A stretch of 55,701 bases of DNA from Microcaldota archaeon (GTDB lineage: Archaea > Micrarchaeota > Micrarchaeia > Micrarchaeales > Micrarchaeaceae): the NCBI GenBank assembly GCA_021791535.1, contig JAJYWI010000023.1, positions 1-55,701 of the forward strand. The letters are read 5' to 3'. Under the pieces are notes generated by a model. The model did not search any database and had not been told where the DNA came from. It saw only the letters and a program-made list of their open reading frames with translations. Below, piece by piece: positions 1-55,701 of this stretch (position 1 is its first letter; each line of letters begins with the position of its first letter). A program made the position numbers and the translations under genes.

Positions 1-335
1 AGCCAAAGGACATACTGACGCTAAAGAGCGTCAAGAAGGGCGCCTCTGGGGGGATTACTCATTTTGGTTTGGCTTCTGGCCTATTCGCCGCGCTTCTTAT
101 CAGCGTGCCGTTCGCGTTTGTTGTATTCAAGAATGGGATCCTGCTTCCTGGAGGGCCTGCATTTGCACTCTACGCCTTGGTCACGATTACAATAGGCGGG
201 TTTATAGGGACTATAGTGGACTCCGTGCTTGGCCATTTTGAGGAGAAGGGTATCGGCAACAAGTTCACCTCCAACTTCATATGCAGCATATGCGGAGGCC
301 TTGTCGGCATGCTGTTCCTGGCTCTTGTGCTATGA
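1..335 (+). CDS. DUF92 family membrane protein, C-terminal part (cut by window edge)
   Basis: The reading frame is open from base 3 to the stop at 335, so the gene begins outside the window. About 110 residues are visible. They show a Gly-rich GASGGITHFG stretch and then hydrophobic segments, with a GGFIGTIVDSVLG motif before the last membrane helix. The pattern of a Gly-Gly turn, membrane helices and a G-x-x-x-D-S-x-x-G motif is typical of the C-terminus of DUF92/TIGR00297 integral membrane proteins, whose biochemical role is not settled. The stop lies 1 nt before the convergent tRNA-Gly gene. Confidence 0.7.
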   Translation, partial: PKDILTLKSVKKGASGGITHFGLASGLFAALLISVPFAFVVFKNGILLPGGPAFALYALVTITIGGFIGTIVDSVLGHFEEKGIGNKFTSNFICSICGGLVGMLFLALVL

Positions 336-336
336 T

Positions 337-408
337 GCGCCAGCCGGGATTTGAACCCGGGCATTGAGCTTGGGAAGCTCAGATCCTACCAGGCTAGATT
401 ACTGGCGC
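337..408 (-). tRNA. tRNA-Gly (anticodon CCC)
   Basis: On the minus strand a full cloverleaf can be drawn. The acceptor stem is GCGCCAG/CTGGCGC (7 bp), the anticodon stem TGAGC/GCTCA with loop TTCCCAA, and the T-arm CCGGG-TTCAAAT-CCCGG. Anticodon CCC reads GGG codons. No intron is needed to fold it, and CCA is not encoded. Its first 10 nt contain the TAA stop codon of metK, so the two same-strand genes overlap and the tRNA is probably processed from a metK read-through transcript; no separate TATA box is evident. Confidence 0.93.
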
Positions 409-1559
409 TGTGCCCCTATATCCCTGGTTAGGTTGCTCGCTTCCTCTCTTAATATGTTTGCCTTGTTGGTCATCTCCCACGGCATGCCTTCCTTGCCGAA
501 GTGGCCGTATGCAACAGTTTTGGAGTATATAGGCGCCTTGAGCCCCAGTTCCTTTATTATCGCCGATGGCCTCAGGTTGAAGTTTTTCCTGATCAGCACC
601 TCTATCGCTTCGGCGGGTACCTTGTTCGTTCCAAAGCAGTTCACATGAATGTTCATTGGGTCCGCGATGCCTATGCAGTATGCAACCTGTATCTCGCATT
701 CGTCAGCCAGGCCGGCAGCCACAATGTTCTTTGCTATGTATCTTGCCATGTATGCTGCTGACCTATCCACTTTTGAAGGGTCCTTTCCTGAAAACGCTCC
801 GCCACCGTGCCTCCCTCTCCCTCTATATGTATCGACTATTATTTTTCTGCCTGTTACGCCGGTATCTGCTGCTGGTCCGCCTAGTGCGAACCTGCCGGTT
901 GCGTTTATGAACACTTTTGTATCTTTATCAAGCCATTTGCCCAAGACTGGCTTAATCACATTATTCAATACCCGTTCCCTCAGGTGCTCAATGTCGCACT
1001 CTTTGTGGTGCACAGACACAACAACCGCGCTTGCCCTTTTCGGCAGCCTTCCGTCATACTCTACCGTCACCTGGCTTTTGCCGTCAGGCAGCACTTCCGG
1101 CATAGTTCCGTTCCTCCTGACCTCCGCCAGCCTGCTTGTCAGGCCGTGCGCCAGCACAATAGGCAGCGGCATAAGCTGTTTTGTTTCGTTGGTTGCGTAT
1201 CCGAACATCAGCCCCTGATCGCCTGCGCCCTGCTCTTTAGCCTCAACGCCTTGCGATATGTCAGGGCTCTGTTTGTGTATCTTGACAAGTATCTCTGCCT
1301 TGTCTGAGAACCCAAGATTCTGGTCTGTGTACCCTATCTCCCTTATTTTCAGCCTTGCGACCTGCTCGAAGTCAACGTTCGCCTTTGTGGTGATCTCCCC
1401 TGCGATGCAGCAGAAGTTGGCGGTCGCCAGCGTCTCCACGGCGACCCTGCTTTCTGGGTCCTGCGCCAGGCACGCATCGAGTATCGCGTCGCTCAGGGCG
1501 TCGCACACCTTGTCTGGGTGGCCTTCCGTGACGCTTTCCGAAGAGAAGTATCTTTTCAT
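399..1559 (-). CDS. metK: S-adenosylmethionine synthetase, bacterial-type MetK
   Basis: Makes S-adenosylmethionine from ATP and methionine. The 386-residue length and the motifs are those of the bacterial/eukaryotic MetK family: GHPDK near residue 14, [12 protein letters not shown] around 110-125, and [19 protein letters not shown] around 250-270. Most archaea instead use a divergent archaeal MAT family, so this copy may have been acquired from bacteria (inference). The ATG at 1559 lies about 25 nt below a TATA-like element at 1580-1589, consistent with a leaderless message. The stop codon falls inside the downstream tRNA-Gly gene. Confidence 0.96.
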
Positions 1560-1579
1560 GAGTGTATTGTTTTTGGGAG

Positions 1580-1589
1580 GGTTTAAATT
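1580..1589 (-). promoter_or_regulatory. TATA box for metK
   Basis: Minus-strand AATTTAAAC is centred about 25 nt upstream of the metK ATG, the normal archaeal TATA-to-start spacing. Initiation would occur at or next to the start codon. Confidence 0.5.
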
Positions 1590-1677
1590 GCTGCCAGCGC
1601 TGCCTTTTTATCTGCGTAAAATTGTCGCTTCTTAGACATCTGGCTAACTTGAATCTGGATTAATGATGCCGTTTATC

Positions 1678-2472
1678 TTATCGTATGTATGAGGGGTTCT
1701 GCTCGTGCTGCGCCGGACCAGAGCCTCCCTGCATCGACGGGAATGCCACCGTCATCTGATGCTCCAGGTCCTTTATCGTCTTTGCTGTCCGCGCTATCAT
1801 CTTGTCCAGGCTTTGCGTGTCTATCTCCAAACCCAGCCTGCCTGCCAGGACCATCAGGACAGACTTGGCTGCGGCTGCGTCAAGGTCGACAAACGAGGTT
1901 TCGCCCATCAGGCATATCCCGTCAAGTTTTTGGCGCTTGGCGAACGCCACTATCAAGCCTGCCGATCCCAATATGACCCCTTTTGACTTGCCGAAGAGGA
2001 CGTCTGTGCCCTTGAATTCCTCTATCACCTGCTTGCTGGTCGCGTTCCCGAAAACTCTTGGCGTCCCATTAACCGGCTCGCCGGTTGTGTAGCTGGCTAC
2101 CGTGTAGACGAACCTGCCCTTAAGCTTTTCCCTGAAGAAGCTGACTATTTTCTCGTTAACCTCGTACTGCCCTTCTGGCGTGATCGCCTGGTCGTCTCCG
2201 GTGAGCACCACTATGTCGTTCCCGTTCTTCTTCCTGCTCTTTATGTAGTAGAAGCGGTTGCTGGCTAGCCTGAGCCCTCCGCTCTTCAGCATCACCACCT
2301 TCGGAAGCAGATGAATTGAATATAGCGTGGCTATCCTCTCTCCGTTAAACTCCTTCTTAAGGTGCTCGGCGACCAGTTTGCCAACATTGCCTACTCCTGG
2401 CAGCCCCGCTACCAAAATCGGGTTGTTCAGCTTTACCTCCTTGTTCACGATTATTGTTGTGCTCTCTTTCAT
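1678..2472 (-). CDS. PAC2 family protein (proteasome assembly chaperone-like)
   Basis: 264 residues. The N-terminal NPILVAGLPGVGNVGKLVAEHL is the G-x-P-G-x-G-x-V-G signature of the PAC2 superfamily, which includes archaeal PbaB-type chaperones that help proteasome-related rings assemble. The ATG at 2472 follows the aIF2-alpha stop by 4 nt. An upstream in-frame extension would only re-read the end of aIF2-alpha, so it was not used. The C-terminus is Gln/Pro-rich and probably flexible. A PAC2 gene behind aIF2-alpha is a recurring archaeal arrangement. A second PAC2 gene lies at 54835-55569. Confidence 0.85.
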   Translation of the reverse strand: MKESTTIIVNKEVKLNNPILVAGLPGVGNVGKLVAEHLKKEFNGERIATLYSIHLLPKVVMLKSGGLRLASNRFYYIKSRKKNGNDIVVLTGDDQAITPEGQYEVNEKIVSFFREKLKGRFVYTVASYTTGEPVNGTPRVFGNATSKQVIEEFKGTDVLFGKSKGVILGSAGLIVAFAKRQKLDGICLMGETSFVDLDAAAAKSVLMVLAGRLGLEIDTQSLDKMIARTAKTIKDLEHQMTVAFPSMQGGSGPAQHEQNPSYIR

Positions 2473-2476
2473 GCAA

Positions 2477-3265
2477 TCAGATTTGCGCCAGTATGTCCTC
2501 TTTCTCCTTCCTGAGCTTCTCCTTCTCAAGCTTGAATGTCCCTTTCTTGATCTTTGCGGATATGTCAGCTTCGGCTTTCTTTATCTTCGCTTCCGCCTCT
2601 ACATAGTCCTTCCCGTCTGACACGAACCTGTACTTCGGTGCGCTTATGTAAGAGACCTCTACGCCGTCGGCCCTTGCGTCTCCAAGCAGCTTCCTGAGCT
2701 CGGTCACGCCGGATTCGGTGTTGTATGTGGATATCGTTGCTATGTACGACACTGTGTGCTTCTTCTCCTTCCTGTTCGCCTCTATGGCCTTCCGTATCTC
2801 ATCCTTGAAGCTCTTCGGTATCTTAAGACTGCTAAATTGCTCTGTGTTCTCCGATGCGTGTTGGAATAGGCTAGCGTACGAGCCGAACTTGGCGAGCAGT
2901 TCTGGTGTCGTCTCCTTGTCATTGACGCCCGCCTGCTTGGCTGCCCTTTGCAGAAGCACAGAAAGCCTCTTCTCGAGGTTATACGCTCCTATCTTTACCT
3001 TTGTCTCCTTCGGGGTGACCTTCTTTAACGATACGTCTATGGTGTTCCTATTCTTATCATACGTCGCTACTTTGCATACGAGGCTCTGCCCCTCATGTAT
3101 GAATTCTCGTATGTTCTTTATCCAGCCTGACGAGACCTCCCTTATCGGCAGGAAAACCTCTATATTTCCGTATTCAGGCAGTTTGCAGTATGCGCCGAAC
3201 TGGGTTATCTTCGATACCTGCGCGATAACCAATGTCCCTATCCTCGGCGTTTCGTTGTCGGCCAT
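2477..3265 (-). CDS. eif2a: translation initiation factor aIF2, alpha subunit
   Basis: The alpha subunit of the aIF2 heterotrimer, which delivers initiator tRNA to the small ribosomal subunit. Residues 8-80 form an S1/OB RNA-binding domain (GTLVIAQVSKITQFGAYCKL ... EVSSGWIKNIREF). A helical middle domain and a C-terminal alpha/beta domain (KKHTVSYIATISTYN ... EKIKKAEADI-like) follow. The 262-residue length is normal. It starts 4 nt after the eL42 stop and is followed by PAC2. In many archaea eS27 lies between eL42 and aIF2-alpha, and nop10 after it; neither is present here. Confidence 0.96.
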   Translation of the reverse strand: MADNETPRIGTLVIAQVSKITQFGAYCKLPEYGNIEVFLPIREVSSGWIKNIREFIHEGQSLVCKVATYDKNRNTIDVSLKKVTPKETKVKIGAYNLEKRLSVLLQRAAKQAGVNDKETTPELLAKFGSYASLFQHASENTEQFSSLKIPKSFKDEIRKAIEANRKEKKHTVSYIATISTYNTESGVTELRKLLGDARADGVEVSYISAPKYRFVSDGKDYVEAEAKIKKAEADISAKIKKGTFKLEKEKLRKEKEDILAQI

Positions 3266-3269
3266 GCCA

Positions 3270-3551
3270 CTACGCCTTTATCTCTAGTTTCTTCTTTGTG
3301 CGGGTGCCGATTACCCTCTCCACTGTGTAATGGCACTCCTTGCACTCCAGCAGCACCTTCTGCCTCTTCGATGCTTTTATCCTGGTGGCCTGCCCTTTTA
3401 CGTGCCCAACATATCCCTTCAGCTTCCTCTGCCTCCTTCGATACCCCATGCCGAGATGGCTGTCTCCCTTCGCGCTGTAGAGCTTTACTGTATGCACTGT
3501 GTGCTTGTTGCACTTAGGGCAGTATGTCCTAATCTCTTTTACCATCTCCAT
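3270..3551 (-). CDS. rpl44e: ribosomal protein eL42 (L44e)
   Basis: A 93-residue basic zinc-binding protein of the large subunit near the E site. TYCPKCNKHT at residues 9-18 and LLECKECHY near 70 supply two CxxC pairs for one zinc. KGDSHLGMGYRRRQRKLKGY is a family-typical central stretch. It starts 1 nt after the GINS stop and ends 4 nt before aIF2-alpha, so all four genes of this leftward operon should share one message. Confidence 0.96.
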   Translation of the reverse strand: MEMVKEIRTYCPKCNKHTVHTVKLYSAKGDSHLGMGYRRRQRKLKGYVGHVKGQATRIKASKRQKVLLECKECHYTVERVIGTRTKKKLEIKA

Positions 3552-3552
3552 A

Positions 3553-4050
3553 TCATGCCTCCCTGCATATGTTGTTGTTCAGAAGGAACGCCCTATCGTC
3601 TTTGTTGCTTACTTCAAGCGCCTGGTCTTCCTCGAGAGGCCCTAGCCTCCTGCCAGACGGCAGCAATATCTCGGGTATTGACTGCACGGCCCTAAGCGTT
3701 GCGACCTTTGCTCCCTCAGCCATCTTGTTAATTGTGCTTTCTTGCATAAGCCTGACCGCGGCATCGTACAGTTCGGCTTCGCGCTGCGGCAGCGGTCCTG
3801 GCGGCTGCCTTCCATATGCTGCGTATATCATGATCTTCTGCTTCCTGCGCTCGAATGTGCTATTCAGCAACTTCGCTGCGTTTTCTTTTTGCGGCACCCC
3901 GTCTTCTGCTGACGCGCTCTCCGTCAGTTCCTTTATGAGCTCTATAGAATCTTCGTAAAAGCTCTTTGGTATGAATTGCAGTTCGTTTGATCTTTTTTCC
4001 TTCTGGTACGCCTGCCACAGCATGTCGTATGTGAACTGATTTTCGCTCAA
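3553..4050 (-). CDS. GINS complex subunit (Gins51-like)
   Basis: 165 residues. The A-domain reads MLWQAYQKEKRSNELQFIPKSFYEDSIELI and later LLNSTFERRKQKIMIYAA, matching the helical GINS fold seen in archaeal Gins51: the LQ-x-(I/L)-P-x-x-F-Y-E-D motif and an R-x-x-K-I helix. The last 35-40 residues could form the small B-domain. GINS links MCM and the Cdc45/GAN homologue in the replicative helicase. Starts with TTG at 4050. Linkage to eL42 and aIF2-alpha is also seen in other archaea. Gins51 versus Gins23 assignment is tentative. Confidence 0.75.
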   Translation of the reverse strand: MSENQFTYDMLWQAYQKEKRSNELQFIPKSFYEDSIELIKELTESASAEDGVPQKENAAKLLNSTFERRKQKIMIYAAYGRQPPGPLPQREAELYDAAVRLMQESTINKMAEGAKVATLRAVQSIPEILLPSGRRLGPLEEDQALEVSNKDDRAFLLNNNICREA

Positions 4051-4083
4051 TTTGACACCCCAGAGTTCCGCTAATCGCGCCGC

Positions 4084-4095
4084 CTTATATATAAT
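4084..4095 (-). promoter_or_regulatory. TATA box of the GINS-eL42-aIF2-PAC2 operon
   Basis: Minus-strand ATTATATATAAGG lies about 38 nt upstream of the GINS TTG start, leaving a leader of roughly 12 nt. It is the strongest TATA-like element in the AT-rich gap 4051-4175. Confidence 0.55.
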
Positions 4096-4176
4096 ATGAT
4101 TTTGATTAATAACTTATAAAAGGTAGTATTCAATTCGTATCGGTTGCTATATTAGCGGAAGTCAGGTGTTAGGTAT

Positions 4177-4262
4177 AGCGAGGAGTGGATTTGAACCACT
4201 GATCTTCGGGTCTCTCAGCAGTTTATGAGCCCGACGGGCACTCCAGACTACCCTACCTCGCT
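4177..4262 (-). tRNA. initiator tRNA-Met (CAT) with 12-nt intron
   Basis: Acceptor AGCGAGG/CCTCGCT has the A1-U72 pair of archaeal initiators, and the anticodon stem TCGGG/CCCGA has the three consecutive G-C pairs of initiator tRNAs. CAT is at 4225-4227. Between A37 (4224) and A38 (4211) lie 12 extra bases, 4212-4223, minus-strand AACTGCTGAGAG. The precursor folds as a bulge-helix-bulge: CTCA pairs with TGAG, flanked by 3-nt bulges TAA and AGA. Cutting inside the bulges removes exactly those 12 nt. The mature tRNA is 74 nt; discriminator A is at 4176. Confidence 0.93.
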
Positions 4263-4299
4263 ACCAACAAGTTTTAGCAGCAAAATATAAAAAGAAGGA

Positions 4300-5019
4300 T
4301 TAAAGCACTCCAGTTGGGGTGCCTACACTGGTGCCAGCATCGCGGTCGCCAACGCTCATCTTTTCGGCCACATCCTTGCCTATCCTCGCGAACTTCTGCC
4401 CGCAACTGCACCTGAAGCTAGCTTCATAAGCGGCATCAAATGTGAAAATCAGCCTGTCTTTCGGGTAGCAGCCGTTGCACACGAAATAGTCATTGCACCC
4501 GTCTGTCACAATGCTCTTCCTGCTCGAAACGCTTTTTATGTAATCAAAGAAGGGGGCCACCTTGCCTGCGTTGACGTACCACGCGAAAGAAAGCCAACCA
4601 TTGGTGTTTTTCGCCACATAGTAATTTGTAATTCCATATCCCTGCATCAGGTTGAGTATCCTTCTGACCGCGTTTATCTTCATGCCAAGATGCTCGGCGA
4701 GATACTCGTCGGTTTTTGGGGTTGCAAGTGTGTTGAGCACGTCCGGTGCCCACTTGCTTATGTTCTTCCTTAGGAAGGAGACCGAGTCGTTGTCGGAAAG
4801 AAGGCTGTCAAGTGCAGACTTCACCTCTACCTCGGAGGCTATACTCAGCGCCGCGCCACGCTTCGCTGCCCTGGATTCCGCACCTTTTGCCTGTGCGCTA
4901 GGCTGTGCGGTGCGACTGCGGTTCGTAGAAGCCGCACCCGCGCGGCTGACCTTCCTCTTAATGACCTTCCTTGCAGAAGCATGCCTGGAAACCTTCTTAG
5001 ATATCTTCCTCTTAGCCAT
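4300..5019 (-). CDS. tfe: transcription factor E (TFE, TFIIE-alpha homologue)
   Basis: General transcription factor that stabilises open complexes with TBP, TFB and RNA polymerase. Residues 1-60 are a basic Ala/Lys/Arg/Ser-rich tail not typical of the family. Residues about 65-150 are the winged helix (TDEYLAEHLGMKINAVRRILN ... YYVAKNTNGWLSFAWYV). The zinc ribbon follows around 185-220: YFVCNGCYPKDRLIFTFDAA ... FRCSCGQKF. The second zinc knuckle is C-x-C rather than the usual C-x-x-C. The ATG at 5019 is the only good start. TATA box at 5069-5078. Confidence 0.9.
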   Translation of the reverse strand: MAKRKISKKVSRHASARKVIKRKVSRAGAASTNRSRTAQPSAQAKGAESRAAKRGAALSIASEVEVKSALDSLLSDNDSVSFLRKNISKWAPDVLNTLATPKTDEYLAEHLGMKINAVRRILNLMQGYGITNYYVAKNTNGWLSFAWYVNAGKVAPFFDYIKSVSSRKSIVTDGCNDYFVCNGCYPKDRLIFTFDAAYEASFRCSCGQKFARIGKDVAEKMSVGDRDAGTSVGTPTGVL

Positions 5020-5211
5020 AAATACACACCAAAGAACGCTTTGTTCTAAAGTAGACTACGGCGTTAAAGTATTTAAATATAGCTAAAATTTGAAATATGT
5101 TAGTGGAAGTTTGTAATTTTGTAAAGTGGGCTAAATCTGCTCAGGGTGCCAGAACCGAAGTATTTTATAGTTTGGTGCGCAACTTATCCAGCGTCTTCTC
5201 GCAGTGATTAG
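5020..5211. promoter_or_regulatory. divergent promoter region tfe / eL15
   Basis: 192 AT-rich bases without a gene. For tfe (minus) the TATA-like ATATTTAAAT is at 5069-5078, giving a leader of about 25 nt. For eL15 (plus) TATTTTATAG is at 5161-5170, about 45 nt upstream of its ATG. GTGATTAG, able to pair with the archaeal anti-Shine-Dalgarno, sits directly before the eL15 ATG. Confidence 0.5.
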
Positions 5212-5778
5212 ATGGGCTTATACAAGCACATGAAAACCTCGTTCGCGCAAGGCTACAAGGAACGCAGCCAACTCTACAAAGATAGGATGACTGCGTGGAG
5301 GACGGATCCTCCTGTAAAAAGAGTGGACGGGCCAACCAATATAGCTAGGGCTAGGGAGATCGGCTATAAGGCGAAAGAGGGGGTGATAGTAGCTAGAGTG
5401 AGGGTCAGAGGAGGAAAGAAGAAAAGGGAACGCCCAGGAGGTGGCAGGAAGCCGTCAAAGAGCGGCAGATTCTTCTCCCCAACTAAATCCACACGGGCAA
5501 TAGCCGAGGATAGGGCAGCGACAAGGTTCACAAACACAGAGGTGCTCAGCTCCTATTTCGTAGGCCAGTCCGGCACAGACCTGTTCTACGAGGTGATACT
5601 CCTTGATAGGGCGGCGCCGCAGGTTTTGGCAGACCAGGCATACAGGAACGTTGTCACGCAAAAGGGCAGAACCTACAGGGGGCTGACATACGCCGGGAGA
5701 CTCCACAGGGGAGTAGCCAGGAAAGGATACGGGACTATAAAGAGAAGGCCTTCGAAAAGAGCGAACCTGAGAAGCTGA
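5212..5778 (+). CDS. rpl15e: ribosomal protein eL15
   Basis: 188-residue basic large-subunit protein. MGLYKHMKTSFAQGYKERS at the start, RVRVRGGKKKRERPGGGRKP in the middle and GLTYAGRLHRGVARKGYGT near the C-terminus are family hallmarks. It lies 111 bp upstream of uL3 with its own TATA box, so it is next to but probably not part of the S10-type operon. The ATG is preceded by GTGATTAG. Confidence 0.96.
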   Translation: MGLYKHMKTSFAQGYKERSQLYKDRMTAWRTDPPVKRVDGPTNIARAREIGYKAKEGVIVARVRVRGGKKKRERPGGGRKPSKSGRFFSPTKSTRAIAEDRAATRFTNTEVLSSYFVGQSGTDLFYEVILLDRAAPQVLADQAYRNVVTQKGRTYRGLTYAGRLHRGVARKGYGTIKRRPSKRANLRS

Positions 5779-5799
5779 CAGTTCTTGTAATCGCAAGGC

Positions 5800-5817
5800 A
5801 AGCTATAAATTTATAAA
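5800..5817 (+). promoter_or_regulatory. TATA region of the uL3-uS3 ribosomal operon
   Basis: CTATAAATTTATAAATG contains two overlapping TATA-like elements about 75-85 nt upstream of the uL3 ATG. This leaves an unusually long leader of roughly 45-55 nt for this genome, room for a cis-regulatory structure; I could not define one. Confidence 0.45.
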
Positions 5818-5889
5818 TGTGTCAAAGTCAATATAACTGCATTTACGGTACTGATTTTCCAGTCGGGATAAAGGTCCGAGAGTGCTAGC

Positions 5890-6864
5890 ATGACCAGAGG
5901 CTCTATGCAATACTGGCAGAAGCGGAGGGCGTACAGAAGGCTGCCCAGGATGCGCGCTATACCTAGAGGAGCGAAGGAGACATCTCTATCCAGCATAGTG
6001 GGATACAAGGTCGGGATGACGAGTGCCATGGTGATTGGAGAAGCGCAGAAAGCGTCGGAGACAAGCAGGGCGTGTACCATAATAGAGGTGCCGACAATGG
6101 AGGCATACGGCATGAGGCTTTACGGGAAGGATGGATCAACAGGCTACTTGAAAATAACCAACGAGCTCTACGATAAGGCTGCGGCCCAGAGGGCTGGCGT
6201 GAAAAAGGTGGCTCCAGAAAGGGAGAGGGTAGACGCAGAAAAGCAGGGCGCCAAGAACTGCGCAGGCGTGTCGCTGCTCATGGTTGCGTATCCTAATGGC
6301 ACGGCTGTGGGCCAGCGCCACAGGGACAGGTTCGAAGCAGCGATAATCGGCAAAAGCGCGGCGGAGAAGCTGGAATACGCAGCGAAGTTGCTAGGAAAGG
6401 AGATAAAGCCATCTGATATATTCAAGAACGGTGAGCACGTAGACATAATCTCCATATCAAAAGGCAAAGGATGGCAGGGTCCGATGAAGAGGTTCGGGAC
6501 CGCAAGGCAAGCGCACAAGGCGACTCAGAAGATAAGGCACGTATCCCCTCTTGGCGCGTTCGGAACTAAAAGGGTGCTACCCAACGTGCCGCAAGCAGGT
6601 CAGACAGGCTTCAATTACAGGACGGAGCACAACAAGCTGGTCCTCAGGATAGGCAAGAAGGGCGACGCTGAGAGCGTAAACCCGAAGCAAGGGTTCATAA
6701 ACTACGGTAACGTGGTATCGGACTTCATAATAATAGACGGCTCTATTCCTGGGCCAGCCAAGAGGCTGGTCAGGATTAGGAAATCAATAGACAACAGGGA
6801 TTCAAAAGGCATAAAAGAGCCGAGGATAGGATACATAGCCACAACAGGGAAGGCGATCATATGA
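5890..6864 (+). CDS. rpl3: ribosomal protein uL3
   Basis: 324 residues, normal for archaeal L3. Visible motifs are GYKVGMTSAMVI near residue 38, DIISISKGKGWQGPMKRFG around 190, HVSPLGAFGTKRVLPN and GQTGFNYRTEHN, which form the peptidyl-transferase-proximal loop. First gene of the S10-type cluster. Its stop overlaps the uL4 start by 4 nt (ATGA), indicating translational coupling. Confidence 0.97.
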   Translation: MTRGSMQYWQKRRAYRRLPRMRAIPRGAKETSLSSIVGYKVGMTSAMVIGEAQKASETSRACTIIEVPTMEAYGMRLYGKDGSTGYLKITNELYDKAAAQRAGVKKVAPERERVDAEKQGAKNCAGVSLLMVAYPNGTAVGQRHRDRFEAAIIGKSAAEKLEYAAKLLGKEIKPSDIFKNGEHVDIISISKGKGWQGPMKRFGTARQAHKATQKIRHVSPLGAFGTKRVLPNVPQAGQTGFNYRTEHNKLVLRIGKKGDAESVNPKQGFINYGNVVSDFIIIDGSIPGPAKRLVRIRKSIDNRDSKGIKEPRIGYIATTGKAII

Positions 6865-7616
6865 CCAGCGCGCAGGTTCTGAATATCGATGGCAGCACAC
6901 TCAAGTCTGTCACACTGCCGTCTGCGTTTTCAGAGGCGGTGAGGGCCGACCTTATAACCAGGGCAGTTGTCGCTGAGAATACACGTACGCTGCAGCCCCA
7001 AGCCCACTACGTGCTTGCAGGGATGCAGACCACCGCGAGATATTACGGGGCGATGAATTCATACAGGACAGGAAGGCACATGGGCATAGCGATAAGGCCG
7101 AGGGAGAAGCTCGGCGGAGGCGCGCAGGGCAAGGTAAAGCGCATACCTTCAGCTGTCAAAGGAAAGCGCGCGCATCCGCACCTTGTCGAGAAGGGGATAG
7201 TGGAGAGGATAAACGCCAAAGAGTACCAGAAAGCGATCCGCAGCGCTATAGCAGCCACAAAGCAGCCAATAGTGCTCTCTTCTGACATGGAGTCGATGAG
7301 GAGGACGAAGGAGGTGATCAAGATGCTGAATAGCTTAAAGCTGGACGGCGAAATCAGGGGCGCGAAGGCCAGGCGCAAGGGCATAAGGCGCTCGTCCAGG
7401 CAGAGGCGCTATGGAAGATCGCTGCTCATAGTAGTAGATGCCGATAAGGGCATAGCGAAGGCGGCAAGGAACATACCCGGCGTAGACGTATGCAGCGTCC
7501 AGAGCATAAGCGTCGGCATGTTTGCGCCAGGCGGGAGACCAGGCAGGCTGACGTTGTGGAGCGAAGCGGCGCTAGAGAAGCTGGACAGCGAAATAAACAA
7601 CAAAAAACTATCGTGA
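6861..7616 (+). CDS. rpl4: ribosomal protein uL4
   Basis: 251 residues. The extended loop that reaches into the exit tunnel is recognisable as MGIAIRPREKLGGGAQGKVKRIPSAVKGKRAHPH around residues 74-108. The archaeal C-terminal region reads RSSRQRRYGRSLLIVVD ... NIPGVDVCSVQSISVGMFAPGGRPGRLTLW. Start ATG overlaps uL3 by 4 nt. The stop TGA forms part of the GTGAT ribosome-binding motif of uL23. Confidence 0.97.
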   Translation: MTSAQVLNIDGSTLKSVTLPSAFSEAVRADLITRAVVAENTRTLQPQAHYVLAGMQTTARYYGAMNSYRTGRHMGIAIRPREKLGGGAQGKVKRIPSAVKGKRAHPHLVEKGIVERINAKEYQKAIRSAIAATKQPIVLSSDMESMRRTKEVIKMLNSLKLDGEIRGAKARRKGIRRSSRQRRYGRSLLIVVDADKGIAKAARNIPGVDVCSVQSISVGMFAPGGRPGRLTLWSEAALEKLDSEINNKKLS

Positions 7617-7620
7617 TAAC

Positions 7621-7875
7621 ATGCCAGGAACGCTCAGACACCCGCTATCGACAGAAAAGGCGATAAACCAGATAGGCCGCAGCAACGTGATAGCCTACAT
7701 CGTAGATTACAGGGCCACGAAGCAGCAGATAAAGAAGGAATTTGAAGCTACGTTCGGCGTGAAGGTGAGTGGCATCCGGACCATGACCACGGCATCAAAC
7801 CGCAAGAAGGCGTTCGTGACGATAGCGCATGGATACAAGGCAGAGGACATAGCGAAGAGGCTGAAATTGGTGTAG
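7621..7875 (+). CDS. rpl23: ribosomal protein uL23
   Basis: 84-residue tunnel-exit protein, docking site for SRP and the translocon. RHPLSTEKAINQI at the N-terminus and YKAEDIAKRLKLV at the C-terminus, with the conserved NVIAYIVDYRATKQQIKKEFE core, identify it. Separated from uL4 by 4 nt and from uL2 by 2 nt. Confidence 0.96.
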   Translation: MPGTLRHPLSTEKAINQIGRSNVIAYIVDYRATKQQIKKEFEATFGVKVSGIRTMTTASNRKKAFVTIAHGYKAEDIAKRLKLV

Positions 7876-7877
7876 AG

Positions 7878-8591
7878 ATGGGAAAGAGATTGAGGCAGCA
7901 GAGGCGCGGGAAAGGGACAAAGGCATACTCAAAGAGACCTGGCACGTTCGACATCAGCGTAAACTACCCGTACAACACAAAGGCCAGCAAGGAGGGGGAG
8001 GTCACAAGGCTGTTCAACCATACCGGGCACACCGCGCCACTCATGGAGATTGAATATGATGACTTCACAAACGGAAATATGATAGCTCCGGAAGGGATAA
8101 AGGTGCACGACAAGGTCTATATAGGCAAAGAGACATTCACGCTAGGCAGTGTGTGCAGGATAGGCGATATACCCGAGGGTATGCCTGTGTACAACATAGA
8201 ATCAACACCGGGGGACGGCGGCAAGCTCGTGAGGAGCGCAGGTAGCACAGCGTACATCACCGCTCACCTCAGCGGTGCCACCAACGTAACGCTCCCATCA
8301 AGAGCTAGCGTAGTCCTCAACGACGATTGCAGGGCGCAGCTAGGCGCCGTAGCAGGCGGCGGCATGACGGATCAGCCCCTTGTCAAGGCAGGCAAGAGCC
8401 ACTACATCATGCACGCTACAAACAGGATGTGGCCGAAAATAAGGGGAGTCAAGAGCAACCCTGTCGACCACCCGTTCGGAGGAAAGCAGCACCACAAGGG
8501 CAAGAGCAGCATGACGTCAAGGAACGCGCCACCTGGGAGAAAGGTGGGCCACATAGCCGCAAGTAGGACTGGGAGGAGAAAGAAGGGATGA
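7878..8591 (+). CDS. rpl2: ribosomal protein uL2
   Basis: 237 residues. The C-terminal GMTDQPLVKAGKSHYIM ... RMWPKIRGVKSNPVDHPFGG carries the conserved His-Pro-Phe-Gly-Gly region at the peptidyl-transferase centre. The N-terminal part forms the SH3/OB core. Ends 1 nt before the uS19 start. Confidence 0.97.
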   Translation: MGKRLRQQRRGKGTKAYSKRPGTFDISVNYPYNTKASKEGEVTRLFNHTGHTAPLMEIEYDDFTNGNMIAPEGIKVHDKVYIGKETFTLGSVCRIGDIPEGMPVYNIESTPGDGGKLVRSAGSTAYITAHLSGATNVTLPSRASVVLNDDCRAQLGAVAGGGMTDQPLVKAGKSHYIMHATNRMWPKIRGVKSNPVDHPFGGKQHHKGKSSMTSRNAPPGRKVGHIAASRTGRRKKG

Positions 8592-8592
8592 T

Positions 8593-8985
8593 ATGGCAGA
8601 ACGACCAGCGTTTAGAGGCAAGTTTCCGTCCGAGCTCAGCGCTCTGGGAGACCAGCAGTACCTGCAGATGGTGAAGGCAAGGCAGAGGAGGAGCATGAAG
8701 CGTGCAGGCCTGGAGTACAAGAAGCTTATGGAAAAGGTGCAGCTTTACAAGGCGAAGGGCATAAACAAGCCAATCAGGACGCACGTGCGCGAGGCTGTGA
8801 TACTCCCGTCGTGGATAGGGCTGATGTTCGAGGTGCACAATGGGAAAGAGTTCCAGAAGGTGCAGATAACGGCTAACATGCTGGGGCACAGGCTTGGCGA
8901 ATTCGCGTACACGACGAAGAGCGTTGTGCACTCCGCCCCTGGAATAAAGGCGACAAGGGGCAGCAAGTTCATAGGTGAGAAGTAA
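8593..8985 (+). CDS. rps19: ribosomal protein uS19
   Basis: 130 residues. The archaeal N-terminal half (RRSMKRAGLEYKKLMEKV) precedes the universal core IRTHVREAVILPSWIGLMFEVHNGKEF ... MLGHRLGEFAYT. Small-subunit head protein. TAATG overlap of 1 nt with uL22. Confidence 0.96.
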   Translation: MAERPAFRGKFPSELSALGDQQYLQMVKARQRRSMKRAGLEYKKLMEKVQLYKAKGINKPIRTHVREAVILPSWIGLMFEVHNGKEFQKVQITANMLGHRLGEFAYTTKSVVHSAPGIKATRGSKFIGEK

Positions 8986-9614
8986 TGGTCGAGTACTCTT
9001 TCAACAGGAAGCGCGATGGCCTCGTCTTCGCCAGCATGAAGGACATAAACGCCAGCTTCAAGGACCTGTGCGCCGTATGCGACGCAATAAGGTACAAGAG
9101 TGCGCACGGCGCCCTATCCACGCTCGATTCGGTAGCATCTGGAATGCCAATACTATATAGGCGGCACAACGCACACATGGGGGCGAGGCACGAGATCGGT
9201 GGCCGGACAGGCAGATATCCAAAGAAATGCGCAGCCATCGTGAGGAAGGTGCTGGTAAATGCGATGGCAAACGCGGAGAACAAAGGAGACGACCCGCACT
9301 CGATGTATATCGTGCACGCAACCGCAAACAAAACCATGATACTGCAAAGGACTGCGCCGAAGGGCGTGCTGTGGCTCGGCCATAGCATGGGAAGAAGGTC
9401 CGCAAGAAGGGCAGATGTGGAGTTTGCAAGGGTCGAGCTGGCGCTCGGCTACGGCGAAGAGGAGGGGCTGAGCAGCAGGATGAAGGCTGCGATAACGAAA
9501 GAAAAGAAAAGGTTCAAAGAGATGCCCGCGCAAAAGGTTAAGGAGGTCAAGCCGGCAAAGCAGAAAAAGCAGAAGGCCGAAGCAAAGCAGGAGGCACAGA
9601 AAGCAAAGGCGTGA
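8985..9614 (+). CDS. rpl22: ribosomal protein uL22
   Basis: 209 residues, longer than the usual archaeal 150-160 because of a Lys/Ala/Glu-rich C-terminal tail after about residue 165. The core has the Tyr-Pro-Lys-Lys and NAMANAENKGDD motifs and the tunnel beta-hairpin (LQRTAPKGVLWLGHSMGRRSARRADVE). Start ATG overlaps the uS19 stop by 1 nt. Its stop TGA is part of the GTGATT motif before uS3. Confidence 0.94.
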   Translation: MVEYSFNRKRDGLVFASMKDINASFKDLCAVCDAIRYKSAHGALSTLDSVASGMPILYRRHNAHMGARHEIGGRTGRYPKKCAAIVRKVLVNAMANAENKGDDPHSMYIVHATANKTMILQRTAPKGVLWLGHSMGRRSARRADVEFARVELALGYGEEEGLSSRMKAAITKEKKRFKEMPAQKVKEVKPAKQKKQKAEAKQEAQKAKA

Positions 9615-9616
9615 TT

Positions 9617-10240
9617 ATGGCAATAGAAAGAAGATTCATAGACGACTCGATAATCAAGTACAACGTCTCGAAGTACCTGAGCAAGGAGCTTGTCAGAGCT
9701 GGCTTCTCGAGAGTAGAGATACAGAAGACGCCGGTGCTAACGAGGATAACAGTGTATGTGCTGAGCCCGGGCAGGGTGATAGGCAGGGCTGGCAAGACGA
9801 TAGACGCGCTTACAGAAAACATAAAGAACATGTTCAAGGTTGACAACCCGCAGATAAATGTTATGGAGGTGGAGAACAAGATGCTGGAGCCGATGCTAGT
9901 GGCGAGGGAGATAGCTGAGAAGTTCGAGCGCGGGATAAATGCAAGGCGGGTCATCCAATCTATGCTCAAGTCCATACTGGACAACGGTGCGATAGGCGCA
10001 GAGATAATAGCTAGCGGGAAGCTGGCGGCAAAGGGCGCACGAGCAAAGACGATACGGAAGAGCGTAGGCTATATGCCAAAGGCAGGGGACGTGACAAACC
10101 TGGTCAGGGAGGCGCACGCAACCGCATATCCAAAATACGGCGCGATAGGTGTGAAGGTGCGGATAGTGCCACCAGGCACAGTCTTTCCAGGGGTTACGAT
10201 GAAACCGATAGAGGTACCGAAGTCAATACTAAACAGTTAA
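9617..10240 (+). CDS. rps3: ribosomal protein uS3
   Basis: 207 residues from the ATG at 9617. A GTG at 9611 overlapping uL22 is a possible but less likely start, because GTGATT there fits a ribosome-binding site. Type-II KH domain with PGRVIGRAGKTIDALTENI around residues 50-70. C-terminal domain has the mRNA-entry motif SGKLAAKGARAKTIRKSVGYM. In most archaea uL29, SUI1 and rnp1 follow uS3; here the cluster ends and aglB follows after 26 nt. Confidence 0.96.
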   Translation: MAIERRFIDDSIIKYNVSKYLSKELVRAGFSRVEIQKTPVLTRITVYVLSPGRVIGRAGKTIDALTENIKNMFKVDNPQINVMEVENKMLEPMLVAREIAEKFERGINARRVIQSMLKSILDNGAIGAEIIASGKLAAKGARAKTIRKSVGYMPKAGDVTNLVREAHATAYPKYGAIGVKVRIVPPGTVFPGVTMKPIEVPKSILNS

Positions 10241-10266
10241 AAGGGACATGAGCGAAGATTGGTTCG

Positions 10267-13200
10267 ATGGGGGGAATAATAGCAACTAGCCTGGTCGCGT
10301 TCATATCTATGTTCGTGCCAGGACTATTGCTTGCGCTGGCCTTGCTCTACAAGAGAACAGACCTCCATCTCTTTGAGATAGTTGTCATAGGCTTCATATT
10401 CGGGCTCATAGCCCCGGCAGCGCTCACATGGGTTGAATCATTCCTGATACCGTATTCAACTGCGTTCATATTCTCGCTAAGTCTTTTCGAAATCAATGCC
10501 CTTGTCCTAACAATAGCCGGCGCGATACTGTGCTTCCAGCAAGGGGTGTTCAAAGGATTCAGCCTCTCTGGGATGACGAGGAGCCAGGCGATAAGCAAAG
10601 AGGAGGCAAAGATAAACGAGATGCAGAAGGCATCAAAAATGTCAATAGACGAGATACGCACAAGGCTCTCATATTTCGATAGCGCCAAGGGCATAATAGA
10701 GGCGCACAAAGCCGAGGAGGATGCGCTTGTCAGGAAGCACAAGGAGGAGAGGAGCATTGCCAGCAAGCTCGATGAGAGAGACAGGGCAAAGCTATCTGAG
10801 CTGCATCAGCAAGAGGAGCAAAAGCTGATCGAGCAGCATGAGCGCGAAGAGGAGATGCTCCTAAACAGGCTGAGCAAGCCAGAGGCAGCGGCAAAATCGG
10901 CAATCAACATCAAGACGGCATGGCCATGGATCCTGCTGCTCGCCATAATGCTGCTTACGTTCGCGACAAGGATATTCGGCATAGGGCCGTCGCCGCAGTT
11001 CTACGAGTTCGACCCCTATTATGATATGATGGCAGCGCAATCCATACTTGTTTACGGCCAGCAGTTTTACACATCGCACGCCGCATGGCCGATAGAGGTG
11101 GGAGGATCAGTAATGAGAATACAGCCGCTAGTCCCATACCTCGAAGCGTATTGGTACAGCCTTGCAAACTATTTCGGGCCAAAGAACAGCTCCACATTCA
11201 GCACAAACCTCATGAGCTATGTCGGATCCGTGTACCCTCCGATGGTGGCAGCGCTGCTCGTGTTCACAGTGTTTGTGCTGCTTTATAGGGAGTACGGAAA
11301 GTATGTTGGGCTGATAGGAGCGTCGCTGGCGGCGTCCATGCCTGTCATATTTACGACTTTTGTGGCAGGCGAGCAGCTGCTTGAACCGTGGGGGATATTC
11401 TCGTTGTTCTTCTTCTTCGCGATGTATGTCCTGGCAATAAGGGACATGAAGAACTCTAGGCTTGCTATACTCGCAGGCGTGGCGTTTGCATCCACCTTCC
11501 TCGGTGCGCATTACTACACCGTTGATGCTGGTGTCCTCGCCGCATACATACTGTTGCAGGGCACCATAAGCGTGATAAGGGGGGACCTAACGAAGTACTT
11601 CTACAAGATGAACATAATCATTATAGTCGTGATAGGGATATTCCTTGTCGCGTATAATGCATACAGCACCTCGATAACATCTGCGATACCAAAGATTGTA
11701 GGCGTGCCAACCACCATCGCGTTCCCGATAATAGCCCTAGTTACTGTAGTGGTGCTGGATTACGTTAGTAGATGGCTGGCGAAGAGCAAGTTCTCTTTCA
11801 AGGAAAGGCTTGGCGGAATCGGCATCCTGGTCGCCGTGGTGCTAGGCAATGTCCTGGCATGGATATACCTGATCTATGCCAACGTTGCCAGAAAAGGAAA
11901 ATACGACCCGCATACGCTCACTAGAATCGTCTGGATAGGCTTCTTCTACGCCCTCGCGCTAATAGCGGTGTTCTTCACCCCGCTTGGCAAGCCTTTCAAA
12001 GGATACATCAACCTCAGCGCGCACTACACAACACCCTCAATACCCCTCTTCATGACTGTAGAGGAGTATATACCGACCGGGTTGTTCTACAACTTCGGCG
12101 CATCTGGGTTCGGCCTGATAGGCTCGAGCATAGGTGGCATACCCATCTTGGTATGGATCATATCTGCGGTGGCGCTCCTGCTGATAATTATCAGCATAGC
12201 CTTCAGGAATAGCAAGACCGGCATACTGTACGCAGCCATAGCGCTGCCGCTGATGATCGCAGGCTTCTCAGAGGTGAAATACCTGCCGCACTTCGGCGTG
12301 GCTTTCATAATGCTCTTCTGCATAATAATCGGAGAGATACTGCTGCTTGCCGACAGCGATTTCAGCATAAAGAAATACGCAAAAATAATAACAGAGGCGG
12401 GGCAGACACACACAGAGCTGAAAAATGCAATCCAGAGGCACGCGAACGTAGTCTACGCCGTGCTTGCAATCGGCCTCTTCTTCATCTCAACAGTCCTAGC
12501 TATAATCATGCTTCTGGCCATCCTATTCGTGGTAAAGCCCAGCGGAAGCAGGAGCTATCTCTACGGGCTCCTTTTCTTGTTCATAATAATAGAGATCGCC
12601 GCAGTGGCCATAAACCACCAGGTAATGCTCGGAGAGAGCAGTACGATAATACAGGCGTTCACCGGGGCGTACACCTACGCTACAAACCCTGTTAATGCGT
12701 GTTCGATAATAGCAAACCACGGAAACGCTATTGCTGACGACATGTTCTGCAACCTTGTGCCTGCGTACTGGCTCAACGCGATGGCATGGATAAAGGGCAA
12801 TGTTGGGCCCTTCGGTTACAGGGTGCTAGCGTGGTGGGATTACGGCGACTGGATAAACTGGTTCGGCAACTCGCCTGCGGTGCTGAGAGGGGACAACTCT
12901 GCTCCTCCAGAAGACTACGCCACAGCGGCGCACTACGTGCTTGGGTCCTCTGACGGGTACGGGCCGCAAACGTTGGCATCATTCATGAATGGGAACCAGA
13001 CAAAGTACGTGCTGATGGACCAGGACCTGATAGCGAAGTGGCAGGCTCTTGATTTCCTTGCTTGCGTAGACATCAACGCGACATCGAAAGCCTACGCGAT
13101 AGCGCAGGGCAAGGCGCAAAACCCGCCAGTCCCGTACGCGCTGGGCACCTCACAATGCGAAATAGCGCACGATCCGCAATTCGTGCTGGTACCGCTTCCG

Positions 13201-13722
13201 GCGCTTATACCTACGAACTCGTCGGTGCAGAGCATATCCTACTACTGCAAGATATCAAACAGCACAACGCCGCTGATATCCTCATACATAGTGCAGGGCA
13301 TGTCGCTGTCGAATGAGACCGTATGCGTTGATTCGGTCCCTAACACAAAAGGGGTGCTCAGTATATTCAACCAATCAGGCGGCAAGCTTAATGCGGTGGT
13401 ACAATCCGCTTCCTATGAAGGCGTCATAACCATAAGTGGCATACCCTTCGTTGAATATCTGATGATATACCTGCCAAATGGACCGAACGATACAATAACT
13501 AATGCGCCGTCGTCATTCTACGACTCAAACTACTACAAAGGCTTCATACTCGGCGATCTGCCAGGATTCACGCAGGTATATCCGGCAAACGCGACTGGGA
13601 TAAACTTCGTCAACGGCACATACGGCGTAAGGATATACGAACTTGATAACTTCACAGGGTCGTTGCCGCCGAAGACGCCAAAGCCTTCATACGTCAGCAA
13701 CAACTACACGATGCCAGGCTGA
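10267..13722 (+). CDS. aglB: oligosaccharyltransferase AglB (STT3) with extra N-terminal TM/coiled-coil module
   Basis: Transfers glycan from a dolichol carrier to Asn in N-x-S/T sequons on the outer membrane face. The catalytic part starts near residue 225: a membrane helix, then FYEFDPYYDMM with the metal-binding Asp near 249, about a dozen TM segments, and the WWDYGDW signature near residue 856. A periplasm-side C-terminal domain follows. It is 1151 residues, well above the usual 750-970. Residues 1-100 hold about three extra TM segments and residues 107-215 a highly charged Glu/Lys/Arg coiled coil that I do not recognise from the family. Placed directly after uS3. Confidence 0.92.
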   Translation: MGGIIATSLVAFISMFVPGLLLALALLYKRTDLHLFEIVVIGFIFGLIAPAALTWVESFLIPYSTAFIFSLSLFEINALVLTIAGAILCFQQGVFKGFSLSGMTRSQAISKEEAKINEMQKASKMSIDEIRTRLSYFDSAKGIIEAHKAEEDALVRKHKEERSIASKLDERDRAKLSELHQQEEQKLIEQHEREEEMLLNRLSKPEAAAKSAINIKTAWPWILLLAIMLLTFATRIFGIGPSPQFYEFDPYYDMMAAQSILVYGQQFYTSHAAWPIEVGGSVMRIQPLVPYLEAYWYSLANYFGPKNSSTFSTNLMSYVGSVYPPMVAALLVFTVFVLLYREYGKYVGLIGASLAASMPVIFTTFVAGEQLLEPWGIFSLFFFFAMYVLAIRDMKNSRLAILAGVAFASTFLGAHYYTVDAGVLAAYILLQGTISVIRGDLTKYFYKMNIIIIVVIGIFLVAYNAYSTSITSAIPKIVGVPTTIAFPIIALVTVVVLDYVSRWLAKSKFSFKERLGGIGILVAVVLGNVLAWIYLIYANVARKGKYDPHTLTRIVWIGFFYALALIAVFFTPLGKPFKGYINLSAHYTTPSIPLFMTVEEYIPTGLFYNFGASGFGLIGSSIGGIPILVWIISAVALLLIIISIAFRNSKTGILYAAIALPLMIAGFSEVKYLPHFGVAFIMLFCIIIGEILLLADSDFSIKKYAKIITEAGQTHTELKNAIQRHANVVYAVLAIGLFFISTVLAIIMLLAILFVVKPSGSRSYLYGLLFLFIIIEIAAVAINHQVMLGESSTIIQAFTGAYTYATNPVNACSIIANHGNAIADDMFCNLVPAYWLNAMAWIKGNVGPFGYRVLAWWDYGDWINWFGNSPAVLRGDNSAPPEDYATAAHYVLGSSDGYGPQTLASFMNGNQTKYVLMDQDLIAKWQALDFLACVDINATSKAYAIAQGKAQNPPVPYALGTSQCEIAHDPQFVLVPLPALIPTNSSVQSISYYCKISNSTTPLISSYIVQGMSLSNETVCVDSVPNTKGVLSIFNQSGGKLNAVVQSASYEGVITISGIPFVEYLMIYLPNGPNDTITNAPSSFYDSNYYKGFILGDLPGFTQVYPANATGINFVNGTYGVRIYELDNFTGSLPPKTPKPSYVSNNYTMPG

Positions 13723-13758
13723 CGCAACTTTTAATATTCCAATGCCTAAATCAAATCG

Positions 13759-13832
13759 GGGCTCGTAGCTCAGCCTGGTTAGAGCGACGGTCTTATAAGC
13801 CGTAGGTCGTGAGTTCAAATCTCACCGGGCCC
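13759..13832 (+). tRNA. tRNA-Ile (anticodon TAT)
   Basis: Full cloverleaf: acceptor GGGCTCG/CGGGCCC, D-arm GCTC...GAGC, anticodon stem ACGGT/GCCGT with loop CTTATAA, T-arm GTGAG-TTCAAAT-CTCAC. The anticodon is UAU, reading AUA. Most archaea read AUA with a CAU tRNA whose C34 becomes agmatidine (TiaS); UAU isoacceptors are known only from a few lineages. TATA-like CTTTTAATATT lies at about 13728-13738. Discriminator A at 13833 directly abuts the stop codon of rnp4 on the opposite strand. Confidence 0.92.
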
Positions 13833-13833
13833 A

Positions 13834-14148
13834 TCATGTCCTATAGCGTATGTGGTTATCCGTGCCACAGGCCAGGCATCTGTATGTAAGGTACCCGCCA
13901 GAGCTCACAACTATTACTCTACAATTCAATCCAGGAAGGAGCAACGAGGAGCAGCCGCCGCATATCCGGTTTTTGATCCTCGGTGGCACATTTACCTTGT
14001 AATGCGTCCTTATCTTGTTGAGTATGTATACGTAGGAGCCTGCTAGGTCCTTATCTTTCGGGAGCGCGCTCTCCGCCAAGCCGAATAGTATCTCTATGCG
14101 CTCCTTCGCTATGCCGTTGACCAGAGCTCTCCTGTCCTTCAATGCCAC
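13834..14148 (-). CDS. rnp4: RNase P protein component 4 (Rnp4/Rpp21)
   Basis: 104 residues from a GTG at 14148 (GVALKDRRALV). An upstream in-frame CTG/ATG-like extension would run into the 5S rRNA gene and was rejected. ERIEILFGLAESAL and YVYILNKIRTHYKVNVP are the N-terminal helices that contact Rnp1's partner protein. The zinc ribbon follows: RICGGCSSLLLPG ... YRCLACGT, with two CxxC pairs. Function: tRNA 5'-end maturation with the RNase P RNA. It starts 12 nt after the 5S rRNA 3' end, so it is probably on the same transcript. Confidence 0.9.
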   Translation of the reverse strand: MALKDRRALVNGIAKERIEILFGLAESALPKDKDLAGSYVYILNKIRTHYKVNVPPRIKNRICGGCSSLLLPGLNCRVIVVSSGGYLTYRCLACGTDNHIRYRT

Positions 14149-14160
14149 ACCAAAAAAAGG

Positions 14161-14275
14161 TGCCAAACAGCAACACACTTTCCCGCCGTAGGCAGTACAC
14201 ATGTGTCGTGATCGGGCTTAGCTTCCAAGTTCGGAATGGGTTTGGGCGTTTCCCCGGTCCTATTACCGTTTGACA
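14161..14275 (-). rRNA. 5S ribosomal RNA
   Basis: The minus strand begins TGTCAAACGG and ends GTTTGGCA; these termini pair over 8 bp including one G-U. The loop C/helix III region reads CCCATTCCGAACTTGGAAGC, then TAAGCCC, the near-universal 5S signature. Length 115 nt. No 16S or 23S gene is nearby, so 5S is unlinked here, as in several reduced archaeal genomes. End positions are set from the terminal helix and may be off by 1-3 nt. Confidence 0.9.
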
Positions 14276-14293
14276 TTAGGGTATCCTATCAAA

Positions 14294-14305
14294 GATTTAT
14301 ATACC
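14294..14305 (-). promoter_or_regulatory. TATA box of the 5S rRNA gene
   Basis: Minus-strand GGTATATAAATC lies about 25 nt upstream of the 5S 5' end, ideal archaeal spacing. Confidence 0.65.
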
Positions 14306-14309
14306 TTAG

Positions 14310-14528
14310 CTAAAGACCTGCGGCCTCCCTGTCCCTCTTGACCGCCTCTTGCAGCATGCGCACATTCTTCTTCTCGTTCTCCACTATCTGATGCCACATT
14401 GCCTCGCATTTTGGGTGGGCGTCCTCCTTCGATTCTTTCATGTACCTGTCAGCATGGTGCAAGAACTGCATCCTCTTGACTAGTTGCTTATGCACATTAT
14501 ACGTGCAGTTGCTCATTTCTTCAGGCAT
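14310..14528 (-). CDS. small helical protein of unknown function
   Basis: 72 residues, not recognised. Predicted nearly all helical and strongly charged, with Cys near 8 and 41 and several His (VHKQL, LHHADRY, AMWHQIVENEKK). The ATG at 14528 is preceded by GTGAGGAT, a good ribosome-binding site. It follows the zinc-finger gene by 33 nt in the priL operon, and its end lies just ahead of the 5S promoter. Confidence 0.65.
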   Translation of the reverse strand: MPEEMSNCTYNVHKQLVKRMQFLHHADRYMKESKEDAHPKCEAMWHQIVENEKKNVRMLQEAVKRDREAAGL

Positions 14529-14561
14529 ATCCTCACTAGTAATATGTGGTTCAAAAGGTTA

Positions 14562-14711
14562 TTATCTCTTTGCGAATCTTCTTCCGTGCATGCATGAGCT
14601 GCATACGCCCATCTTCCTGTTATAGTGCCTGCGGCATACCTTTTTGCCGCATAGTGAGCATGTGTTCTCTGCAGGCATTCCGCATATATCGCACAGCAAA
14701 GTAACCTTCAC
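14562..14711 (-). CDS. small HIT-type zinc-finger protein
   Basis: 49 residues read from a GTG at 14711 to TAA at 14562-14564. Sequence features: LLCDICGMPA, TCSLCGKKVCRRHY and GVCSSCMHGRR. Seven Cys and two His in CxxC pairs give a treble-clef/HIT-like two-zinc pattern seen in small archaeal zinc-finger proteins of unknown role. Its GTG start overlaps the priL stop (GTGA, 4 nt), strong support for a real, translationally coupled gene. Confidence 0.8.
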   Translation of the reverse strand: MKVTLLCDICGMPAENTCSLCGKKVCRRHYNRKMGVCSSCMHGRRFAKR

Positions 14712-15658
14712 TTCACCACCACCTTCTCCTTTTGCGTGTCAAAGTCAACATAATCACCAAGCAGCTCCTTGGCGCGCGCCAGCGAAAGTGGCCGTAGTCC
14801 CTTCCTTTTTGCGTAAGAGCATTGGTACTTTATGTACGAATCGTTTATCCTCGTGTTTGGGTCAAGCGCCTTGCACCTCTCTATGTAAGATGATATCGCC
14901 TTAAATGCATCGTCTTCCGTCATCCCCCTGACGTTGATTAGATAAGGCGCAAGCACCAGATTGACAACCCTATGCCGCACATCAGGTATGGGCGTCTCGA
15001 GGAGCTTGTCTATCCATGCCCGGTTTCCACCAGCCGCTGGCCTTATCGTCACAACAGGCTGCACTATCGTCTTAGATCTGGCTATCACCTGTTGCGGCAG
15101 GTCACCGTGCTTTATCGGAAGCCCCTTCAGTATCTGCCTGAAAATCACACTCTCAAGAAGGTCGGCAACATCGCGCCTGCGCATCATCACATCACCTCCA
15201 TGTAGCTTGAAGTTCGAGAGGGAGAATCTAGGCGTAGACGACATATATCTCAGCACGGTAAGGAAGCCCACCTTGTACTCGTCTAGGCCTGCGGGAGATA
15301 TCGCAATGCCAAGCTCTGCTGATAAGCGCAGCATGTCGCTGCTGCCACTGATGTCCAGCGCAGCTCTGGATCTAGATGCCTCAGCAGATGCAAACTTCAG
15401 GATGGCTGCCCTATTGCCTAATGCGCTTACCAGCATCCGCTCATAGACGTAGCTTATCACATGGTCGAGTTTCCCGTACGCTATATCCTTATACTCGAGC
15501 CTACCTTTGGCGAATGCCTCCCCGAGCCGTCTCTCAGCAAGCACAAGGTACTTCTCCGTCAGCCCCACAGTTTCAGCTTCCTTGGAGCGTACTACGGCCT
15601 TTGCTTCTTCGGAAAACGGGTACTTATACGCAAACGCAAGCGCATCATCAGCTGCCAT
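14708..15658 (-). CDS. priL: DNA primase large subunit PriL, with PriX-like C-terminal domain
   Basis: 316 residues. Residues 1-200 match the helical N-terminal domain of archaeal PriL (FAYKYPFSEEAKAVV ... EYKDIAYGKLDHVISYVYERM). The usual C-terminal Fe-S domain with four Cys is missing: only two Cys remain in the last 120 residues. Instead there is WIDKLLETPIPDVRHRVVNL, VLAPYLINVRGMTEDDAF and SYIKYQCSYAKRKGL, which resembles the PriX/pRN1-primase helical domain. Role: primer synthesis with PriS, which is not in the window. TATA box at 15677-15687 makes the message nearly leaderless. Confidence 0.78.
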   Translation of the reverse strand: MAADDALAFAYKYPFSEEAKAVVRSKEAETVGLTEKYLVLAERRLGEAFAKGRLEYKDIAYGKLDHVISYVYERMLVSALGNRAAILKFASAEASRSRAALDISGSSDMLRLSAELGIAISPAGLDEYKVGFLTVLRYMSSTPRFSLSNFKLHGGDVMMRRRDVADLLESVIFRQILKGLPIKHGDLPQQVIARSKTIVQPVVTIRPAAGGNRAWIDKLLETPIPDVRHRVVNLVLAPYLINVRGMTEDDAFKAISSYIERCKALDPNTRINDSYIKYQCSYAKRKGLRPLSLARAKELLGDYVDFDTQKEKVVVK

Positions 15659-15765
15659 CGCAATATCTATGGTAATTTAATATAAAGAACTTAAGGCATG
15701 CGCCTGGATAAAAGAAACATATAAATATCTCATTCAATGATGGCTCCTACATGTAAAGTGATTAG
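15659..15765. promoter_or_regulatory. divergent promoter region priL / unknown gene
   Basis: Minus TATA CTTTATATTAAA at 15677-15687 is about 25 nt from the priL ATG. Plus TATA CATATAAATATC at 15719-15729 predicts a start near 15750 for the 15766 gene, whose ATG is preceded by GTGATTAG. Confidence 0.5.
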
Positions 15766-16737
15766 ATGAAACTATTGAATCAAAAACCAGCGGAATTCGA
15801 CGTACCAACCGTAAAAGCACTAACCAACGATATCCAAGCGGCATTGGTAGACGCCAACAGCGCCCGTGTGAAAATTGCGACAACCGAGCTTTCCAGGATC
15901 CTATTCAATCAAGATACAAATGCCCTAATAATCGGAATAAACACAAAGGATCCTGCATTACTTCAAGAGACTGTTTTGACAACTTTGAATGCGGTAGATT
16001 CCCTGATCGGCGCTGCAGAGGATTTCCCAGGAAGCGTGGATCTGTACAGGGTAGGCTTTATGGTGGGGCAAATGTTCTCAGCATTGAAATACAGGTTTGA
16101 ATCCGCAGAAGATGATGGGAGGTACCATGAAGCTGCAATAAGCGCAGAGATGGCCGCGCACACATTAGAAAGGGCAGCGAAAACAATCGGGGTCATAGAG
16201 CAGCATGTCGGTATAGGGCTGCTAAAACAGGGCAAAAACTTTGTGCATGCGACCCTGCGTGGGATACTTGACCACAAAAATGACACAGTTGTAATAAGCG
16301 ACTCAGGCGAAACAAGGAGGTATATCGGCGCGCGACAAGCGTTCCTAGAAGCTGCAGGAGACAATTACGATCTAGCATCAAAGATGATAATAATAGAAGC
16401 GCATGATCCCATCGAAGCTACAAAGGAAGCACTAGACTTAAGGGCAACCGCGGCAGTGGTCTTAAAAGAGGCCGGGGTCAGCAGAAGGATGCGACTCAAG
16501 GCACTGGGAGATTGCAGTGTTCTTGCGCAAACGATTGTTAGGGGGGAAATGGGAAGCCCAGCAGCGCATTTAGACTGGCTCAGAAATGACCGGGAGATGC
16601 ACAATACCAGCACCATACCTCCTGACTTGAATGAGCGTGCTCATGAAATCACAGAAATCGCCATAGCGAACGCAAAAGCGAGATTCGACGTGTTCAGGTT
16701 CACGCCGCTCTCCGTTGATGGAATACTAAACGCATAG
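15766..16737 (+). CDS. unknown all-helical protein
   Basis: 323 residues, family not recognised. No signal peptide or TM segment. Ala-rich amphipathic helices follow one another throughout (AAISAEMAAHTLERAAKTIG, EALDLRATAAVVLKEAGVSRR), which would suit a HEAT- or TPR-like solenoid. Two approximate repeats around residues 60-140 and 200-260 are possible. A good TATA box, a strong ribosome-binding motif and full length suggest an expressed gene. It stands alone between priL and tRNA-Pro. Confidence 0.75.
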   Translation: MKLLNQKPAEFDVPTVKALTNDIQAALVDANSARVKIATTELSRILFNQDTNALIIGINTKDPALLQETVLTTLNAVDSLIGAAEDFPGSVDLYRVGFMVGQMFSALKYRFESAEDDGRYHEAAISAEMAAHTLERAAKTIGVIEQHVGIGLLKQGKNFVHATLRGILDHKNDTVVISDSGETRRYIGARQAFLEAAGDNYDLASKMIIIEAHDPIEATKEALDLRATAAVVLKEAGVSRRMRLKALGDCSVLAQTIVRGEMGSPAAHLDWLRNDREMHNTSTIPPDLNERAHEITEIAIANAKARFDVFRFTPLSVDGILNA

Positions 16738-16780
16738 AAACTGCCAACATTATTATACGTAGGGCGGCAACTCCTATTAC

Positions 16781-16852
16781 GGGGCTGTACGCTAACCTGG
16801 TAGACTTCCAGCCTCGGGCGCTGGATATCCGAGTTCAAATCTCGGCGGCCCC
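16781..16852 (+). tRNA. tRNA-Pro (anticodon CGG)
   Basis: Acceptor GGGGCTG/CGGCCCC, anticodon stem CCAGC/GCTGG with loop CTCGGGC (anticodon CGG, G37 as expected for Pro), T-arm CCGAG-TTCAAAT-CTCGG. No intron. TATA-like ATTATTATACG lies about 25-30 nt upstream. Confidence 0.92.
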
Positions 16853-16866
16853 ATCTAAATGCGGCA

Positions 16867-17043
16867 TCAGGCTTCCTTTATTGCAGCCTTGACCTTCGAC
16901 ATCGTCGCCGCATCTATGCTCTGCATGTTGTGGGCCTTTCTGGCATGCTCGGCTATCTTTCCCATAAGTTCATCTTCGCTGTCAGCCCTTGCCTCGAAGC
17001 CGCACGATAGTCCTATGTCCTTGCATGCAAATTTTTTCGCCAT
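16867..17043 (-). CDS. DUF1059 family small protein
   Basis: 58 residues from the ATG at 17043. FACKDIGLSCGFEARADSE followed by EDELMGKIAEHARKAHNMQ is the DUF1059 pattern: two Cys at the front and an AH-A-x-x-x-H helix, suggesting a small metal-binding domain. A longer in-frame start at 17166 adds 41 residues unlike the family. The TATA box at 17069-17081 is correctly spaced for the short, leaderless version. Confidence 0.8.
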   Translation of the reverse strand: MAKKFACKDIGLSCGFEARADSEDELMGKIAEHARKAHNMQSIDAATMSKVKAAIKEA

Positions 17044-17068
17044 CTCATCACACAGATACCTCTTTTTT

Positions 17069-17081
17069 TGATATATAAAAG
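17069..17081 (-). promoter_or_regulatory. TATA box of the DUF1059 gene
   Basis: Minus-strand CCTTTTATATATC is about 30 nt upstream of the ATG at 17043. Confidence 0.5.
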
Positions 17082-17184
17082 GCTTGTCTCTGCTTGCGGC
17101 ACTCTTTGTAAACACCACGGCCCGTAACCTATTTACTTTATCAACTCTACTCCAATCAAGCTTCACAAACGCGCACCAGCACGG

Positions 17185-17194
17185 TTCATAAAAA
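17185..17194 (+). promoter_or_regulatory. TATA box of the malic enzyme - sdh - fumC operon
   Basis: TTCATAAAAA is centred about 27 nt upstream of the ATG at 17217. This spacing supports that ATG, with a leaderless message, over the GTG at 17202. Confidence 0.5.
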
Positions 17195-17216
17195 CCTTTA
17201 TGTGGATAATAGGCTT

Positions 17217-18521
17217 ATGGGGGAAACTGGCGAAAGAGAGCTCATGGAGAAGGCGCTGGCGGCGCACAGGAAAAGGAGCGGCAAGGTAGAGATTGCAGGC
17301 AAGGTCGCAATAAAAGACGAAGATGACCTGTCCATTTATTACACCCCCGGAGTCGCATATGTCGCTGCTGCAATTAGGGAAAACGCAGCTCTATCCTACG
17401 AGTACACAAATCGCGCGAATACAATCGCGATAGTAAGCGACGGTACTCGCGTGCTAGGGCTGGGTGATCTTGGCCCGGAGTCGGAGATGCCTATTCTGGA
17501 GGGCAAAGCGCTTCTATTCAAAAAGTTTGGAGGTGTCGACGCCATACCTATATGCGTCGGGTCGAAAAACGAGGACGACATAGTGCGATTCGTTGAGATG
17601 TTAAAGCCGTCAATAGCAGCAGTGAACATAGAAGACATAGAGACGCCGAAAGCATTCAGCATAACAAGGAGGCTGGAGGAAAGCCTTGGATTGCCGCTGT
17701 TCCATGATGATCGCCGAGGCACGGCGATAGTGGTAAGGAGCGCTCTCATAAATGCTCTTGCTGTTGTTGGCAAAAGGCTCGGATCAGCGAAGATAGTGAT
17801 AAACGGTGCTGGGGCCGCAGGCCTCGGGATAGCCGAGATCCTATGCGCATCAAAAGCCGGCAACGTAGTTGTGTGCGACACAGCAGGGGCGATATACAAG
17901 GGCAGGAGGGAAAACATGAACGCTTTCAAGGAGTGGATAGCCGAGGCCACCAACAGCAGAAAAGAAAGCGGCGCGCTGATTGACATCGTGAAAGGAGCTG
18001 ATGTGCTCATAGGTGTATCGAAGAAAGGGGCATTCACAAAAGAGATGATATCAACTATGGCGAGGGATCCTGTAGTATTCGCCCTTGCCAATCCTGATCC
18101 GGAGATAGATTACCACGAGGCAAAGGATGCAGGCGCATCGATAGTTGCGACAGGAAGCAGCAGGCAGCCAAACCAAGTCAACAACTATCTGGCATTCCCT
18201 GGTTTCTTCAGGGGGATGCTCTCAGCGCATGCGTCAAAAGTGACCGATGAGATGACGCTTGCGGCAAGCGACGCAATAGCCACGTTTGTAAAAAGGAAGC
18301 AAAGATCAGCGGAGCATATAATACCGAGGTTCGGGGACTTGAAGGAGTATACCTCCCTTGCGGTAAGGATAGCGACAAGGGTCGCAGAAGCAGCTGTCAG
18401 CGCAGGAGTCGCAAATGCACATGTGGATAAGAACATCGTGAGGGATGAGACTAAAAAGATGCTCTCGTTGTATAGGAAAAAGGAGAAAGGATTAGACAAG
18501 CTGAACAAAAGGTATGAGTGA
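17217..18521 (+). CDS. maeA: malic enzyme (oxaloacetate-decarboxylating malate dehydrogenase)
   Basis: Converts malate to pyruvate and CO2 with NAD(P)+. 434 residues, the short prokaryotic form without a phosphotransacetylase domain. Motifs: IYYTPGVAYV with the catalytic Tyr, EGKALLFKKFGGVDAIPIC with the catalytic Lys, FHDDRRGTAIV with metal-binding acidic residues, and the Rossmann NGAGAAGLGIAEIL. A GTG at 17202 would add five residues. The TGA stop abuts the TTG start of sdhA, making it the first gene of a TCA operon that links malate to pyruvate. Confidence 0.93.
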   Translation: MGETGERELMEKALAAHRKRSGKVEIAGKVAIKDEDDLSIYYTPGVAYVAAAIRENAALSYEYTNRANTIAIVSDGTRVLGLGDLGPESEMPILEGKALLFKKFGGVDAIPICVGSKNEDDIVRFVEMLKPSIAAVNIEDIETPKAFSITRRLEESLGLPLFHDDRRGTAIVVRSALINALAVVGKRLGSAKIVINGAGAAGLGIAEILCASKAGNVVVCDTAGAIYKGRRENMNAFKEWIAEATNSRKESGALIDIVKGADVLIGVSKKGAFTKEMISTMARDPVVFALANPDPEIDYHEAKDAGASIVATGSSRQPNQVNNYLAFPGFFRGMLSAHASKVTDEMTLAASDAIATFVKRKQRSAEHIIPRFGDLKEYTSLAVRIATRVAEAAVSAGVANAHVDKNIVRDETKKMLSLYRKKEKGLDKLNKRYE

Positions 18522-20258
18522 TTGGAAGTACTTGATTACGATATAGTAGTTCTCGGCAGTGGCATAGCCGGCCTGTCGGCAGCAATACACGCCAGCAGGA
18601 TAATCGGGCCGCGCTGCCGCATTGCAGTCATATCAAAGCTGCACCTGATGCGTAGCCACTCTGTAGCTGCTGAAGGCGGAGTGTCAGGCGTTCTTTATCC
18701 GGAGATGCACAACGACTCGTATGACCTGCACTGTTATGACACCGCCAAGGGTTCGGACTACCTGGGAGATCAAGATGCTATAGAGATGCTTGTCAATAAC
18801 GCCCCGAAAGAGATAAGGTTCTTCGAGCACATCGGCGTACCCTGGTCGAGAGAGCCGGATAAGAGGATACTGTTCAGGGCGTTCGGAGGGATGAGCGTCA
18901 AGAGAACCGCATTCGCCGCCGACAAGACAGGCTTCTTCCTGATGCGCGCATTGTATGACACTATGCTTAAATCAGAGAACGTAGATGGATTCCACGAGCA
19001 CTTCGTCACAGACCTCCTGCTTCACAAAAATTGTTTTGCAGGCCTGCTTTCTATAGACCTAGCGACTGGAAGCACAAAGCTCTTCCGCGCAGGGGCATGC
19101 ATAATCGCCACAGGGGGATATTCGAGAATGTACCCTTTCACCACCACATCGCACTCAGCAACCGGTGATGGCACTGCTCTAGCTCTCAGGGCAGGACTGC
19201 CGCTAAAGGACATGGAGTTCGTGCAGTTCCACCCAACCGCACTTGTGCCAAGCGGCATACTGATAACAGAGGCGGCGAGAGGCGAAGGAGGATATCTGAG
19301 AAATGCTAAGGGTGAGAGGTTCATGGATAGGTATGCGAAGTCTGTGATGGAGCTTGCGCCAAGGGACATAGTGTCTAAGGCGATAATCACCGAGATAAAG
19401 AAGGGCAGGGGCATAGATGATGAAGGGGCAGGCATGAAGTACGTGCACCTTGACCTAAGGCATCTTGGCGCTGAAAAAATCGACGAACGGCTACCTATGA
19501 TACGGGAGATGACAATAAAGATGCTTGGCCTAGACCCGGTTGAAGAGCAGATTCCAGTGAGACCAGCGGCGCACTTTACAATGGGAGGCATACACACCGA
19601 TGTAAATGGCAGCGTGATATCTAGTACGCTTTCTGGTACAGTGAATGGCCTATGGGCCGCTGGCGAATGCGCATGTGTGAGCGTGCACGGGTCAAACAGA
19701 CTAGGTTCGAACTCGTTAAGCCAGTGTGCTGTTTGGGGAAGGGTAACAGGTACGGCATCAGCAAGGCATACACGCATTTCTGTCGCAAAGGACATAACGG
19801 TCAAGATGGGAGAGGATGCCGAGGAAAGGATAAACAGCATCAGAGACAGTGACGGCGCGAACGACCCTTACGAGCTAAAGGAGCGGCTCTACAATGTGAT
19901 GGGTGAGCATCTCTATGTATACAGGGATAGGCGAGGCATGACAAGCGCGCTGGCTGCCATTCGCAGGATAAAGGAAATGTACAAGGACATACGCGTGTCA
20001 GATAAGGGTAACGTCTTCAATACAAACCTCAGGGACGCATTGGAGATAAAGAATATGGTGGAACTGGCCGAAGTGGTTGCAAAGTGCGCATTAAACAGGA
20101 GGGAGAGCAGAGGAGCGCATGCAAGGACTGACTACAAAAAACGGGACGACAAACACTGGCTGAAACACACGATTGCGAAGTCTGTAAAAGGAGATATAGC
20201 GATATCGTATGGGCCTGTCACAATAACCAGGTGGCATCCAAAGGCAAGGACGTACTAG
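18522..20258 (+). CDS. sdhA: succinate dehydrogenase / fumarate reductase flavoprotein subunit
   Basis: 578 residues. [13 protein letters not shown] binds the FAD dinucleotide. [10 protein letters not shown] contains the His that carries covalent [35 protein letters not shown] and [13 protein letters not shown] form the dicarboxylate site. Start is TTG directly after the malic enzyme stop (TGATTG). Acts on the cytoplasmic face with SdhB and the membrane anchor. Succinate oxidation is the likely direction given neighbouring oxidative TCA genes, but sequence alone does not decide between SDH and fumarate reductase. Confidence 0.95.
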
Positions 20259-20265
20259 TGGTAAT

Positions 20266-20682
20266 ATGGAAAAACAGGTGTATGATCCACGCGGCAAGCA
20301 GTCAAACATAGGCAGGCTGCTAGGTTTCGATAAGGAAGCGTACGTACACATGCTCTTCTATAGGGTACTGATATTCTTCTCTCTTGCCGCGTTCGTAATC
20401 TTTGTGGCGAAGTACGCAGGGCTGCTGCCCTTGTGGGCTTTCGAAGCCGCATTTATCGTGGTGTGGGTGCTTTTCACGCCTCAAGTGTACGAGACTGCAA
20501 AAGGCGCCTCTGTAATAGCCACAGAGGGGTTTGTCCACGGCTACCTAAACAAATCGTATCTTACCATAGCCAAGAAATACAAGAGCCATCTGCACACTCA
20601 AATATACGAGATGTTGCCGTATGCATCCTTGGCGATATGGATCGCAGGGCTAATCGCAATACTATATGTGTGGTTCGCATGA
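20266..20682 (+). CDS. putative SDH membrane anchor (three-TM)
   Basis: 138 residues with three hydrophobic segments near 33-53, 56-75 and 116-137. It lies between sdhA and sdhB, so an SdhC-type anchor role is the obvious inference. I see no clear similarity to named anchor families. Candidate haem ligands are His residues at about 28, 91, 108 and 110. Its stop overlaps the sdhB start by 4 nt (ATGA). With the two helices fused to SdhB the complex would have five TM helices in total. Confidence 0.7.
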   Translation: MEKQVYDPRGKQSNIGRLLGFDKEAYVHMLFYRVLIFFSLAAFVIFVAKYAGLLPLWAFEAAFIVVWVLFTPQVYETAKGASVIATEGFVHGYLNKSYLTIAKKYKSHLHTQIYEMLPYASLAIWIAGLIAILYVWFA

Positions 20683-21683
20683 AGGAATCAACAAAGTTTG
20701 CACCAATGTACGTTGCCATGATAGGCGTACCGGTGCTTATGGTCCTATCAGCGATTGCCTATTTCGTTTACCCGCCGGCCACTACAGTGCTTTTTTACCT
20801 GATAACGCTAGGACTGCTAGCCTTCGGCATATCAGGCATGCGAGAGGTATATCTGGCAAGGCGAGAGCCGAAAGGGATACCTGTAAAGCTAGCAAAAAAA
20901 GAGGCTGAAGATTACGCGCAGTCAGAGAAGAAGGAGTTGAGCGGCAGGGACAAGGAGATAAAGCTGGAAATCGCTAGGTTCAACCCATCTACAACAGCAA
21001 TCGGATTATACACCTACACGGTCAGCGCAAACAGGTTCACTACGGTGCTCGAACTCCTGCAGGGCGTTAAGGAGAAGACCGACAGCACGCTTTCGATGAG
21101 GTATAGCTGCAGAATGGGGATATGCGGGTCATGCGGTGTAGTCATAAACGGCAAGCCGTCGCTAGCGTGCGAGGCTAACGTATTCAAGAGCGCAAAGGAT
21201 GGCATCATAACCGTTGCGCCAATGGAAGGACATCCTCTGCTGAAGGACCTGGTCAACGACTTTGATGACTTCTTCGAGAAGCACAGGTCAATTGACCCGT
21301 ACCTTTATAGGAAAGACAAAAACGCCCAGTACGCGGCCAAAAAGGAGTACATACAATCGCAGGAGCAGATAGAAAAGTTCCTTCCGTATTCGTACTGTAT
21401 AATGTGCGGGCTATGCCTTGACGCATGCCCGGTTGTAAATACGAACCAGGGCTTCATAGGCCCACAGGCTCTTGCTCAAGAATATCGGTATTACGCCGAT
21501 TCGAGGGACCAGGCCGGTGAGCAGCGCATAGGAAAAGTCGACGTGCTTGAAGGACTGTGGAGCTGCGAATACGCTGGCGCATGCTCAAAAGTATGCCCGA
21601 AAGGTGTGGATCCAGCAACAGCCATACAGCTCATGAAGAAGGAGGCGATGAAAAGTAATATAACTGGCAACAAGAAAGAGTGA
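20679..21683 (+). CDS. sdhB: succinate dehydrogenase iron-sulfur subunit with N-terminal two-TM extension
   Basis: 334 residues from the ATG at 20679, which overlaps the anchor stop. A longer in-frame ORF reaching to 20433 is only a shadow of the anchor gene. Residues 9-30 and 33-53 are two membrane helices. The standard SdhB follows from about residue 85: [2Fe-2S] ligands in SCRMGICGSCG ... LAC, [4Fe-4S] in CIMCGLCLDACPV, and [3Fe-4S] in CEYAGACSKVCPKGVDP. Ordinary SdhB has no membrane helices, so this is a fusion that anchors the iron-sulfur subunit itself. Confidence 0.92.
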   Translation: MKESTKFAPMYVAMIGVPVLMVLSAIAYFVYPPATTVLFYLITLGLLAFGISGMREVYLARREPKGIPVKLAKKEAEDYAQSEKKELSGRDKEIKLEIARFNPSTTAIGLYTYTVSANRFTTVLELLQGVKEKTDSTLSMRYSCRMGICGSCGVVINGKPSLACEANVFKSAKDGIITVAPMEGHPLLKDLVNDFDDFFEKHRSIDPYLYRKDKNAQYAAKKEYIQSQEQIEKFLPYSYCIMCGLCLDACPVVNTNQGFIGPQALAQEYRYYADSRDQAGEQRIGKVDVLEGLWSCEYAGACSKVCPKGVDPATAIQLMKKEAMKSNITGNKKE

Positions 21684-21687
21684 CAAT

Positions 21688-23067
21688 ATGAAATACCGGA
21701 TTGAGTCCGATGTCCTTGGCAAGGTGAAGGTACCTGCAGACGCTTATTATGGCTCAGAGACGCAACGCGCGGTAGACAATTTCAAGATATCCGGCGAAAG
21801 AATAAGCTGGAAGCTTATAGAGGCGTACGTGATCGTAAAGAAAGCAGCAGCCATAGCTAACATGCGCGCAGGCGCTCTCGACAAGAGAAGGGGAGCGGCG
21901 ATAGTCAAAGCGTGCAATGAGGTGCTTGACGGCAAGTTGTCTGACCAGTTTGTGACAGATGTTTTCCAGGCTGGCGCTGGCACGAACATAAACATGAATG
22001 TCAACGAGGTCCTAGCGAACAGGGCTATAACGTTGCTTAAAGGTAGTAAAGGGGACTACACAATAGTGCATCCGAACGACCATGTCAACAGGAGCCAATC
22101 AACGAACGACACCTTCCCCTCAGCGCTTCAGATATCGTGCTACCTCGCCATAACGGAAGATCTGATCCCAGCGCTTAAAGGGCTTGAAACTGCGCTAAAG
22201 AAGAAGTCTCAAGAATTCTCAAAAGTAGTGAAGGTCGGAAGGACGCACCTGCAAGATGCAGTGCCGATGACCTTAGGGCAGGAATTCTACGGATACGCGG
22301 GGGAAATAGGATACACTGTAGACGGGCTATCTACTGTCAGCAGCCTCCTACTTGAGCTGCCTCTCGGAGGTACAGCTGTCGGGACCGGCCTGAACGCTAG
22401 CAGGAGCTATGCGGCAGGAGCCGTTAAGGAGATACGCAGGATGACTGGGTCAAAGTTCTTCATAACAAAGAACAAATTTAAGGTGATGCAAGGGCAGCAG
22501 TGTATACTCGCCCTTAGCGATGTTCTCAAAGAGATATCAATAGTGGCGTCAAAGATAGCAAACGACCTACGGCTCATGACATCCGGCCCGCGCGCAGGCA
22601 TAGGGGAGATAATACTCCCGGCAGTGCTGCCAGGGTCATCAATAATGCCAGGTAAGGTGAACCCGAGCATAGCTGAAATGCTGAATATGGTATGCTTCGA
22701 GGTGATCGGGCTTTCCAGAGCGACCGACGTAGCCTTTGAATCTGGGCAGCTGGAGCTGAACGTCTTCACTCCGTTGATAGCATACAATACGCTTTTTTCG
22801 ATAAACATACTAACAAACGCGATAAACACCTTCTCGAGCAGGTGCGTATCTGGAATAAAAATCAACAGGCGAGAAATAGAGAGGCACCTGAAGATGGATC
22901 TGTCTAGAGTAACCGCGTTGACGCCATACATAGGCTATGCCAAAGCCGCAAAGATAGCAAGGACCGCATACCTGACTGGCAAGAGCCTCAAGGAGGTGTG
23001 CCTGGACATGGAGGTGATGGACAGGAAGACTCTGGACAGGCTCCTTGACCCAAAAAGACAGGTCTGA
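21688..23067 (+). CDS. fumC: fumarate hydratase class II
   Basis: 459 residues of the aspartase/fumarase superfamily. HPNDHVNRSQSTNDTFPSA, GRTHLQDAVPMTLGQEF and the signature GSSIMPGKVNP carry the active-site Ser loop and Lys. Residue choices (TFPSA, PMTLGQEF, GGTAVGTGLN, MPGKVNP) favour fumarase over aspartase, as does its place at the end of the sdh operon. Starts 4 nt after sdhB; the sdhB stop TGA sits inside the GTGAC motif before its ATG. Confidence 0.9.
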   Translation: MKYRIESDVLGKVKVPADAYYGSETQRAVDNFKISGERISWKLIEAYVIVKKAAAIANMRAGALDKRRGAAIVKACNEVLDGKLSDQFVTDVFQAGAGTNINMNVNEVLANRAITLLKGSKGDYTIVHPNDHVNRSQSTNDTFPSALQISCYLAITEDLIPALKGLETALKKKSQEFSKVVKVGRTHLQDAVPMTLGQEFYGYAGEIGYTVDGLSTVSSLLLELPLGGTAVGTGLNASRSYAAGAVKEIRRMTGSKFFITKNKFKVMQGQQCILALSDVLKEISIVASKIANDLRLMTSGPRAGIGEIILPAVLPGSSIMPGKVNPSIAEMLNMVCFEVIGLSRATDVAFESGQLELNVFTPLIAYNTLFSINILTNAINTFSSRCVSGIKINRREIERHLKMDLSRVTALTPYIGYAKAAKIARTAYLTGKSLKEVCLDMEVMDRKTLDRLLDPKRQV

Positions 23068-23168
23068 ACTTGCAGTCGGAAAAGAGCCTAATATCCCCGT
23101 ATTAAGCCGTTTTGCATACGTTTTTATTCCTTTACGACAGAATAGGTGTGCTATTACTGTGTGGTTCC

Positions 23169-23909
23169 ATGTTTGACATAAAGATAGATGATGCTAGGTA
23201 CTGGAGAAGTTGCGTTGACTCGATAGTCAGCCTTGTGGATGAGGGCACCTTCAACATATCTAAGGAGGGGATATCCCTAAAGGCTATGGACCCGTCAGGG
23301 ATAAGCATGGTCTCGTTCTTCATACCGAGCAAGGCATTCTCGAAATACGAAGTAGAGAAGCCGATATCGATAGGATTGAACCTCGAGAACTTCAGCAAGA
23401 TACTCTCAACAGCGAGGAACAACGAGCAACTGAACATGAAGGATTCCAGCAACAAGCTCGCTATAGAGTTCATAGGGGACAATAGCCGCCGAAGGTACCG
23501 GTTGCCGATGATAGACATAAAGAAAGAGGCCGACAAGGAACCGAAGATAGAGTTCGAGTCTTCAGTTGAGGTGAAGAGCGATCCGTTCAGGGAGGTGCTC
23601 AAGGACGCAACGTTGCTTTCATCGCTGGTAGGCTTCAAGACAGAGAAGGATGTGTTCAAGATATCGGCCAAGGGAGACGCCGCAGAACTGGAGGAGGAGC
23701 ACAGCAATCCAGACTTCGTGAAGAAGATAAGCGTAAGCAAGGCATCCACGGTAACATTCAACCTGAATATGCTTGACAGGATGGTTAGGGCGTGCCCACC
23801 GGGCAACTCGATAGACCTGTCGCTCAAAACAGAGGAGCCGATAAAAATAAATTACAAGATAGGAGATGCAACGGTCGCTTACTTTTTAGCCCCGTACATG
23901 GAAACGTGA
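23169..23909 (+). CDS. pcn: DNA polymerase sliding clamp PCNA
   Basis: 246 residues from the ATG at 23169 (MFDIKIDDARYWRS). An upstream in-frame start would add 19 non-conserved residues. Two PCNA domains are recognisable: FNISKEGISLKAMDPSGISMV and the C-terminal KINYKIGDATVAYFLAPYMET, the usual LAPR/K-like end. Forms the homotrimeric ring that tethers polymerase, ligase and FEN1. In other archaea PCNA often neighbours GINS or eL42; here it is about 19 kb away. Followed after 4 nt by the DJ-1-like gene. Confidence 0.95.
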   Translation: MFDIKIDDARYWRSCVDSIVSLVDEGTFNISKEGISLKAMDPSGISMVSFFIPSKAFSKYEVEKPISIGLNLENFSKILSTARNNEQLNMKDSSNKLAIEFIGDNSRRRYRLPMIDIKKEADKEPKIEFESSVEVKSDPFREVLKDATLLSSLVGFKTEKDVFKISAKGDAAELEEEHSNPDFVKKISVSKASTVTFNLNMLDRMVRACPPGNSIDLSLKTEEPIKINYKIGDATVAYFLAPYMET

Positions 23910-23913
23910 CTAA

Positions 23914-24435
23914 ATGAAATTCCTGATCTTCATACCACCGAATGATTTTAGGGACGAGTCGTTATCCACCATAAAGATGTTCTTCGACAGATGGAACGTG
24001 AGCTACCAGGTTACCAGCTACAGTAACAAGGAGTGCAACGGCATGCACGGGGCGACTTGCATGCCTGATATAAACGCCAACAGGATCGACCCATCAGGCT
24101 ACGACGGGATAATGTTCGTAGATGGAGCAGGGGTAGATTCATATAAACTCCAAGATTTCAGGCCACTTTTAGACATGATTATGAAGTTCAACGGCAGCAA
24201 GAAGTACATAGGCGCGGTAGGAAACTCACAGAAGGTGCTGGCAAAGGCCAATATAATAAAGGGCAGGAAAATGGCTGTGCCGGAAGATGCGGAAGTGAAG
24301 AAGGTAGTCCAGCTATTCCACGGAATACCCACCGACAAGAACATGGAGATAGACGACAACCTGATAACTGTGAAGAGCTCTGGCGCTCTTGAGGAGTCGC
24401 TTAACCCGATATTGGAGCACCTTGGAGTCAAATGA
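23914..24435 (+). CDS. DJ-1/PfpI family protein lacking the nucleophile Cys
   Basis: 173 residues. PPNDFRDESL keeps the family Glu, YDGIMFVDGAG is the central strand-turn, and KYIGAVGNSQKVLAKANIIKGR occupies the nucleophile-elbow position. Family members have A-I-C-x-x-P there; this protein has Gly (about residue 103) where the catalytic or redox Cys should be. It is therefore probably not a standard glyoxalase/deglycase. Coupled to pcn: the PCNA stop TGA lies in the GTGAC motif before its ATG. Confidence 0.8.
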   Translation: MKFLIFIPPNDFRDESLSTIKMFFDRWNVSYQVTSYSNKECNGMHGATCMPDINANRIDPSGYDGIMFVDGAGVDSYKLQDFRPLLDMIMKFNGSKKYIGAVGNSQKVLAKANIIKGRKMAVPEDAEVKKVVQLFHGIPTDKNMEIDDNLITVKSSGALEESLNPILEHLGVK

Positions 24436-24448
24436 ATGATGTGCTCTG

Positions 24449-25129
24449 ATGGCAGCCCTGTACAATGCCATTGTAGGGATTGGTGAACTCGTATACATAT
24501 TCGCAATAGCCGTGGCAATGGATGCCCTAGTCTCTAAGGGAAAGATATCCGGGAGCATAGCTAGGAAGGTAACCCATCTCTGGATGGGAGGACTTGTTGT
24601 ATTCTGGTTTCTGCCAACCGGCCAGTACGCCAAAGTCATATTCTCCATACCTATCCTCGCTTTTGTGGCCGTGATGCTTACTGCGCTTCAGAAGCGTGCG
24701 CCGCATGCGGAAAAGGTCTTCCGGTTCGCTAGGGAAAGGTCACGGATCGATGTCATGTACGGGCCTCTGATACTGATGGCAATGCTGGTGTTCTTTACCA
24801 TTTTCTCATTCAGGAGCATAGCGGGGGTGGCTGCAATCTGCGCAATGGCGTTCGGTGACGGAATCGCACCAATCGCTGGCAAGTACGCATGCGCTAAATA
24901 CGCAAACGGTAAGAAGAGCATCGAGGGCAGCTTAGCCTTCTTTGTAGCGAGCCTGCTCAGCATTTTTATCTTTACATCAATACTGCTTCCGGGCAGCTTC
25001 ACTGTGCGTGTATCAAGGATAGCTGTCCTTGCGTCCGCGGTTGGAGCAGTAGCCGAGGGGGTAACTCCAGGAAAGTTCGACAATCTCACCGTCCCAATTA
25101 TCGTATGGATAATTTTCCTTTTGGTTTGA
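24449..25129 (+). CDS. dolichol/phytol kinase-like membrane protein
   Basis: 226 residues with about seven TM segments. AFGDGIAPIAGKYACAKYANGKKSIEGSLAFF is the cytidylyltransferase-like lipid kinase signature (G-D-G-x-A ... G-K ... K-S-x-E-G-S) shared by Sec59 dolichol kinases, phytol kinases and CDP-diglyceride synthases. The C-terminal GKFDNLTVPI is also conserved, so the protein is complete. A polyprenol/dolichol kinase would supply dolichyl phosphate for the AglB pathway (inference). Confidence 0.8.
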   Translation: MAALYNAIVGIGELVYIFAIAVAMDALVSKGKISGSIARKVTHLWMGGLVVFWFLPTGQYAKVIFSIPILAFVAVMLTALQKRAPHAEKVFRFARERSRIDVMYGPLILMAMLVFFTIFSFRSIAGVAAICAMAFGDGIAPIAGKYACAKYANGKKSIEGSLAFFVASLLSIFIFTSILLPGSFTVRVSRIAVLASAVGAVAEGVTPGKFDNLTVPIIVWIIFLLV

Positions 25130-25551
25130 GCATGTGCAGTCGCGCCTATCCCTACAATCACTCCGACAAGTGCATGCGCGTACCTGTTACTGAACTTGTC
25201 CCAACCGTATATGTAGATTGCAAGGAAAATCGCTTCAAGGAAGAAGGCAAAGACTTCTATGTAGAGCGGCAGTATGGCTACCTGGCCAACGAGGACCATG
25301 AAGCCAGGCCACAAAAGGAAGAGCTCAAGCGCAACAAGAGTGCCAGAGGCAGTTCCGATGGCAAAGAGCACAACGAGCACAATGGAAAGGCGTCTAGCAA
25401 TTACTGAGTAATACCGATCCCCATTCCTGATGCCTATTATTTCTGCTATCACTATTATGGCCGGAAGCGCTATGCCGACAGAGGCGAGTATTATGTGCAC
25501 GCCGAGGGAGAAGGCCATCAAGAACCGATCGAAATCGATAACAGGTATCAT
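25130..25551 (-). pseudogene. cydA: truncated cytochrome bd quinol oxidase subunit I (cydA remnant)
   Basis: From an ATG at 25551, about 137 residues match the N-terminal four TM helices of archaeal CydA: FDRFLMAFSLGVHIILASVG with the haem-ligand His near 19, RLSIVLVVLFAIGTASGT, LLWPGFMVLVGQVAILP and EVFAFFLEAIFLAIYIYGWD with the two buried Glu. Similarity stops after HALVGVIVGIGA, close to 25140. Beyond that the frame reads antisense through the lipid-kinase gene to 24688. Complete CydA is about 450 residues, so the quinol loop and later helices are gone. No cydB is present. A residual TATA box remains. Confidence 0.8.
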
Positions 25552-25593
25552 CCAAGCAGCACCGGAAACTCAATGTAATAAGAATCAAGCCAA

Positions 25594-25605
25594 GTTATAA
25601 ATATC
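25594..25605. promoter_or_regulatory. TATA-like element between cydA remnant and aldo/keto reductase
   Basis: GTTATAAATATC reads as a TATA box on both strands. Leftward it predicts a start near 25574, 23 nt before the cydA ATG. Rightward it predicts a start near 25627. Confidence 0.4.
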
Positions 25606-25747
25606 CGAACCGAGATTTGCCATTGCATTCTGAGAAATGGGAATAAGCGGAACGAATAGCTGTAAACTAGCGAGCGCGAGCATAACCACAAAATCAAGTG
25701 TAAGCGGCAGAGTAAATCGTACGCGTACTAAACCGGAAGGGACTGGT

Positions 25748-26647
25748 ATGGGATACAAGCAGCTCGGCACTACGAGCGAGAAGATACCTGAGATAGGCAT
25801 AGGCACTTGGAAGATGCTTAATGAGGCCACAGACGTAGAAGCCATAAGGGCAGCGATAGAGCACGGAAGCAGCCTTGTGGACACAGCCGAGATGTACGGC
25901 AATGAAGAATTGGTTGGGGAAGCCATAAAAGGGCAGGAAAATGTATTCATAGCCACAAAGGTATCCCCGCATAATTTCAGGTATGATGATGTCATACGCT
26001 CATGTGACGCCAGCATCAGAAAGCTAGGTGTAAAGCAGATAGACCTATATCAACTGCACTGGCCGAACCACAGCATCCCGATTGCTGAGACGATGCGCGC
26101 TATGGAGCAGCTGAAGAGGGATGGGAAGATCCGCCACATCGGGGTGAGCAACTTTGATGTCAAGGAGCTTAAGGAAGCGCAGGGTTCGCTAAAGAGTGGC
26201 GAGATAGTATGCAACCAAGTTGAGTACAGCATACTTGTCCGGGATATAGAGAGAGGGTTGATGGACTTCTGCAAGAGAGAAAGAATAACTATAATGGCAT
26301 ACAGCCCGCTTGCGAGGGGCGCGATTTTCAGCAAGAAGTATGAGCAGCTAAGGGTCAAGCTGGAATCGATAGGCGAAAACCACGACAAGAGCGCTGCGCA
26401 GGTCGCCCTAAACTGGCTTATCTCAAAGCCGCAGGTTGTAGCCATACCAAAGGCTTGCAGCATACATCATGCCATAGAAAATGCAGAGGCAGCTGGGTGG
26501 AGGATCACTCCTGAAGAACTGTCAGAGATTAACCGTTTTTTGTCTAGCGTGCGCAAAAGACCGATAACCTCAATATTCACGCCAGTAATAAAGCACAATG
26601 GGTTCTGGTCAAGGCACATGCAAAACAAGAAACGTGCCAAGGTTTAA
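25748..26647 (+). CDS. aldo/keto reductase
   Basis: 299 residues from the ATG at 25748 (MGYKQLGTTSEKIPEIGIGTW), where family alignments normally start. TIM-barrel oxidoreductase with the catalytic tetrad visible as Asp and Tyr in DTAEMYGNEE, Lys in FIATKVS and His in YQLHWPN. AIPKACSIHHAIEN binds the NADPH phosphate end. An in-frame ATG at 25637 would add 37 Ser/Thr-rich residues and lies about 37 nt below a TATA-like element, so an extended form cannot be excluded. Substrate unknown. Confidence 0.88.
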   Translation: MGYKQLGTTSEKIPEIGIGTWKMLNEATDVEAIRAAIEHGSSLVDTAEMYGNEELVGEAIKGQENVFIATKVSPHNFRYDDVIRSCDASIRKLGVKQIDLYQLHWPNHSIPIAETMRAMEQLKRDGKIRHIGVSNFDVKELKEAQGSLKSGEIVCNQVEYSILVRDIERGLMDFCKRERITIMAYSPLARGAIFSKKYEQLRVKLESIGENHDKSAAQVALNWLISKPQVVAIPKACSIHHAIENAEAAGWRITPEELSEINRFLSSVRKRPITSIFTPVIKHNGFWSRHMQNKKRAKV

Positions 26648-26650
26648 ATA
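26642..26650 (+). promoter_or_regulatory. TATA box of the Rieske gene
   Basis: GTTTAAATA overlaps the end of the aldo/keto reductase gene and lies about 48 nt upstream of the Rieske ATG, leaving a leader of about 22 nt. Confidence 0.45.
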
Positions 26651-26693
26651 ATCGGTTACAAAAAGCATGTCTAACATACCCACCCGTGTGTAA

Positions 26694-27008
26694 ATGGCAG
26701 AATTCGTTAATGCCGCCAAGATGAGCGAGCTTGAGGAGGGAAAGGGCAGGATGGTATCGGTAAATGACCAGGAAATAGCCCTGTTCAAGATAGACGGGAA
26801 AGTTTATGCAATACAGGAGCACTGCCCACATCAAGGCGGACCGCTCTCTGATGGCGACCTAAGCGGCAATGTTGTAATGTGCCCATGGCACGGTATGACC
26901 TATGACATAACTACCGGCAAGGCCGCTCCTGACGCTTGGGACCAAAGCTTCAAAGTGAAGACTTACAGGACGAAAATAGACGGAGATGACGTAATGGTTG
27001 AGGTCTAG
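26694..27008 (+). CDS. Rieske-type [2Fe-2S] ferredoxin
   Basis: 104 residues. The two cluster motifs EHCPHQGGPLSDG and MCPWHGMTYD give the Cys-x-His and Cys-x-x-His ligands. No TM helix or signal peptide, so it is a soluble ferredoxin of the NirD/BphF type and not a bc1-complex subunit. An electron-transfer role with the neighbouring reductase is possible but unproven. Its last 4 nt overlap the convergent gene ending at 27005. Confidence 0.92.
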   Translation: MAEFVNAAKMSELEEGKGRMVSVNDQEIALFKIDGKVYAIQEHCPHQGGPLSDGDLSGNVVMCPWHGMTYDITTGKAAPDAWDQSFKVKTYRTKIDGDDVMVEV

Positions 27009-27193
27009 ACGACCTTAAATGCCAGACCAACGGCCAACGAAAAAATCAAAAGCGACGCTCCGGCAACGCCCAGCCTCATATGCGCACCGGATCGAATAAA
27101 AAATGGAACTAAGCCAAATACGCAGGCCGCATTAAGCAGTACAACGCCACAAAGGATTGCGACCCTTACAACAAACGATAGCACACCTAGCAC
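27005..27193 (-). CDS. small two-TM membrane protein, last gene of the T4SS-like operon
   Basis: 62 residues with two hydrophobic helices (about 5-30 and 40-60) and a short basic loop between them (FFIRSGAHMRLG). Not recognised. Start ATG overlaps the preceding stop by 7 nt, so it is translationally coupled to the operon. Size and topology could suit a VirB3-like or accessory pilus protein, but nothing in the sequence proves it. Confidence 0.55.
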   Translation of the reverse strand: MLGVLSFVVRVAILCGVVLLNAACVFGLVPFFIRSGAHMRLGVAGASLLIFSLAVGLAFKVV

Positions 27194-27828
27194 TTTGTCA
27201 CCCTTATGTTGCAGTTCACAAGGCCAAGCAGCAACCCAGCGCTATCCTTTGAGAACGTGCGCACCGAAGAATCCAAATGCTCCTCTTCGTCGCCCATCAA
27301 CGCTATCAAACTAGCACCATGCTCCGACCAGTCTCCAAGCATCGATACCCCCTCCTTCTCCAGCAGCTTTTCAGCTGTGCCTGCCAGGATCCCGCTGCCA
27401 GAACGTACCCACTCATCATATATGTGCCTCGCGACAGTAGAGCATCTGCCGAAACCATCGCGCTCAATGTAACGCCCATTAAGCCTGATCAACCCAATCC
27501 TATCTGCGGCTCTTAATGCATAGCGGATCTCGTCCCCAGCAAGGTTTTTGGCTTCCGCGCCAAAAGCAAAGCGATTACTCATCGAACATGCAACATCTTC
27601 CTCTGCCACTGCCATGTGCCTCACCGCCGAGCAGCCATCAAGGCGGTTGCTTGAGGACCTTACAGACTCCATAAGGTCTACCAACGAAAACTTTCCTAAC
27701 TTCGCCACGTCTGCATCCTCATAGATAAAGATTGAGCCATGCGAATAGCCCCAATCTGAAACGGCTATCAACGCCAGGCATGCCAAGGCCCCGGCCAGCG
27801 TGTAAAACAGGCTAAGCGCGTACTGCAT
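27187..27828 (-). CDS. unknown protein with N-terminal membrane anchor, T4SS-like operon
   Basis: 213 residues. A single TM helix at about 5-24 is followed by a soluble domain with five Cys (DGCSAVRHM, DVACSMSNRF, FGRCSTVARHIYDEW, VNCNIRVTKC). Anchor plus extracytoplasmic Cys-containing domain is compatible with a periplasm-side VirB8- or minor-pilin-like role; this is inference from topology only. TAATG-type 1-nt overlap with the upstream gene. Family not recognised. Confidence 0.65.
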   Translation of the reverse strand: MQYALSLFYTLAGALACLALIAVSDWGYSHGSIFIYEDADVAKLGKFSLVDLMESVRSSSNRLDGCSAVRHMAVAEEDVACSMSNRFAFGAEAKNLAGDEIRYALRAADRIGLIRLNGRYIERDGFGRCSTVARHIYDEWVRSGSGILAGTAEKLLEKEGVSMLGDWSEHGASLIALMGDEEEHLDSSVRTFSKDSAGLLLGLVNCNIRVTKC

Positions 27829-28466
27829 TATTTGCCACCCCTAACAATCGCGCTTACCCTCCCCACAAGCTCAGCGTCTATCCCAAATGCCCTTCCGATG
27901 CTCGCTGGCGCGTCCTTATCCCTGCGCGCCATCGCATCCATGACCTTTGCGCAGAACTCCTTGCAAGCGTCTAGCTCCCCCGCAAGCTCATTCTTCGCCT
28001 GTATAGCTCCATAAATATCATGCGCCAGGCGTGAATTTGCGAATGTCAACGCCTCTACCTCCTTTGATAGGCGCCTGATAATCCTGCTCTCCCTCCCCTC
28101 CAATTCATATATCGGATAATGCCTGGCAAGCGCATCTATAACGTAGCTGTATATCGCATCCAACCTTATATCGTAAAGGCCGTCAACCATAGCCAGAATG
28201 GCGAGCAGCCGCATCAGCCCGATAGAGAAAACCATGTCTGTAGGCTTCGAGAAGTGGAAAATGAACCTTATCCCATCTTGGCGAAGCTCTAACAGTTGCT
28301 TATCAGGCGCACCAATCACCTCGTAGCTCAAATGCGTACCGCGGCCCACCAGCTTAAGCGCAGCATTGTTCTCCATCCTGCCCCTGAGCTGCTGCATGCT
28401 GCACTTTAGCCTGGCATTAACGTTGAATGCTGAGCAGAAATCACCATTACTCTTCAAATGCAACAC
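27828..28466 (-). CDS. unknown soluble helical protein, T4SS-like operon
   Basis: 212 residues from a GTG at 28466 that overlaps the ATPase gene by 20 nt. No TM segments. The middle is hydrophobic/helical (FSIGLMRLLAILAMVDGLYD) and the C-terminal half is a likely coiled coil (RIIRRLSKEVEALTFANSRLAH, IQAKNELAGELDACKEF). It could be a cytoplasmic partner of the ATPase. Family not recognised, and the true start may be internal. Confidence 0.65.
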   Translation of the reverse strand: MLHLKSNGDFCSAFNVNARLKCSMQQLRGRMENNAALKLVGRGTHLSYEVIGAPDKQLLELRQDGIRFIFHFSKPTDMVFSIGLMRLLAILAMVDGLYDIRLDAIYSYVIDALARHYPIYELEGRESRIIRRLSKEVEALTFANSRLAHDIYGAIQAKNELAGELDACKEFCAKVMDAMARRDKDAPASIGRAFGIDAELVGRVSAIVRGGK

Positions 28467-29559
28467 CCCTGATTGCCTCTATGGCGACAGCTATGGAGCG
28501 GTCTTTGATTCCAATGGCCCTTAAGAAGGTAAACACATCTGCACGCCCTAATCCCACACCAAATAGGAAGCCGACGAGCCGTGCAATATCGACGCCGCCA
28601 GAGTTCTCTGCGAAGAACCTCTCTATGCGCATCGTGGCATCTCCGCCAAAGCCCATGCTCCCTAGAACCGAACCTAGTTTTCTCACGCTTACGTTCACCG
28701 TCATCGAACCACCACGTATAGTATAAGTCCTGAAATCAAATCCGTGCACATGTTCAAGCATGAACCTCCTCGGGGCGCTTCCTCCTCTGTAGATGAGCGA
28801 GACGATGCAGCTGCCCCTCTCGAGCGTTTGTGCTACAGCGGTATGGCCCGGCTCCAAAAGCCCAGAGGATACTAATCCATTCAGGTTATCTGACCCCTGC
28901 AACCTGAACACGAAGCTGCACGCGGCATTGGATAGCACCTCATTGTTCACATCGCCGACAAGCTGCGTTGCGGCTATCACCATCAGGCCAAACTTCCTGC
29001 CCTCCCTGAAAAGCTTGCCCAGATCCTGCTTAAGGTTAGCAAGTTTCCAAGCCTCGTCGACAACAAGCACCATCTTCGTATCAGACCCTGGCCTGAGGGA
29101 AAGTATGAACTTTCTTACCATTGAGAGCATGACTCCTGCCAGAGCCGCTTTCTCTGTGTCGCTAGGCGCAGCCGATAGGTCGACGCTGTTTACGCCTTCT
29201 ACCAAATGCTCGATCGCAGGTAGGTCCGCAGCGCGCACAGCTTTCCACACCCTTCCGCACAGGAACTCCACCATATCGCTGTACTCGGAATTCCAATCGA
29301 TGATAAATACGCTGTAATGCCGATCCACGCTCAGCCCCGCAAGCAGGCTCTTCACCAGATAGGTCTTCCCCGAGCCGGTCATTCCAACTACCGATACGTG
29401 TGGGTTTACCAGCTTGGTATTGTCAAGGAAAAATGGCAGCCTGTACCTCAGCGTCTTCCCTACATACACCCCATCGCACGATAAGTCAGCTTCCGGCTCC
29501 GATTGGTCCATCACCGCGAGCTGCAGCGCAACTGCTTTCGAGTCAGTTTTTATGATCAC
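28447..29559 (-). CDS. VirB4/HerA-type ATPase (motor domain)
   Basis: 370-residue P-loop ATPase of the HerA/FtsK superfamily. Walker A GMTGSGKT at 59-66, Walker B MVLVVDE at 163-169, and FREGRKFGLMVIAATQ at 184-199, the Arg/Gln sensor region seen in VirB4, TrwB and HerA. The last 80 residues are a small helical domain. Standard VirB4 proteins carry a long N-terminal domain before the motor; here only about 50 residues precede it and the missing part seems to be encoded by the gene just upstream, whose stop overlaps this ATG by 4 nt (ATGA). Likely powers pilus assembly or DNA movement. Confidence 0.85.
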   Translation of the reverse strand: MIIKTDSKAVALQLAVMDQSEPEADLSCDGVYVGKTLRYRLPFFLDNTKLVNPHVSVVGMTGSGKTYLVKSLLAGLSVDRHYSVFIIDWNSEYSDMVEFLCGRVWKAVRAADLPAIEHLVEGVNSVDLSAAPSDTEKAALAGVMLSMVRKFILSLRPGSDTKMVLVVDEAWKLANLKQDLGKLFREGRKFGLMVIAATQLVGDVNNEVLSNAACSFVFRLQGSDNLNGLVSSGLLEPGHTAVAQTLERGSCIVSLIYRGGSAPRRFMLEHVHGFDFRTYTIRGGSMTVNVSVRKLGSVLGSMGFGGDATMRIERFFAENSGGVDIARLVGFLFGVGLGRADVFTFLRAIGIKDRSIAVAIEAIRGVAFEE

Positions 29560-30299
29560 AATACCGCCGAATCGAACCTCATCATCCGTACCATTTCCTC
29601 TCCCGAGAGCAATGACGACCTCGTCCCAAACGTAGCGTCGAATTCAGACGAGAGGCTCCTTATCTGCACCAGTGCCTCCTCCTCAGCCTTGTGCCTGCTC
29701 TCGGAAACCGCGCTGGTCATTGCGTAGTAAGCAAGCCTCAGTGGCATGCCTCCCCCATTTATCCCCTCAATCTCGTGCTCCAGCAGCGATATCTCGCTCT
29801 TCAACCTGTTCGCCGACACAAGCCCCTTACCTGACCCTGGGTCCTCTATCCTTGATAGCTCTATCTCCTTCAAGCCCTTCCTGGTCTGCAGTCGCTCAAG
29901 CAGTCTTGCCACCCCAACCCTCTCTACGTGCATGACTAGCTTGAACGGGAAGTTGGTGTGCGCTATCATGTTCTCTATCTTTTCCCTGTCTATGACCGTC
30001 GTGCCTAACGATACCACCCTCGCAGCAGACGTAGCTGTGTAGCGTTTCGCTGATCTCGAGATTATTACTGACCTGTTGCCGCTAAGCTCAAACCCACTGA
30101 AGACCTGCACAAGGTTTGTCCTCTCAAAGATCCGCGCCTCTATTATCCCCCACATCTTATGCAAGACAAGCGCCGATAATGATAGGGCAGCAGCCAACGA
30201 TACGACATACGGATTCAGCGTTGCGGCCCCTAGCGCCAGCGCGACAAAGCACGCAGTTATGAGGATGTACGGCACGTACTTATCGATGTCTAATCTCAT
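29556..30299 (-). CDS. two-TM protein resembling VirB3 fused to VirB4 N-terminal domain
   Basis: 247 residues from the ATG at 30299, preceded by GTGAGCAA. An earlier start at 30329 would overlap the VirB6-like gene. TM helices at about 8-28 and 31-50 are followed by a cytoplasmic domain. The segment NRLKSEISLLEHEIEGINGG ... FDATFGTRSSLLSGEEMVRMM matches the layout of VirB4 N-terminal domains: a helix, a variable loop, helices, then a conserved L-x-x-x-E-x-x-x-x-x end. VirB3 is a two-TM protein often fused to VirB4, so this looks like the VirB3-VirB4N half of a split protein. Assignment is by architecture. Confidence 0.65.
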   Translation of the reverse strand: MRLDIDKYVPYILITACFVALALGAATLNPYVVSLAAALSLSALVLHKMWGIIEARIFERTNLVQVFSGFELSGNRSVIISRSAKRYTATSAARVVSLGTTVIDREKIENMIAHTNFPFKLVMHVERVGVARLLERLQTRKGLKEIELSRIEDPGSGKGLVSANRLKSEISLLEHEIEGINGGGMPLRLAYYAMTSAVSESRHKAEEEALVQIRSLSSEFDATFGTRSSLLSGEEMVRMMRFDSAVL

Positions 30300-30306
30300 T
30301 TGCTCA

Positions 30307-31332
30307 CTAGAACACGTCAAATCTGCCAAAGGATACCTCTGAACCGAGCATCTTGGCGAGCTCCCTGACCGCCGTTATTGTCAAGACGACACTGAGCACA
30401 GGGAAGAAGAAAACCTGCACTATCAGAAGGGCAAGCCAGCTCAGCAGTTCCTTTATCAGGCCGGAGAAGGAGCTTACCAGCCCAGATAGGCCTGACATCA
30501 GACCCTGCAGTGGACCGGATATCGCATTCGCAGATAGCGCACCAAGCGAGAGCATGCCTCCCTCAAAACCGTCCGCCTGTATGGAGAATGCGCTCAACGC
30601 CGCCTGGTTTATCACGCCGGAGTAGTTGGCGGTTATCTGCGCATCAAGCAGGTACGTCAAAGGGAATATGGCGAAAAGGCCTATCGCTATTGCAATAGCT
30701 GTGCCACCAAGCTTCCTTGTAGGATAAAAGGTCCTCAGCACAAGGCCAACCGGCAGTAGCAGCGGCACAGCAACCACCGCAATAACACTCAGCAGCGCCG
30801 ATTGGGCGTATATGCTTATTATCGCAAACGTGAGCCCTGTTATTATGAAGTCTTCTTGCGAGAGCACTGGCGTAAGTATGTTGGCAAATGATATCGATGC
30901 CACGCCAAAATCCAGCTGCACAGAGGATATGAGGCCTAGCGTGACATATATCCCAGATATCGGCAGCAGCAGTTCCAGCGACGAGTCGAGCAGGGAAGGA
31001 TAGCTGGCGTTGTTTATAGTGACCGGCTTTATCCCGACCAGATAGTTGTATGCGAAGCATATCGCGTAGTTGGTGCTCATGTAGCTGCTGCACGTCGCAT
31101 TGGCGTGCGCTCCAGAAACGACGCCGTTTATTATGCTGGTCCCAAGCCCTGCTGGACTGAAGAAGAGGAAAAGGGAGCCCACTATCGCCCCATTGATGAA
31201 TGATTGGACAAGCTCATCCCTCCCGAAGTTCTTTAGCCTGCTGTTGTCCATCGCATAGCCGAGGCCTAATACAATCCCGCCTACGCTTATCATTATGGCT
31301 ATCACGCTAACGGCTATGTCATATCCTAACAA
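30307..31332 (-). CDS. VirB6/TrbL-like polytopic membrane protein
   Basis: 341 residues with about 7-8 hydrophobic segments. An N-terminal pair (8-28, 45-64) and an extracytoplasmic loop with two Cys and N-glycosylation sequons (ANATCSS, NNAS) come first. A central block follows (PVLSQEDFIITGLTFAIISI, LLSVIAVVAVPLLLPVGLVLR). Near the end is a Gly/Ser-rich amphipathic stretch (LQGLMSGLSGLVSSFSGLI) and a last TM. The central large-hydrophobic block with FYPTRKLGG resembles VirB6/TrbL and CedA-type channel proteins. Ends 8 nt before the next gene. Confidence 0.65.
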   Translation of the reverse strand: MLGYDIAVSVIAIMISVGGIVLGLGYAMDNSRLKNFGRDELVQSFINGAIVGSLFLFFSPAGLGTSIINGVVSGAHANATCSSYMSTNYAICFAYNYLVGIKPVTINNASYPSLLDSSLELLLPISGIYVTLGLISSVQLDFGVASISFANILTPVLSQEDFIITGLTFAIISIYAQSALLSVIAVVAVPLLLPVGLVLRTFYPTRKLGGTAIAIAIGLFAIFPLTYLLDAQITANYSGVINQAALSAFSIQADGFEGGMLSLGALSANAISGPLQGLMSGLSGLVSSFSGLIKELLSWLALLIVQVFFFPVLSVVLTITAVRELAKMLGSEVSFGRFDVF

Positions 31333-31339
31333 TCCACCA

Positions 31340-31702
31340 CTAAAGCGAGTTCGAGGTCATGTTGCTGAGCAGGTGCGACGAAGCTGTCGCAAGAGACGTA
31401 GAGGCCACGCTCAGGACCCCGACCACAATCGCCCCTATAATTATGTTTATGGCGGTGCTGTGGAAATTCGCCCTCTTATCTGGTGGCATCACCTGCCCGA
31501 CAGCGTAGAATACGCCAGCTATGATGAAGAGCACAGCGCTCAGTATTGGCCCAACCTGCCCTAGCGCGCTTTTCAGGTTTCCGAGCTCTGTAACGATCTG
31601 CAGGGCCGCCTGGGGGGACGCTCCGTTGGTCGTCCCCAGCAGTAGCAAAGCCACTGTTAACGGCACAAGCGCGCACTTAGCGGCCTTTATCAACCCCAAC
31701 AC
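31340..31702 (-). CDS. VirB2/TrbC-like pilin
   Basis: 120 residues from a GTG at 31702. An N-terminal signal peptide (about 1-27, cleavage plausible near TNGA) is followed by two TM helices (about 49-70 and 84-104) separated by a short polar loop QVMPPDKRANFHS. Signal peptide plus a two-helix hairpin is the VirB2/TrbC and archaeal CedA1/TedC pilin layout, and the IAGVFYAVGQ / INIIIGAIVVG helices fit it well. It is the first gene of the operon, as expected for the most abundant subunit. TATA at 31722-31731 would make the message leaderless. Confidence 0.72.
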   Translation of the reverse strand: MLGLIKAAKCALVPLTVALLLLGTTNGASPQAALQIVTELGNLKSALGQVGPILSAVLFIIAGVFYAVGQVMPPDKRANFHSTAINIIIGAIVVGVLSVASTSLATASSHLLSNMTSNSL

Positions 31703-31811
31703 AACACCTTATACTTAGATAAATATATTATACACAAGTAAATATTTAAATATTTCGGTATAATGACACCAAAGAATAAATGCGTTTAGTGCCATATACT
31801 GCCGTGGGAGG
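31703..31811. promoter_or_regulatory. divergent promoter: T4SS-like operon / gltA operon
   Basis: Very AT-rich. Minus TATA-like TATAATATATTT at 31722-31733 is about 25 nt from the pilin GTG. A perfect 16-bp palindrome AAATATTTAAATATTT lies at 31740-31755, and plus TATA GGTATAATG at 31757-31765. The palindrome sits between the two promoters and could be a shared operator or simply a bidirectional TATA. GGGAGG directly precedes the gltA ATG. Confidence 0.5.
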
Positions 31812-32963
31812 ATGGCTGACGAGGCGCCAATAGTGCATAAGGGACTGGACAGCGTATACGTGACCGAAAGCAGCATATGCAAAGTCGACGGCACGGAAGG
31901 GAAGCTCTATTACCGAGGCTATCCTATAGAGGAGATCGCCGAAAACTCAAGCTACGAGGAGGTAGCATACCTCTTGATATATGGAAAGCTGCCAAAAAGG
32001 AATGAGCTCGACAGTTTTATCGCACAGCTCAAAGCCGAGAGGGATCTGCCGCAGGGCATAATCGAGATGATTGCAAGCAACGCTGCGAAAGCAGATCCCA
32101 TGGACGTCTTAAGGACAGCAGTTTCATCGCTATCGCTCTACGACAACGAGGCAGCTGATTCATCCAAAGAAGCGAACATAAGGAAAACGATAAGGCTAAT
32201 ATCAAAGATGTCGAGCATCGTGGCTACGATAGGCCGCTACAGGAACGGCGGTGGATACGTCAGCCCTGACGCTAAGCTCTCGCACTCCGAGAACTTCCTA
32301 TACATGCTTAACGGGGCAAAACCAGCCCCGGAGCAGCATAAACCCGTAGAGATGATGTTCATTCTGCAGGCGGAACATAGCTCCAATGCCTCGACGTTCT
32401 CCACGCTTGTAACAGGATCCACCCTTTCTGACCTGTATTCAGCTGTCACTTCCGGAATCGGGACTCTCAAGGGCCCGCTCCACGGCGGAGCTGATGAGGA
32501 GGCATTGAGGATGATGTACACGATAGGCGACCCGAGCAATACAGAGAATTATATAAACGAAGCGCTGGCTGGCAAGAAGAGGATAATGGGGTTTGGGCAC
32601 AGGGTCTACAAGACGTACGACCCTAGGGCGAGAGTGATAAAGGGGTATTTGCTATCGCTGCAGAGCAACTCGTCAGAAGAGGTGCGAAGGCTCACCGAGA
32701 TAGCGCTAAGGGGGGAGAAGCTGATGATAGAGAAGCTCGGCCAGAGCCACGGAATCTGGCCGAACGTCGATTTCTTCGCCGGACCAGTCTATGTGAGCGC
32801 CGGAATAAAGGTGGAGCTTTTCACGCCGCTTTTCGCCGCAAGCAGGATATCCGGATGGTGCGCCCACATGCTGGAATACTGGAGCGATAACAAGCTGATA
32901 AGGCCTCTTGAGCAGTATACCGGCCAGATAGGCCTCAAATACGTGCCTATAGACAAGAGATGA
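31812..32963 (+). CDS. gltA: citrate synthase
   Basis: Condenses oxaloacetate and acetyl-CoA. 383 residues, the short archaeal/Gram-positive dimeric type. GPLHGGADE and GFGHRVYKTYDPRA carry the active-site His residues and an oxaloacetate-binding Arg. NVDFFAGPVY holds the catalytic Asp. KLYYRGYPIEEIA is the N-terminal family motif. First gene of a five-gene TCA operon, divergent from the T4SS-like operon. Confidence 0.95.
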   Translation: MADEAPIVHKGLDSVYVTESSICKVDGTEGKLYYRGYPIEEIAENSSYEEVAYLLIYGKLPKRNELDSFIAQLKAERDLPQGIIEMIASNAAKADPMDVLRTAVSSLSLYDNEAADSSKEANIRKTIRLISKMSSIVATIGRYRNGGGYVSPDAKLSHSENFLYMLNGAKPAPEQHKPVEMMFILQAEHSSNASTFSTLVTGSTLSDLYSAVTSGIGTLKGPLHGGADEEALRMMYTIGDPSNTENYINEALAGKKRIMGFGHRVYKTYDPRARVIKGYLLSLQSNSSEEVRRLTEIALRGEKLMIEKLGQSHGIWPNVDFFAGPVYVSAGIKVELFTPLFAASRISGWCAHMLEYWSDNKLIRPLEQYTGQIGLKYVPIDKR

Positions 32964-32967
32964 GCGA

Positions 32968-33900
32968 TTGAGGAAGAAGGTAACCATTGTAGGTGCTGGA
33001 AGGGTGGGTTCAACCACGGCAGAGCTCCTAGCGAGGAAGGACATCTGCGACATAGTAATCTGGAACAGGACAGAGGGCACGGCAAAGGGCATAGCCCTTG
33101 ACATAATGGAGAGCGGGCCGATTGACGGGTTCGACACAAAAGTAATCGGTACGTCAAATTATGCAGACATAAAGGGCAGCGATATAGTAGTAGTAACGGC
33201 AGGGATGCCGAGAAAAGAGGGGATGTCCAGAGACGATTTGCTCAAGACAAACGCGCAGATAGTTGGCGGGATATGCGGGCAGGTTAAGGCGAATGCGCCA
33301 GAGAGCAAGCTCATAGTGCTGACCAACCCGCTCGACGAGATGGTCTACCTGGCAAAGAAGGTTACTGGATTCCCAAGGGAACGTGTTGTAGGCATGGCGG
33401 GCATACTCGACTCGGCAAGGTTCCGCACCTTCATAGCGCAGGAGCTAGGGGTTAGCGTCGAAAGCGTGTCCGCCATAGTGCTCGGAGGGCACGGCGACTT
33501 CATGGTTCCGCTGCCGGCAAATTCAACGGTAAACGGCACCCCGATTACAGAGCTTATGCCGAAGGAGAAAATAGACCAGCTCATACAGAGAACGCGGGAC
33601 GGCGGAGCCGAGATAATACGGCTAGAGAAGGAATCGAGCGCGTTCTATGCACCAGCGTCCTCATTGCTCCAGATGATAACAGCTATGCTAGAGGACAAGA
33701 AGGAGGTGCTCCCATGCGCGACGTTCCTAGACGGCGAGTACGGCATCAGCGGCATATTCATGGGCGTTCCGGTCGTGATTGGCAGCAACGGGGCGGAGCG
33801 CATAATACAGCTAAAGCTCTCTGAAGGGGAGAATGCGGCGCTGAAAGCGTCCGCAGAGAGGGTAAAAGCGCTTACAAAACAAGTGGATTTGATGCTCTGA
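32968..33900 (+). CDS. mdh: malate dehydrogenase
   Basis: 310 residues from a TTG at 32968, 4 nt after gltA. Rossmann motif IVGAGRVGSTTA. AGMPRKEGMSRDDLL carries the malate-specifying Arg of the active-site loop, GILDSARFR the substrate Arg, and LGGHGDFMVPL the catalytic His. At the end of beta-2 (DIVIWNR) the usual NAD-selecting Asp is replaced by Asn followed by Arg, which would tolerate NADP (inference). Oxidises malate to oxaloacetate for citrate synthase next door. Confidence 0.92.
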   Translation: MRKKVTIVGAGRVGSTTAELLARKDICDIVIWNRTEGTAKGIALDIMESGPIDGFDTKVIGTSNYADIKGSDIVVVTAGMPRKEGMSRDDLLKTNAQIVGGICGQVKANAPESKLIVLTNPLDEMVYLAKKVTGFPRERVVGMAGILDSARFRTFIAQELGVSVESVSAIVLGGHGDFMVPLPANSTVNGTPITELMPKEKIDQLIQRTRDGGAEIIRLEKESSAFYAPASSLLQMITAMLEDKKEVLPCATFLDGEYGISGIFMGVPVVIGSNGAERIIQLKLSEGENAALKASAERVKALTKQVDLML

Positions 33901-33907
33901 TGATATC

Positions 33908-36700
33908 ATGGCTGGTAACGGAAATATCAAGGAAACGGCTCTAAAAAGCTTCGACCTTAATGGTAAAAGGGTGCTCTACTATTCGATACCTGCATTGGAT
34001 GAGCTAGGGGTAGGCAGGACATCAAGGTTGCCGTTTTCAATACGCGTTGTATTGGAATCGCTTGTAAGGAACCTTGATGGCAAGTCGGTCAACGAAGAGG
34101 ACGTGAAGGCGCTGGCCAATTGGAATGCGAAGAGCCCAGATGACAGGGACATACCGTTCAAGGTGTCAAGGATACTGATGCAGGACTTTACTGGTGTGCC
34201 TGCTGTGGTCGATATAGCGGCGATAAGGGACTACATAACGAAAAACGGAGAGGCGCCAGATGCGGCGCAGCCGATAATACCGACAGATCTGATAATAGAC
34301 CACTCCGTGCAGGTCGACGCATTCAATGTCATACAGGCATTGGAGATAAACCAAGAGAAGGAGATAGAGAGGAACGCGGAGAGATACAAGCTGCTGAAAT
34401 GGGCTAGCCAGGCGCTTAAGAACTTCAGGGTGTTCCCGCCTTCTGCAGGCATATGCCACCAGGTGAACCTGGAATACCTGGCGACGTGCGTTACCATGCG
34501 TCAGGATGGCAGCAACTACTTCGCCTACCCAGACACGCTTGTCGGTACCGACTCCCACACCACGATGATAGATGGTTTGGGCGTAGTCGGATTCGGTGTT
34601 GGTGGAATAGAGGCAGAAGCGGCGCTCCTGGACCAGCCCGTCTCGTTCACAACCCCGAAGGTGCTCGGAGTGCGCCTGTCAGGCAGCCTTAAGGACGGAG
34701 TCACAGCGACAGACTTTGCATTAACGCTGACAAGGTTGCTCAGGGAGAAGGGGGTCGTCAACATGTTCGTCGAGTTCTTCGGAGACGGGCTAAGGAACCT
34801 GTCACTGCCAGACCGCGCAACGCTCTCTAACATGTGCCCGGAGTATGGAGCAACCATTGCGATATTTCCAGTGGATGAAGAGACACTGCACTACATGAGG
34901 GTGACCGGAAGGAGCGCGGAGCAGATAGAGCTCATAAGGAGGTACTATACAGAGCAGCGTATGTTCGACATCGACTATAGCAAAGTCGAATATAGCGACA
35001 CTCTCGATGTTGATTTGGGTTCGATAGAGCCGAGCGTCTCAGGGCCGGCGCAGCCGAAGGAGCAGATGCCGCTCGGCAGGATAAAGAATGAGTTCATAAG
35101 CATATTTCTGGAAGACGGCAAGGGCGACCCAAACAAGATTAACGCAAAGGACTATACGAGATGGTCCGGTGAGAGCATGGCGGTGGGAAGCAGCCATATA
35201 AAGGACGCGCCACTCCACCACAACCAAAAATCTGTGAAGATAAAATATGACGACGGTTACGAGGTCACCCTGTCGGATGGCGATGTCGTCATATCATCGA
35301 TAACCAGCTGCACCAATACGAGCAATCCATCAGTGATGATAGGAGCCGGGCTCCTCGCAAAGAAGGCGGTTGAAAAGGGCCTCAGGGTCAACACGAGAAA
35401 GGTGAAAACAAGCTTGGGACCTGGCTCTCGAGTGGTCACGAGATACCTGCAGAAGGCAGGTCTCATAGAGCCTCTGGAGAAGCTAGGCTATGAGCTGGTG
35501 GGATACGGCTGCATAACCTGCATAGGCAACAGCGGTCCGCTCATAGAGAAGCAGAGCGAGGCTATAAACGCCAACAAGCTTGCTGTCGCATCGGTATTGT
35601 CCGGCAACAGGAACTACGAGGCGAGGATACACACGGATGTGAGGGCGAATTACCTGATGTCGCCTCCTTTGCTGGTGGCTTTCGGCATAGCAGGCACAGT
35701 GCTCAAGGACCTCACAAAGGAGCCGCTGGCGAAGAACGACAAGGGAGAAGATGTCTACCTGAAGGACATCTGGCCCACACAGGCAGAGATAAAGGAGGTC
35801 ATGGACAGGGTCATAAGCGAGGACATATTCGAGAAGGAGTACGGCAGCCACATATACAATGTCAATCCGTATTGGAACAAGCTACCCGCAGCATCAGGCA
35901 AGATGTACGCATGGGAGCAAGCCAGCACATACATAAGGATGCCGCCGTTCTTCGAGGGCTTCGACCCGCGAAGCAAGGGGAGCATCGAGCCTATAAAGAA
36001 CGCAATGGTGCTGGCCGTCTTCGGCGACTCGATCTCTACGGATCATATATCGCCTGCAGGGGCGATAAGCGCAGCCAGTCCGGCAGGCAAGTACCTCATT
36101 GAGCATGGCGTCCAGCCGGCAGATTTCAACAGCTACGGGTCCAGGCGGGGCAACCACGAGGTCATGATGAGAGGCACATTCGCCAACAACCGCATAAAGA
36201 ATCTCCTGCTGCCTGGCACCGAAGGAGGGTTCACGCTGCACTATCCGGACTCGCAGAAGGGTACGATATACGATGTTGCTATGCGGTACAAGGCCGAAGG
36301 TGTGCCGCTTATCGTTCTTGCGGGATTGGAATACGGCTCCGGAAGCTCGCGCGACTGGGCGGCGAAAGGGCCGATGCTGCTCGGGGTTAAGGCGGTGGTT
36401 GCGAAGAGCTTCGAAAGGATCCATAGGAGCAACCTCGTAGGAATGGGCATAATCCCGCTGCAGTTCAAGGGGGGAGAGGACGCGCAGACGCTAAAGGCGG
36501 ACTTCTCGAAACCAATTACGATATTGCTGAGCGATGAGATGAAGCCCAGAGATGTAGTGAAAATGAGATACACAAGAAGCGATACCGGGGCGGAAGCAGA
36601 AGCAGAAGTCATAAGCAGGATAGACACGCCGATAGAGATGGAGTACTACAGGTCAAAGGGCATACTTAACTATGTTATAAAGAAATTGCTGTCCAAATAA
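33908..36700 (+). CDS. acnA: aconitate hydratase (AcnA type)
   Basis: 930 residues, full-length AcnA/IRP1-type. IDHSVQVD, GTDSHTTMIDGLGVVGFGVGG, SSITSCTNTSNPSVMIGAG and GYGCITCIGNSGP provide the three [4Fe-4S] Cys and substrate loops. The swivelling domain has GLEYGSGSSRDWAAKG. Isomerises citrate to isocitrate. The cluster would come from the Suf system at 45.7-52.3 kb. Located 8 nt after mdh. Confidence 0.96.
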   Translation: MAGNGNIKETALKSFDLNGKRVLYYSIPALDELGVGRTSRLPFSIRVVLESLVRNLDGKSVNEEDVKALANWNAKSPDDRDIPFKVSRILMQDFTGVPAVVDIAAIRDYITKNGEAPDAAQPIIPTDLIIDHSVQVDAFNVIQALEINQEKEIERNAERYKLLKWASQALKNFRVFPPSAGICHQVNLEYLATCVTMRQDGSNYFAYPDTLVGTDSHTTMIDGLGVVGFGVGGIEAEAALLDQPVSFTTPKVLGVRLSGSLKDGVTATDFALTLTRLLREKGVVNMFVEFFGDGLRNLSLPDRATLSNMCPEYGATIAIFPVDEETLHYMRVTGRSAEQIELIRRYYTEQRMFDIDYSKVEYSDTLDVDLGSIEPSVSGPAQPKEQMPLGRIKNEFISIFLEDGKGDPNKINAKDYTRWSGESMAVGSSHIKDAPLHHNQKSVKIKYDDGYEVTLSDGDVVISSITSCTNTSNPSVMIGAGLLAKKAVEKGLRVNTRKVKTSLGPGSRVVTRYLQKAGLIEPLEKLGYELVGYGCITCIGNSGPLIEKQSEAINANKLAVASVLSGNRNYEARIHTDVRANYLMSPPLLVAFGIAGTVLKDLTKEPLAKNDKGEDVYLKDIWPTQAEIKEVMDRVISEDIFEKEYGSHIYNVNPYWNKLPAASGKMYAWEQASTYIRMPPFFEGFDPRSKGSIEPIKNAMVLAVFGDSISTDHISPAGAISAASPAGKYLIEHGVQPADFNSYGSRRGNHEVMMRGTFANNRIKNLLLPGTEGGFTLHYPDSQKGTIYDVAMRYKAEGVPLIVLAGLEYGSGSSRDWAAKGPMLLGVKAVVAKSFERIHRSNLVGMGIIPLQFKGGEDAQTLKADFSKPITILLSDEMKPRDVVKMRYTRSDTGAEAEAEVISRIDTPIEMEYYRSKGILNYVIKKLLSK

Positions 36701-36704
36701 GAGC

Positions 36705-37742
36705 ATGGATTACTACCTCGAATGCACCAGGTGTGGCTCTGGGTTCGACAACGATTATGGCAAGCAGATATGCGCCAAATGCGGCGGGATCCTTGAGGTC
36801 GTATACAAAGGGAGGCTGAAAATTCCAAAAAGCGCCATATTCTGGGATTATGAGAGCGAGTTGCCAGACTCAAAATACACACACTATGCACTGGGCGGCA
36901 CCGCGCTGGTCGAAAGCAACCTGCACCACGGCCTGTTCCTGAAGCTTGAGCTTTACAACCCGACAGGATCATTCAAGGACAGGGGGTCTGTAGTGGAGGT
37001 AGCAAAGGCTAAGGAGTACGGATACGACGAGATAGCCGTGGCGTCGACAGGCAACATGGCATATTCGCTGGCTTACTACGCACGAACGGCAGGGATAAAG
37101 ACTACCGTCTTCATAGGAGGCGCAGCAAATCCAAACAAGGTAAAGGATATACTGATGACGCACGATGCCAAGATACACCGTGTGCATAAGGACTTCTCGG
37201 CAGCGCAGGATGCAGCAATAAAGTATTCGAGAAGGACCGGCGCGTTCCTCGCAGGGGACTACTGCTATAGGAAAGAGGGGCAGAGGACAATGGCTTACGA
37301 GGTCGCAGCGCAGCTAAAAGGTTTTACGCACATCATCGTACCTGTGGGGAATGCAACACTTGTAAGCGGTATAGCAAAGGCGCTGCGTGAGATGAGAATA
37401 AATGCAGGTATAATAGCGGTCCAGGCAAGAGGGTGCAGCCCGCTTGCCAAGGCATTCAAGCGCAGGAAGCCGATTAGGTACGAGACACCTCATACAAAAG
37501 CCGATGCCATAGCTGTCGGTAATCCTGCATATGGCGATGAAGCCGTGCGCGAGATAAGGGAGAGCGGCGGTGCAGTGGTCACGGTAGAGGACAAGGAGAT
37601 GGCAGCCTGCCAGGAGATGCTCTACAGAAGCGACGGAGTGAGGGCAGAGCTTGCGGGCGCAGCAAGCATCGCTGCATACAGGAAGCTTAAGTTTGGAAAA
37701 GGCGACAAGGCAGTTGCAATAATAAGCGGGGGCAATATCTGA
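36705..37742 (+). CDS. thrC: threonine synthase
   Basis: 345-residue fold-type II PLP enzyme. An N-terminal zinc ribbon (LECTRCGSGF ... QICAKCGGILE) is typical of archaeal threonine synthases. NPTGSFKDRG carries the PLP Lys, and VPVGNATLVSG the phosphate-binding loop. Converts O-phosphohomoserine to threonine. Confusion with threonine dehydratase is unlikely because of the zinc ribbon. Starts 5 nt after acnA and overlaps the next gene by 1 nt. Confidence 0.88.
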   Translation: MDYYLECTRCGSGFDNDYGKQICAKCGGILEVVYKGRLKIPKSAIFWDYESELPDSKYTHYALGGTALVESNLHHGLFLKLELYNPTGSFKDRGSVVEVAKAKEYGYDEIAVASTGNMAYSLAYYARTAGIKTTVFIGGAANPNKVKDILMTHDAKIHRVHKDFSAAQDAAIKYSRRTGAFLAGDYCYRKEGQRTMAYEVAAQLKGFTHIIVPVGNATLVSGIAKALREMRINAGIIAVQARGCSPLAKAFKRRKPIRYETPHTKADAIAVGNPAYGDEAVREIRESGGAVVTVEDKEMAACQEMLYRSDGVRAELAGAASIAAYRKLKFGKGDKAVAIISGGNI

Positions 37743-38305
37743 TGGCAGAGCACGGCGGCATAGCCGCTTGGATAGTATGCGAGGACCTGCTCGTAAAGGT
37801 CAAGGCCGAGCTTGCCAACGAAGCTATACTTACGCTGCAGAACGAGGCAAAGGCAGGCAGGATGAAGGTCGAGGGCAGGCTGGTGTCAACCGAAGTGCCG
37901 AGTGACGACGAACGCGATCTTTTTGTAGCTAATGAGATAGCTAAAGAGAGCGCTGCCATGCTGCGTGATTATGGCAGGTACATCGTGCAGAATGAAGGGA
38001 AACCCGGGATAACGCCAGAAGAGGTCGGGAAGATAGAGAACGCAAAGAAGCTGATGCTGGCCGTTGAGGAGATAGCGACGCTCATACACTACAGAACGAT
38101 TACAGAGGAGTGGATACTCGAGATAGAAGGCATGCCGGACATAGACGACCCTGTGGAGATACTCTCCTCTACGATACATGGCAAGGACGATGACAGGTTC
38201 TCAGTCATAGACTTCATACTGAGAAGGAAGAGCATAAGGGAGGAGAAGATATTCACTGGAGAGGAACGGAAGATGCTGGAAAGCGCGCTCAATGCAGTGC
38301 ATTAA
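37742..38305 (+). CDS. unknown soluble protein at end of the TCA operon
   Basis: 187 residues, acidic, all-helical by eye, no TM. ATG overlaps the thrC stop (TGATG). Recognisable stretches such as AKKLMLAVEEIATLIHYRTI and FILRRKSIREEKIFTGEERKML give no family. Its 3' end overlaps the convergent ParB-like gene by 4 nt. Position suggests co-expression with TCA and threonine enzymes, nothing more. Confidence 0.7.
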   Translation: MAEHGGIAAWIVCEDLLVKVKAELANEAILTLQNEAKAGRMKVEGRLVSTEVPSDDERDLFVANEIAKESAAMLRDYGRYIVQNEGKPGITPEEVGKIENAKKLMLAVEEIATLIHYRTITEEWILEIEGMPDIDDPVEILSSTIHGKDDDRFSVIDFILRRKSIREEKIFTGEERKMLESALNAVH

Positions 38306-38847
38306 CCGCTTGAACTGGCCTCGGAACGCTCAAGCCAACGCCTTGCCCTCTCTCCTGCCTCCTCAACAAGCCACTCCACGTGCCTGCCCAACAAACCACA
38401 GGTCCAACGCGCCTCAACCACTATAGGCACATCCTGGATGCCTGTCGCAGCAGAAGCCGCAACCCTATGGTTGCCATTGGTTCCAATAAAGTATAAAAAG
38501 GATCCGTCAAGGAAGCTTATTTCAACGACCAAAGGCGGCTCCTCCCGCAGAAGCCTTAGCAAGCCTTCCCTGTCCATGCGCAGCAGCGACTGCAGCCGCT
38601 CTTCACTCCAAGGCACGTAAAATATCCTTTCAGCAGCAACAGACCTGCTAATCCCTCCAGAGAACTTGTCATCTGGGTCGGAATTCTCGAAAATCAGCCC
38701 CCTCAGGGAATTCAGGAATGCAATTCTTTTTTTGTCGCCCGCATAGCTGCCAATATCCCCTATCTCCTGCATTAGCGAACGGGCCATGCTCTGCTTTGGT
38801 ACGATATCTGTAGGCGTACCTGCCCGCACAATGCTGGATGATTCCAT
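38302..38847 (-). CDS. unknown protein with ParB/sulfiredoxin-like GNHR motif
   Basis: 181 residues from the ATG at 38847; a GTG at 38853 is possible. FIGTNGNHRVAASAATGIQDVPIVVEAR resembles the (D/N)-G-x-H-R-x-x-A-x-x-x-x-G motif of ParB/Srx-fold domains, which bind nucleotide and act as DNA-binding or nuclease modules. No HTH is obvious after it. Tight leader, with TATA at 38861-38870. Role unknown; not a chromosome-partitioning ParB by length. Confidence 0.65.
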   Translation of the reverse strand: MESSSIVRAGTPTDIVPKQSMARSLMQEIGDIGSYAGDKKRIAFLNSLRGLIFENSDPDDKFSGGISRSVAAERIFYVPWSEERLQSLLRMDREGLLRLLREEPPLVVEISFLDGSFLYFIGTNGNHRVAASAATGIQDVPIVVEARWTCGLLGRHVEWLVEEAGERARRWLERSEASSSG

Positions 38848-38858
38848 ATGCACAGCCC

Positions 38859-38901
38859 CTTATAAGTAAACGGCCGCACAGATATTTAGGTATATCTAAA
38901 T
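38859..38901 (-). promoter_or_regulatory. promoter and inverted repeat upstream of the ParB-like gene
   Basis: Minus TATA-like TTTACTTATAAGG at 38859-38871. Further upstream an inverted repeat ATTTAG-N6-CTAAAT spans 38884-38901 (18 bp, nearly palindromic). It lies where an upstream regulator site would be; chance in AT-rich DNA is possible. Confidence 0.35.
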
Positions 38902-38954
38902 GGCACAAAATGTAGGCAAACTTTTGTCATTTTGCAACATGCCATGCCAAGAGG

Positions 38955-39878
38955 TCACTTGACTATCATGGTGCCTGAGCTTCCGCGCATGATGGATCCA
39001 AAGCCGCCGAGCCGCCCGATGAACGCCCGTTTGCCCCCGTGCTCTATGAATTCCACGCATGCACGCACTTTAGGCCTCATTGTGCCGGCCTCGAACGTGC
39101 CGAGCAGTCCTTTCATCTCTCTTGCATGCGCTCTCCTTATCGGATTTGACCTGCTCGGATACTTCATGTAAACACAACTCTCTGCCGTGAGTATTATTAG
39201 CGTCTGCGCTCCTATCTTCGTTGCCAGCAATTGAGCAGTGAGGTCCTTGTCTATCACCGCAGCGCTCCTCGGGTATGCGCCCGAACTGTCTATTATCGGT
39301 ATGCCGCCTCCCCCGCCGGCTATCACCACACGGCCGGTCTCCACAAGGTGCTTTATCGTCTGGCTCTCGGCTACAGCCTTCGGCACCGGCGAAGCAACCA
39401 CCCGCCTGTAGCCTTTGCCATACTTAACGTACTTGAACCTCCCGGACTTCAGTGCAGCGCCAAGCGCCTTTCTGGAATAAATAGGGCCTATGGGCTTTGT
39501 AGGGTTCCTGAAGGCGTCGTCCCTTGGGTTGACAAGTACGTGAGTGAGCAGTGCGGCCGTGCCCCTGTTCACGTGCATGCTTCTCAGCTTCCTGAGTATC
39601 GATGTCTCGAGCAGCGTGCCTATCGTCGCCTGGGTCTCTGCATTCAACGCCTGGAACGGCAATGCAGCAATTTTCCCCCCAGCGTATTCGTTGCGCAGGA
39701 ATTCAGCGCCTACCTGGGTGCCGTTGCCGTGGGTTATGAGCACACCCACCTTCTTCTTGAATATCGGCGATATGCTGCTGATTGCGGCCTCCACGTTCTT
39801 GCGCTCTGTCGAGTAAGTGACTGGCTCTCCAGGCCTCTCAAGCGCATTGCCACCGAAGGCTATCACTATCTTCTCCAC
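38955..39878 (-). CDS. arcC: carbamate kinase
   Basis: 307 residues of the amino-acid kinase fold. IAFGGNALERPGE at the N-terminus, LITHGNGTQVGAEF, VIAGGGGGIPI and VIDKDLTAQLLATKIGA are carbamate-kinase motifs for ATP, Mg and carbamate binding. Makes ATP from carbamoyl phosphate, or the reverse. No arginine deiminase or ornithine carbamoyltransferase is present in the window. Starts 4 nt after the icd stop. Confidence 0.93.
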   Translation of the reverse strand: MEKIVIAFGGNALERPGEPVTYSTERKNVEAAISSISPIFKKKVGVLITHGNGTQVGAEFLRNEYAGGKIAALPFQALNAETQATIGTLLETSILRKLRSMHVNRGTAALLTHVLVNPRDDAFRNPTKPIGPIYSRKALGAALKSGRFKYVKYGKGYRRVVASPVPKAVAESQTIKHLVETGRVVIAGGGGGIPIIDSSGAYPRSAAVIDKDLTAQLLATKIGAQTLIILTAESCVYMKYPSRSNPIRRAHAREMKGLLGTFEAGTMRPKVRACVEFIEHGGKRAFIGRLGGFGSIMRGSSGTMIVK

Positions 39879-39882
39879 ATAA

Positions 39883-41109
39883 TCATGGATTAAGCGTGTT
39901 TATCGTGTTTATCAGGTTGTCTGAGAACTCCTTCGTGCCAATTGGGGTTACCCCCATGAACCTCGCTATGTCGTTCGTGACCTTCCTCTGCCTTACGGCC
40001 GCGTCAACAGCCTTGCCTACAAGCTCTGCAGCTTCGCTCCACCCCATGTGAATAAGCATAAGCTCTCCAGCCTTTAGCACCCCCATAGGGTTAGCGACGT
40101 CCTTTCCTGCGTATTTTGGCGCGGTCCCGTGCACAGCTTCGAACACGCCTCCGAAGTCGCCTATGTTCGCGCCTCCAAGTACGCCTATGTTCCCTACCAA
40201 TGCGCCTGCCGCATCTGATATATAATCGCCGTCGAGGTTAGGTGCAAGTATGACATCGTAGCTATCCGGCCTGGTTATTATCTGCTGGAACATGTTGTCT
40301 GCTATCCTGTCGTTTATGAGTACCTTGCCTTGCGGCACCGCACCCCCAAGCGCATTCGCCTCCTCCTCAGTTACGAAGCTTCCAGGGAACTCTCTCCTGG
40401 CCACATCGTAGCACCACTCGCGGAATGCGCCCTCCGTATACTTCATTATGTTGCCCTTGTGCATTATGGTGACAGACCTGCGCTTGTTCGCAACCGCGTA
40501 CTTGAGGGCCATCCTTGCTATGCGCTCCGTCTTTGCCTTTCCGATCGGCTTTATGCCTATACCAGCGTCGCTGTCTATGTTAACGTTGAGGTTGTCCTTT
40601 AGGAGCTTTCTCAGAGTATCCGCCTCTTTGCTGTTATATGACCACTCTATCCCGGTGTAAAGGTCATCGGTATTCTCCCTGAATACCACCATGTCTATCT
40701 TCTCCGGGTTCCTGAGCGGGCTGTCCAAGCCTTTTATGTATTTGACAGGCCTTATGTTGGCATAGAGGTCTAGAAGTATGCGCATGCGTACGTTCAGCGA
40801 CCTGAAGCCCTTCCCTACAGGCGTGGTAAGGGGACCCTTGAGCACGAACCTGTATTCCCTCAGTGCATTCGTGGTGCTCTCCGGGAACCTGTCCCCAAGC
40901 TCCTTCTCCGCCTGGTCGCCGGCCTGGACCTCCATCCATGCTATTTTCCTTTTTCCGGAGTAAGCCTTTGATACAGCCGCGTCTATCACCCCTATTGCTG
41001 CGGACGTTATCTCAGGGCCTATGCCATCGCCGTTTATCCTGAGTATTATCGGGTTGTCAGGCACGACAAGCCTGCCGCCATCGAGCGTTATCTTGTTTCC
41101 TTCAGCCAT
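39883..41109 (-). CDS. icd: isocitrate dehydrogenase, NADP-dependent
   Basis: 408 residues, E. coli Icd-like subfamily. INGDGIGPEI at the front, GPLTTPVGKGFRSLNVRMRI with the isocitrate-binding Ser/Asn/Arg residues, and LNLDGDYISDAAGALVG-like metal site (NLDGDYISD). HGTAPKYAGKDVANP has Lys-Tyr at the coenzyme-selecting positions, indicating NADP. Yields 2-oxoglutarate. The third TCA locus in the window, separate from gltA-acnA. Confidence 0.95.
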   Translation of the reverse strand: MAEGNKITLDGGRLVVPDNPIILRINGDGIGPEITSAAIGVIDAAVSKAYSGKRKIAWMEVQAGDQAEKELGDRFPESTTNALREYRFVLKGPLTTPVGKGFRSLNVRMRILLDLYANIRPVKYIKGLDSPLRNPEKIDMVVFRENTDDLYTGIEWSYNSKEADTLRKLLKDNLNVNIDSDAGIGIKPIGKAKTERIARMALKYAVANKRRSVTIMHKGNIMKYTEGAFREWCYDVARREFPGSFVTEEEANALGGAVPQGKVLINDRIADNMFQQIITRPDSYDVILAPNLDGDYISDAAGALVGNIGVLGGANIGDFGGVFEAVHGTAPKYAGKDVANPMGVLKAGELMLIHMGWSEAAELVGKAVDAAVRQRKVTNDIARFMGVTPIGTKEFSDNLINTINTLNP

Positions 41110-41302
41110 GAGGTAATTTCGTCAATAAAGAGTTAAATAAGTTTACAAGTGGGCTCCTTGGCGCCTTTGATGGCAGCAAAAGAAAGATGTACAGAGCTTA
41201 ATAATTTGGTAAACAGGAAACGCTTCGTAAAGGATCCATATCAGAACACAGATAACTACCTAATAAATATAAGCCTTGACTTGTATAAAATAACGTGAAC
41301 CG
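41110..41302. promoter_or_regulatory. divergent intergenic region icd / proS
   Basis: 193 bases. Plus TATA-like AATAAATATAAG at 41263-41274 predicts a start about 7 nt before the proS ATG. Leftward, AGTTAAATAAG near 41132-41142 could serve icd. A 42-codon ORF (41170-41298) overlaps the proS TATA box and is probably spurious. Confidence 0.4.
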
Positions 41303-42766
41303 ATGGCAGATAAGAATGAAAAAGGCAGCAAAGACGGCATTACTGTGAAGAAGGAGGAAAACTTCTCCGAATGGTACACACAGGTAATAAGCAAGTCGGA
41401 GTTCGTTGATTACACTGCCGTATCCGGAGCGCTTGCATTCAGGCCAGACGGCTATTTCGTTTGGGAGACAATACAAAGGGCAATGGACGAAATGTTCAAG
41501 GCTATTGGCATAATGAACGTCTACTTCCCGCTTTTCATACCAGAGAAGCTGCTCAATAAGGAGAAAGAGCATGTCGAGGGGTTCAATCCAGAGGTTGCGT
41601 GGGTTACGCATACCGGCAGTTCAAAGCTGGACGAGCGCCTTGCAGTAAGGCCGACATCAGAGACGATAATGTACGAAAGTTATTCAAAGTGGATCAGGTC
41701 GTGGCGTGACCTCCCAATGAGGTACAACCAGTGGAACAGCGTTGTGAGGTGGGAATTCAAGCATCCGACGCCATTGCTGAGGAGCAGGGAGTTCCTCTGG
41801 AACGAGGGGCACACCGCATTCGCCACTAAGGCTGAGGCCGATGCCGAGTGCAATGTTATACTTGGCATATACAATAAGGTTCTTAGGGAGTACCTTGCCC
41901 TTCCGGGAATCACGGGGAGGAAAAGCGATGCAGAGAAATTCGCGGGCGCGGAGGCTACAAACAGCATAGAGCACATGCTGCCAGATGGCGCATCTGTGCA
42001 GGGGCCTGATTTCCACAGCGACGGGCAGAGGTTCGCAAAGGCGTTCGACATAAAGTTCCTCAACAAGGATGGCAAGACGGAATACGTGTTCCAGAATACA
42101 TTCGGCTTCTCCACAAGAGAGCTTGGGGTGATGCTGGCGGTGCACGGGGATGACAAAGGGCTTGTCATACCGCCAAAGCTGGCAAGGATCCAGGTCGTTA
42201 TAGTGCCGATATACAACAACGACACCAAAGGCATAGTGATTAAGGCAGCGCACGATCTATCCGCGAGGATAGCACATACGGCAAGAACATTTGTTGACGA
42301 CAACGATGCGTATTCACCAGGCTGGAAGTTCCATGAGTGGGAGCTGAAGGGCGTACCGATAAGGATAGAGATTGGCGAGCGCGACATAAAGGCCGACAAG
42401 GTAGTGGTCTACAGGAGGGACACATACAAGAAGCAGGATGTAAAGATGAAGGAGCTGCCAAAAGAAATAGAGGCGTTGTTAGCGGGTGTGCACGAAAGCA
42501 TTTACAAGAAGGCCATGAAGGCCCTAGAGGCCAGCATACACGAGGTCAATACATACTCCGAGCTGAAGAAGGTTGTCGGTGGCATTGGCGGTTTCGCGCA
42601 GGCACCATGGTGTGGCTCACCGAAATGCGAGGCAAAGGTAAAGTCAGAGACAAAGGCGAAGATAACCAATATGCCCTTTGATGCGCAAGCTAAGGCGAGA
42701 GGCAAAAAGTGCGTTGTGTGCAGCGAGGATGCAAAGCACATAGCCAACTTTGCGAAATCCTATTAA
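41303..42766 (+). CDS. proS: prolyl-tRNA synthetase (archaeal/eukaryotic type)
   Basis: 487 residues, class II. Motif 2 region RYNQWNSVVRWEFKHPTPLLRSREFLW and RPTSETIMYESYSKW recognise ATP and proline. Anticodon-binding domain from about 290. The C-terminal zinc-binding domain has WCGSPKCE and KCVVCSE, ending in the family-typical terminal Tyr (FAKSY). Serves tRNA-Pro such as the one at 16781. No editing insertion domain is present, as expected for this type. Confidence 0.96.
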   Translation: MADKNEKGSKDGITVKKEENFSEWYTQVISKSEFVDYTAVSGALAFRPDGYFVWETIQRAMDEMFKAIGIMNVYFPLFIPEKLLNKEKEHVEGFNPEVAWVTHTGSSKLDERLAVRPTSETIMYESYSKWIRSWRDLPMRYNQWNSVVRWEFKHPTPLLRSREFLWNEGHTAFATKAEADAECNVILGIYNKVLREYLALPGITGRKSDAEKFAGAEATNSIEHMLPDGASVQGPDFHSDGQRFAKAFDIKFLNKDGKTEYVFQNTFGFSTRELGVMLAVHGDDKGLVIPPKLARIQVVIVPIYNNDTKGIVIKAAHDLSARIAHTARTFVDDNDAYSPGWKFHEWELKGVPIRIEIGERDIKADKVVVYRRDTYKKQDVKMKELPKEIEALLAGVHESIYKKAMKALEASIHEVNTYSELKKVVGGIGGFAQAPWCGSPKCEAKVKSETKAKITNMPFDAQAKARGKKCVVCSEDAKHIANFAKSY

Positions 42767-42790
42767 ATCTGGGATGCTACTCCATAGTGC

Positions 42791-42862
42791 AGCCCCTTCG
42801 TCTAGCGGCCAAGGACCGCGGGCTTTGGACCCGTGTACATCGGTTCGAATCCGATAGGGGCT
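42791..42862 (+). tRNA. tRNA-Gln (anticodon TTG)
   Basis: Acceptor AGCCCCT/AGGGGCT, anticodon stem GCGGG/CCCGT with loop CTTTGGA, T-arm ATCGG-TTCGAAT-CCGAT. Reads CAA/CAG. No intron. It starts 24 nt after proS and may be processed from its transcript. Confidence 0.92.
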
Positions 42863-42863
42863 A

Positions 42864-42873
42864 AGTATAAATA
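42864..42873 (+). promoter_or_regulatory. TATA box of the ankyrin gene
   Basis: AGTATAAATA directly follows the tRNA-Gln 3' end. It predicts a start near 42895, favouring the ATG at 42903 over 42882. Confidence 0.45.
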
Positions 42874-42902
42874 TCACAAAGATGAAGTTAGCGTGTGCTT
42901 GC

Positions 42903-43766
42903 ATGCGGGGGACTGTTTCCGAAGCTAAAGTCAGCCATGCGATGCAAGAGCAGGCTGCCACACGCCTGGTCAGGCATGTCAACGTAGAGCCTATTTATCG
43001 TGCATTGCTGAGGGGGGATGAAGAAAAGGCGCACCTTAGGTTCACAGAAATAGAATCGTTGCTCACCCAGCGGCAGTATGACAGGGTAATCAGGAGCGCA
43101 TCGCGGCACAATAGGCTAGATTTCCTAAGGCGGCATGTCGACGATCGGGTTTCTGCGCAGGGAAAGCAGATTGCGCTTTATGCCGCAGCGGCATGGGGGC
43201 AAACGCAGGCGTGCAAGTTTTGGGTCCTTGACGGGCATGTAGATGTGCATGCAAAGCCTACAAGATTCAAGAATCCTTACCCCAACATAGCGCTCAGGCA
43301 CCATCACGTTGATACCGCTGCGTTTTTCTTCGATATTGACCGAAGCCTCATAGAGGAACCGGATGGATTGTGGGGCGACAGGCCGATACATGTCGTCAAC
43401 ATAGTCAATTCAGCCGAGGGGCTTGCGCTGCTGGCAAGGCTTCATGCAAACCTGGACTCCAAGACTGCAAAAGCATGGTTCCACGGTGGTTTGCACATAG
43501 ATGCATACCGCGGCTATTGCAATATGGGCGCCGATATGCTCGAGCGAGGAGCTAACCCGAACGTAAAAGACATATGGGGCAGAACGCCGCTGGATATCGC
43601 AACGACATTCAGGCAGAGCAAGTTCGCCAGGCTGCTCCAAAACTATGACGGCGTTGTATCGGACCACAAAATAAACCCGCACAGATCTAAGAATGGCCTG
43701 CCGGCATGGCAGCGCCGCAGAATAAGCTACGAGCTTTATGCAAGGGAAGTCTCAAACCCCTATTAA
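42903..43766 (+). CDS. ankyrin-repeat protein
   Basis: 287 residues from 42903; an in-frame ATG at 42882 would add seven. The clearest repeat is DMLERGANPNVKDIWGRTPLDIATTF near 225-255, a textbook ankyrin unit. Degenerate units precede it: ALYAAAAWGQTQACKFWVLDG and IALRHHHVDTAAFFFDID. No signal peptide or TM. Likely a protein-interaction factor. Arg codons of the CGC/CGG type are more frequent here than in neighbouring core genes, which could mean acquisition. Overlaps the next gene by 29 nt. Confidence 0.75.
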   Translation: MRGTVSEAKVSHAMQEQAATRLVRHVNVEPIYRALLRGDEEKAHLRFTEIESLLTQRQYDRVIRSASRHNRLDFLRRHVDDRVSAQGKQIALYAAAAWGQTQACKFWVLDGHVDVHAKPTRFKNPYPNIALRHHHVDTAAFFFDIDRSLIEEPDGLWGDRPIHVVNIVNSAEGLALLARLHANLDSKTAKAWFHGGLHIDAYRGYCNMGADMLERGANPNVKDIWGRTPLDIATTFRQSKFARLLQNYDGVVSDHKINPHRSKNGLPAWQRRRISYELYAREVSNPY

Positions 43767-44343
43767 CCAACCTGGCGGGACCGGTTATGAACGATGCAGA
43801 GACAATGCAAATGATGTGCCAACACCAAAAGTGATAAAAGTGCTTGTAAGGAAGCCGCTGGTTGTCGAGAGTGAAAACAGCACCCGGAAAGTTATAGATG
43901 GACTTTTCGGGGATGCAGTGCTTGTACGCTATCATGACTTCGACAAGGATGATAAGCATCTTCTTCTCAAGGCAAGGAACCTCGGAATGATTAGAGAACT
44001 GCATTTTTCCGTACCAATAGGCTTAAGCCGCCATACAGACAAGACGCGGCTTCGAACATACCATTATTACATATCCCGTGATTTCCACCGTGGCAGGTAT
44101 TTCTTTAGGCCTGAGGACATGCCAAAGGCGGTCGAAATGGTGGCTGATGCAATTATAGCGCCATTCGATGAGCGCCCCTTATACGCGCAAGGCAACATAT
44201 ACAGCGTGAGGGCCATACTACGTAAAGCAGGCTTCAGCCAGGATGAGGCAAGAAACATAATAAAGTTTAAGTTTGATCGGGCGCGTGCCACTCATCATCA
44301 CGCAGAAACAATTAAATTGCGCGGCGAAGAACAGGTAGCGTGA
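43738..44343 (+). CDS. unknown protein coupled to the ankyrin gene
   Basis: 201 residues, basic, no TM. Family not recognised. His/Arg-rich stretches YHYYISRDFHRGRYFFRPED and ARATHHHAETIKLRGEE, and a short helix-turn-helix-like segment (VRAILRKAGFSQDEARNIIKF) near 160-180. Its start overlaps the ankyrin gene by 29 nt, so the two probably form one unit; an internal start is possible because the first 30 residues look unstructured. Confidence 0.6.
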   Translation: MQGKSQTPINQPGGTGYERCRDNANDVPTPKVIKVLVRKPLVVESENSTRKVIDGLFGDAVLVRYHDFDKDDKHLLLKARNLGMIRELHFSVPIGLSRHTDKTRLRTYHYYISRDFHRGRYFFRPEDMPKAVEMVADAIIAPFDERPLYAQGNIYSVRAILRKAGFSQDEARNIIKFKFDRARATHHHAETIKLRGEEQVA

Positions 44344-44399
44344 TGAGACGAGGTATTTCTGATCTGTGATGATAAGAGAGTCTCTGAAGCCAGGATTGA

Positions 44400-45257
44400 A
44401 TGTCTGAATGGTATTATCTCATCATAATGTCCTCTTTCCTCCTCGGCGTAGCTTCCATAGTGGAGAAGAAGACCTTAAAACGGGAGCATGCACTCGCATA
44501 CAGCTCTATAACCACCATCTTCATCGCCGTTCTTGCCTTAGTATTCCTCCCACTCTCAAACTTCAACATAAGCATATTGGACTGGATTGTCCTGTTTGCG
44601 GTCGGCATCACGTCATCCGTGAGCTACTGGCTCACGGCAAGGGCTTACAAGCACGCTAACATATCTGTATCCGCCCCAATCATGAGCACAGCGCCGCAGG
44701 CGCTAACCGTGATAGTTGCATATATAATACTCGGCGAGACGCTGAGCTATATCCAGTACATAGGCATAGCCATGCTCCTTACGGCCACATTCTTCCTGCT
44801 GTTCGGAAGCAGTCCAGCAACGGCGAAATACAGCAAAAGGTACCCATACCTAATGGCTGCCATAGTGGTCCTCATGGCCGCCGGTGCGATAATGTTGAAA
44901 TACATCCTATACAGCGTGAGCATTTACACCGCGCTTTTCCTCATAGAGATGTTCGTGGCCCTAAACCTCTTCGTGATATCAAGGCACTATCACGGCAACA
45001 GGAACGAGATCAAAAGAAACATAAGGAGGTTCTGGAAACCCACACTCCTGATTGCGGTCCTGACAATAGCATACCGTGTCACGTACTACGCGGCCGTTTC
45101 GCAGGCACCGATCAGCATCGTATCCCCTATGAGAAACATAGTGAACGTAATCATGGTTGTTATGCTCTCAGGCGCGGTATTCAACGAGAAAGGCATCAAG
45201 AGAAAGATGGCCCTATCAGCAGTGATAATAGTTGCAGCGTATCTCATAGTGGTGTGA
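44400..45257 (+). CDS. EamA/DMT-family transporter
   Basis: 285 residues with ten hydrophobic segments in two five-helix halves, the duplicated EamA layout. First half ends around ILGETLSYIQYIGIAMLLTA, a classic DMT motif (E-x-(L/I) ... G). The second half has APISIVSPMRNIVNVIMVVM and ends KRKMALSAVIIVAAYLIVV. Substrate unknown (metabolite or nucleotide-sugar class). Followed after 4 nt by a DUF192 protein. Confidence 0.85.
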   Translation: MSEWYYLIIMSSFLLGVASIVEKKTLKREHALAYSSITTIFIAVLALVFLPLSNFNISILDWIVLFAVGITSSVSYWLTARAYKHANISVSAPIMSTAPQALTVIVAYIILGETLSYIQYIGIAMLLTATFFLLFGSSPATAKYSKRYPYLMAAIVVLMAAGAIMLKYILYSVSIYTALFLIEMFVALNLFVISRHYHGNRNEIKRNIRRFWKPTLLIAVLTIAYRVTYYAAVSQAPISIVSPMRNIVNVIMVVMLSGAVFNEKGIKRKMALSAVIIVAAYLIVV

Positions 45258-45261
45258 ATCA

Positions 45262-45732
45262 GTGGAAAGCAGATACCTTATCGTTATCGTAACGGTTATC
45301 GTCATCGTGGCTATTGTTGCGTATCTTTTTTCGCAAACAAGGATTACCACGGTTGATACTGCAGTGTTGAATGAGCGTTTCGGTGTAGTTTCTGTAGCTG
45401 TAGCAAACGTAACATACTATGCATACCTCGCAAACACCCCCGCATTGCGGGAAGAAGGATACATGAACGTAACGAGTCTCGGCAACTGTGACGCGCACAC
45501 TCCGTGCATCGGAATGCTTTTCACATTCCAGAACCAGACGAGCCTGTGCTTTTGGATGGAAAACACGCCGATACCGCTGAGGCAAACTTGGCTCAACCAA
45601 AGCGGCTATCCAACATACACGTATGTAGGCACCCCGTACTCGAAACGTGCCGTATGCAGTGATGGTCAATATGTCATCGAGACGGCTCCGAACACCACCA
45701 TAGAGGGAAGAGTAGCAATCAAATCCGTTTAG
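45262..45732 (+). CDS. DUF192 protein with N-terminal signal anchor
   Basis: 156 residues from GTG at 45262. One TM/signal anchor at about 5-23, then an extracytoplasmic DUF192 domain: VSVAVANVTYYAYLANTPA ... GMLFTFQNQTSLCFWMENTPIPLRQTW. The W-M-x-N-T-x-(I/F)-P-L motif is diagnostic. At least four N-x-S/T sequons make it a plausible AglB substrate. DUF192 function is unknown. A second, cytoplasmic copy is at 54052. Confidence 0.85.
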   Translation: MESRYLIVIVTVIVIVAIVAYLFSQTRITTVDTAVLNERFGVVSVAVANVTYYAYLANTPALREEGYMNVTSLGNCDAHTPCIGMLFTFQNQTSLCFWMENTPIPLRQTWLNQSGYPTYTYVGTPYSKRAVCSDGQYVIETAPNTTIEGRVAIKSV

Positions 45733-45734
45733 CT

Positions 45735-46118
45735 TCAGTTCTTCTTATGCTCGTAAATGAAAATGCAACCCGCAAGGGTCTTGAGTGGCAGTGCGGCGCA
45801 ATGCATCCTCGCAGGCCCTGGATCTATCCCTATTAGCTCCTTCACCTTCTCGTAATCCACCTTCTTCGCCTCTTCGACCGACATGTTCTTGACCAAGTCA
45901 GTGAGCATGCTGGCGGTCGCTTGGCTTATCGCGCATCCAGAGCCTTCGAACGACACATCGGCTATCTTACCGTCCTTAATCTTGACGTACATGGTCATCT
46001 CGTCGCCGCACAACGGGTTGTCGTCATGGAAACTTGCATCAGCTTCGGCCATCTTCCTCTTGTTATGCGGGTGCTCGTAGTGCGATATTATCTCCTCAAC
46101 ATATATATCCATCGGCAT
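45735..46118 (-). CDS. sufU: Fe-S scaffold/sulfur-acceptor protein SufU/IscU-like
   Basis: 127 residues. Three conserved Cys at about 37 (NPLCGDEM), 62 (GSGCAIS) and 107 (ARMHCAAL), with Asp 39, form the metal/sulfur site. It receives sulfur from SufS and passes it to SufBCD. It overlaps the sufS stop by 1 nt (TAATG). Last gene of the suf operon. The short insertion typical of SufU versus IscU is not easily judged by eye. Confidence 0.92.
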   Translation of the reverse strand: MPMDIYVEEIISHYEHPHNKRKMAEADASFHDDNPLCGDEMTMYVKIKDGKIADVSFEGSGCAISQATASMLTDLVKNMSVEEAKKVDYEKVKELIGIDPGPARMHCAALPLKTLAGCIFIYEHKKN

Positions 46119-47383
46119 TAGCTTACCTTGAATATCCTCTTTACGTTGCCTATGGCAGCAACCGCCTTATCTATATCCCTCTCGTCGTTGTAGATGTAGA
46201 AGCTCATCCGCGAAAGCGCTCCCTCGCCAAGTACGCCTGTCACCAAAGGCATGGCGCAGTGGTGGCCCGCGCGTATCGCTATGCCATCCCTATCGAATAT
46301 ACTAGCGACATCGTGAGGGTGCACCCCCTTTATCGAGAACGATACTACCCCACCGCGCTTATCAGTCTCTCCAGCCCTGCACCCGAATACAATAACGTTC
46401 TTTATACCAGCCATGGACTCCATGGCGTACTTCGTCACTTTCTTCTCATGCTCCCTTATTGTCCGCATGCCTATCCTGCTCAGGTAATCCACCGCCGTTC
46501 CGAGCGCTATGCCTCCCTCTATGTTGGAGGTGCCGGCCTCGAACTTCCATGGGAGGTCATTCGGCGTATACGAGTGGAAACCGACAGTCCTTATCATGTC
46601 ACCTCCCCCGAAGAGAGGTTGCATCTCCGCCAGCATCTCCTTCCTCCCGTAGAGGACGCCTATGCCGGTCGGGCCGAGCATCTTGTGTCCTGAGAACGCG
46701 TAGAAGTCACAGCCTATGTCCTTCACATCTACTGGCATGTGGGGGACCGCCTGCGCGCCATCGACCAGCACCGTTGCGCCCGCGCCCTTCGCCGCCTTTG
46801 TTATCCTCTTCGCATCGTTTATGCTCCCTAGTACATTTGACACCTGGGTAAAGGCGACAATCTTCGGGTTCTTTCCTAGCTCCTGCTCAAGGCTCGCATA
46901 AGAAAGCCCGCACTTCCCCTTATCGAGCTTTATGTAATCCAGCACCGCACCTTTCTTCTTCGCTAGTATCTGCCACGGAACTATGTTGCTATGATGCTCC
47001 ATCTCTGATATTAGTATATGGTCCCCTCTCTTGATGTTCTGGTCGCCCCAGGCAAGCGCAACAAGGTTTATCGCTTCTGTCGTGTTCCTCACGTAGATGA
47101 TTTCCTCGATTCCTGCCGCGCCGATAAGCTTCGCAACCTTCTCCTTTGAATTGGTATATTCCTCTGTAGCCCTTTCAGCTATCTGGTATACACCGCGATG
47201 TATGTTTGCATTGTACTTCGTATAGTATTCGTAGATGGCATCGATTACCTGCTGCGGTTTCTGCGACGTTGCCGCACTGTCGAGATAGACAAGCGGCTTC
47301 CCATTCACCTTTATCTTAAATATGGGGAAGTCCTTCTTTATCCTCTCCACATCCAACGACCCTCCAGCCAAGTAACCACTCAC
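46118..47383 (-). CDS. sufS: cysteine desulfurase SufS
   Basis: 421-residue class-V PLP aminotransferase. YAFSGHKMLGPTG holds the PLP Lys (about 234). The active-site Cys is in RAGHHCAMPLV (about 376) within a short loop, the group II/SufS type. YLDSAATSQKP and EMEHHSNIVPW are further family motifs. Its GTG start overlaps the sufC stop (GTGA). Confidence 0.96.
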   Translation of the reverse strand: MSGYLAGGSLDVERIKKDFPIFKIKVNGKPLVYLDSAATSQKPQQVIDAIYEYYTKYNANIHRGVYQIAERATEEYTNSKEKVAKLIGAAGIEEIIYVRNTTEAINLVALAWGDQNIKRGDHILISEMEHHSNIVPWQILAKKKGAVLDYIKLDKGKCGLSYASLEQELGKNPKIVAFTQVSNVLGSINDAKRITKAAKGAGATVLVDGAQAVPHMPVDVKDIGCDFYAFSGHKMLGPTGIGVLYGRKEMLAEMQPLFGGGDMIRTVGFHSYTPNDLPWKFEAGTSNIEGGIALGTAVDYLSRIGMRTIREHEKKVTKYAMESMAGIKNVIVFGCRAGETDKRGGVVSFSIKGVHPHDVASIFDRDGIAIRAGHHCAMPLVTGVLGEGALSRMSFYIYNDERDIDKAVAAIGNVKRIFKVS

Positions 47384-48114
47384 TGTTTTGTGAAGGACTC
47401 GTAGCCCTCCTTTTCAAGCTTTTCTATGATCTCTTTGCCCCCCTCAGCCACTATCTTTCCGTTTGCCATCACATGGACGAACTGCGGATCCATGTAATTC
47501 AATATCCTGCTGTAGTGCGTTATTATCACCAAACCAATGTTATACTTCTTCGAGAATGCGTTTATGTTCTCCGCGACAACCTTCACAGCATCTATGTCAA
47601 GCCCAGAGTCGGGTTCGTCAAGTATGGCTATCTTCGGCCTTAGCACACCCATCTGTAGCACCTCGGCCTTCTTCTTCTCGCCTCCGGAGAACCCCTGGTT
47701 AAGCGATCTTCCTATAAGGTTGTCAACCATCTTCAGACCGACGGCGTCAGCTCTTATATCAGCCATGAGCTCTTTAGTGTTCACATTTGTTGAGACAGCC
47801 TCCTTAGCGCTGTGCAGGAAGTTAATGAAACCTACCCCCTCAACTTCCACTGGGTTCTGGAAACCAAGGAAAAGGCCAAGCTTTGCTCTTTTGTCCGGAG
47901 TGAGGGCAAGTATGCTCTGCCCATCAACAAGAATGTCGCCAGCGGTAGGCTTGAGCTTCGGATACCCCATTATCGTCTTCGCGAGCGTGGTCTTTCCAGA
48001 GCCGTTGTGCCCCATTATTACGTGCACCTCGCCCTGGTTAACCTTCAGGTTGACCCCCCCGACTATCTCCTTGCCATCTATTGGCACATGCAAATCTTTC
48101 ACTTCAAGAATCAT
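47380..48114 (-). CDS. sufC: Fe-S assembly ATPase SufC
   Basis: 244 residues from the ATG at 48114; an upstream in-frame start would add 21 residues before the conserved MILEVKDLHV. Walker A GHNGSGKTT near 35-43, Q-loop GFQNPVEVEGV, ABC signature GFSGGEKKKAEVLQM, Walker B KIAILDEPDSGLD, and His switch ITHYSRIL. ABC-type ATPase that drives SufB-SufD rearrangement. GTGAT lies 3 nt before its ATG. Confidence 0.96.
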   Translation of the reverse strand: MILEVKDLHVPIDGKEIVGGVNLKVNQGEVHVIMGHNGSGKTTLAKTIMGYPKLKPTAGDILVDGQSILALTPDKRAKLGLFLGFQNPVEVEGVGFINFLHSAKEAVSTNVNTKELMADIRADAVGLKMVDNLIGRSLNQGFSGGEKKKAEVLQMGVLRPKIAILDEPDSGLDIDAVKVVAENINAFSKKYNIGLVIITHYSRILNYMDPQFVHVMANGKIVAEGGKEIIEKLEKEGYESFTKQ

Positions 48115-48122
48115 TCTATCAC

Positions 48123-48443
48123 CTATTTTACCGTAATTGCGCAATCGAACCTGTGGTACCTCTGGCAGGCTTTGCACATATACCTCTGCGCGTTCCTGTC
48201 ACGGTTCTCGACAATCTCCCTTATGAACGTCTTTGCCACATCGTCGTTTATCCTGGCTTCAGCGCATTTCACTACATTTGAATAATGGCCGTTCACATAT
48301 TTGCTTATCGACGCCTGGGTAATCTCAAGCAGCTCTGCAACCCCCTGCTGGTTTATCCTATACTTGCTCACCATGAGCTTGGCCACCTTTGCCCTGAAAG
48401 CTGGCATGAATTCTCCGAGCGCTATCTCGTAGTCCGTTTTCAT
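48123..48443 (-). CDS. HTH (XRE/COG2522-like) regulator with four Cys, within suf operon
   Basis: 106 residues. Helix-turn-helix at about 31-52 (INQQGVAELLEITQASISKYVNG). Cys at 60, 90, 93 and 101 (VKCAEA, YMCKACQRYHRFDC) could bind an Fe-S cluster or zinc. The location between sufD and sufC with 5- and 9-nt gaps argues for an autoregulator of Suf, the role IscR or SufR plays in bacteria; that is inference. A perfect palindrome at the operon promoter is a candidate target. Confidence 0.82.
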   Translation of the reverse strand: MKTDYEIALGEFMPAFRAKVAKLMVSKYRINQQGVAELLEITQASISKYVNGHYSNVVKCAEARINDDVAKTFIREIVENRDRNAQRYMCKACQRYHRFDCAITVK

Positions 48444-48447
48444 TGCA

Positions 48448-49743
48448 TCATCTGTACTTGTAGTGACCTTTGAATATGCCCTCCTCGTTCTCCCGGCCCA
48501 CCCATATGTTCTCGGTGGAGAGCTTAAGCTGGCCCCCGAAGTTGCCGTTCTCCATCTTCTCCGCTACCAGGGACGCGCCAGCCAGCTTCGCGTTTATGTC
48601 CTTGAAACTGCCTATCGAGCTGGAGAAGAAGCCCTCGACTATCAGCTTCTTAGCAACGTGCTCGTCGAGCCCTTTCGACATCAGGTAGAATATGAGATCG
48701 CTGTCTATGGGGCCGGTCGCCGAAGCATGGGTGGCCTTTACCTCGTTTTCGTCTATCGACATCGCAGGCATAGAGTTCAGGTATGCTGTCTTGTCAAGCA
48801 GCATGCCGGATTCGTGGACGAATGACCTTGCATTCTTAGAGCCAAATGGTATCTTCGCAAAACCCTTCATAATGCAGCGAGATTCGTCCATGAGCACAGC
48901 CCTCGAGCGCAGCTCCGCGGTGGTTGACGGGGCCGAATTCTCTATATTGCTCGTCATGTCAAACCTCTGCTTTGCCGATCCGAACAAAAGCTCATTCACG
49001 CGGATGGACCCCTCGTGACCAACCGCGCAGAACTTGTTCTTAGCCTTAGAGCTCATGCCGCCATTGTAGAAGTAATTGAGCTTCAGATCGCCGTTATTCC
49101 CAACATTGTACTTTGACAGGCCTACCACAACCGTGTTCCTGTCCTCGTTGTGTACCGCGTCTACCACCACGTTCGAATACGCGCCGACCTTGCCTTCGTG
49201 CATCACGCAGCTCGCAGAGTCTGTCTTTGAAAAGGATGCGTACCACTCAAGGATGTCTAGTTCAGATCCCTCACCTGTGTTTATCATCACCTGAGTTGCG
49301 AGCGGGGTCGTTATGTTCAGGAAAAGCAGGTTTAATTTTGCCTTTATCCCTTTTGGCACGTCTATGAAGATGAATTCATTAGTAAACGCATGAACTAGGG
49401 CCGCAAGCTTGTCATCGGAGCTTCTGTAGAGCTTGGCATCCAGCGCATCTATCTTTATGTCAGACACTGGCAGCACGGTAACGTATTTTGCGCCTGGGTT
49501 GATCACATGACCAGATCCTCCAATTATGATATCAAACCTTATCTCGCCCTTGATGAAAAGGGACTTAGCCGCGGCGTAAAGTCCTGCCGGGGTGTCAGGC
49601 GCGGCGGTTTTGCCCTGGTATATCTCAAGCAGGTGATCAGGGCTCAGGCTGATGAACTCTTTCTTGTAGAGCTCGTTCTGCTCCTCAGGCAGCTCCCTGT
49701 ACCTCTGGATTGCATCGTCAGCGAAAAGCCCGTAAGGATTCAA
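48448..49743 (-). CDS. sufD: Fe-S assembly protein SufD
   Basis: 431 residues, start TTG at 49743 preceded by GTGATGAC. The right-handed beta-helix core and C-terminal SufBD motif are recognisable: MPAMSIDENEVKATHASATGPIDSDLIFYLMSKGLDEHVAKKLIVEGFF. The His of HASATG is a cluster-related residue in the family. Pairs with SufB and SufC. Nine nt separate it from sufB. Confidence 0.92.
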   Translation of the reverse strand: MNPYGLFADDAIQRYRELPEEQNELYKKEFISLSPDHLLEIYQGKTAAPDTPAGLYAAAKSLFIKGEIRFDIIIGGSGHVINPGAKYVTVLPVSDIKIDALDAKLYRSSDDKLAALVHAFTNEFIFIDVPKGIKAKLNLLFLNITTPLATQVMINTGEGSELDILEWYASFSKTDSASCVMHEGKVGAYSNVVVDAVHNEDRNTVVVGLSKYNVGNNGDLKLNYFYNGGMSSKAKNKFCAVGHEGSIRVNELLFGSAKQRFDMTSNIENSAPSTTAELRSRAVLMDESRCIMKGFAKIPFGSKNARSFVHESGMLLDKTAYLNSMPAMSIDENEVKATHASATGPIDSDLIFYLMSKGLDEHVAKKLIVEGFFSSSIGSFKDINAKLAGASLVAEKMENGNFGGQLKLSTENIWVGRENEEGIFKGHYKYR

Positions 49744-49752
49744 GTCATCACT

Positions 49753-52248
49753 TCATGCGACAGAGCCGGTTGTATCAAGCTTTATCAGTCTCTTGAGCTC
49801 TACAGAGTATTCCATAGGAAGAGCTTTTGTTAGCGGGTCGAGGAAACCAAGCACAACGGTAGTGAGCGCCTCCTCCTCTGTAAGGCCGCGTGACATCAGG
49901 TAGAAGAGCTGCTCTTCACCTATCTTACCAACTGCTGCTTCGTGTGTTATCGTTGCGTCCTCTCTCTGTATGTCCATGTAAGGATAGGTGTTTGTCTTCG
50001 ATTCTTTATTGAGCAACAGAGCATCGCAACGGACGGTGCTCTTCACGTTCGCTGCATTCTTCGCGATATATAGCTGGCCTCTATACGAAGCAACGCCATT
50101 TTTCTTCGATACGCTTTTCGATATTATCTTTGATGTAGTGTCTGGAGCCAGGTGCAGCATCTTGCCGCCAGAGTCTTGTATTTGATTTTCACCAGCTACC
50201 GCAACGGAAAGTATCTCACCGCTTGCCCCACGTCCTTTTAGGTACACGCTCGGATATTTCATATTTACCCTACTACCTATATTCGCGTCAATCCAAGTCA
50301 TACGCGCATTCTCATAAGCGAATGCCCTCTGCGTAACAAGATTGTAGACGTTCCTAGACCAGTTCTGTATTGTAACGTATTTGACTTGCGCATCTTTGTG
50401 TACAATTATCTCAACGACCGCCGAGTGTAATGAAGAACTCATGTAGATAGGCGCTGTGCAATTATGTACGGCAAAACCTTTAACAAGGTAAGACTCGTCT
50501 TTATCTACACCAAAGTTATAAACAAGGTCATCAAAATAGTGCGTCTTAATCTGCTTTATCGGTACGTAAAACCTGTTGCCGTTCCTTCTAACTTCGCCCG
50601 TCTCTTTCCCTTCTGTGTATTCTATTATGTACTGATCGCTTCTTTTGATTTTCCTTCCCAGAATTGTATCCACGGATCCCTTCCTAACGTTCAAATTTGC
50701 AAATATCCCATTCCTAGCAAGGATCTCCTGTATCTGATACGCTAAAAATCTGCTAGCAGTTGACGCCCGCATGAGTTTCTTGCCGAATCTAATGTAGACG
50801 CTACCGTCTCCCTTCCAGTAGTAGTCCAGCAATATCTTTTGCTTCCCGGGTGGCAGTTTCATCAATTTTTGTGAAAGTAATTTTGTCTTGGCGCCCCTCC
50901 CGCAATTATCTTCGCAAAGCCTTATGAGCTCTTTAGCGTACGAACTTACTATGTAATAGCCACCTTTAGATCTGCAAATGCTTGATTTCCAACCCTTCTC
51001 CTGTATGAGCGAATTTAATTCGTTAGCCAGCAGACCCTCCTTCTTGCTCTTACCAAAGCTGAATGACACCATTTTAATTCCACGTAATGCCCTATTTGCA
51101 CTCACAGAGCCTTCTGCGAGATAAAGGCCAAGTATCTTTAGCGCTGTTTCATCGAATTGCGAATCATCTGAAATAACCGTAGGAGCCACATAAACGATAA
51201 AGTCTCCTTCTTCTAAATCTGCCGCCTTAACGAATTCTGCATTGGCTTTTAGTAAGGCTGTTGTAGATACTTCTGGCTTCCAATTCCTCCTCTGCTGCCT
51301 TTTTACAATTACTTTGTTGCGCTTTATGCACAGAACCGGGTGTTCACTAGTCAGCTTAAATCCATTGCCTTTTGATAATGGTAATATTTCTAGCAGCTTT
51401 CCTCTATGCGGGTGAACGAAAGTCCTATTTACGCTTTGCATGCGGCCTGTATGTGTTGGTACGGCGTCCCCTTTCTTTATTGTATCTATCCTCTGGAAGG
51501 TATCACCCCTGCTAACAAGTTCATCAGCAGGTAGGCACCCCTCAATGTACGTCACATCCGCGCCTTCATCAGCTATGATTAGCGTCCTTTCGAACTGCCC
51601 GGCCTTCTCTGCATTTATCCTGAAGTATGCCTGCAATGGCATTGTAACCTTTACTCCCTTAGGCACAAAAATAAAACTGCCACCGCTGAAAACTGCGGTG
51701 TTCAGCGCCGCAAACTTGTTGTCCGTAGGCGGTATTACGGTTCCAAAGTACTTTTTCACAAGCTCAGGATACTTCTTTATCGCGCTGTCTGTATCCGTGA
51801 AAATGACACCTTGTTTCTCCAGCTCCTGCCTCACGTGACCGTATACGACCTCAGAATCGTACTGTATCTCCGCGCCAGCGAAGAACTTCCTTTCAGCTTC
51901 AGGTATGCCAAGCTTGTCAAACGTTTTCTTTATGTCTTCAGGGACCTTATCCCATGAATCTTCCTTCTTGCCTCCGGGTTTGAGGTAGTAGTAAACATCA
52001 TCAAAGTCTATTCCGCTCAGGTCCGCTCCCCACGTCGGGACAGGCTTGCTCTTGAAGACTTTGTAGCCGGTAAGCCTCTTCTCGAGCATCCAATCAGGCT
52101 CACCCTTGATCTTGGATATCTCCCTCACTATGTCCTCGTTTAGCCCTTTCTCAGTCTTGTAAGCATATTCCGTCTTGTCGCTGAAGCCGTAACGCTCCTT
52201 GTACTCCTCGTCCGCATATCCTAGCAGTTCGTTCTCGTTTTCTGGCAT
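49753..52248 (-). CDS. sufB: Fe-S assembly scaffold SufB interrupted by an intein
   Basis: 831 residues from the ATG at 52248; a GTG at 52257 is possible. The mature SufB after protein splicing would be about 472 residues, normal for the family. N-extein ends ADVTYIEG; C-extein resumes CTAPIYMSSSLHSAVVE, the invariant SufB Cys site. The C-terminal EATITHEAAVGKIGEEQLFYLMSRGL-like motif is intact. First gene of the suf operon, transcribed leftward from a TATA box at 52296-52303. Confidence 0.95.
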   Translation of the reverse strand: MPENENELLGYADEEYKERYGFSDKTEYAYKTEKGLNEDIVREISKIKGEPDWMLEKRLTGYKVFKSKPVPTWGADLSGIDFDDVYYYLKPGGKKEDSWDKVPEDIKKTFDKLGIPEAERKFFAGAEIQYDSEVVYGHVRQELEKQGVIFTDTDSAIKKYPELVKKYFGTVIPPTDNKFAALNTAVFSGGSFIFVPKGVKVTMPLQAYFRINAEKAGQFERTLIIADEGADVTYIEGCLPADELVSRGDTFQRIDTIKKGDAVPTHTGRMQSVNRTFVHPHRGKLLEILPLSKGNGFKLTSEHPVLCIKRNKVIVKRQQRRNWKPEVSTTALLKANAEFVKAADLEEGDFIVYVAPTVISDDSQFDETALKILGLYLAEGSVSANRALRGIKMVSFSFGKSKKEGLLANELNSLIQEKGWKSSICRSKGGYYIVSSYAKELIRLCEDNCGRGAKTKLLSQKLMKLPPGKQKILLDYYWKGDGSVYIRFGKKLMRASTASRFLAYQIQEILARNGIFANLNVRKGSVDTILGRKIKRSDQYIIEYTEGKETGEVRRNGNRFYVPIKQIKTHYFDDLVYNFGVDKDESYLVKGFAVHNCTAPIYMSSSLHSAVVEIIVHKDAQVKYVTIQNWSRNVYNLVTQRAFAYENARMTWIDANIGSRVNMKYPSVYLKGRGASGEILSVAVAGENQIQDSGGKMLHLAPDTTSKIISKSVSKKNGVASYRGQLYIAKNAANVKSTVRCDALLLNKESKTNTYPYMDIQREDATITHEAAVGKIGEEQLFYLMSRGLTEEEALTTVVLGFLDPLTKALPMEYSVELKRLIKLDTTGSVA
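50461..51537 (-). other. SufB intein with LAGLIDADG homing endonuclease
   Basis: 359 residues inserted at YIEG/CTAP. Block A begins with Cys1 (CLPADELVSRGDTFQRIDTI), block B has KLTSEHPVLC with the T-x-x-H motif. Endonuclease motifs ILGLYLAEGSV and LDYYWKGDGSV follow. Block F is DDLVYNFGVDKDESYLV and block G GFAVHN, followed by Cys+1. All splicing residues (Cys1, TxxH, penultimate His, terminal Asn, Cys+1) are present, so it should splice. Both endonuclease motifs keep an acidic residue (Glu, Asp). The DNA looks more AT-rich than the flanking exteins. Confidence 0.95.
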
Positions 52249-52260
52249 CTTAAGCACTAA

Positions 52261-52277
52261 TTATAACTCAGTTATAA
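52261..52277. promoter_or_regulatory. candidate operator: perfect 17-bp palindrome at the suf promoter
   Basis: TTATAACT-C-AGTTATAA is an 8-bp perfect inverted repeat with a 1-nt centre. It lies 13 nt upstream of the sufB ATG and overlaps the start site predicted from the TATA box at 52296-52303. A protein bound here should block transcription. Confidence 0.6.
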
Positions 52278-52295
52278 TCTATAGCTGTTCCATAG

Positions 52296-52303
52296 TATTT
52301 AAA
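52296..52303 (-). promoter_or_regulatory. TATA box of the suf operon
   Basis: Minus-strand TTTAAATA within GTTTTTAAATAC is a strong archaeal TATA box. Predicted start near 52274, leader about 26 nt. Confidence 0.6.
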
Positions 52304-52383
52304 AACTACCGATATAAACCACGCAACGACTTACAATTATTGACACTTCCACAAAACTAAAAGCAATATAAGGATTTGTACCA

Positions 52384-52394
52384 GATAATATACT
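52384..52394 (+). promoter_or_regulatory. TATA box of the P5C dehydrogenase gene
   Basis: GATAATATACT is centred about 33 nt upstream of the ATG at 52422, leaving a leader of some 7 nt. GATGATTAA immediately precedes the ATG. Confidence 0.4.
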
Positions 52395-52421
52395 CAAGGG
52401 GTTTCCGGCTCTGATGATTAA

Positions 52422-54047
52422 ATGGCAAGGCCAGCTTTCTTGAATGAGTTCACCTATAGGAATTTTGCCGAGTCCGGCAAGGAGGCGGAATTCGACAGGC
52501 TTTTCGACGATGCGGCACAGCGCGTGAAGGCGCAATTCGGCAAGAAGTACCCTATGTATATAGGCGGCAGGGAGACGTTTGCAGCAGAAACGCTAATCGA
52601 GAAGTCGCCTATAGATGGAAGCGTGATAGGATATTTCCAAAAGGGAACCAGAGAGCACGCAAAGCAAGCAATACAGGCTGCGGCTGGCGCTCTTCAGTCA
52701 TGGAGCTCAACAGGCTACAGGGAAAGAGCGTCGATATTCAGGAATGCCGCTGCCATCTTCTCTAAGAACAAGTTCGAACTTGCAGCGATATTGAGCTACG
52801 AGAATGGGAAATCCAGATACGAGTCTGTTGGAGAGGTAGACGAGGCTATAGACTTCATGAGATATTACGCAGATGAGCTGGAGGCGAACAAGGGCTTCTT
52901 GAGGCGAACGCACCTTAAACAGAGCACCGCAAAGGTAAGCGCTAGTTTCCAGGGCGCGCCTTCCATGAAATCCGAGAAAGTTACAATAAGGATGATGCCT
53001 TTCGGCGTGTTCGGGGTAATAGCGCCTTTCAATTTCCCTGTCTCCATATCTACTGGCATGAGCACAGGTGCTATGATCACTGGCAACACTGTTGTATTTA
53101 AGCCATCCTCATCAGACAGCATGACGATGCTAACTGGATTAAAGATATACGAATACATGAAACAGGCGGGGGTGCCGCAGGGCGTGTTCAACTACCTTTC
53201 CGGGCCAGGCTCAGAGATCGGCGACGAACTTGTTGTAAACCCGGGCGTGGCCGGGATAGTTTTCACTGGCTCAAGGGCAGTAGGCACAGGCATGATAACG
53301 AAGGCGTACGAACGCGGCCTGCAGAAGACATTCATAGTTGAAATGGGCGGGAAGAACCCCGTGATAGTCTCCAAGGGAGCGGATCTGGACGAGGCAGCAT
53401 CAGGAATCGCAAGTGCCGCGTTCGGCTTCTGCGGCCAGAAGTGCAGCGCATGTTCGCGTGTGTACGTCCACGAGTCGATAAAGGAGCAGTTTGTCAGCAA
53501 GCTTATAGAGAAGGTAAGGAGCTTCAAGATAGGCAATCCGATAAGGAAGGATGTCTACATGGGCCCGCTGATAAGTGCCAACGCCTTCAGGACGTATAGC
53601 GACGCTGTAGAGAAGGCGAAGTCCACGGGGAGAATACTCTACGGCGGCAACAAGGTCAACACCGGCATGGATGGTTACTATGCAGAGCCGACGATAATAG
53701 AGGTGAACCATGAGAGCGAGCTGGTGCATACAGAACTGTTTGTGCCTATACTCACAGTTGAAGGGTTCAGGGGCTTTGACGATGCGATTAGGATGGCAAA
53801 CGATGTCGAGTACGGGCTTACGGCCGGCCTTTACAGCAAGAAAAGAAAGGAGGTAAGCGAGTTCCTCGAGAGGATAGAGGCAGGCACCGTATACGTGAAC
53901 AGGGATACGAGCGCCACAACAGGAGCGATAGTCGGGCTGCACACGTTTGTAGGCTGGAAGGGGAGCAGCGTTAACGGAAAAGGATCAGGAAGCAAGTTCT
54001 ATCTGCAGCAGTTCATGAAGGAACAGAGCATGTCAATAACCAAATGA
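52422..54047 (+). CDS. aldehyde dehydrogenase, probably 1-pyrroline-5-carboxylate dehydrogenase
   Basis: 541 residues of the NAD(P)-dependent ALDH superfamily. Catalytic Cys in FGFCGQKCSACSRVYVH and general-base Glu in FIVEMGGKNPVIV; APFNFPVSISTG binds the coenzyme. The QKCSACSR motif and the N-terminal extension ending YPMYIGGRE are typical of RocA/P5CDH, which oxidises glutamate semialdehyde to glutamate. A link to 2-oxoglutarate supply for the TCA cycle is inferred. No proline dehydrogenase is in the window. Confidence 0.85.
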   Translation: MARPAFLNEFTYRNFAESGKEAEFDRLFDDAAQRVKAQFGKKYPMYIGGRETFAAETLIEKSPIDGSVIGYFQKGTREHAKQAIQAAAGALQSWSSTGYRERASIFRNAAAIFSKNKFELAAILSYENGKSRYESVGEVDEAIDFMRYYADELEANKGFLRRTHLKQSTAKVSASFQGAPSMKSEKVTIRMMPFGVFGVIAPFNFPVSISTGMSTGAMITGNTVVFKPSSSDSMTMLTGLKIYEYMKQAGVPQGVFNYLSGPGSEIGDELVVNPGVAGIVFTGSRAVGTGMITKAYERGLQKTFIVEMGGKNPVIVSKGADLDEAASGIASAAFGFCGQKCSACSRVYVHESIKEQFVSKLIEKVRSFKIGNPIRKDVYMGPLISANAFRTYSDAVEKAKSTGRILYGGNKVNTGMDGYYAEPTIIEVNHESELVHTELFVPILTVEGFRGFDDAIRMANDVEYGLTAGLYSKKRKEVSEFLERIEAGTVYVNRDTSATTGAIVGLHTFVGWKGSSVNGKGSGSKFYLQQFMKEQSMSITK

Positions 54048-54051
54048 TTGA

Positions 54052-54456
54052 ATGTGTCTACTCTGGCTGCTATCCAGGAACGTGGTTTTCAATAGGAAAG
54101 AGATTAAGATAGGAAAGAAGAGGATGGATGCGCTCGTTGCAGACACCCCCAGGAAGATGACCGCAGGGCTCATGTTCAGGAAATCGATGAAGCAGAACGA
54201 ATGCATGCTGTTCACCTTCCCGGAAGATGGCACGCATCCGATATGGATGCGCAACATGAGATTCCCGCTGGATATAGTCTGGCTTGACAGCAACCGCAGG
54301 GTCGTGGATTTCGTAGAGTCGGCAAAGCCGTCCTCCGGGCTCGACTTCTCTGGCTACAGGTCAAAAACGCCTTCCAGATACGTGATAGAGCTCAACGCCG
54401 GGTTCGTCAGGAAAAACAAGATAAAAATAAAAGATGTTGCAAAGTTCGGCGTTTAG
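54052..54456 (+). CDS. DUF192 protein, cytoplasmic form
   Basis: 134 residues. DUF192 core with ADTPRKMTAGLMFRKSM, MLFTFPEDGTHPIWMRNMRFPLDIVWLD and RYVIELNAGFV. No signal peptide, unlike the copy at 45262. Starts 4 nt after the dehydrogenase stop and is likely co-transcribed with it. Function of the family is unknown. Confidence 0.85.
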   Translation: MCLLWLLSRNVVFNRKEIKIGKKRMDALVADTPRKMTAGLMFRKSMKQNECMLFTFPEDGTHPIWMRNMRFPLDIVWLDSNRRVVDFVESAKPSSGLDFSGYRSKTPSRYVIELNAGFVRKNKIKIKDVAKFGV

Positions 54457-54480
54457 CCTGGCTCTGCAACACAAGTGGGG

Positions 54481-54705
54481 CTATCTTCGTCCCCTTCTGT
54501 TCATCTTTGCCCTTGCTACGTATCCGCCCTTGTCTATGAAGTAGAGAAAGCCTTCCTCTCTCCTTACCTTCTCGCTACCAACCTTAGCCTTCCTGCCCCT
54601 TTGGTTGGTCCTCATAGGTGTGCGCCATACGTATCCGTCCTTTCCTAGGTAGTAAAGATAACCGTCTTCTCTTCCTACCCGCTCACGTCCTATTCTTTGA
54701 GCCAT
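54481..54705 (-). CDS. small basic protein made of two repeats
   Basis: 74 residues. Two units of about 35 residues: RERVGREDGYLYYLGKDGYV and SEKVRREEGFLYFIDKGGYV, each followed by a basic tail with R-x-x-M (WRTPMRTNQRGRK; ARAKMNRRGRR). Each unit suggests a small beta-hairpin (YLYY-turn-GYV) flanked by positive charge, so nucleic-acid binding is plausible. Not assigned to a named family. TATA at 54735-54745. Confidence 0.75.
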   Translation of the reverse strand: MAQRIGRERVGREDGYLYYLGKDGYVWRTPMRTNQRGRKAKVGSEKVRREEGFLYFIDKGGYVARAKMNRRGRR

Positions 54706-54834
54706 GATTTCACCATACCTCTATCGACGAGAAGACTTAAATATGTATCGTCGGTATATCGAGAGAAAAATACCCAAAATCCGATAGACGGTTTATAAAT
54801 AGCTTCGTAGATAAGGAGAAACGGGCGATTAGGA
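54706..54834. promoter_or_regulatory. divergent promoter: repeat protein / PAC2
   Basis: Minus TATA CATATTTAAGT at 54735-54745 is about 35 nt from the small-protein ATG. Plus TATA GGTTTATAAATAG at 54790-54802 is about 38 nt from the PAC2 ATG, which is preceded by GCGATTAGGA. Confidence 0.5.
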
Positions 54835-55569
54835 ATGGAAATAAAGTTCGTTAAAGACATAGATCTCAAGGGAGCGACATTGATAGAGGGATTCCCAGGC
54901 CTGGGACTGGTAGGCCCGATGACTACCAGCTATGTAATAGACAAACTTGAGATGGAATACGTAGGCTACATAGACAGCGCCGACTTCCCTCCGATAGTGT
55001 CAATACACGGCGGAAAGCCGTATCCTCCTGTCAGGCTGTACTACACTGCAAAGAAGAAGATACTCGCGGTCTTTTCAGAATTCACCATACCGATGGCTCT
55101 TATAAATGAGCTGAGCGGCAAGCTTTTTGGATTGATCAAGGAGAAGCAAGTCTCGCAGATAATATCTGTTGGAGGCATGCCTGCAAGGGACGAAGATGAC
55201 AAAAGCGTATACGCGATAGCATCAACGACAGACGCGCTGAAGACAGCGCAGAAGAGCGGGCTGAACGCTGTTGTAGAGGGGGTGTCAGCCGGCGTCAGTG
55301 CACAGCTTCTCCTCAACGCATGCAGGGCAAACATACCCGATATAAACATACTCGTTTCGGTCAACCCCTCAATAATAGACCCGAAATATGCAGAGCAGGC
55401 GATCAACAGCATAAATAAGCTGCTCAACTTGGACATAGACGTCACGGAGCTGGAGAAGGAAGCCAAGGAGATAGAGGCCAAAGTGAGGGATATGATGAAG
55501 AAGAGCAAGGAGAGCCACGACAACATGAAGGACGCAGGCTCATACGGCCCTCCGTCGATGTACGCATAG
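54835..55569 (+). CDS. PAC2 family protein (archaeal proteasome-assembly chaperone-like)
   Basis: 244 residues. LIEGFPGLGLVGPMTTSYVID is the PAC2 signature, VGGMPARDED and EGVSAGVSAQLLLNACR complete the fold. The C-terminus (about 200-230) is a coiled coil (ELEKEAKEIEAKVRDMMKK), as in archaeal PbaB proteins. It is the better match to PbaB of the two PAC2 genes here. Monocistronic with its own promoter. Confidence 0.88.
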   Translation: MEIKFVKDIDLKGATLIEGFPGLGLVGPMTTSYVIDKLEMEYVGYIDSADFPPIVSIHGGKPYPPVRLYYTAKKKILAVFSEFTIPMALINELSGKLFGLIKEKQVSQIISVGGMPARDEDDKSVYAIASTTDALKTAQKSGLNAVVEGVSAGVSAQLLLNACRANIPDINILVSVNPSIIDPKYAEQAINSINKLLNLDIDVTELEKEAKEIEAKVRDMMKKSKESHDNMKDAGSYGPPSMYA

Positions 55570-55605
55570 CTATCCTTTTATATCCAATCAAGGATATCAT
55601 AAATC

Positions 55606-55701
55606 GCAGGGGTGGCAGAGTCCGGAACGGCATTGCCACGGAAAATGCGCGGGACTTAAGATCCCGTGGCTTAGCGCCTTCGTGAGTTCAAATCTCACCC
55701 C
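55606..55701 (+). tRNA. tRNA-Leu (anticodon TAA) with insertion in the D-loop; cut by window edge
   Basis: Acceptor 5' strand GCAGGGG, D-stem GCA/TGC, anticodon stem CGGGA/TCCCG with loop CTTAAGA (TAA), long class-II variable arm, T-arm GTGAG-TTCAAAT-CTCAC. Only CCC of the 3' acceptor strand is inside the window. Between the D-stem halves lie 28 nt, about 16-18 more than normal. The surplus folds as bulge-helix-bulge: TCCG pairs with CGGA, 3-nt bulges GAA and AAA, inner GGC/GCC hairpin. Strict cutting would remove 55627-55644 (18 nt). TATA-like TTTTATATCC lies about 25-30 nt upstream. Confidence 0.85.

Follow-up and report, generated by a model that had tools for sequence, protein, structure and literature searches.

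The closest described systems to the locus analysed here are two archaeal DNA-import machines, namely Ced of the Sulfolobales, with the components CedA1, CedA, CedA2, CedB, CedD and CedE (PMC11868833), and Ted of the Thermoproteales, consisting of the TedC pilin, the TedA channel and the TedB ATPase (PMC9905601). Among bacteria, Patescibacteria possess a type IV secretion system (T4SS) without which one strain cannot grow as an epibiont (PMC12102498). In archaea with small genomes, ARMAN cells touch their hosts via pili-like threads (PMC5498576), and nanotubes in one micrarchaeal co-culture have been attributed to the host (PMC11329633). Here, we describe a seven-gene operon, fixed in the chromosome of a tiny, probably host-dependent micrarchaeon and contained in a window of 55,701 nucleotides. 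With a probability of roughly three in four, we believe that this operon, together with two genes encoded elsewhere (g8 and g9), represents a domesticated Ced/Ted-like type IV secretion translocator of Micrarchaeota that carries a pilus, where the figure refers to the class of machine and not to its cargo.

Results

Layout of the operon

The features discussed below are, in the direction of transcription:

Intergenic region, 31703..31811, minus strand: AT-rich, divergent from citrate synthase; a TATA-like element, TTTAAATATTTA, lies some 45 nt upstream of g1
g1, 31340..31702, minus strand: VirB2/TedC-type pilin, 120 aa
g2, 30307..31332, minus strand: membrane protein of 341 aa, polytopic, proposed to be a VirB6/CedA-type channel
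g3, 29556..30299, minus strand: TM hairpin and cytosolic domain, about 247 aa counted from the ATG at 30299
g4, 28447..29559, minus strand: HerA/VirB4-superfamily ATPase, 370 aa, with Walker A GMTGSGKT and Walker B LVVDEA
g5, 27828..28466, minus strand: soluble protein, 212 aa, with a helical/coiled-coil C-terminal half, proposed cytosolic adaptor
g6, 27187..27828, minus strand: membrane-anchored protein, 213 aa
g7, 27005..27193, minus strand: small two-TM protein, 62 aa; most relatives have it at the same place with the same topology

The seven open reading frames indeed form the single leftward operon (31702-27005) that had been proposed in an earlier note on this DNA. The overlaps of 1-20 nt reported there are present between g3 and g4 (4 nt), g4 and g5 (up to 20 nt), g5 and g6 (1 nt) and g6 and g7 (7 nt), but not between g1 and g2 or g2 and g3, which are separated by gaps of 7 nt. 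The start of g3 is most likely the ATG at 30299, which is kept in the closest relative, and not the listed TTG at 30329. The intergenic region is likely the promoter of the operon, as predicted from its letters.

Conservation and inheritance

The order g1-g2-g3-g4 was found again in approximately 42 related loci fetched from other Micrarchaeota, with g5 immediately after g4 in nearly all of them and equivalents of g6 and g7 next in most; consequently, the clustering of the seven genes is far above chance. This order is kept across the Micrarchaeales-level group, and marker matches place the operon in about 109 genomes, all belonging to one order. The ratio dN/dS lies between 0.06 and 0.33 for all seven genes when two relatives are compared, and the operon is under purifying selection. 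Its tree follows families, the flanking core genes are also conserved within the genus, and the operon is passed on vertically, in line with the claim that its setting is chromosomal and not plasmid-like.

T4SS genes are usually mobile, and one could therefore argue that the operon is what is left of an integrated conjugative element and not a cellular system. In particular, islands in the micrarchaeon Mia14 have been termed potential conjugative elements (PMC5498576). That said, the family-like tree, the conserved core-gene flanks and the purifying selection all speak against such an origin, as does the search for mobile relatives: no plasmid or phage relatives were found for g2 and only generic ATPase matches for g4, with viral contigs yielding nothing for g2 and weak partial ATPase matches for g4. 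We consider a mobile remnant to be very improbable. Moreover, neither a relaxase of the family searched (PF03432) nor a VirD4-type coupling protein (PF02534) was detected in the genome, which is approximately 93% complete, just as the earlier note had anticipated.

The pilin

The g1 product starts with a hydrophobic N-terminus, likely a signal peptide as predicted from sequence, followed by two hydrophobic helices linked by a basic PPDKRANFH loop. It matches the Pfam family T4SS_pilin (PF18895) barely over the cut-off (26.9 bits against 26.6) and TrbC/VirB2 with E=5e-4, and these two families are matched by 15/18 and 12/18 of its orthologues, respectively. Taken together with the hydropathy, the matches bear out the description of g1 as a pilin-like protein with a likely signal peptide and two TM segments. 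Direct comparison with the solved CedA1/TedC chains gave no sequence match, and the g1 profile found no meaningful match among PDB sequences.

The ATPase

Membership of g4 in the HerA/VirB4 superfamily is well supported. Its best NCBIfam match is CedB (5e-20, 71.6 bits), followed by CedD and VirB4, and CedB is matched by 19/19 of its orthologues. Since the score falls far under the CedB equivalog cut-off of 700, g4 is by that rule a relative of CedB and not an orthologue. Could g4 nevertheless be a DNA-repair HerA helicase, with the membrane genes as unrelated neighbours? It does match Pfam DUF87/HerA as well as several HerA structures in the PDB; to our knowledge, such matches are common to all members of the superfamily. 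However, repair HerA reaches only 27 bits (1e-6), NurA (PF09376) was not found in the genome, and the membrane genes co-occur with g4 in fixed order. We have therefore rejected the repair reading, which can hardly be correct. What g4 does lack is the N-terminal domain of CedB/VirB4, and g3 may supply this missing part.

The membrane parts

A simple hydropathy scan gives 7 hydrophobic segments for g2, making it polytopic as claimed, and its conserved columns include the invariant C81 and C92 and the motif LRTFYPTRxLGG. The g2 family is present in 263/301 genomes of the phylum, and g3, which has the expected TM hairpin, always adjoins g2. We propose that g3 serves a split VirB4-CedD-like ATPase as its membrane anchor or N-terminal portion; a precedent for split VirB4-like N-terminal domains is given by CedB/CedD (PMC11868833). 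A fusion of g3 and g4 was sought in 24 outgroup genomes and none was seen. In the searches run, no similarity of g2 or g3 to CedA, VirB6, VirB3 or the VirB4 N-terminal domain, nor to any known family, was detected: their profiles gave no meaningful match to PDB sequences, and hhalign found nothing against single R388 VirB3, VirB4, VirB6 and VirB8 sequences, single sequences being a weak test. AlphaFold models built from two sequences (the window and locus L004) had a mean pLDDT of 46 for g3 and 36 for g2 and were unusable. Consequently, the VirB6/CedA-like and split-VirB4 roles that we ascribe to these proteins draw on gene order, architecture and paralogy.

The accessory proteins and the second ATPase

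The g6 product had been described as a single-TM protein with a Cys-rich outer domain. This does not hold among its relatives, where the cysteines vary and the C-terminal domain comes after a second TM segment, so that this domain is more likely cytosolic than outer. Some relatives have gained an Ig-like outer domain between the two TM segments; g6 evolves fast and is the most membrane-exposed candidate of the operon.

Nor is the machine the self-contained seven-gene unit that had been suggested, since a 3-TM protein (g8) and a second HerA/VirB4-superfamily ATPase without an N-terminal TM segment (g9) belong to it, bringing the set to nine genes. In many relatives these two genes directly follow g7; in the genome studied here they lie on another contig. 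A g9 gene is present in 34/36 operon-bearing genomes and in 1/14 of those without the operon (p=4e-9), i.e. it is co-inherited with the operon as its cognate second ATPase.

In many systems, conjugative pili serve mainly for attachment. By the same token, the present system could be an attachment pilus only, with the ATPases driving its assembly and retraction and nothing being translocated, and the pilin is in fact the most conserved product of the operon, with the lowest dN/dS (0.06). A polytopic channel-like protein and two ATPases of this superfamily, however, exceed the needs of a simple pilus, and we regard this explanation as improbable, if less so than a mobile remnant.

A larger paralogous system

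The same genome contains a second, larger paralogous system (G000:C25; loci L081 and L076), hereafter system 2, with six polytopic subunits, a 513-aa ATPase and a 786-aa surface protein; several of its proteins are g2-like and one is pilin-like. By hhalign, g3 is homologous to two of its proteins (99 and 98%), g4 to its ATPase homologue (100%) and g5 to a 245-aa protein (97.7%), and g6 shows a weak colinear match (47%) to the C-terminus of the 786-aa protein. A counterpart of g9 was not found in system 2. Systems of this type appear class-wide, and the operon described here, system 1, occurs mainly in one order. Many relatives keep system 2 without system 1, which is therefore not strictly required for their lifestyle.

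Discussion

How might a Ced/Ted-like translocator of this kind work? In the mechanism that we favor, g1 would be exported and reside in the membrane in the form of a two-helix pilin, from which a thin pilus would be built. The membrane base under the pilus would be formed by g2, as a VirB6/CedA-like channel, and by the g3 hairpin, onto which the g4 ATPase would dock. The second ATPase, g9, encoded elsewhere with g8, would feed or pull the substrate, with g5 presumably acting as a cytosolic adaptor and g6, g7 and g8 as scaffold or partner-contact parts. By analogy with Ced and Ted, the likeliest cargo would be DNA, imported or exchanged with neighbour cells, although we put this at somewhat under an even chance.

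The main alternative, which we hold to be only somewhat less probable, is that the same machine serves episymbiosis by moving proteins, nutrients or nucleic acids between the micrarchaeon and its host, a role already suggested for the chromosomal T4SS of Patescibacteria, which lacks a relaxase. The present system is likewise chromosomal, it is vertically inherited, and neither PF03432 nor VirD4 was detected in the genome; what is more, PF18895 pilins also mark the Patescibacterial T4SS, which one strain needs for epibiotic growth (PMC12102498). The host-contacting threads of ARMAN cells (PMC5498576) and the fast evolution and acquired Ig-like domains of g6 fit such a role as well. On the other hand, g4 is nearest to a DNA-import ATPase, system 1 is missing from many relatives that retain system 2, and the nanotubes seen in one micrarchaeal co-culture have been ascribed to the host (PMC11329633). 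A still broader proposition, which we deem rather unlikely at present, is that the Micrarchaeota class possesses domesticated T4SS-like machines, namely a near-universal system 2 and a compact system 1 of one order with its split VirB4-like ATPase and co-inherited second motor, as a DPANN episymbiosis apparatus. If true, this would give archaea an equivalent of the T4SS on which a Patescibacterium depends for life on its host.

Between host-dependent DPANN archaea and their hosts, the only connecting structures that we know to have been seen are pili-like threads, along with nanotubes ascribed to the host. The present gene set resembles a pared-down form of the machines by which microbes hand DNA from cell to cell; recurring in more than 100 related genomes, it may be what these archaea use to exchange DNA, or other material, with their partners, and the operon of pilin, membrane protein and ATPase offers named genes to label, delete and image in micrarchaeal co-cultures. 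No description of these operons was found in the open-access journal papers searched on T4SS, Ced or VirB components in Micrarchaeota and other DPANN archaea.

Comparison with known systems

The VirB4/TraG-like giant proteins of nanohaloarchaea are alike in that they are VirB4-family ATPases of DPANN archaea proposed to act in host interaction, but there the ATPase is fused to a giant Ig-repeat protein, and a pilin-channel operon is not described (PMC10266531). With Ced (PMC11868833), the present system shares two ATPases and a two-TM pilin, and g4 scores highest with CedB and next with CedD. It differs from Ced in having no CedA match, in remaining under the CedB equivalog cut-off and in its five further conserved genes; UV induction, moreover, is not known for it.

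The likeness to Ted (PMC9905601) extends to a pilin with a likely signal peptide, a polytopic membrane gene directly after the pilin gene, a chromosomal location, a VirB4-like ATPase and an associated further HerA-like ATPase. As far as g2 and TedA are concerned, this likeness is one of position and topology. Unlike Ted, the system belongs to the Micrarchaeota phylum, has an ATPase without an N-terminal domain alongside the separate TM-hairpin protein g3, and includes the extra conserved g5-g8. If confirmed, it would extend Ced/Ted-type machines beyond Thermoproteota.

Finally, the T4SS of Patescibacteria/CPR (PMC12102498) differs in its bacterial MPF-FATA lineage, in VirB3-, VirB6- and VirB8-like parts that are recognised by profile and in a single-chain VirB4. 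It is nonetheless alike in being chromosomal and mostly relaxase-less, in its PF18895-type pilins and in its occurrence in a small-genome probable epibiont, and confirmation of the present system would establish a parallel to a T4SS that is essential in a CPR episymbiont.

Results

A single leftward operon of seven genes, numbered here g1 to g7 as they are transcribed, had been read from the sequence in the earlier note, and this layout stands.

31702-27005 (-), seven-gene operon
31703-31811, AT-rich region on the operon's start side, divergent from citrate synthase
26694-27008, convergent Rieske-type gene, into which the operon's end runs

The overlaps of 1-20 nt described there hold for the genes downstream of the g3 start (g3/g4 4 nt, g4/g5 up to 20 nt, g5/g6 1 nt and g6/g7 7 nt), but not for g1/g2 and g2/g3, which are separated by 7-nt gaps if g3 is taken to start at the ATG at 30299, its likeliest start and one that is kept in the closest relative. 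As to the flanks, the citrate synthase, malate dehydrogenase and aconitase genes are consecutive at 31812-36700 (+) and adjoin the operon, and several relatives in the genus carry a divergent gene of citrate-synthase size upstream of it. TCA-cycle genes are unusual in a genome this small (0.74 Mb, 93% complete). Furthermore, cydA (cytochrome bd subunit I, 25132-25551, -) comprises the first 139 residues only and is followed by an oppositely oriented gene. Its remaining part and cydB were not found within the window, nor cydA elsewhere in the genome, and the shortening may be either a deletion or an assembly join.

What kind of machine do these genes encode? The proposed VirB2-like pilin is supported: g1 matches T4SS_pilin (PF18895) just over the curated cut-off and VirB2 more weakly, and its orthologues match these families in 15 and 12 cases out of 18, respectively. 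For the ATPase g4, CedB is the highest-scoring NCBIfam model (71.6 bits) and the VirB4 and CedD models rank among those that follow, while the repair HerA model reaches 27 bits; CedB is matched by all 19 g4 orthologues tested, and the window's genome lacks NurA, with which repair HerA is paired. On these profile scores, the ATPase does not fall into the repair HerA-NurA group, the placement that the earlier note had named as speaking against its proposal if structure predictions gave it. That said, the N-terminal domain that CedB and VirB4 possess is missing from g4, which also scores far under the CedB equivalog cut-off and is consequently a relative rather than a proven orthologue.

Neither g2 nor g3 matched a described family in sequence and profile searches. 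On the basis of gene order, topology and paralogy, not fold, we propose that g2 is a channel of the VirB6/CedA type and that g3 supplies the N-terminal, membrane-anchored portion of a split VirB4; CedB/CedD offer a precedent for VirB4-like N-terminal domains split over two proteins (PMC11868833). In one loop of the polytopic g2, residues C81 and C92 are invariant (alignment A2) and possibly form a conserved disulfide outside the cell. In the case of g6, the suggested Cys-rich outer domain is unlikely. Namely, its cysteines are not conserved, and the corresponding domain in relatives comes after a second TM, in some of them behind an Ig-like outer domain, so that the C-terminal domain of g6 is probably cytosolic. 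In some relatives g6 has two TMs, and the Ig-like domain between them (about 90 aa) is a candidate partner-recognition module:

L058:10495-11493
L042:7337-8353
L049:7156-7974

The window's genome encodes a larger, paralogous T4SS-like system as well.

G000:C25, loci L081 (2-8164) and L076 (119-9177), larger relative of the window's system

It comprises a pilin-like protein, six polytopic proteins, two g3-like proteins, a 513-aa CedB/CedD-like ATPase, a g5-like protein and a 786-aa surface protein. Five of the six polytopic proteins were compared with the g2 profile (42-96%), and most of the six share with g2 a signature of the form GxxLRxxxxTRxxGG; hhalign gave 99 and 98% for the g3-like proteins, 100% for the ATPase and 97.7% for the g5-like protein, and the C-terminus of the surface protein aligns weakly with g6 (47%). 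A third HerA/CedB-like ATPase (581 aa; L075:8663-10408, +), whose C-terminal region is nuclease-like by eye, lies outside both systems as far as seen.

In addition to g4, a second motor accompanies the operon. This protein, g9 (about 750 aa, P-loop, EEAQ Walker B, weak HerA/TraG-type matches), is found in the operon's gene neighbourhood in 20 of the fetched relatives, and usually comes after g8, a three-TM protein of about 97 aa. The pair lies downstream of g7 in many relatives, and in the window's genome on another contig, away from the operon:

G000:C14:7809-10378 (L075:3810-6379) (-), 3-TM protein and 732-aa HerA/VirB4-superfamily ATPase

We compared 50 genomes of the two families, picked for completeness and not at random, and scored the operon as present where g2 reached an E of 1e-45 or better. 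Of the 36 operon carriers, 34 also have g9, against 1 of the 14 genomes that lack the operon (Fisher p=4e-9, an optimistic value, as related genomes are not independent). The sole exception, G001, belongs to the window's own genus and is 89% complete. Since g9 tracks the operon across genomes, we conclude that it is part of the window's machine even when encoded far off. One in-frame stop interrupts g2 in G032 and g9 in four genomes, reflecting either sequencing errors or beginning decay in some lineages:

G007:C3:291866-294040
G014:C21:4130-6058
G015:C1:359484-361703
G246:C1:11069-12967

Synteny across Micrarchaeota, one of the checks put forward at the outset, was found. In loci taken from 60 relatives, the order g1-g2-g3-g4 is kept in about 42, with g5 next after g4 in nearly all of these and small membrane-protein genes at the g6 and g7 places in most. 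A near relative in a named collection, a Candidatus Micrarchaeota MAG (L004) whose contig starts within g2, has genes 2-7 in the same order, adjoining Rieske and aldo-keto reductase genes as in the window. A search with the g2 profile recovered relatives from 263 of 301 genomes of the phylum, and hits to the g2 family, several per genome throughout the class, suggest that the larger type is the widespread one. The compact type is limited mainly to one order: by an approximate tally of strong pilin hits, it occurs in about 109 genomes, the window's own included, all in two families of that order, and the pilin gene adjoins g2 wherever coordinates were compared. In a concatenated g2+g3+g4 tree, family f2 is recovered with a support of 0.999, and a single long branch (L078) is all that falls outside an otherwise intact family f1, so that inheritance is essentially vertical. 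Finally, dN/dS between two relatives, rough values given that dS is near saturation, is 0.06 for g1, 0.07 for g2, 0.10 for g3 and g4, 0.15 for g5, 0.25 for g6 and 0.33 for g7.

Discussion

What might such a machine carry? DNA import or exchange would be the most economical reading, since DNA importers have this ATPase family and a similarly simple architecture. The main rival is that the machine serves symbiosis with a host. Namely, a T4SS of the chromosomal, mostly relaxase-less kind with PF18895-type pilins is essential for the epibiotic growth of one Patescibacterium (PMC12102498), and ARMAN cells touch their hosts via pili-like threads (PMC5498576). The intercellular nanotubes of the ARM-1 co-culture, on the other hand, were assigned to the host (PMC11329633) and are hence no evidence for the window's machine. 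We regard DNA as the likeliest cargo, if not by a wide margin.

In the open-access journal literature searched, we found no description of Micrarchaeota operons of this kind; described already are Ced (PMC11868833), Ted, the Patescibacterial T4SS (PMC12102498) and the VirB4-like giant proteins of nanohaloarchaea. Searches of the window's genome found no VirD4-type protein (PF02534) and no relaxase (PF03432 being the one relaxase family searched). Membership in Ced or Ted itself is not established, since searches gave no match for the channel protein. By gene profile, the window's system is probably a T4SS of the Ced/Ted kind, combining a pilin and an adjoining polytopic protein with a CedB-like ATPase anchored in the membrane and a second motor inherited along with them, and a domesticated one, being chromosomal, vertically inherited and, as far as tested, relaxase-free.
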